Positions 1-34,472 of a DNA stretch of 34,472 nt are shown piece after piece. The notes under the pieces are model-generated. The model saw only the letters and a program-made list of their open reading frames with translations. It was not told where the DNA came from and did no database searches. This DNA comes from Acanthamoeba castellanii str. Neff. Its lineage: Eukaryota > Discosea > Longamoebia > Acanthamoebidae. How positions within the stretch are numbered: the stretch's first letter is position 1; every line of letters begins with the position of its first letter. Both the position numbers and the translations under genes were made by a program. The stretch is from NCBI RefSeq assembly GCF_000313135.1, contig NW_004457320.1:10197-44668 (forward strand). The letters are read 5' to 3'.

Positions 1-2
1 TG

Positions 3-620
3 TTCCAAGAGGTCTACCTGAGCTTTCTGTTGGTTGGGCATACACATGAAGACATCAACCAGCTCTTCTCCACTGCTCAGACAAAGTTCCATACCTCTTC
101 CATTCACACCCCAAGGTAGTGGTCATCACTCTTTTTTTGTGTTGATTGTTTTCCTGATGCACATCAGGTTTTTTATTTGTTGACTCATTACCCAATGCAC
201 ATTGGTTTTTTCTGTCAGCATTAATGATTGCCCCTTTTTGTTCACCTTCCTAACTTCATCTTCAAATTCAGTCAACTTTCAGGTTTTCTTGAGCAGGCTT
301 ACTGATCCACCAGCCCAGCTCCTTCCCTGCATACCCTTGAAACTGTTTGGGACTGGAAGAGCTGGCTTGGAAATCACATGCATGGCCTGACTGGTCACTC
401 CACCCCATGTTTTCCATTTTTTCTGTGATGCTTCAGGCAAACCAGTGATCTGGGACAAAGCCTACCACACCCAAGGAGCCTACTCTGAGCCATACCAGCT
501 TCTCACATCCATTCCAACTGGTTTGCTCCCCTTCCTCATCACTAAGTTGCAGCCACCCTACCAAAAGATATCACAACTTACACAAACCATATCAGGAGCA
601 CCTTTCTGCAGTGTTTTACC
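3..620 (+). CDS. DUF7869-type transposon-like protein, partial and probably broken
   Basis: The window opens inside a coding stretch (3-115) containing VGHTHEDINQLFS, the hallmark of a repeat-borne protein family (DUF7869) found near mobile elements in invertebrates and protists. A GT at 116 and an AG before 314 join it in phase to a second exon with LHTLETVWDWKSWL and HGLTGHSTPCFPF, which match the next conserved block of the family. The frame then breaks in a T run near 412-417 and resumes as GKPVIWDKAYHTQGAYSEP up to about 600. No promoter, start or terminal repeat is visible, since the 5' part lies outside the window. The stretch is clearly less GC-rich than the genes that follow, which fits a mobile or foreign origin. 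The slip could be a sequencing error or decay. Its molecular function is unknown; no nuclease motif is visible here. Confidence 0.5.
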
Positions 621-1276
621 TTCTTCTTTTCAATGTGGCTGTAGATGTGTGTACATCTGTTGTTTGCCCTTTTTCATCACACCATTTAAGTTCTTCTCTA
701 ATGCACCACTCAACTGACCTTTGTTCATAAGCAATATGCAACACAAGAACTTGTTTGGCAGCAAAAGAAGCTCAAGCTCCACAGGACTGCAAGGCTGTCC
801 TTGCCCCCAAGGAGCTGCCTGCATTGCTGAGGCCAAGGGTAAAAACTTAAGCAAATTATCCCAATTCTGCTCACTGTGCGAAGTCATTCCCGCGTCTACC
901 ATTCACCAAATGAACCACCAGCTGCTGGTTGGTCGCCATGGCCTTTCGTCGTGCTGGCAGATCGCGGATTCATCTCTAGAACTCCGCCCGGCCAATGCCA
1001 GTGGTTTGGGGTGCAGATCGTTTGGGCCAACCACCTCGTGTTCGGATTGACATCTCTTAAAGTTGACTACGCGAGACCCTCGGTTGCTCCAGGCCTCACC
1101 TTTTCCACAGCTATGTTCTGACGCTTCCGTTCCGGCACCGCGGTGAAAAATGGGCCGCGGCCGGAGGCAAACTTGGCGTCCGCAACGGTAGGTCCGTTAC
1201 AGCCGCGACAACAGAGCCTCACGACGCTGCTGCGCGGTTCAGTTCTAGTTTCACCACAAACACCACAACAAGCATC
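621..1276. other. Intergenic stretch: tail of the element and receptor promoter region
   Basis: Open frames at 721-1050 and in neighbouring frames show no recognisable motif. A short possible exon follows the AG at about 739 and could be the degraded 3' end of the DUF7869-type gene, but no frame joins it convincingly. Base composition changes around 1050-1130 from moderate to very GC-rich, which probably marks the edge of the inserted element. From about 1130 to 1276 lies the presumed promoter and 5' UTR of the receptor gene. I see no clear TATA box. Confidence 0.4.
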
Positions 1277-4200
1277 ATGGCCACGAGCAGCGTAAGGTCG
1301 TCGCGCTGGGCGGCGGCGACCTGTTTCTTCTTCCTCCTCGCGACGTGCCTCCTGCAAGCGCGAGGTAGGCACCGCCCAAACCGCTACAGTTTTTCGATAT
1401 ATATCTCGACAGGCGCAAAACTGACCCTAACCCCTTGTTGTGGTGTACCGTGCCACTTCGTTCTCGCACCATGGTACAAGAAGCGACGACCAACGTCGTG
1501 GGAGGCGGCAGCACGTTTGCCGCGCCGCTGATGGACTACCTCAGCACCAACTACCAGGTACAAGAACGTACCTGGATCATCATCATTTTACTCCGCGCAC
1601 CATTTTTACAAGCGAAGACATTTTTCTTTTCCTCGTCGCCAGTTCGTCGACGAGGTGGTGGCGGTGAGCTACGACGAGTCCAGCTCAGACACTGCTGTTA
1701 TTACCTACGTTGGTAACTCAGGCATTCTCGTACGCCCACCCTTGATCGTTTCACCCATAATCGTTGATTCACATTTCTCAAAATTGAATGCTCGCCCCCT
1801 CCTCTCTGCCGACAGGACTTTGCCGTCACAGATGCAGGCTACCCCAAGGACGGTCTTAGGCCTTTGGCCTCACGATGCTGCCCATGATGGCCCAGCCCAT
1901 CGTGCCCATTTACAACCTGGGTCCCTCCGTTACCACTCTTGTACGCCCCTCCCCAAAGACAGCACCTGTGAGCTGTGTTGCGTGGTGCCTCACCGTGCGG
2001 GCACTTTGCCGTGATAGGTGCTGGATGGACCCACGCTGGGCGCCATCTGGGTGGGCGATATCGTGTGGTGGAACGACACGCGCATCGAGCAGCTCAACAA
2101 CGGCACCACGTTCCCTGCCGAGCGCATCCTCCTGGCCCGCTCGAATGACTCCATCGCCGGCATCTCCTGACCTTCGGCAACGCCATGAGCGCATTCAGTC
2201 CCGCCTTTGCCGCTTTGTGGGACTTAACGGCTACCGATCCCTGGGTCAACATTACTGGCATCCAGGACCACGTGACCAACACGGGCACCGCTGGCTCGGC
2301 CCAAGCCCTCTACGTCAAGGTGCTCTCTTGATGCTCTTCAGTTCTTTGCAGACTGGATTCTCTTCAACTGACCTCGTGCGTGCTTGCGTGTGCATCTTGC
2401 TTGGTTTTCTTCGGCATGCGCAGAACACTCCATACAGCATGGGCTACACCACGAGGTACGTCGCGGATCAGATTGGCGCCAAGTACGCTCTGATGAAGAA
2501 CAAGGCTGGTGCGTTCCTTCTCTCCAACCCAAATGGGGAAGCGGGCGACGTGTTGATCACCTGCGTTGACCACCACCCGTCCCACCATCATCCAGGCACA
2601 ACTGTTGACTCCACCATTGCGGCGGTGGAGTCAGCCCTCAACGAAGTGACCGACAACCTCGAGTCTGATTACCTCGGACTCGAGGTCATCAACGGCAACA
2701 ACTCGGCATCGTGGCCCATATGCATGGTCAGCTTCGTGCTGGTGAACGTGTCGAACAACCTGCCCGACTGCTCGTACATCAGGGCCTGATGGATTTCATC
2801 GCATGGTCGCAGCTCAACCCGCGCGTCATCGCCGCAGTCAAGAGTGATCTCAACATGGTGCCCTTGCCCTTCGGATACAAAACGTACACCTTTGCAAACC
2901 TGCCTCGTTCGTTGCTTGGCTGGAGGTCTCCATTGGAGGACTCCATCTTTTCTTGCAAGAAAACTAACAGACGGAAAACGGCCACAAAATGGGGACACAC
3001 ATTTCACAGGAAGATGATCGACTTGATGGGCCTGGTGACATGCAACGGCAATCGTGCGTTCGACGTGACGATGCTCATCGGCGAGGGCCTGCTCTTCAAC
3101 CTGTACCCGGCGTGGATGGATGCCTACTTGTCGTCCAACATCGAGCTCAAGTACTTTGAGAATCCTACATCGTTGGCGATTGCCGACTTGCAAGCTTGTA
3201 CGTCAACCATTGCATCACGATCGTTTCTTATGTTTGCTGGTGGTCTGATATGATGTAACCCCCCCCCATCCAATCGGCCTCACCGCAGATACCGTGGACT
3301 TCGGCGCCGTGACCGGATCGTTGGCTGAGTTCACCACCGCCACGAAGCGGGACAGTTCGGACGTGGTGCAGGTGCCGGTCGTGGCTTACGCCGTAACCGT
3401 TGGCTACAACGTACGCCCGCCATCCTTTTGATTTTTTTCAAAAACTAGAACCGCTCTCATACATGGTACCGGGGGGGGGCCTTTGTGCGTGCGCAGATCC
3501 CGGGGCTGCTTGGCAAGGGCGCGTTGGTGCTCAACCTCACCACGCTGGCTGACATCTTGCTGGGCACCGTCGGCACCTGGAACCACGCGGCCATCCGCGA
3601 GCTCAACCCCACGCTGACCAGTCTCCTGCCCAGCGCGCCCATCACCGTCGCCCTTCCCGGCCAGACTCCATTGATCATGCGAGTCCTGATCAAGTCGCTG
3701 CGCGCCGCGAGCGCTCTCTTCGACCAAACGGTAGCAGATCAGCTCCTCCTCCTCCTTCTCCAAGCGCGATTGTGTATTCTCCTCGCGTGATTGTGAGTAT
3801 CTCACAGGGTGTGTGTGTATGTGTGATCACTCTCATCGTTGGTCGTGAAGGTGGGTCCTGATGACGACAACCTGCACCTGCCAATCCAAGACACCGGACG
3901 ACTGGTCATCAACGTGAGCGACCCGACACCGACACTGTCCAGCACCACCAACGCCATGGGCGTGTGGCTGCACGAGAAGCTGAGGCTCAACCGCAAGCTG
4001 GGCGTGGCCGACTTCGTCAACCCGGCAGGCAACCGCGTGTCGCCAACGCGGAGAGTCTGCAGTCGGCCATCAACGATTTCAGCGCTGACGCGAGCGTGGT
4101 CGATCTCATCAATGGTTCGTCTGGTGGTCACACTCACGCGTGCAAACTTCTCGGGTGATGTGGGTTGCACCCCAATCCACCAATAGGCGCTTACATGACA

Positions 4201-7200
4201 ACCAACCAACCAACAAATCAGGTGCGGGCGCGAAGAGCTGGCCGATGGCGACCTATCACCAGTTCATCGTCCACCACACGACCATGCCCGACTGCGTCAA
4301 GGCGCGCGGTCTCGTCGACTGGATCTTCTGGACCCAGACCGACCCCACGCCCTGAACCTGGCCGCACAGTGCGTCGCGCCTGCCTGATCACACACACAGC
4401 AACTGCTCATCAGGTGGGCCGTTGTCTTGAACACAACAACAGGAACTATCTGGGAGTGCCGGGACAGTCGAAGGGCGCGCGAGCACGGCTGTTGGAATTT
4501 GTGGCGGGCATGACGTGCAAGGGCCAGCACGTGAGCTCCGTGTACGGCTGCATCTACCAAGGCACCCTCTGCTCCGACCACGGCCTGTGCAACCAGGACC
4601 TCCAAGGCACCGGCTCTTGCTTCTGCCAGACCGGCTTTGAGGGCGACCACTGCGAGGTCGCCATCGCAAGCAACACGAGCGACGTGCCGCTCGGGGCCAT
4701 CCTGGGCTCCATCATCCCGGCGGCGGTGATCGCGTTGGTGGTGCTGTGCTGCATCATCGTGGGCCTGGCGGTGTGGATGAAGCGGGCGGAGAAGGAGGAC
4801 GACTGGGAGGTGGACATGAACGAGCTGGAGATGGGCGAACAGCTCGGCACCGGCGGCTATGGTGAAGTGCGCAAGGCCATGTGGAAGGGCACGGAGGTGG
4901 CAGTGAAGATGATGATCTCGGAGAATGCCGGACGCGAGCTGGAGCGGAACTTCAAGGAAGAGGTGCGGGTGATGACGGCGCTGCGGCATCCCAACGTGGT
5001 GCTGTTCATGGCGGCATGCACCAAGCCGCCCAAGATGTGCATCGTCATGGAGCTCATGGCCCTCGGCTCCCTCTTTGACGTACGTTACTCCCACGCAACC
5101 AAAATTCCTACTCAAATGCTCCCGTTCCTAATTTGCGCACCTGCACTGTTGTGGTGGGCTGTGGTGGTGGGACCGCTGGGGGGGGGGGACAGCTGCTGCA
5201 CAACGAGCTGATCCCGGACATCCCGTTCGCGCTGCGCAACAAGATGGCCTACCAGGCGGCCAAGGGCATGCACTTCCTCCACTCGTCGGGCATCGTGCAC
5301 CGCGACCTCAAGTCCCTCAACCTGCTCCTCGACTCCAAGTGGAACGTCAAGGTGAGCGACTTCGGCCTGACCAAGTTCAAGGAGGAGATGAACCGCAACG
5401 CGGCCAAGGAGGTCCAGGGCAGCGTGCACTGGACGGCGCCAGAGATCCTCAACGAGGCCATGGATATCGACTACATGGTGGCCGACATCTATTCGTTCGG
5501 CATCATCTTGTGGGAGCTGAGCACTCGGCAGCAGCCCTACATGGGCATGAGGTACGCACGTCACTCCCTCCGCCATTCCCCTTAGAGTGGCCCGGTAAAG
5601 AGCGGGCCTGACGGGTGGTGGTGGTGCGCGGTCATGTGTCAGTCCGGCGGCGGTGGCAGTGGCGGTGCTGAGGGACAACACGAGACCGCCGCTGCCCGAA
5701 CTCGAGCAAACCTCGGTGCCGGCCGAGTTCGTGGAGCTCATCCGCAACTGTTGGCATCACGACCCGACCGTTCGCCCCTCCTTCCTGGTACCCTGCCGCC
5801 ACACCTGCCACGCACACATCACGCTTCCGGCCTTTGGCAAATTCGCTCACAACCAGGCGCGGTCGTTGTTCGGCGCCAACACGACACAGGAGGTGATGAC
5901 GCGACTGAGCGCGCTCGGCGGTGAGGGCGGTACGTCGTCGCTCACCCGGACCTCGACCTCGTCTTCATCGGGCGGCGGCGTTGATCGGTTGGGATCGTGG
6001 ACCACGCCATCGGGCGGGTCGGCGAGCAACACCAGCACGGGCTCCTCCAGCTCCGACGGTACGCGCAACGCCAGCCAACCAGGAGTCCCCCTCCGTTTGC
6101 GTTGTCTCACGTGAAAGTGGGGGGGGGAGCGTGCAGGGCGAGGGTCGGCGGCGTCATCCGGTGGCGGTGGTGCGGCGGGCGGGGTGCGCGCGCCAGAGGG
6201 CGAGATGGCGATCGTGTTCTCGGACATCACGCGCGCTGCCTCGCTGTGGGAGTTCAACGCCGAGGCCATGCGCGACGCCACGCTCCTCCACAACGACACC
6301 ATGCGGTCGCTGCTCAAGAAGCACCGCGGCTACGAAGTCGTCTTCATCCGGTACCGTCTCTCTCTCTCTCTTCAGATTACTGGACTTATTTGTTTATTTT
6401 TGTGTCTGTGTAACGAGGCAGGGACAGGAACAGCGGGGAGGGCTCGTTCTGCATGGCCTTCCAGAACACGACCGACGCGCTCGAGTGGTGCATGGAGGCC
6501 CAGCAGGAGCTCGTCAAGCTCGCATGGCCCGAGGCCCTGCTCGACCACCCGGGTGCCGCCGAGGAGTGGGGCGACGGACGACCGGGTGCTGTTCAAGGGG
6601 CTGCGGGTGCGGATGGGGGTGCACGTGGGGCAGCCGCGCATGGTGCGGGACCCGATGACAAGGCGCGTGGAGTACATCGGGCCGGTGATCAACGCGGCGG
6701 CGCGCATCACGGCGATGACGCACGGCGGGCAGATCCTGCTGTCGGGGGCCACGTTCGACAAGGTGCGCGGCGAGAGCGAGCTGGCGAGCAAGGAGGCCAA
6801 GCGCATGGTGTGCCTGGGCAAGTTCGAGATGCCCGACTCCCCCAAGGGTACCCCCCCCCCCGCCCGCCCCCGGTCATTGTGCCTCAACTCCCAACCCACG
6901 CACCGCACAGCAGTAACTTTCCCAGTCGACAACAATCTGATCACACGTGCGTATGCGGTGTGTGCGGTATGGGTGAACGACTTGTAGGGGCGAAGCTGTA
7001 CGAGCTGAAGCCGCGAGGCCTCGATGGTCGATTCTTCGGCGGCGTGTCGCGAGGCGGAGCACACAACAAGGACTCGGATCAGAGTCCCTCGTTGGACCAG
7101 CAGAGCGGGGGCAAGAGCCGGCAGGATGGAGACGAGCGTGAGGCGCGCGGCGAGGGACACTCCTCGATGTCGAGCGCGAGCAGCGATGGGGAGATGCAGG

Positions 7201-8332
7201 CGGTGGTGGGCGAGGGCATGATGTTCCAGGAGGACAACTTCCTCACGTCGGCCAACCTGTGCCGCTGGGTGATCGACTTCAACGAGATCGCCCTCGGCAA
7301 GCAGGTGCGCGCCACCACACCTAAACCAACCCTACCCAACGCAAGCAGCATGCGCTGACATAGAAGTGGTGGCGCGCAACAACAACAACAACAGGTGGGG
7401 CTGGGGTCGTACGGGGTGGTGTTCAAGGGCAAGTGGAAGGGCGTCGAGGTGGCGGTGAAGCGGTTCATCAAGCAGAAGCTGGACGAGCGGCGCATGCTCG
7501 AGTTCCGCGCCGAGATGGCCTTCTTGTCCGAGCTCCACCATCCCAACATCGTCCTCTTCATCGGTATGTTCCCAACCCCCCAACCCCCCCCTCGCGTCTC
7601 ACTTTGGTGCGCCATTTTTCTCATGAAACAACAAACACAGGGGCGTGCGTGAAGCGGCCCAACCTGTGCATCGTGACCGAGTTCGTCAAGAACGGCAGCC
7701 TGCGCGACATCCTGGCCAACAACAGCGTCAAGCTGGCCTGGGCGCAGAAGCTCAAGCTGCTGCACAGCGCGGCGCTGGGCATCAATTACCTGCACTCGCT
7801 GCAGCCGGTGATCGTGCACCGCGACCTGAAGCCGTCCAACCTGCTGGTGGACGAGAACATGAACGTGAAGGTGGCCGACTTTGGGTTCGCGCGCATCAAG
7901 GAGGAGAACGCCACCATGACCCGCTGCGGCACTCCCTGCTGGACCGGTACGCCCCTCGTCGCTTTCTTTCTTTTTCTTTTCTTTTTCTGTTTTTCGCATT
8001 CATTCTGTGCTCACATCTTGTTCGTCGTAATGGCTGCAGCGCCGGAGGTGATCAGGGGCGAGAAGTACTCGGAGAAGGCCGACGTGTTCTCGTTCGGCGT
8101 CATCATGTGGGAGGTGCTCACGCGCAAGCAGCCCTTTGCCGGCCGCAACTTCATGGGCGTGTCGCTCGACGTGCTCGAGGGTCGGCGGCCGGCGGTGCCG
8201 AGCGACTGCGGTCAGGCCTTCAAGAAGCTCATGAAGAAGTGCTGGCACGCCGAGGCCAAGAAGCGGCCGTCGATGGACGACGTCGTCACGCAGCTCGACG
8301 CTCTCCTTGGTCCCGACCACCACGCCGTCTAA
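1277..8332 (+). CDS. Receptor: PstS x2 - EGF - TM - TKL kinase - class III cyclase - TKL kinase
   Basis: Predicted type I membrane receptor of about 1,710 residues. Exons: 1277-1364, 1481-1557, 1643-1729, 1816-1940, 2018-2319, 2424-2883, 3010-3197, 3289-3410, 3497-3730, 3851-4114, 4222-4368, 4443-5079, 5193-5551, 5643-5787, 5890-6058, 6137-6350, 6422-6847, 6988-7304, 7395-7563, 7641-7946, 8040-8332. A signal peptide (1-28) precedes two periplasmic-phosphate-binding-like domains (VVGGGSTFAAPL and, about 350 residues later, LIGEGLLFNLYPAWMDAY). An EGF-like module (about 735-772) and a membrane span (about 780-809) follow. Kinase 1 (about 823-1078) has GTGGYGEV, VAVK, HRDLKS and DFGL. The cyclase domain (about 1157-1365) has VFSDIT and INAAARI. 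Kinase 2 (about 1447-1700) has GLGSYGVV, VAVKRF, HRDLKP and DFGFA. Both kinases look catalytically complete. Ligand unknown; binding of phosphate or another small anion is only an inference. Single-base frame slips occur near 1860, 2168, 2780, 4038, 4350 and 6567, so the ectodomain is either affected by assembly errors or decaying. Confidence 0.85.
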
Positions 8333-9058
8333 CCCCCCCCCCACGGCTGGCTTCCTGTACACAACAAATTGTACCAATCCCCGCGCTTGTGCAAGAAATC
8401 CTGGGTGATCAGCTGCTGTGTGGCTTGACAACACACGGTTTTGATGAGGTTGCCAGGTTATCACCACCCAATCCAGCTTGTTGTCAAGCGCCTAGCATAA
8501 AGTAGGCAAGCCTTTTGGCGATCACTTATCATGCCGTCAAGTGGTCCATTCGCCTGTCCTCCAACTCTCTCACAGCGCCCTCGTCCACCTATCACACCGC
8601 CATACGAGACCGCCTGACGAGCCTTCTCGCTTCTTCCTCATCGATCTCACTTCTCGACCCCAACGCCAAGATCACTTCAGAGCGGAGTGCCCAAGGCCAA
8701 CATGACCACCTACTTCATCCGCTCCTTACCGCTTCATCATCATCACCATCACCATCACCATCATCGGCCGACCCTTCTCTACAATCGACTGCCGTGGCCA
8801 AGATGGAAGTGTTCGACGTTGCGCTCCTCGACGCCGATTCCGAGCCCAGGAGGACGGCCACCACCAGACCGGCGGCGTCGGTGCATTCTGCTCCGTCGCC
8901 GTCGACGGCGGTTCGGTCCGAGCCCAGGAGCACGTTCAGGTTGGGTCGTAGGCCAGTGAGCCGTTGAAGGGCGGGAAGCGCAGCTCCAGCACCCTGCCGG
9001 CATCGATTCATAGTAAAGAGAGACACATGTACACGGAGAGAGAGAGATGAGGCGAAGG
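8333..9058. other. Intergenic region with a doubtful ORF (8515-8967, +)
   Basis: This lies between the receptor stop and the 3' end of the Ras gene and starts with a C run after the stop codon. One plus-strand frame stays open from 8515 to 8967 (150 residues, rich in Ser, Pro and Ala) but lacks a good ATG near its start and has no motif I recognise. A 14-bp direct repeat, TCCGAGCCCAGGAG, occurs at 8839 and 8917, 78 nt (26 codons) apart. A CATCAC-type microsatellite lies at 8733-8765. The minus strand is also open over part of this stretch, so strand and coding status are undecided. Part of it is probably 3' UTR of both flanking genes. Confidence 0.35.
8733..8765. repeat. CAT/CATCAC microsatellite
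   Basis: Short tandem triplets of CAT mixed with CAC between the receptor and Ras genes. In one frame they would encode a poly-His run and in another a Ser/Pro run; neither frame is supported as a gene. Confidence 0.8.
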
Positions 9059-9715
9059 TCAGGAGAGGAGGCACTTCTTCGTCTTGTTGGACTTGCGGTG
9101 GCGGTGACATGCAGCTTGACGAAGCTGAATCTGGTGAACCAGTTCGATGAACGCTTCGTCCACGTTGATGCCGGCCTTGGCCGAGGTCTCGATGTAGCTG
9201 GCCCCAAACGACCGCGCCAGCTCCTTGGCTTCATCCGGGTGCACCACGCGCCGGTCCTCCAGATCGCACTTGCTCCCGACCACCACCGCCGGTGGTGGCG
9301 TCTGCGTCGCGTCACCGTCATGATCGCCATCGTTCTTCTTCATCTTCAGCAACTCTACGATGTGTGCGTGGACGGCCGGCAGCTCTTCGAAGGTCTGGCG
9401 AGCGTTGATGGCGTAGACCAACAGGAAGCCGTCGGCGGTCGGCACCTGCCCGGCCCAGTACCGGGACTGGAGGTCGCTATCGGTGCCGGGAGCCCCGATG
9501 CCGCCGGTGGTGTCGAGCAGGTCCAACCGACAGGACTCGTCGCCCACGTCCACCTCGCGGGCGAAGGTCAGCTCGAAGTTGGGGTCGTAGTCGTCGGGGT
9601 AGTACCGGTCGCGCATGCGGGTGAAGAGGAGCAGAAGCGCGGTCTTGCCCACCCCGCCCGCCCCCACCACCATCAGCTTGTAGCTCTTGTCGCTCTTGCT
9701 CTGTGGCTTCTCCAT
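9059..9715 (-). CDS. Atypical Ras-like small GTPase with CAAX box
   Basis: A single-exon gene of 218 residues. The P-loop GAGGVGKT is intact (residues 18-25), SKCD stands for NKCD, and ETSAK for the SAK loop. The protein ends KKCLLS, a CAAX box expected to be farnesylated, preceded by a basic stretch (HRHRKSNKTKK) that should favour the plasma membrane. Both switches are unusual. Switch I reads YDPNFEL where Ras has YDPTIED, so the Mg-binding Thr35 is Asn. Switch II reads DTTGG followed by an insertion of about 12 residues in place of DTAGQE, so the catalytic Gln61 is Gly and Ala59 is Thr. From family knowledge, this predicts poor GTP hydrolysis or altered Mg/effector binding. The start ATG is followed at once by the conserved Ras core, so the start is secure. 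It lies 109 nt downstream of the ABHD17-like gene on the same strand. Confidence 0.9.
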   Translation of the reverse strand: MEKPQSKSDKSYKLMVVGAGGVGKTALLLLFTRMRDRYYPDDYDPNFELTFAREVDVGDESCRLDLLDTTGGIGAPGTDSDLQSRYWAGQVPTADGFLLVYAINARQTFEELPAVHAHIVELLKMKKNDGDHDGDATQTPPPAVVVGSKCDLEDRRVVHPDEAKELARSFGASYIETSAKAGINVDEAFIELVHQIQLRQAACHRHRKSNKTKKCLLS

Positions 9716-9824
9716 GTGAATGAAAATGCAAATAACAAAATACTAAAATTGACCAAATTGTTTCTTATTTTTTTCTTTTGTGGAAGAAATAATTGTACAA
9801 AAAAGGAAAAAGCGAATTAAAACT

Positions 9825-11506
9825 TCAATCGTCTTGATTGGTTTCGTTTTCGTTATCCTCTCCGCTGTCGTCGCTATCGTCACTGTCGTCGCTGTCGGTG
9901 TCCTCCACCTTCTTCTTTCCTCGTTTGCGGCTCTCTTGCTGTTCGTCCTCCTGTCGCTGGGCTTCGAGATGGACGAAGAAGGCCTGCAGCGCGCTGAGGA
10001 GCGGCGCCATGAAGTCGCACTCGACGTTGTTGTGTCCCGCCCCCTCCAGGCTGATCAACTTTTGGAAAGGGAGCGTAAGGTAAGAAAGAGTGAGGAATGA
10101 TAGGAATGAATGAAAAGAGGGACTGCACTGGTGGTACCTTGTAGGGATTGCCCGCCTTGGCGTACAGCTCGGTACCGTGCCAGTAGGGCACCACCTCGTC
10201 GTCGGTCCCGTGGATGATCATAGTCGGGATCTCGATCTTGCCTTCAGCACCAACCACCTCGTGAGCAGGGGGGAATCATAGCAGGGAAGACAGACAGACA
10301 GGAGTACCGATTCGGTTGACGTTGACGAAGATGTCGACGGGCAGCATGGCCAGCGTTGTGGACACTACACGGATGGCGCTCGCCTGGCCACCACGTAAAG
10401 AAAGGCCTCGCAGCGTGAGCACACATATCAATTGGCAATTTTAGATGAGGGCTGGAGACAGGAGAGGGTCCTCATACGATGGGGCTCTGCAGCACAAACC
10501 CGGCCGGGAGCATTGCCGACATCGGGTCGCTGTCGTCATCCCTGAACATACATATATATGTTATATGTTATAAGTTATATAAGTTGATTACCACGTATGC
10601 ATGTGTGATCATTGCGTGATATGTGAATGGACATGTGTCTATATACCCACTGGGCACGCCCCGGCAGAACATGGAGGGACTGAGCCACGACGAGGGTCGG
10701 CTTTGGGCTCGCGCGAGTGCGCATAGGCGCTGGCCCAGATAACACGTCGGCCCGGAGCCAATCGACCGACCGTATCTGGATTTGGCGTTGACGGAGACAC
10801 CAACGGAGTGAAGATGAAGAGCACGAGACGGGCAGTCAGTATGTGCATACACTTCGAGGTGGAAAAGGCGGAAAGTGTGGAGATGATGATGATGATGATC
10901 GTGTACAGGATAATGCGCGATGGAGGGATCTTGAATTCCTTGGTGAGCAGGTCGTAGGCGCCCTCGACGTCGGCGTAGCACGACGCCTCCGTGGGCACTC
11001 CCGGGTGCAGGCCATAGCCGCGATAGTCGTAGCTCAGCACGTTCACCTGATTGATCGATGGTGATACCATCCATTGTCATCACCAAAACTACACACCACA
11101 CACACACACACACACACAACACGCACACACACAACACACACAACTTTCTGCACAATCAGGCACCACCGAGGCATGTCGTACGGAGAAGGTGCGGCACATG
11201 TAGCCCAGCCAGTCGTTGAGTTGTCCTATGTCCTCCGCGTTACCGTGGCTGAACAAGATCGTGAATCGGGGTCTGTCACCTCACACCATTCATTGGTTGA
11301 TTTTGTAAAGATGATTCAATTCGATAGATTAGATTAATTCAGTGAATGGAAAGATGTTGGGGGAGGAGGAGGCACCTTGCGTGCGCCCAGTAGGTGCAGG
11401 GAATGCGGTCTCCCAGTTTGGAGGTGGCCCACACTAGCGTCGCCATCTGTTCATCGTACGACGGGTAGGGCGGCAAAAAAGCCTTGCTGGCCACCACGTT
11501 TCCCAT
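9825..11506 (-). CDS. ABHD17/FAM108-type alpha/beta hydrolase (putative protein depalmitoylase)
   Basis: Eight exons in reading order: 11506-11376, 11272-11182, 11046-10907, 10775-10647, 10541-10478, 10383-10308, 10241-10138, 10058-9825; all phases join. Family motifs appear in order: FLPPYPSY, ILFSHGNAED, LSYDYRGYG, LYGRSIGSGPT (nucleophile elbow G-x-S-x-G), GFVLQSPI, MIIHGTDDEVV (acid residue) and EGAGHNN (catalytic His). This is the Ser-Asp-His triad of ABHD17, which in animals removes palmitate from membrane proteins such as N-Ras. Animal ABHD17 is anchored by an N-terminal palmitoylated Cys cluster. Here the N-terminus is MGNVVASK, a plausible N-myristoylation signal instead. The C-terminal tail is very acidic (an Asp/Ser/Glu-rich run). 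The loop after the nucleophile is longer than usual. Substrate is not shown by the sequence. Confidence 0.9.
11090..11143. repeat. CA dinucleotide microsatellite in intron
   Basis: Imperfect CA repeat in the intron between exons 2 and 3 of the ABHD17-like gene; on the coding strand it reads as GT. Confidence 0.9.
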
Positions 11507-11700
11507 CTTGTCTCGTGTCTCTTCCTCTTCGCTCTAAACTCTTGTTGCAACTGATTCACCTCGCCTTCGGCCGTTCCCTTCGTCCACTCCACCGAGAACC
11601 AACCAAGGCTTCTTCAACTCGACCGTTAGTGATTTCTTTTTCCTTTTTTTATTTTTATTATTTCATATTTATTTTATTTGAATTGAAGCAGAAGATTGTG
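11507..11700. promoter_or_regulatory. Divergent promoter region between ABHD17-like and MPPE1-like genes
   Basis: The two genes are transcribed away from each other, with 194 nt between their start codons. The right half (about 11635-11700) is strongly AT-rich, in contrast with the exons. No specific factor site could be recognised. A shared bidirectional promoter is likely from spacing alone. Confidence 0.5.
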
Positions 11701-13968
11701 ATGAGCAGGGGTGGTGGGGTGGCATGGCGAAGGAGGTGGTGGCATCCATCGCGCCCGGTACTGGTGGTGCTTCTGCCCGTGGCCGCCCTCCTCCTGTGCG
11801 AGTACGGCCTCTACTACCTCGCCCTCGCCCGCTGCGGCAGCTTCCCCGTGCCGCCTCCCCTTCCTTCCGGCCCCGGCGACACTACCGAACATGATGAAGG
11901 TGGAGATGACCTCTACCTGCTGGTCGTCGCCGACACCCACGTCCTAGGGTTCACCCCCTCCTCCTCTCTTTTGGTTGCTGTCTTCTTCTTTTCTTTTATT
12001 TTTATTTTTATTTTTATTTTTATTTATTTTTAATGCTGTGCAGCCCGACTGGCCACTGGTTCGACCGTGCGAGGCGCGAGTGGCAGATGGAGCGGGCGTT
12101 CCAGTCGGTCCTCTCGGTGCTCGCGCCCGACGCGGCCCTCGTCCTCGGCGATGCCACCGACGAGGGCAAGGTACCACCACCCAACACCAGGTCCCAGGTC
12201 GAGACAGGTCGAGACTCACCGGAACGCTCCTTGTGTGTGTGTGTGTGTGGTGATCAGTGGACTACGTTTCGGCAGTGGGAGGAGGACGTGGCGCGGTTTC
12301 GGCGCCTCTTTCGCAACGAATCGGAAGAGACACGGCTCGAGGTCGTGGTGGGCAATCACGACATCGGATTCCACAACAGGATGTCCTCCAGCCGCATCCG
12401 GTACACCTTCGCTGTCTCTAACACACACACACACACACACACACCGCACGCACACACACACACACACACACCGCACGCACGCACCATGGAATCTAAGTGT
12501 GTGAGTCGTAGGCGCTTCGAGACTGAGTTCGGGGAGAGCAATCGGTTGTTCTTCGTCAAGGACCAGCCGTTCGTGATGCTCAACTCGATGGCGTTCGAGG
12601 ACGAGTGCCACCTGTGCCAGAGCGCCGAGGACAAGCTGCAGCAAATCGTCCGACAGCTGAAGACCGGCGAGGCCGACAGGCTGCAGCGGCGGCCCATCCT
12701 GCTCTCCCACTTCCCGCTCTTTCGACGAAACCAGGAGTTCTGCTCCGAACTCGACATCACCCACGAACTCGTGCAGAGTACGCACAATCCTCTTCTCCTC
12801 GTTTTGATGGTGTTTCACGTCTTGTGTGTCGTGTCGTGTCGTGTCGTGTCGTGCGTGTTGTGTTGTGAGTCGCGTCGGTCGCGTCGCGTGGTGCGTGTTG
12901 TGTGCGTGCGTGGTGCGTGTCGTGTGCAGAGCTGTCGGAATTCGAGGGGGACGAGCTGCAGGACGGGGTGTTGCGGTACTCCAACATTCCGCACAAGGAC
13001 GTGGTGAGCCGAGAAGCAACGAACCACCTCATGTCCGCCCTCAACCCGGCCTTCGTCTTCTCCGGCCACAACCACTACCACTGCCTCTACCAGCACCCCA
13101 ACGGTACACGACTGCTACACCCCCCCCCTTTGATTTGGCGCCCAGGTCTCACACTTTCTCTGTTCTTCGGCAGGCGTGCCAGAGTTGACAGTGTCGACGT
13201 TCAGCTGGCGCAACAGGGCCGACCCGAGCTTCGTTTTGGCCACGGTCCACCCCACCCGACGNNNNNNNNNNNNNNNNNNNNNNNNNNNNNNNNNNNNNNN
13301 NNNNNNNNNNNNNNNNNNNNNNNNNNNNNNNNNNNNNNNNNNNNNNNNNNNNNNNNNNNNNNNNNNNNNNNNNNNNNNNNNNNNNNNTCTCTCTCTCTCC
13401 CTCTCTCTCGCCCTTTGCGGCGTGTTGGGGTTGTTGCGCCCACCAATGCTGACCCACAACTTTTCTTTTAAAAGGGAAAGGAAAGCGAAAGCGATTTGGA
13501 GAGCACGACGACGATGGAGACGGCGACGAGCGGGAGGCGTGGGCGAGAGCGACAGAGGTGGAAGAAGAAGAAGAAGAGGGGCACGAGCAGGACAGTCTGA
13601 CTCCAGTCACGGTAGAGTTCACCCTGGGATTCACTGAAGAAGAGGCCGATCACGATGACCGTCAGCGACCACGAGAACAGATCGGCGCGGACGAAACGAC
13701 AAAGGAGCAGCATGGGGGTGGTGAGGCGAGGGGCGAGGAGAAGCGACCACCAGGACAAGAGCGGGAGGAGGAGGAGAACGGCGATGAGGTGGTGCTGGAG
13801 GTCGAGGTCTACTACAAGCGGTGCGAGCTGCCCTCCGAGACGACCATAATCAGCGTGTACGTGCTGTCGGCCGTCCTGTGGCTGGCGACGCTGGTCAGCC
13901 TCTGCTGCAGCTACGCACACAAGACCGTCGGCAAGGCCGCCTCCCGCAAGATGCTCAAGCTCGTGTGA
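11701..13968 (+). CDS. MPPE1/PGAP5-like membrane metallophosphoesterase (interrupted by assembly gap)
   Basis: Exons: 11701-11948, 12044-12170, 12258-12400, 12512-12777, 12930-13103, 13174 into the N gap, and a last exon from about 13478 to 13968. An N-terminal membrane span (around residues 22-45) is followed by the calcineurin-like metal-binding motifs in order: VADTH, LGDATDEG, GNHDIGFH, LLSHFPLF and SGHNHYH. The segment TVSTFSWRNR matches the end of the catalytic domain in MPPE1/PGAP5 and yeast Ted1/Cdc1. A very acidic linker and a second membrane span (around SVYVLSAVLWLATLVSL) close the protein. In animals PGAP5 removes an ethanolamine-phosphate side group from GPI anchors in the ER, which helps GPI proteins leave the ER; the same role here is inference. 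The gap may hide one exon. The first donor, GTTCAC, is weak but keeps phase and family alignment. Confidence 0.85.
11991..12032 (+). repeat. TTTTTA tandem repeat in polypyrimidine tract
   Basis: Repeats of TTTTTA just before the acceptor of exon 2 of the metallophosphoesterase gene; it doubles as that intron's pyrimidine tract. Confidence 0.8.
12421..12484 (+). repeat. CA/CGCA microsatellite in intron
   Basis: Two CA runs separated by CGCACG, inside the intron after exon 3 of the metallophosphoesterase gene. Confidence 0.9.
12826..12927 (+). repeat. GTGTC pentamer repeat, decaying into GT/CG-rich sequence
   Basis: Five perfect GTGTC units at 12826-12850, followed by degenerate copies to about 12927, filling the intron between exons 4 and 5 of the metallophosphoesterase gene. 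The same pentamer, on the opposite strand, makes up the repeat at 29786-29864. Confidence 0.85.
13262..13387. other. Assembly gap (126 N)
   Basis: A run of unknown bases inside the metallophosphoesterase gene, directly followed by a CT-repeat tract (13388-13410). True length is unknown; simple repeats at the gap edge suggest why assembly failed. Confidence 0.99.
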
Positions 13969-14084
13969 GCAACGTTTAGCGTTGCATATCAGAACACAAA
14001 CATGTTGGCCCACCCTCGGCCCACAGTTATATCATATAGTATAGTATTGTATATTTATGTTTTATGGTGGTATCGTATCACCTT

Positions 14085-17000
14085 TCACACACTGAGGGAG
14101 TCGTCCCAGGGCAGGTCGCGACAGACCTGCGGCGTGAAGGCCGCGTTCTCGATCAGGGAATGCACCAACCGTCGGGCCGACAGTCTGAACCGGAAGTTGG
14201 CCAGCATCTGCAACACCTCCAGCACGAACCCCGGATCGAAGAAGACCTCCGGGTGCTTGCTCCTCAAGCTTGGGCATATCGGCAACGTTGACCGGATGTC
14301 AGTCAGAGACTTACCATGGCGACGGCTCAGAATTTTGGGGGGGGGAATGGTGTACCTGGTCACCTGGCGACTGGCGCGGTCGACGATGATGGGGTTCGAG
14401 AGGGCGCCGATCTGCTGGAGACACTCGGCCCGGGGGTCGCCGGCCGGGTACCGCTGGCCGCTGCCCTGGATGCTCGCTGCCGGCAGCTGTGCCCGCGATC
14501 CCTCGTACTTGCTGGGCTTGATCTGTACAGAACGAACAGTGGCCGGGAGGTTGGTTGGTTTGGGTTGGGTTGGGTTGTTAATTGCAGGGCGAGTACCTTG
14601 AAAAGGCCCGAGCTGGCGGAGTCTTTGGGTACGCATATGTTGGCATTGTTGCAGGGCGACTCCCACCCGAGCCCATCCAGCAGCACACGCCCCCGCGGGC
14701 TTTGGCTGATCAACCCCAGCACGTAGTAGCAAGTCCTACGCAGGCACAACACGACGCATACGCCACCGTAAAAAAGTTGCGCGGTGGGGGCTGCGAGGAG
14801 CGCAATGATGTACCCGCGCAATGAGAGACTGTCAGCGTTCTCCGCAAGGCTCACGATCTCCGCCAACAGACCTTCTTTCTCGAGGAAGCGGAGGCCCCTC
14901 TCCGACGCGCCGACATGGCCCTTTATGTGCGTGAGAGAAATCAAATTTGATAAAAAAACAAACAATTTTGAAATTATATTGATATTTTATGGATAAATGA
15001 AATGTCAATAAAAATAAATAGGCATGGCGAAAGCGTACGAGGACCCAGAGGGCTGCGCGCTGGTTGAGCGCGGGCGTGGAGCCAGTTTTGTTGCGGAGGA
15101 CGGCGGCAAAGTGGCGCATGTGGCCGGACACGGCCAGGAGTTCGCTGCCCAGCACGGTCTTGGCGAGGTCGCCGTAGAAGTGGGGCGGGACGTCGAGCGC
15201 CGGCTTGTCCTCCGGGCGCCAGATCTTGCCCTTGCTCGCCATCACCTCGAGCGACTCCTCCAGCTTGAGCATGTACTCGACGTACCCCTCCGCCTTCCAC
15301 TTCGCCAGCTCGCTCTCCAGATAGCCCGCCTCCAGCAGGTACTCGAACCCCGCCTCCGTCGAAAGCATCCTGCAACCATGGTTGGCCATTTTACTATTCA
15401 GTCACCATCATCAACCAAGCAAGAAAGCAACCACAGTGCTTGGGGGCGTACTTGAGTATAAGGTCGGACGCAACGCGGTTCTTGCTTCTGTGCAGGGCCA
15501 GCGTTAGTATGATTTGATATTGGGGGAGACAAGGCAGTGTGTTGTTTTGTGGTGAGGGGGCTGAAGGGACAAACCCGAGCAGTAGAGACAGGGAGGGCCG
15601 GCACTTGACGAAGGTGTCGAGGCACTCGGGGGTTTCGCAGGCTTCGTCCAGGGAGGTGAGCGCCATTTGGAACACCTTGGCGTGTTCATCGCCCAGCTTG
15701 ACGCGAGCGAATTGTTGGTATAGGATGATAGAACCGGGGCCTTGAGCGTGGTGCGGTACCTGCTTGTTGAGGAGCTGAATGCCCCACGCCGAGAACGAGG
15801 CGACGCCGGAGCGGTAGAGAAGCCGCAGGTGCTTGGTGGCGAAGTAGCGCACGGGCTGAAGTAGGCGATCAATGCAGCACAAGCGGCCACACCAATGAGT
15901 GAGATGTTCAGCACAACTGGTGAGCACTTGCAAGCAGGAAGAAGAACTGAACGCGTACCCAGGAGGTCGACGTCAGCGACTTGGAGATCAGCACCCGCGC
16001 CTGGCCGCCACTGCGCACCGAGTGAGGATCCATTGGCCATCGTGCGCCGCCGTGTACCAGGCGGGTGGGGTGTGCCATGGAGAGAGGCATCGTACATGGA
16101 ATAGTCCAGCGAGGTGAGGCTCAGGTAGGACAGGTTGGAGGAAGACTGCATCTCGCCCAGGGACGCGAAGATCTTGTACTGATTCATCAGCTCCAGGCCC
16201 CTGTTCAAGCCCCCATCCGCAGGGTTAGTCGCAGGGCCTCCACAAATTGGCCGTTGCTAAGCGAGAGGCTGTGCAAGAAGGAAGAGACCTGCTGGACGAG
16301 GACAAGGTGCCCACCAAGGTAAAGTACTCGCGGGCCATCAACTCGACCACTCGGTCCTCTGCGAGAATGCGAGCCGACGATTTCTGCACACATTGAGAGG
16401 GTGGGGGGTCAAGAGCGCGTTAGGTCGAGGCCCGTCGAGGTCACGACAAAGAGAGGAAAGGAGGTGGTGGTACCCCGTCGAGCTCGTCTCTGAAGAGTTC
16501 GGCCACCTTTCGCACCAGCCCGTGCTGCTTGAGGAACTCCTCGCCGGCCTCACTCTGCAGGAGCAGCTCCACGCATAGGCACGCAATGCGCACGTACTTG
16601 CAGAACGTCTGCGTGCCCCCGGGCATTGTTAGCACAACGACGACTTCCACTGCTGGTTGGTTGGCGGTGGAGGAAGAGCGTACCACGGTGTGTGACTCCT
16701 TCATGATGCTCTTGTCGTTGGGCTTGAGGAAGGAGAGGATGCGCTTGATGAACGTGGTGCGCTGGGTGGCGGTCGTGAAGTGCACGGGATTGCGCAGCGG
16801 ACCCTCGAGCGTCTCCTCGATCAGGTCCCAGTCCCACTTGGTGTACTCCTTCGTCGCCAGAACCTGCGTTTGCTGCAGCTTCTGCATGAACTGGCTCGGC
16901 TCCATCGAGTAGTCCACCTTGGCTCGCACGTCGTCGATTCTGTCCAGCTTGCGGTCCCGCCCTTTCAGGCGTCGGTACCGGCTGGCGCCACTGGTCACCA

Positions 17001-19224
17001 CCGACGCTCCACTGTAGTCCTTGGCCGATCCTTGCCTGCGGTGCGCGATTACATTTATATACCCTGAGATCGGCCAATGGGTGAAAACATCTGATGTAGG
17101 GGCCTATACCTCGACTGGGCGCATTGATGGAGGTGCGAGATGATGGTCGACGTCGAGGACCTCACCTTGGGGTGCTCCACGAATGAGACCGCGTGCGAAA
17201 CGAGTGTGGCTAGCGTCTGCCGACAGAGACGCCCCGACAGACAAGAAGGAGACAGATTAGGTCGAAGAGTGGCGAAACAGAGGCGCAGAACTAGTACTCT
17301 GGGCAAGAGCGTACCTGCAAGCGGGCGACCTGCACGCGAGGCAGGAGGGAGGGCGACATCTGCAGGAGGTCGCCGAGGAGAATGGTGGCCTTGAACCCGA
17401 GTCCCAGGTTGCCCGAGACTCCGCCCGGCTGGCTGACGACGCACACGTCCTGCTGCTCCTCGACCTGCTCCTTGCCCATGTCCACCAGCGCCTCCACCAG
17501 CCCGCAGTTGACAAAGGCGATCAGCAGGGCCGACCGGTACATGTTGACCAGGTTCGGCCTCTCGCTGTAGACCCTGTAGCACCGCAACACCGCCGGCTGA
17601 GTTAGTCCAGGCGGCGGGGGCGCTACGAGCCGATGGGGGATCGCTTTCAGAGCTCTGGGCGTTAGTAGTACCTGGAGGGATTGTGCAGGGTGTTGACGGT
17701 GTGGTCCTTGAAGCTCTTGGTGGACTGCGCGCCTTGTCTCGACGAGAACATCCACGAGTCCTTGTCTTGCGGGACCAGCATGCCAAACACCGAGAAGATC
17801 ATCGCCAATATCAGCTCCTGCTCAGTAACACGCACACGCACACGCACGCACACGCACACACGAGTAAGCAGTTGCACTGCAACCACAGTTCAGAAAAGAG
17901 AAAGTGGAGCTGGGAAGTGCCTTGACTTCGGCGTGAGGGCTCACGCGAAGAGTTTCGACAAGGGAGCGAAGAGCGAGCGGATCGGCCGCGAAGCTAATCA
18001 GGCCGGCCCAGTTCTTGAGGAGTGCGCCCACGGCGTCCAGGCACACCACCCTGCCCGCCCGGCACTGCTCCTTCGCCGCCTTTTCCTTCTCGGCGTCCTT
18101 GGCGGCGTCCCCGGTCTTGGGCGGGAGGACCTCAGGGTCCGTGTCCGTAATCGGCGCCAGCAGGCACTACAAAGCACGAATAAGATAAAAACCGGATTGC
18201 GTTGAATAATGTCTGATAGATATATAAAGCGTACTTGCAAGTCGCAGCTGAGCCGAACGTAGGGGCGACAGGCAGGCTCGTTGAGGAGGTAGAGAACGGT
18301 GTTGAGCAGGCTGTCCTGCATTTGGACGTGATCCAGATCCGCGGAGGCCTTGAAAATGGTGCGTATGCCGTTGTTCAACGCCACCACCCGAGGATTCGTA
18401 ATAGCTGCAACAGCCCGAAACGATCAGCGTCTGAGTCACATCCAAGGCCCGGTGGAGGCGCGGTGTACCGAGGCAGCAAAGGGCTTCCAGCGCAATAGCC
18501 CGGATTGGGTCATCGGTAGACTCTGCGACGGCAACCAACGCGGAGACGATGGCGCGCGATATGTACATGGGACCCACGTCGATCATACGATACACGGCCC
18601 GGAAGGCTTGAATGCGCTCCGGCGAGTCCTCCTTCTCTCGTTCCAGCGATCTGGGCAGGAAGGTAAGCACGGGAAGGAGAGCGCCGAGTAGACATTGGTT
18701 GGTGGGGTGTACCGCGCGAGAAGGAGAGCTGTGCGGCTGGCGGTGACGTGGCGCACGAAGAGAGGATCGACGGTCATGTAGCGCAGGGCACGAAGTGCTT
18801 GCACCCGCACGACGAGTCGTGGGAATGACACCAGGCTTCGAATGCTACACAGAAACACACCAAGAGGCACAAATAAGACACACGAGTAGCTACACGCGTA
18901 GGCGGGAGGGACTCGACGTACCAAAGCACCACGCGACGAGAAAAGGATTCCGCGAGCTGGGTCATGCTGGTGCTCAGCGTGCAGAGTGCCTTCAGTGCGT
19001 CCAACTTCTGACACAAGTTGGATCCTTCGTTCTCGAGAACCTCCAGTTGTGCGATAGCTGCGCCAAATATGATGCATCAGCGAAGGGCTCAGAAAGAGGG
19101 GGGAGAGGAGGGAAGAAGAAATAAATGGGGGAGGACCTTGGGGCAACGTTGGGGCTGGGGTCGCGGTAGGGATGGGGGACTGCTCCTTCCGCAGCCGAAA
19201 CTCGGCTATGGGTCTCATCGTCAT
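14085..19224 (-). CDS. piaA: Rictor/Pianissimo, TORC2 subunit
   Basis: Twenty-two exons giving about 1,128 residues, close to the length of Dictyostelium Pianissimo: 19224-19137, 19057-18922, 18844-18713, 18650-18469, 18404-18235, 18166-17921, 17817-17672, 17573-17315, 17216-17110, 17035-16684, 16608-16474, 16383-16289, 16200-16096, 16010-15959, 15855-15760, 15696-15575, 15487-15452, 15369-15039, 14920-14814, 14735-14597, 14522-14356, 14268-14085. All phases join and the sum is a multiple of three. Family signatures: an N-terminal helical-repeat region (ERIQAFRAVYRMIDVGP), the middle segment TQVLATKEYTKWDWDLI, MAREYFTLVGTLSSS, LRLLYRSGVASFSAWGI, and the C-terminal block PHFYGDLAKT, GHVGASERGLRFL and YYVLGLISQSPRGR. 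In other eukaryotes Rictor scaffolds TORC2, which activates AKT/SGK-type kinases and controls chemotaxis and actin. Exon 6 ends either at a GC-AG donor (17921) or a GT donor (17927). Confidence 0.93.
17827..17862. repeat. CACACG/CGCA microsatellite in rictor intron 6
   Basis: Short alternating CACACG and CGCA units just upstream of the acceptor of rictor exon 7. Confidence 0.8.
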
Positions 19225-19624
19225 CTTCACTCACCCAGTGTGCTCTCTGCCTCCCCCCCCTCAGTACTGGTGGAACCCAACAAGATGGTCGGGTCGAATC
19301 CTGCAGTCTCCCTGTCCTGTCACAGAACTTCTCCAAGGGGCGGTGCGGAAAAGGGAAAAGGGAACGGGGAAATTAAAAGAAAATGATTATTGTGCAGAGA
19401 GCAACATGCCTTCATACCGGCCGTGCTGTTGGAGAGACATAGTAACCATCTGGTCGCCACTTCACCAAACTTGCATGTTCCTAAGCCAGTCCCATCCATC
19501 TCTTTGTTGGTGCGCCTTTGAAGGAATTGGAATTAAGTTTTTATGTGGAGCAGTGGATGGAGGTCAGTGGAGGAGGAGAAGGAAGACGGGAGAAGATGAA
19601 CAGGAAGGGCTGGAAGGGGGCGCC
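19225..19624. other. Intergenic region upstream of rictor
   Basis: This lies between the rictor start and the stop of the PSI-repeat protein gene, both on the minus strand. It presumably holds the rictor promoter and 5' UTR and the 3' UTR of the neighbour. A C run sits at about 19252-19260. No ORF with a recognisable domain, tRNA or other RNA gene could be supported. Confidence 0.5.
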
Positions 19625-20584
19625 TTAGGCGGATTCGTTGATGGCCTGGTAGCCGCGAGACCTCTGCATCCTCTTGACGATGACAAAAATGATGGTGGCC
19701 ACGACGGCGAGCACGAACAGACCACCGGCCACGGACAGACCGATGATGATGGCCAGCTTCCTCTTGGCATCGTCATCCTCGCCTGTGCATCATGACAACA
19801 ACGTTGAACGAGACTAAGAGGTGAGCTGCACCGACCGCAGCGATGTACACGGGGAAAGAGATGATCCATACCGCAGATCTTGGAGTCGAGGCCCCAGTGC
19901 TTCTGGGCGCAGGTCTCGTTGGCGGTGAGCGACTTGTAGAAGGGACCGGCAGCGGTACCCTCCCAGCAGGTGCCGTTGGTCTTGTTCTTGCCGGTGCCGA
20001 AAGGCTCGCACCAACCGCACACGGCGCCGTTCTTGCTGCTGTAGGCCTCCACGCACGACTTGCAGTTCTTGAACGACGAGCAGTTGCGGCAGTCGGTGGC
20101 ATTGAAGTGCCAGCCACCGGTGGTAACGTTACAGGTGCCGTCGGTAGACACGTTGGCCGAAGTGCCCTCCAGGCACAGACCGAAGGCCGGGCACCAACCG
20201 CAGTTCGGCTGGCTGGCACAGTCGCGGCAGTTCGTGTAGTCCGTGCAATTGGCAGCATCCATCATGTCGAAGTCCTGACCTCGCACTACGAAAAGGCGAG
20301 GCGAGGGGCTTGACGTTAATTAAATGCGCATCTAATTCCCTGCAAAGCTGGGTCTGGGAATTAAAATAAAATGACGTACCGGAAGCGAAGGAGAAGCAAA
20401 GGGCGAGGACAACGACCACCAGAAGAGAGCTAAGCACCGACATTTTCGACTAAATAGCGAATGGATTAGGATAATTCGTAGCAAATGTACAGGAAATGCT
20501 GATTGAAATGAGGAACTGATAAATTGGGTGCTAATTGGACTAAGAATTTATGAAAATCACTCAGGGTGAAGGCTTGCGTACCAT
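19625..20584 (-). CDS. Small PSI-repeat (cysteine-rich) type I membrane protein
   Basis: Coding exons 20443-20380, 20285-19872 and 19782-19625 give 211 residues. A signal peptide (about 1-21) precedes a Cys-rich ectodomain in which C-x2-C and CGWC motifs recur (NCGWCPAFGLC, VCGWCEPFG), the pattern of plexin-semaphorin-integrin (PSI) domains; about two and a half units are visible. Several N-x-S/T sites suggest glycosylation. A membrane span (LAIIIGLSVAGGLFVL onwards) leads to a short cytosolic tail ending GYQAINESA. An upstream ATG at 20584-20582 is followed at once by a donor (GTACGC), and an acceptor at 20450-20451 joins it in frame (M-S-K-M-S-V), so translation may start in an upstream exon holding only the ATG. 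Function unknown; adhesion or prey recognition is only a guess. Confidence 0.8.
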
Positions 20585-20726
20585 TTTGTTTTTAGGCTTC
20601 TGATGCAGAGATGCCCGGTACGGCTTTCTGGTCGCGCAGAAGAAGAGAACGAAAAGAACGTCCGCAAAATACGTTTGGCCCCGAAAAATAATCACAAATT
20701 AAAATCGCACCAAGGCATACACAGCT

Positions 20727-21619
20727 TTAGTTGTTATCTTGGCCTTGGCCAGCGTCATCTTCTTCACCATCAGCGGCCATGCCTTCCTCTTCCTCTCCTG
20801 CCTTGGTTTCTTCTTCGTGAAGGAGCTCATTGTCTTCTTCTTCCTCTCCACCCAGCTCTACCGCCTCGATTGCACCTTCCACCTCCATGGCGGCTTCTTC
20901 TTCTGGTTCCTCTGCTTGTTCCTCTTCTTCTCCTTGCGGCGCTGACTCCTGTGCCACACCGTTTTCCGCCATCTGTGGGCTGAGAAACGCGCTGATCTCT
21001 TCGAGAAGCTCTGCTCGCTGCTCGGGAGCCAGCCGCACTTCGAACTGTTCCACAATCTGATCACCGACACATGGCACAGACAACACAACACATGCGAGTA
21101 GAGAGAGAGAGAGAGGTGCAAGCAACAAGTAAATACGACGCGATCCGCGCTGATATCCACGCCCACCTAACTGAGTGCAAAGCACAACGGGCAAGCGGAG
21201 GGCCGTACCAAATGCAGCTCCACTTCTGTGGTGGGGCAGTGGTTGAGTATCTGCAACACCTCGGCTTTGGTGAGCGCGTACTTCTTCACATGCTCAAGGA
21301 ATTGGACCACTCCTTGTTGTTCCTCCATCGCCGCTTGCGTTGTCGAAATGTAGCCCAGCACCTGTGTAAATATAAATATATATAAAAAAAAATCGATATG
21401 GCTTGGGGGGTTACCTGTGCCTCGATCAAGGGTACGTGGCGCAGCTTTTTGCTGGCATTGTCGAGAGCATGCTTTTCCCGAAGCAGATGGTACACTTCAA
21501 AGTTTGAAATCAATCCGGCGGTTGAGTCCAATCTGTTCGAAATCGAAATCTCGTATCAGTTTGTGATTCGCGAGGGCTAGTTTTGTGACACACAAAGAAG
21601 AGGGATCTTACACTTGCAT
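20727..21619 (-). CDS. RPC9: RNA polymerase III subunit RPC9 (CRCP/Rpc17 homologue)
   Basis: Exons 21619-21612 (only 8 nt), 21532-21415, 21361-21209 and 21056-20727; 202 residues. The start MQVLDSTAGLISNFEVYHLL matches the conserved N-terminus of CRCP/RPC9. The middle part (VVQFLEHVKKYALTKAEVLQ and ILNHCPTTEVELHL) is the HRDC-like helical fold of this family, ending in LAPEQRAELLEEISAFL. With RPC8, RPC9 forms the Pol III stalk that contacts the initiation factor TFIIIB. After the conserved core (about 135 residues, the usual family length) there is an extra tail of some 65 residues, nearly all Glu, Ala, Asp and Gly, not present in the human or yeast protein as I know them. The tiny first exon is needed to recover the family N-terminus and keeps phase. 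Confidence 0.88.
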
Positions 21620-21647
21620 CTGGTCGAGATTGGAGTACAATTTGGTC

Positions 21648-21669
21648 TTCTCTTTTCTTGAAAAGAGAA
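21648..21669. promoter_or_regulatory. Perfect 10-bp inverted repeat upstream of RPC9
   Basis: TTCTCTTTTC, a 2-nt spacer, then GAAAAGAGAA, located about 30-50 nt before the RPC9 start codon and about 60 nt after the stop of the next gene upstream. It could bind a dimeric factor or be chance in AT-rich spacer DNA. Confidence 0.45.
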
Positions 21670-21730
21670 AAAACATGTGAAAAATAAAAATAAAAACAAC
21701 ACGCGAGTGGGCTCCGGTGTGGGCTAAGTA

Positions 21731-22996
21731 CTAGAGACCGCGCCGCGACCAGTGCTCAACGACGGTCTTGAGTTCGTTCTCTAATCGGTGAAGCTTGCCC
21801 ACGATGAGGCCGGTTACGGGGACGATGTCGGATGGTGGTGACTTCTTCTGCCGTTCCTGCGGCGGTGCCGAAGGATCGCCGAAGAAGTCCTGTTCGAGTC
21901 TCTTCATCTCGTCGATGTAGTGGATGTCGCCGAGGAGACTGAGCAGCACTTTCCTTCGTCCCTCGGGGATGGTGTCTGTCCTCTGCAATCGCTCCTTGAT
22001 GGATTCTAGATCGGCGCAGGGCACCAGCACTCCATCGTCATCAGCACCGCTCGCTCTTCCCTTTCCTTTCCGATCGCTCGTGGCCGTGCAAGGTGGCATG
22101 GCAGAGGGCGCGAAGCTCAAGTGTCCATCGGTGTCGGCGAGGTGAAGGCCCAGCAGCGAATTGCACTCGTTCCAGAGGAAGAGCATCACGCTGTGCGCGT
22201 ACTCGTCAATTCGGGAGTAGATTACCCTCTTGAGCGGGTTCACCAGCCCATCCAGTAGGTGTCGCCTCATCGGCAGTGAGCCGCTGAAGGTTGGGCACGC
22301 GCAACATCAGCACAAGTAAGCACAAGGTAGACAGACCAACAGACCAGCCACACGTGCGCGTCATGCAAGGACGAAGAGAGACGCCGAACCTGTCGAGGTT
22401 TTTGCCCGACGCCTTGAGCAGGAAGCGTATCATCTGCAGGTTCTTGAGGATGACGGGCATCGAGCGAGGCGGCTGGTCTATGTAGTGAAAGGGCACGGCG
22501 TCGAAGTCATAGCCCAGCGAGCGAAGGAACGAATCCGTACTCTTCTCGATGAGCTGGAGCCACCACCTCGTCAGGTCGTCCTTCCGGCTCTCGAAAAAGT
22601 GACCATACGCCAACTTTGCATAGGGAATCAACCCAGACTCTAATTCCACCTTTACCGGAGGTGAAAGGTCCAAATCTATGATGATTCAGAGCGAAATTGT
22701 GATTAACTTGAGGTGCGCCGAGCATGTGGAAAAGGCAGCATACCCTCGGTCGGCAACAGGCCAGTGTCATCGGGGGCCTCGCTTGCATCCATGCTAGTGG
22801 TCGGCGCGGTAGATGTGCGTGCACCAGGAAATGATGGTGGAAAATAAGAAGGATAACAGTTCGGAAAATCCAATAATCCAGTTGCCGCCTTTTTGCACAT
22901 CATCGGAGACCTTCGGCCATGAGCATTGAAAGCTGAACGGAGAGAACTAAGACGGTCGACGTTCCCATCTTGTTGTGGACTCCGAGCTTTGTCCAT
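21731..22996 (-). CDS. Uncharacterised protein, mostly helical
   Basis: Exons 22996-22744, 22675-22390 and 22283-21731 join in phase to 363 residues. I do not recognise the family. The first about 85 residues are of low conservation appearance (Ser/Pro/Thr-rich). The region PYAKLAYGHFFESRKDDL through KNLQMIRFLLKASG and LLDGLVNPLKRVIYSRIDEY looks like a helical fold rich in aromatic and charged residues. A Gly/Ser/Asp-rich linker and a final helical segment ending EHWSRRGL follow. No signal peptide or membrane span. The ATG at 22996 is only 16 nt from the start of the divergent DOT1 gene, so the in-frame ATG at 22792 may be the true start. It could be a subunit of a larger complex, but nothing in the sequence says which. 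Confidence 0.65.
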
Positions 22997-23012
22997 CCCG
23001 CTCTACACGATA
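22793..23012. promoter_or_regulatory. Compact divergent start region between the unknown gene and DOT1
   Basis: The two predicted start codons (22996 on minus, 23013 on plus) are separated by only 16 nt. Either the unknown gene starts at the internal ATG 22792, leaving about 220 nt of shared promoter, or the 5' ends overlap. No clear binding site is visible. Confidence 0.45.
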
Positions 23013-26000
23013 ATGGCAGGAATTGCGGGGCAAAAATTCATCTCGCTCCCTGCATACGAGGCGATGTGGGAGCAGGTGTTGGAGTTGACCCCCGAGTACG
23101 ATCCCAAGATATTGCGACGCTATGCTCCGGCCAGTAAGGAGGTGTATGGTGAAGTCAATCCGGTGCTGGTCAGCGACTTCATCAAGGCTCTTAAACTGTC
23201 GAGCCAAGATGTGCTCTACGATCTCGGCAGTGGCGTGGGGAATGTACAACCCCCTTCCCATGTGCGCCCCTCTATCGCAAGATTTAACAAAGTGGGTGTT
23301 CGGCTCCACAGGTCGTGCTGCAGGTAGCGGCACAGACCGGCTGTGTGGCCGTTGGCGTCGAGATTCGCAGCGAGCTCACTTCGATTGGCCAAGCCCTGCT
23401 CAAAAACTATCAGACTCTGGTACGTGCCCATCTTATTGAGCTTTGACAAGCTCGCGAGAATCCTTAGATCCCACATGTGACCCGCTCTCCAGTTGCGAAG
23501 AACCCACCTCTTGCGAGGAGAAGTGCAACTCGTGTGTGGGGACATTCTAAGCCCCGAGGTGGACCTCAGGTGCGTGGACCCCGATCATTTTGTTGCTCTC
23601 TCTTGCTCGGAGTTGTTGTAACGATGGCCTCCTCCTGTAGCAAGGCGACGGTCGTCTTCTTGAACAACTACTGCTTTCCACAGCACCTGGAGCAAAGCGT
23701 GCTCAAGAAATTCAAGGCGGGCCTCAAGAACGGAGTTCGAATCATCACGCTCAAGTATGCGTTCCTCCTTTGCGCCGTGTGCCTCACCATCATGCTGTGA
23801 CCATGATTGCTGGGAATCTAACGATGTTCTGCTAATCAGGGACTTTGCACCTCGATTCCGGCCTACAAGCACTCGCTTTGTGAAGAGCTATTGCCACCTC
23901 TTCAAGTTTCCCTGGCTCAAGTGCGCCAATCTCCTCGCTTCCCTCGAACTGCCTTTGTCTATGCCTAGCCTGACCCTTCGACTTCGCTACGGCCTCTACT
24001 TCAGGTGTCGCTCTTCGCCCGATGCAGTATCCTGGACGGACAAGAGCGTGGAGTACTTTATTTATCAAGTCGATCGCAACAACCTCGCACGGCAGAAGGC
24101 GTTCAAAGGTTCGTGGTCGCTTCCTGGTAGCGAAGGTTTTTGCCTTCGCTGTGTAGTAACCCCAGTTCTTCCACATTACGCAGAGGCAGCCAAGAAGGGG
24201 CTCCGGCTCAGCGACAACCTGGTGTGCTCGCTTAAGGACGGTGAGATCGTCGTTGAGGCGGCGGTGCCTCCTCCGGCTGCTAAGGGCAAAGGGAACGAAA
24301 GCGAAGAGAACAGTGACGTCGAAATAGGCGCTCTCATGCAGGCCGAGTTCCGAGGTGATTCGGCCAAGCACCTCCTTCACGTGCTGCGCGGGGGACACGC
24401 GCTCACCCAGATGCTCAAGTCCCTCGGCTGCGACACCGCCAAGTACGACCTCGCACCGACGTTGCTTGTCCTTTTTCCCGTACTTTGCTCATGTGCTCAT
24501 CTGATCATTGTCGTCTCATCTTTGCAGGTTGGAGGCGAGCAACCAGCGAGCAGGAGAAAAACTGAAGGAGGCAGAACTGAACGGCGATTTGGACAGGGCC
24601 GATGGTGCTCGACCGAGAAAAGCCGCAAGAAAAGGCCAACACTCAAGGTCCTCCGCGGCCAGTTCGGCGTCGTCTTCGACTTCACCGGCGGTGGTGCTCG
24701 TCGCTACCGACGACAGCTTTGAAGAGCTCATGGAGCGGTTTACAACGTGGCAAGCGGAGACCCGGAAGAAGGACGGCAAGCGCGGTCGAAAGGCCAAGCG
24801 ATCCAAGCCCGAAGACCAACGCGAAACGCCCGTCACCCTGGCCGCACTCAACGACGAACTGAAGAGGTGGGAGAAGGAGGTGAAGCTGTCCAAGAAGCGC
24901 TCCACCCCGCACAACGTGTCGACATCGGGAGGCAGCGAGTGGAAGGCTCTCGCCGCCGACTATGCCAAGTGGAAGCGACAACACGACACCCGCCAACACT
25001 CCAGGTAAGTCGCAACGCACCACGGTCAGTTAGTTCATCGCCCACCAATCGCTAACTGCAGCTCATACAGCAGTCCCTCGTTGGCGCCTGATGACCCGAA
25101 GACGGAAGAGGCGGCAGCGGTGGCCGAGCCATCGAAGAGTTCCAGTCTCTGGGACCAAGCGCCACCGACCACCGGCTCTACTCCCGTTATGGAGTACAGT
25201 CTGCCTCCGGGGTGGGTCCGAAAGATCAGGTGCGAGCCCGGCGGCCGGCGGCGGTACAAGTTCATCTCTCCCACGGGCAGAGTGTTCGTGTCCTTGAAGA
25301 GCGCGCGCGAGCACATCGATGAGGAACGGATAAGCCGCAAGCGCTCCGAGGACACTTCCGACTCGTCTCCCGCCACTACGCCGCCGACGCCGCGGAGATA
25401 CGCGAAGCGTCGATCGGAGGAACTGCGTCAACTCGCTACCGCGCCCAACAAGAAGCAACGAGAAACGAAGGAAGAGAAGGAGGAGGAGGAAAAAGAAGAG
25501 AAGCACGACGACGACAACGGTGACAAAGATGAAGACGGCGCAACCAGCAAAGACGGTAACAGCAGCATGGAAGCCAAGGCGAACGAGGAGGTCGAGGCAG
25601 GGGAGAGGAGGCAGGGACACTACACGCCCAACAACGCGAATGACCAGCTGCCGGAAGGGTGGCGCCGGCGCAAGCGGGGCCGGTACTGGACGTACACGAG
25701 CCCGGACGGGACCCTGTACCGATCGCGCAAGCAGGCGCTTCTCGCCGTTAATAGTCAGTCGGGCGTTCAGATCGACAGCGAAGAGCAGCAGCAGCGAGAA
25801 GAGAGCGAGAAGAAGGGCGAAGAAGACGAGAACAAGGAGGTGGGGCAAGCAGCTCCGGACGAGGGATGTGTACAGACGACGACGAAGAGGAGGCTGGCGC
25901 GACGATCGGCGCCTGCCGCGCTCGAGAGAAAGCGGAAGCAGGACATGCAGCGCGAGGTGGAGGCCAAGGAGGCGCAGGAAGAGCGCAGCAGGGAGGCGTC

Positions 26001-26361
26001 GGACACACGGGAGGATCGCTGCGATCGCGCCAACATCCGACGTCGGGTGAGCAATCCTGGACGAGGGTCCTCATCATCATCATCATCATCACGAGAAACG
26101 GACAAGAATGTAATCAACATCAGCGACGGAGAGGAAGAGAAAGAGGAAGAGGAAGAGAAAGAGAAAGAGGAAGAGGAAGAAAAGAAAGAGGCGGAGGAAG
26201 AGAAGCGGCCGCAGAAGAAGTCGAGGCGTCAGAGGGAGCTGGATCGCCTGCGCGGGTGGGATCAGTGGCGCGAGGACGAGCAGAAGCGAAAGGAGGAACT
26301 CCAGCGCAGGATACGCGAGCGGCGCTCTTCTTCCTCCACCCGCTCCGGCGATGACAACTGA
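23013..26361 (+). CDS. DOT1: DOT1-type histone H3K79 methyltransferase with two MBD/TAM-like domains
   Basis: Exons: 23013-23243, 23312-23419, 23493-23569, 23641-23754, 23840-24108 (probably split by an intron at 23906-24004), 24184-24442, 24528-25004, 25062-26361; about 911-944 residues. The N-terminal catalytic domain shows the DOT1 motifs in order: VYGEV (44-48), DLGSGVGN (70-77, SAM loop), VGVEIR (Glu near 94, ribose binding), FLNNYCF (Asn near 147-148) and DAVSWTDKSVEYFIYQVDR. It should therefore methylate histone H3 Lys79. A helical and charged middle region follows. Then come LPPGWVRKIR through YKFISPTGRVFVSLK, and LPEGWRRRKR through YTSPDGTLYRSRK, both matching the MBD/TAM fold core (GW, then SP-G-x3-RS). 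The C-terminus is a Glu/Lys/Arg-rich, low-complexity, probably coiled tail. No other DOT1 that I know of carries MBD-type modules. The ATG is the first one before the motifs. Confidence 0.87.
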
Positions 26362-26481
26362 AACACCTTCAGAGAGATCTGCCTTAAACGAAGAACCCAC
26401 CCATACTGTCATCATTACCATCACCATACGTGAAGAACCACCACACGCGCTCTCCGCGCTGACAGCGCGCACTCGCCGAAA

Positions 26482-26495
26482 TTTTGGCGCCAAAA
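26482..26495. promoter_or_regulatory. Perfect E2F-type palindrome TTTTGGCGCCAAAA
   Basis: A 14-bp perfect palindrome containing the E2F/DP core TTTGGCGC on both strands, about 50 nt before the predicted start of the DOT1-chromodomain gene and about 120 nt after the stop of the previous gene. E2F/DP sites drive S-phase genes across plants, animals and amoebozoans. Binding here is inferred from sequence only. Confidence 0.65.
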
Positions 26496-26544
26496 GACGA
26501 CCGGCAGATAGCGAACGCCATCAATAAGAATCGATGGGGAAGAG

Positions 26545-29500
26545 ATGAAGCGTCGTGGGATCACGCGAAGGCATCCAGGGAGGGGCTTAAACGATGCAGC
26601 GAATTCCTTATCTTCGTCGCCCTCGCCCTCTCTGAAAGCGCTCAGCAGGCTGGTCCAGACGACCATCCCTGGAGCACCAGCAGCAGCAGTGACGAAGGGG
26701 TGGATGGACACGACGGCCTTTACCGACTTGTGGCACGACATGTGCAGCCACATCTGCCTGGGTCAGTCCTCGCACTCTGTCGGGCTGCGATTTGTTGACG
26801 ATCTCATCAAGCGTCTCGCCCTCCAGCCCGAGGATGTCTTCTACGTCCTCGGCTCAGGCACTGGCGCAGTACGCCCCCCGCCTCCAACACCAATTAAACG
26901 AATAATTCAGATTATATGATTTCGATCTTTTAATTTATAAATTTATATCTATCTGGAGATTAAATTATATATTATTTGTTTGGGCTGCAGGTGGCCTTGC
27001 AGGTGGCGGCCCAGACAGGGTGCCGCGTGGTGGGTGTGGAAGGTAACAAAGATGAGCACAACACGGCCGTCGCTCTCCAGCAGGCCTTCAACGCCAAGGT
27101 ACACAGCTCTCCACGGTCGACCGCTCTACACGCTCTAACGGGTGAGAGAGACACGCCTCCCTTCGAAGGTGGCGGAAGGCAAGCGGTACAAGCAAGGCCG
27201 GGCAGAGTTCTTGTGCGTCGACGTACTCGAACTTGGTGCCGGCTGGCCTCGGGTAGGCACTTCTCTTTTCTCCCCCGCAAGAGAGCGTGTTCGACTGCAC
27301 ATAGAGCATGCTCCTCATCCTCTCTATCTTCTTGCTCTTCTCTTCATTGTTGCCAGCGAAGCGACGGTCGTCTTCGTCAACAACCTGACGCTCAGTCCGG
27401 TGCACAACCAACGGGTCCGCCGCGTGCTCGTCTTCAACCTTCAGCACGGTCCCACTCGCGTCGTCTCCCTCCAGTGCGCTTCCTCCGCCCAAGACTCTGA
27501 GCCGCGATTTGATGTTGATGAGCCAAGCTCATCGGCGTGTGCTGTGTCGCAGGGAGTTGGGCTATTCAAAGACCTTGGGTCCGTGCCAAAGGTGGGTTTC
27601 ACACTTCCTCTCTCTTGTGCCACGTGCTGAGTGTGCGTTTTGACTTGACTTGACTTGACTTGGCACCAATGTAGAATCGATTCGCCAGCGGAGGCGGTGA
27701 GCTGGACGAAAGAAAGCGTGCCGTACTACCTCTACCACGTTAATAGTTACGACCAATCTCTTCCTCTCCTTGTGGGCGGGTGAGTGGTGTTGCTGATAGA
27801 ACGCGCACGCACCACCGCACGCGCACCACCGCACGGCTACACAGAATCTGCGCTGCCGCCGCAGCACGGTGAGAAGGAGGACAGCAGGCGCAAGGCCAGC
27901 TACGCCGCCGTGGAGGTGGTGGGCGGCGGGGACGAAAAGGGCGAGGCCGCCGCGGAGTTGCAGCTTGACCTGGACGCACTCATTGCAGAGTATGAAAGCA
28001 AGGACGACTACAGCAGCCGCAAGTCGCGCAATCGGCGGTGCGGTCCGAAGGAACAAGAAGGAGATGAAGGAGAAGAAGGAGAAGGAGAAGAAGATGATGA
28101 TGAGGAGGAGGGATCCGACGACGAGAGCGACGGTGAAATCGATTACGAAAAGGAGATCGAGAAGGCGAGAAAGGAGCTCGCGGCCCGTAAGGAGCTTTAT
28201 CGCCAGCTGTGTGAGATAGAGAGGAAGAACCAGATGAGATGCATCGAACGCTCCGAACAGCGCAGAGCCAACGGCAACGACGTCGCGCAGTACGCCGCCC
28301 GCTCCTCCCTCTCCCTCTTTTCTTTTGCGTTCCAGCTTCGCTTTTGGCTTTTGTGAGCGCTCACGATGCGGTGCCAGGTACGACGCGGCGATCGACAAGG
28401 CGATGACAATGTTCCCCCCGGGCGGGCCGACCGTGGATGACCTCGAGTTCGTGATGGAGATGGTGCGCTACCGGGCCGAGGTGCGCCGGCGCATCAACGA
28501 AGCCGCCAGCCGAGAGTTGGAGGAGAAGCTGGAGCGGGAGCGCTTGGCCAAGCGCGCGCGGATCGCCGCCGAGGAGGCCGAGGCGGAGCGGGCGAGGCAG
28601 GAGAAGGTAAAGCAGTCGCGCGAGAGGAAGAGGAGAGCGAGGGCCGAAAGGCGGGAAAAGAAGCGACTCGCGAAACAGCGCCACGAAGCCGAGGTCCGCG
28701 AAAGGGAGCGACGCGAACAAGAGCGGCTTGAACGGGAGCGACTCGCAGCGGAGCGGCATGAAGCCGAACGGCTCGCACAGGAGCGACTCGAGCGGGAGCG
28801 GCTAGAAAGGGAGCAGAGGGAGCAGAGGGAGCGGGAGCTCGCCAGGACGGAGCGTCAAGAAGCAGCGCGACTGGAGAAGGAGCGGATGATGGAGGAAGAA
28901 GAGCGAGCCAGGGAGCAGGAGAGGGTGAACGAGGAAAGGCTGGAAACGGAGCGACGCGACATGGACGAAGAGGAAGGGGAGGAAGAACAGCGGTTGGCCG
29001 AAGAAGCGCTGAAGGAGGTGGAGAAGAAGAAGCAAAAGAAGAGAGAAAGGGAGAGCGAGGAGAAGACTTCGCCCGCCAAGTCGACTCGCGCGCCCATCGA
29101 TCGACCCAAGAGAAGGAAAACGCACAGTAACGACACCACCGCCAGCGACGCCAGCGCTGATGACGCCGGTCATGGGGAGCAGGAAGTGGTCGCCGAGTCG
29201 TCCGAACGCGTGTTGGGCGGAGCGGGAGAGGAAGAAGGGACGAAAGAGGAGGCCAAGGCCGAAGCCAAGGCGAAGGAGGTGGTCGCAGGCGAGGAGCCCA
29301 ACAGTGCCTCGCGCGATGAAGAGCAGCAGCAGCAGCAGGAGGAGGAGCAGTCGGCTGGCGACGGCCCGACTCCGCCACGTCGACGCGGCCCGACGCGGCA
29401 GGTGAAACGACGGAAATCGACGCCGGCCAGCGCGGGCGGTGCCGACAGAGAGAAGGAGAGGGAGAGGGAGAGGGAGACGTCGAGGAGGAAGAGCGTGCCT

Positions 29501-30012
29501 GCGGAAAAGAAGAAGAAAGAGCAGAGCAAGAAGAGCACCAAGAGGAGCACCAAGAAGAAGAAGGATGATGATGATGAAGGCAAAAAGAAGGAGACAAAGA
29601 CGAAGAAAAAGAAAAAGGAGAAGGAGGAAGAAGAGGTGGAAGAAGAGTTCGTCTACAAGGTGGAGCGGATCGTGGCCGAAAGGAAGCGGTACGGGCGGAT
29701 TGAATACTTGCTGAAGTGGCTCGGTACGATGCCTTCCCATTTCTCCCACCGACGCATTGCAATCAATTCGCCGTAGCCAACAGACCACGACACGACACGA
29801 CACGACACGACACGACACGACACGACACGACACGACACGACACGACACGACACGACACGACACATGCAGGCTATCCTGAGGAGGAGAACAGTTGGGAGCC
29901 AAAACGCAACCTCAGGGATGCTGATGGGACGCTCATGGCCACGTTTCGACGCGAACAGATGGAACAGCTCAAGCAGGAGCAGCAGCAGCTGCAGCAACAA
30001 GAGAAGGCATGA
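26545..30012 (+). CDS. DOT1-like paralogue with degenerate catalytic motifs and C-terminal chromodomain
   Basis: Exons: 26545-26868, 26991-27098, 27169-27252, 27357-27473, 27553-27591, 27675-27745, 27845-28289, 28378-29723, 29870-30012; about 891 residues. Exon 2 has exactly the length (108 nt) and phase of exon 2 in the upstream DOT1 gene, and motif order is the same: VLGSGTGA where DOT1 has DLGSGVGN, VGVEGNKDE, FVNNLTLS, and EAVSWTKESVPYYLYHVN. The YGE motif is missing and the SAM-loop Asp is Val, so activity is doubtful. A 500-residue Glu/Arg/Lys-rich coil follows, then a chromodomain: FVYKVERIVAERKR, IEYLLKWLG and YPEEENSWEPKRNL, with aromatic-cage positions (Tyr/Phe, Trp, Tyr) retained; chromodomains bind methylated histone lysines. 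The exon 3/4 junction is one base out of phase (GGG at 27251-27253), perhaps a homopolymer overcall. The start ATG is tentative. Confidence 0.82.
27640..27661 (+). repeat. TTGAC pentamer repeat (4 units) in intron
   Basis: Four tandem TTGAC units within the intron before the VSWT-encoding exon of the DOT1-chromodomain gene. Confidence 0.85.
29786..29864 (+). repeat. CACGA pentamer repeat (15 units) filling an intron
   Basis: Fifteen perfect CACGA units (29786-29860) plus a partial one, filling most of the last intron of the DOT1-chromodomain gene, exactly between the two exons that make up the chromodomain. It reads as TCGTG/GTGTC on the other strand, the same unit as the intron repeat at 12826. 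Confidence 0.95.
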
Positions 30013-30196
30013 GGGTGTGCCCCTAATGCAGTTGATATTATTGATGTGCAGCATACCCTCACAGCACACCAACTTAAAATGCATTTTCGTTCCTGTTTCT
30101 TTTTCTTTTTCTTTTTCTTCTCTTCTCTTTCAGCCGAAAGCGACAGGCACCGGTGAAAAAAGTGAAGAGCGCAAAACAACGACAGATAGTCGGGTG

Positions 30197-31549
30197 ATGG
30201 GCGCCAACCTTAGCAGGGCAGGTGGTGGGAAGCGGGAGAAGCCCGCCGACTCGCCGCCGGCGCAAGAGACGAGGAAGTGCAACCGGCAGGTGGTGAAGGA
30301 CACACCGGCAGACCGGGCGCGTGCGGCGGCCAATGCCGCCCACAACGAGACCAACGCCCGCGACCCCGTGGCGTGCCTCCCCTTTGAGCTCCTGGCCATC
30401 ATATTCGACCTGGTTCTGGCGCAGGAAGACGCCCAACACGGCCGGTGCGCGGCCCCGGTCCTGCGCTACGCCACCGTCTCGGGCCACATCGTCCTCCAGG
30501 AGTTGAGCCTCGACTGGTTCGTGGGCCTCCCGCCCGAGAAGGGCACCATGTGAACGCTTCCCTTTTTGCAGGTGCACCAAGATCACGGACGCGACGGTGG
30601 AGCTCGTGGCGTCAAAGTGTGGCACGTCGCTGACTAAGCTCACTCTTCGTGTACGCACCTCTCAGTTGGCTCTCCAGCGCGTGGAGTGGGGGATCCCAAG
30701 CGCTGACATTCATCCAAACTCGGTGGTGCGTGGGTGGGTGGGTGGGGACCCCACGCAGGGCTGCACGCTGACCAACCGGTCGGTCTACGCGCTGGCCAGC
30801 TGCACCTCGCTCGTTGAATTGGACGTTGGCGAGTGTCACGGGAGTACACTCACCCTAACCCCCCCCCCTCTGCCCGCACACCACTCTGATCGCTCTGATC
30901 TTCTTTTCTGTTCTGGGTTTCAGCGGTGAACGAAGAGGGGGCGCTGGAACTAGCGATGGGCGTTCCCGGCCTGCAGAAGCTGTCGCTCGCCTCGAACCGG
31001 TGGCAGGTGGAGCCCATGGCGGCCCTGGCCAACGCGCTGCAGGCCGAGTGCTGGACCGGCCTGGTCGCCCTCGACCTCGCTCACGCTCGCTACTGCGGCC
31101 AGGTACCGCCACATTATGCACCACCACCCTCCACCACCATCTGTGTGAGCCTCACCATCAGCGCCTACAAGCAGGAAATTGAGTTAGTACTGGCCCGCCT
31201 CCCATTGCTCGAGGAGCTGTCGCTGCGTAGCTGGAGTGACAGCTCGCCGCTCATGGTGGATATCATCGCGGCCCGGCTGCCCAAACTGCGTCGGCTCGAC
31301 CTGGCCCACCGCTCGCGGATCGCTCCAAACGGTGGGGTGCAGCTGGCGGCCTGGAGTGGGCTCCTGGCCGGGTGCCCGCGCCTCGAGGAGCTCAACCTGG
31401 CGTGTCTGAGCGGATTCGAGCACAACCAGGGGCCGCAGGTCGTGCGGATGCTGATCGAACACCCGCCTATGAAGAAGCTCGGCATCTACCGATCCAACCA
31501 AGACTGGCGCGAACTCGCTCACGACAACCAGGTCGTTGTCGAGTTCTGA
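30197..31549 (+). CDS. F-box-like/leucine-rich-repeat protein, probably N-myristoylated
   Basis: Exons 30197-30549, 30572-30650, 30759-30843, 30924-31102 and 31175-31549 join in phase to 356 residues. After a Lys/Ala-rich N-terminus, ACLPFELLAIIFDLVL resembles the first helix of an F-box. Leucine-rich repeats of the cysteine-containing FBXL/AMN1 type follow (CTKITDATVELVASKCG, LTNRSVYALASCTSLVEL, LQKLSLASNRW, LLEELSLRSW, LRRLDLAHRS, LEELNLACLSG). F-box/LRR proteins are substrate adaptors of SCF ubiquitin ligases. The start MGANLS fits the N-myristoylation rule (Gly2, Ser6), which would place it at a membrane. One intron (30550-30571) is only 22 nt in this model, too short for a normal spliceosomal intron, so that junction is doubtful. 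It ends about 80 nt from the convergent TPR gene. Confidence 0.75.
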
Positions 31550-31631
31550 GGCCCGCCTGCGCCCCTAGGGGCACAATGTAGCATACATGTAAAATGCATT
31601 ACTGTGCGTAGAGCGCCAGCGCGCAGAGAAC

Positions 31632-34472
31632 TCACTCCCGCGCAGGGGCGAGCTTGTCGATCCTGGCCTGGACCTTGTCGAAGACGGACGGCGGCACGGC
31701 GACGGAGGAGGAGGCGGAGGCGCCCTGGAGGAGGGCGAGCTCGAGCTGGGCGTGGGCCTGGGCGGCGGGCAGGTCCTTGTTGGTGATCTGCTCGCAGAGC
31801 TGCGAGAGGTGGAGGTGCGTGAGGGGCAGCGGGGCGCCGGTCTTGCGCTCCTCCCGCCGCTGGGCGTTGAGCAGCAAGGCCCGCGCCTTGTTGTACTCCT
31901 TGTTGTGCGCGCTCACCACGCCCTGCATGAACAGAGCCACCGGGTTGTCCTGTGCGCGTGCGTGTGTGCGGTGGTGTGTGCGTGTGCGGCCGCTGTGAGC
32001 TGATGGACAGAAGAGCAAGGCTGAGCTGGAGCCGGGCGTACGGGGCTGAGCTTGATCACTTGGGCGAGGGTGGACTGGGCGTCGCCCCACCTCTCGAGCG
32101 AGATGTAGAGGCGGGCCAGCTTGAGCAGGGCCACGCGCCGCGTGCTCTTGTGCTGCGGCTTGTCGCCGGCAAAGGTCTCGATGACCCGCCTGTAGCTGAA
32201 CGCTGCGGCGTCGGCCTGGTCTTCCTGCTGGTACAGCTCCGCCAGCTCGAACCACAACAGCGGAACGCGATCGCCTGTGGCCCCCAACATGTTAACATTC
32301 CATACCATCCTTGGAATGCAGTCTCTTTTATGGAGCCGTTGGCGCGCACCTTGGATTTTGATGGCCTCCTTGTACTCCCTGATGGCCAGGTCGACCTTCT
32401 TCTGGGCCAGGTGGCAGCGCGCCAGCTGTCGGTGGCAGAAGGCGTCGGCCTTCTTTTTGCCCTCGCCCTCCCCTTCAACATTCAAAAACAAAGGAGTCAG
32501 CCCGACATGCACACGCACCTCCGCACGCACGCACGCACGCACACACACACGCACACCACCGCACCACACGGTACAGCGCACACGTACCGGTGAAGGAGGC
32601 CGATGCCTCGTTGGCCAGCTGCAAGGCCTCGGCGACGCGCTGCTCGCCGTCCTGAAGCAGACAGCAATCGCTGATCGCCAGGCGCAGGAAGAACAGCTTC
32701 GCTTCGACGTCCCGCATCTCGCGGACGAGGCCGGCCTCGTCGTACCGCTCCTTGCCGGGATGCTGGGCCTTGGCCGCGTCCTTGTGCGTCTTGTGGAGGA
32801 GCTCGAGCGCCTGCGCCAACCGGGCCTTCTCCTCCGCGTGCAAGCCGAGCACGTGGCGCAGCACAGAGTCGGTGGAGCGGGCCTGGACGGCGGGCGCCGC
32901 CGAGATGAGGCACTGCGAGTACGAGGCCGCGGCGAACAGGAACCAGGAGTGCTTGCCGAGCGGGTCGACGTGGATCATCTTCGTCACATGGCTCAGCACC
33001 GCCTGGAAATGGACGGTGTCAATTGCTGCTGCTGCTCGATGTGGAGATGATGGAGTAGTACCTTGAGGCCACCGTCCCACCGAGCCCGAGGCACCGCGTT
33101 ACTTGCAGTGTCGTCCTGGGCCGCCGGGACGTTCCGGCCGAACTGCAGGAGGGCCTCCGAGATGAGCCGATGCCTCGCAACGTAGTCCTGCATGCACGCA
33201 ACCAACGGGTCAGGGAGATGATAAGACACCAGTCAGCGCGAGACAACGACCGCGAGGGTCCCTCAAGGGGAGGCGTAGCCGACCTGGAGCTGCGGGAAGG
33301 TGAGGTGGGAAGAGTTGAGGCAGAGGGTGCGCAGGGCGTCTCCGCTCTGGAAATAGTCCATGACCTGTTTTGCGAAACACAGCGACGAGGAGCTCGGTGG
33401 TGAGCGGTTCTGCGCGCACGGTTGGCCGCCTCGGTTTGGGGGCGTACCAGCCATGCCAGAGAGTCCCACGACTCCTCCTTGTCGGGGAACAGATGGTACG
33501 CCTTGCTCACCTGTCGCTTGGCCTCTTCGCTCTTGTTCTGGCGGGTGCGCGCCAGACACGCGACACACACGTGGCAACGTGTGTGAGACCCAAACGTTCA
33601 TAATGCCTTCGAGGTGCGAGTAGAGGACGTGTGCAGTGTACCTGCATCAGCGAGAGAACGGCTTGCATGGCGTAGAGATGAGCTGACGGCGTCTTGCTCA
33701 GCTTCTGGATCTGCTGGAGCGCGGTCTGCGCCACGGTGTAGTCCTCGATGAGCAGGCCCAGGCCGCTCATCATCTGCCAGCCGCCCAGGTAGCTGCCGTC
33801 CTTCTTCACGCTGCATACAACTCGCCCGGTGAGTCGGTGTGTCGTGTGTGTGTCGTGCGTGTTGTGTGTGTCGTGTGTGTGATGAATCGTACCACTGCAT
33901 GACGTATTTCTTGGCCTGGGTGACGTCGCCTTGGTGGTAGGCCAGCTGGGCCAGGAGGAGGAGCGTCTCCTTCTCGGCCCGCTGCAGCGGAGAGGCCGGA
34001 TCGGCGCCCGCGTTGGCCTTCTCGAGCTGGGCCAACAGCTGGCGATGCGCCTGCACGCTCTCCTCGAGCTGGCCGCCGAGGAAGAGCGCCCGGCCGAGGT
34101 CCCACGCGAGCGCCACGTCGCGCTGTCCGTTCGGCGAGGCGGCTCCCACCCCCGCCTCCTTAAGGTCTCGCACGGCATCCGACCACTTGCGCAGCCGCAT
34201 CAGCACCCGCGCGCGGTTGGCCAACACCGTAGCCGTCTTCTCCGCGTCCGTGAACCCGTCTGCGGCCGCTCCACCACGACGAAGCCGGTGGTGAGCGTTT
34301 GCACGGCAGTCAAGTCACCAGCCAATCCGAAGGGACAGAGAAGGGTGGGTACCGCTGGACTCGGAGAGAGGGATGACGGTGCGGAAGGCCTTCTGCCCGA
34401 GCTGCTGCTGTTTGGCGGCGCTGCCGTCCTTGGGCATCGGGGGGAGCAAGGCGAGCGCCTGCGTGAAGCAGC
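31632..34472 (-). CDS. Large TPR-repeat protein, 3' part (possibly SKI3/TTC37-like)
   Basis: Ten exons visible: 34472 (open)-34353, 34268-33893, 33810-33642, 33537-33448, 33364-33284, 33187-33062, 33002-32588, 32472-32350, 32274-32042, 31949-31632. All phases join, giving about 683 residues; the 5' end lies beyond the window. Helical pairs with TPR spacing run throughout, for example ARVLMRLRKWSDAVRDLKEA, LLLAQLAYHQGDVTQAKKYV, RQLARCHLAQKKVDLAIREY and LLKLARLYISLERWGDAQST. The protein is soluble, with no membrane span. Such long TPR solenoids occur in the Ski complex subunit SKI3/TTC37, in anaphase-promoting complex subunits and in transport factors. The TTC37 guess rests only on length and repeat style. 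It ends LAPARE. Confidence 0.8.
33835..33882. repeat. GTGTC/GTGTGT microsatellite in TPR-gene intron
   Basis: Mixed GTGT and GTCGT units in the intron between two TPR exons; the third intron in this window built from the GTGTC-type unit. Confidence 0.8.

Follow-up and report, generated by a model that had tools for sequence, protein, structure and literature searches.

A tandem DOT1 pair in Acanthamoeba castellanii: a predicted active methyltransferase with MBD-like modules beside a degenerate copy upstream of an HP1-type chromodomain

DOT1 proteins are usually recruited to chromatin through partner proteins. DOT1 is described as the sole known writer of H3K79 methylation (PMC10117894). The earlier note on this DNA took DOT1 to be usually single-copy, which has reported exceptions: trypanosomes possess DOT1A and DOT1B (PMC8576533), and several DOT1 genes are described in each of seven Legionella species (PMC10117894). 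It also took DOT1 to lack reader domains. This is broadly true of 84 homologues in precomputed Pfam annotation, in which PF00385 and PF01429 occur in none of the 84 and DUF7028 occurs only in P0001 (a public protein identical to gene 1 below), but the DOT1 of Balamuthia mandrillaris carries CUE domains. No publication on the two genes considered here was found in a limited collection of titles and partial abstracts on Acanthamoeba, protists and Amoebozoa, and the terms dot1 and chromodomain are absent from the main texts of PMC12344493, PMC12695648 and PMC4053784.

The window is a 34,472-nucleotide stretch of the A. castellanii str. Neff genome (contig NW_004457320.1). As proposed earlier, two DOT1-type genes are adjacent on its + strand, inside positions 23013-30012; gene 1 spans 23013-26361 and is followed by gene 2 at 26545-30012. 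PF08123, the DOT1 family, scores above its cut-off in both. The locus probably represents an active, DNA-tethered DOT1 (gene 1) beside a pseudoenzyme with an HP1-type chromodomain (gene 2), the two having arisen by tandem duplication. Its features are as follows.

23013..24108, + strand: exons 1-6 of gene 1, encoding a complete DOT1 catalytic domain (PF08123, E = 3.9e-40 for P0001)
23244-23311, 23420-23492, 23570-23640, 23755-23839 and 23921-24004, + strand: introns in the catalytic part of gene 1
24184..25191 (24184-24442, 24528-25004 and the start of 25071-26361), + strand: gene 1 linker exons, in the P0001 frame
25192..25353, + strand: gene 1 module 1, DUF7028 with MBD-like fold
25639..25764, + strand: gene 1 module 2, a shorter DUF7028/MBD-like repeat
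26362..26544, + strand: intergenic spacer of 183 nt in the gene models, from the gene 1 stop to the gene 2 start codon
26545..27771, + strand: degenerate DOT1-like part of gene 2 (PF08123, E = 1e-16), with four introns common to gene 1
26545-26868, 26991-27098, 27169-27252 or further, 27357-27473, 27553-27591 and 27675-27771, + strand: exons of that part
27253..27356, + strand: gene 2 counterpart of gene 1 intron 3, open when read through and frame-shifting when spliced at the homologous sites
27865..29650 (exons 27865-28289 and 28378-29723), + strand: charged, low-complexity tail of gene 2, open in the read-through model
29651..29949, + strand: HP1-type chromodomain of gene 2, interrupted by an intron at 29724-29869 (PF00385, E = 7.2e-14)

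Gene 1 comprises nine coding exons. The spliced nine-exon model is letter for letter the 913-amino-acid protein P0001 (a cluster of 9 sequences, from a 4020-nt contig), so the catalytic and reader-like parts lie in one reading frame. The 84-nt in-frame intron at 23921-24004 is not present in P0001, and part of the gene 1 figures derive from an eight-exon model that kept it as coding. PF08123 gives 138 bits for P0001 and 127.6 for the eight-exon model (cut-off 23), and the best PDB matches of the latter are human DOT1L structures (1e-24). The retained motifs are YGE, DLGSGVGN, GVE, CGD, NN and VSW..Y. At near-invariant columns, taken from 83 homologues, gene 1 keeps Y45, G46 and E47; D70, G72, G74 and G76; E94; G129; N147 and N148; V212, S213 and W214; and Y221. 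At 12 of the 49 such columns its residue is not the consensus one; several of these columns are N-terminal and probably misaligned, and one of the departures is F to I two residues past the CGD glycine. The claim that its motifs are intact thus stands for the core SAM-binding and catalytic motifs, despite these departures. The lysine equivalent to K79 is kept at both H3 loci read in this genome (AQDFKT and AQDYKT). Gene 1 is predicted to encode an active H3K79-type methyltransferase.

That gene 2 is a true paralogue of gene 1, derived by tandem duplication as had been suggested, is well supported by sequence comparison. The catalytic parts are 29% identical (BLASTP 3e-20 with P0001; 27% and 2e-16 with the eight-exon model), and none of 1000 shuffles reached their alignment score. 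Four introns are common to both genes in position and phase (0, 0, 2, 2), and both have an exon 2 of 108 nt, in agreement with the earlier reading of shared intron positions; the later introns, three per model, differ. The tails have no homology above shuffles (170 and 829 of 1000 reach the observed scores), so the data lend no support to the reader parts being copies of each other.

In a tree of 18 DOT1 rows, gene 2 has the longest branch (3.65) and an uncertain placement, and gene 1 groups with Balamuthia (support 59/18.6). Sisterhood of genes 1 and 2 is neither favored nor rejected (p-AU 0.107), and the same applies to a clade of both genes with Balamuthia (p-AU 0.136). Across the whole genome, PF08123 matches two gene 1 exons only and misses gene 2, and the gene 2 protein gives six matches, all within gene 2, and misses gene 1; no third DOT1 copy was seen in these searches, which miss split, divergent exons. 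In viral contigs, P0001 matched 222 stretches by pattern, with no relative among them.

The DOT1-like part of gene 2 scores 61.5 bits with PF08123 in the read-through model. The invariant Asp of motif I is V at residue 101, and the YGE loop is lost, with F-T-D at the Y-G-E columns of a poorly aligned stretch. The motifs are therefore degenerate, as noted previously, and gene 2 is predicted to be catalytically dead. Use of the splice sites that correspond to those of gene 1 intron 3 joins exons 3 and 4 out of frame, and stops follow; gene 2 is open through all its exons only when this region is read through or when non-homologous splice sites are used. The read-through frame of 27253-27356 has a third-position GC of 0.35, in a small sample of 34 codons, versus 0.71 and 0.84 in the exons on either side, and for this reason the region looks like an intron. 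No near-identical public protein was found with residues 1-300 or with the last 663 residues as queries, in searches that each scored about 8000 candidates of limited length, the second limited to E 1e-30. Because of the out-of-frame join and the missing protein match, the DOT1-chromodomain fusion of gene 2 is a candidate only. The proposal that each catalytic domain is fused to a chromatin reader consequently holds for gene 1, in which P0001 covers both parts, and is tentative for gene 2, where homologous splicing shifts the frame.

The chromodomain assigned to gene 2 in the earlier note is confirmed. PF00385 gives 51.9 bits (cut-off 25.1), the best PDB match is HP1 (1kna, 4.5e-13), and three aromatic residues (Y, W, Y), which we take to be the cage-forming residues of HP1, are aligned, leaving the cage intact. 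Guidance by histone methylation is accordingly plausible for this domain. The charged tail has no match in a Pfam profile search, and no chromoshadow domain is among the four Pfam families listed.

Given the frame problem and the absence of a near-identical database match, gene 2 may not make the predicted protein at all. It is possible that it is a decaying duplicate, in which the DOT1 part has ceased to yield a complete protein, with the chromodomain stranded or else carried by a separate transcript that starts downstream. Such decay, a serious rival to the pseudoenzyme, would fit the loss of the catalytic motifs, the frameshift and stops at the intron 3 homologue, the noncoding-like composition of 27253-27356, and the lack of a public counterpart to both ends of the protein, where gene 1 has P0001. 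However, the exons past the problem join keep open frames with a third-position GC of 0.61-0.84, the chromodomain is well conserved with its cage intact, and in-frame alternative splice pairs are available. Also, given the scope of the two protein searches, the lack of a public match to gene 2 is weak evidence.

The C-terminal modules of gene 1 match DUF7028 (PF22970) as a pair, with 31.6 bits over two stretches of P0001 (cut-off 27); singly, modules 1 and 2 fall below the cut-off, at 22.9 and 17.7 bits. PF01429, the MBD family, gives 16.9 bits for module 1, under its cut-off of 21; the Pfam profile search lists it neither for module 2 nor for the complete gene 1 protein. Module 2 is 31% identical to module 1. 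Structure models have the MBD order strand-strand-helix, and their support for an MBD-like fold is good for module 1 and weak for module 2. MBD/TAM domains fill the top 36 Foldseek ranks for module 1 (best E 0.025), and MBD domains fill the top 24 rows for module 2 (probability at most 0.77, best E 0.11); MeCP2 is the best PDB match of a two-module profile (E 0.0033). The description of two MBD/TAM-like modules is therefore upheld by the predicted fold for module 1, weakly so for module 2, and not at the Pfam MBD cut-off. In whole-genome searches, PF01429 exceeds its cut-off at one place, at C90, with the gene 1 modules not among the matches, and PF22970 finds only module 1 in the window, below the cut-off (E 0.0126). 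A literature search found nothing on DUF7028.

We take the methyl-CpG contact positions of MeCP2 to be R111, D121, Y123 and R133. Module 1 has E, a gap, a gap and V there (0 of 4 kept), and module 2 has three gaps and R (1 of 4), as read from alignments and structural register, with the loop alignment uncertain. Since most contact residues are absent, gene 1 finds no support as a reader of DNA methylation, and the suggestion that DNA methylation guides the enzyme is weakened. This bears on the heteromeric writer of H3K79 methylation envisaged in the earlier note, in which gene 1 would read DNA methylation and gene 2 histone methylation on marked chromatin. In A. castellanii, regions rich in 5mC are reported to be enriched in H3K9me1/3 and, less so, in H3K27me3 (PMC12344493); therefore, readers of the MBD and chromodomain types would share one compartment. 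The genome also has DNA cytosine methylase domains, and the cage of the gene 2 chromodomain is intact. However, H3K79 trimethylation is usually assigned to active euchromatin (PMC8383183). With contact residues mostly missing from both modules, and with gene 2 unsupported as a protein by its frame shift and lack of a database match, the heteromeric writer is quite unlikely. It is very unlikely that the DUF7028 modules are WW-like or other protein-binding modules and not DNA binders: WW domains share the LPxGW motif and appear lower down in the profile and structure match lists, but they lack the helix of the MBD fold, the module models have the MBD order, and MBD/TAM domains hold the top structural ranks for both modules.

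The preferred reading, an active DOT1 beside a pseudoenzyme, would have gene 1 act as the amoeba's working H3K79-type methyltransferase. Its two MBD-fold modules, to judge from the structure models, may tether the protein to DNA or nucleosomes, and probably do not use the canonical residues to read methyl-CpG. After the tandem duplication, gene 2 lost residues required for SAM binding and catalysis; it lies upstream of the HP1-type chromodomain. Should it be expressed as a single protein, the product might be a pseudoenzyme that binds methylated H3 and acts as a scaffold or competitor, not as a second writer. The weak points of this explanation are the column departures of gene 1, the subthreshold Pfam MBD score of its modules, their Foldseek E values, and, for gene 2, the frame shift and the missing database match.

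A broader and unlikely idea is that the duplicated DOT1 targets H3K79 methylation to heterochromatin, or bounds it there, the dead chromodomain copy recruiting or restraining the catalytic copy with MBD-fold modules. If this is true, H3K79 methylation would be tied to the compartment of 5mC and H3K9me3, not to active genes. With a DOT1 that has DNA-binding-fold modules of its own and, adjacent to it, a pseudo-DOT1 bearing an HP1-type chromodomain, the locus would be a natural test of direct coupling between H3K79 methylation and other marks. Because maps of 5mC and several histone marks are reported for A. castellanii (PMC12344493), the question is testable in this organism.

Among known systems, DOT1/DOT1L proteins have the same catalytic domain and motifs as gene 1, and human DOT1L structures are its best PDB matches; gene 1 differs by its C-terminal tandem MBD-like modules. 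The trypanosome DOT1A/DOT1B pair likewise places two paralogues in one genome, but both are reported to be catalytic, with different degrees of methylation (PMC8576533), whereas gene 2 has lost catalytic residues. The closest named relative of gene 1 is the DOT1 of Balamuthia mandrillaris (P0002; 48% identical across 93% of the domain used as query). This protein, too, is long and carries accessory domains, but the kind found is CUE (7.1e-12), neither MBD-like nor chromo. The gene 1 modules share the LPxGW...SPxG core and, more tentatively for module 2, the predicted fold of MBD/TAM domains (MeCP2, AtMBD5/6, BAZ2A), but score below the Pfam MBD cut-off, have a shortened loop, and lack most methyl-CpG contacts. 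Finally, the gene 2 chromodomain resembles those of HP1/CBX proteins, down to the aligned cage aromatics, but is preceded by a DOT1-like domain that is degenerate and by a long, charged tail.

The two neighbouring genes are indeed DOT1 genes in tandem, and their domain architecture is unusual. In the genome scanned (38.4 Mb in 250 contigs), the window lies at C202:10197-44668. A profilin translated from this genome agrees with Acanthamoeba castellanii profilin II (PDB 1f2k) at each of 125 aligned residues, and the organism is accordingly taken as A. castellanii or a species very close to it. Gene 1 spans 3349 nt, and the start codon of gene 2 follows 183 nt past its end. The flanking matches are stop-to-stop frames, not gene models.

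4162-5208, forward strand, kinase match
6115-6984, forward strand, nucleotide-cyclase match
7364-8329, forward strand, kinase match
23013-26361, forward strand, gene 1, DOT1 domain and two C-terminal modules
26545-30012, forward strand, gene 2, degenerate DOT1-like part and chromodomain
30899-31546, forward strand, leucine-rich-repeat stretch, 3' of gene 2
31916-34314, reverse strand, TPR stretches, 3' of gene 2

The first kinase stretch also has EGF-like matches just below cut-offs.

That gene 1 encodes DOT1 fused to two modules is well supported; the predicted fold is MBD-like, clearly so for module 1 and more weakly for module 2. Pfam places the DOT1 domain at residues 30-224 (3.9e-40) and DUF7028 in two stretches (1.6e-7), and human DOT1L structures match at 1e-24. 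Compared with 83 homologues, gene 1 retains the YGE loop and DLGSGVGN, the glutamate of GVE, the glycine of CGD, the two asparagines, and VSW plus the tyrosine that comes later. Of 49 near-invariant columns, 37 agree; among the 12 that differ are one with I for F two residues past the CGD glycine and several N-terminal ones that are probably misaligned. The first 270 residues of an eight-exon gene 1 model, searched against about 5.8 billion proteins, retrieved 84 proteins at E <=0.001, the best being P0001, a public protein of 913 residues with nine member sequences and one contig of 4020 nt. Removal of an in-frame intron of 84 nt (23921-24004) gives a nine-exon model identical to P0001. We believe that the gene caller behind its source ('lgn') does not model introns, in which case the contig would be a spliced transcript, but 4020 nt could also hold the genomic gene. 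Under either reading, the DOT1 exons and the exon of the reader-like modules are joined in one independent entry.

The pair was previously attributed to tandem duplication, and this is supported, because four introns are common in place and phase (one following the SAM loop, one following exon 2, one at a K/Q codon, and one eight residues ahead of VSWT; phases 0, 0, 2, and 2), exon 2 measures 108 nt in each gene, and the catalytic parts are similar (29% identity, 3e-20). The alignment of these parts scores 181, whereas shuffles average 32 and none of 1000 reaches the observed value. Farther on, each gene model has three introns that are not common to the two genes. Between the tails, similarity does not rise above that of shuffles, and therefore the duplication itself does not explain the different readers. 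Among the 18 DOT1 rows of a tree, the branch of gene 2 is the longest (3.65), and the tree therefore does not date the duplication.

Gene 2 probably does not encode an enzyme, because V replaces the invariant Asp of motif I, the YGE loop is gone, the CGD glycine is V, and the exon that follows the K/Q intron has only 39 nt, 42 nt fewer than its counterpart in gene 1 (81 nt). GVE, NN, and VSW are kept. The earlier note had reported both these degenerate motifs and a chromodomain, and the latter also holds: PF00385 matches at 7.2e-14 and HP1 (1kna) at 4.5e-13, with the three aromatics of the HP1 cage aligned. The chromodomain is genuine, and gene 2 is a candidate single gene in which a degenerate paralogue precedes it. 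A CACGA microsatellite (15.6 copies, 100% match, 29786-29863) lies inside the last intron.

The stretch 27253-27356 looks like an intron from its low third-position GC (0.35 over 34 codons versus 0.71 and 0.84 either side). Splicing it at sites homologous to those of gene 1 intron 3 shifts the frame and introduces stops; reading through keeps the frame open. Other in-frame GT/AG pairs exist in the region, as predicted sites only. Searches with residues 1-300 or the last 663 residues of gene 2 (about 8000 candidates scored each; the second limited to hits at E 1e-30 or better) revealed no near-identical protein, and the sole match was P0002, a Balamuthia mandrillaris DOT1, from the residues 1-300 query. 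Gene 2 may be a functional gene or a decaying copy.

The modules of gene 1 (25192-25353 and 25639-25764) had been read as MBD-like, but canonical methyl-CpG recognition by them is unsupported. With residue 8 of the module 1 model set at MeCP2 residue 98, the positions of the methyl-CpG contact residues R111, D121, Y123, and R133 are occupied by E, a gap, a gap, and V. Module 2, aligned via module 1, keeps a contact residue at the R133 position only, with further arginines nearby. The loop bearing the contact residues other than R133 is shortened and of uncertain alignment. Plain DNA binding by the modules is possible.

The earlier note went on to propose a heteromeric H3K79 writer guided by DNA- or histone-methylation marks. 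If the readers act as their families suggest, both would lead to the same 5mC/H3K9me compartment, which is the best argument for this idea. One source describes Acanthamoeba 5mC as restricted to transposons, with 6mA on expressed genes (PMC12695648), and another describes hypermethylated regions in strain Neff (3.4% of the genome) as enriched in H3K9me1/3 and, less strongly, in H3K27me3 (PMC12344493). Against it, H3K79 trimethylation is described as usually assigned to active euchromatin (PMC8383183). DNA cytosine methylase domains occur on four contigs of the genome, and the K79-equivalent lysine is present at two H3 loci. An H3-like exon, L024 (G000:C79:608269-608487), has AQDYKT replacing AQDFKT around this lysine. 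In the PF01429 genome scan, the sole site above the Pfam MBD cut-off was L003 (G000:C90:701199-701297).

Among the 84 homologues (precomputed Pfam column; 0.55-1.75x query length), DUF7028 occurs in P0001 alone, CUE in P0002 alone, and PF00385 and PF01429 in none. The CUE domains of P0002 (1295 residues; PF02845, 7.1e-12, two stretches), a ubiquitin-binding type, are possibly a built-in reader of ubiquitylated H2B. In the 666-residue protein P0004, the DOT1 domain (best Pfam stretch 447-640) is, by eye, preceded by another methyltransferase-like stretch, a degenerate one. Multiple DOT1 copies are described elsewhere, with two in trypanosomes (PMC8576533) and several in each of seven Legionella species (PMC10117894).
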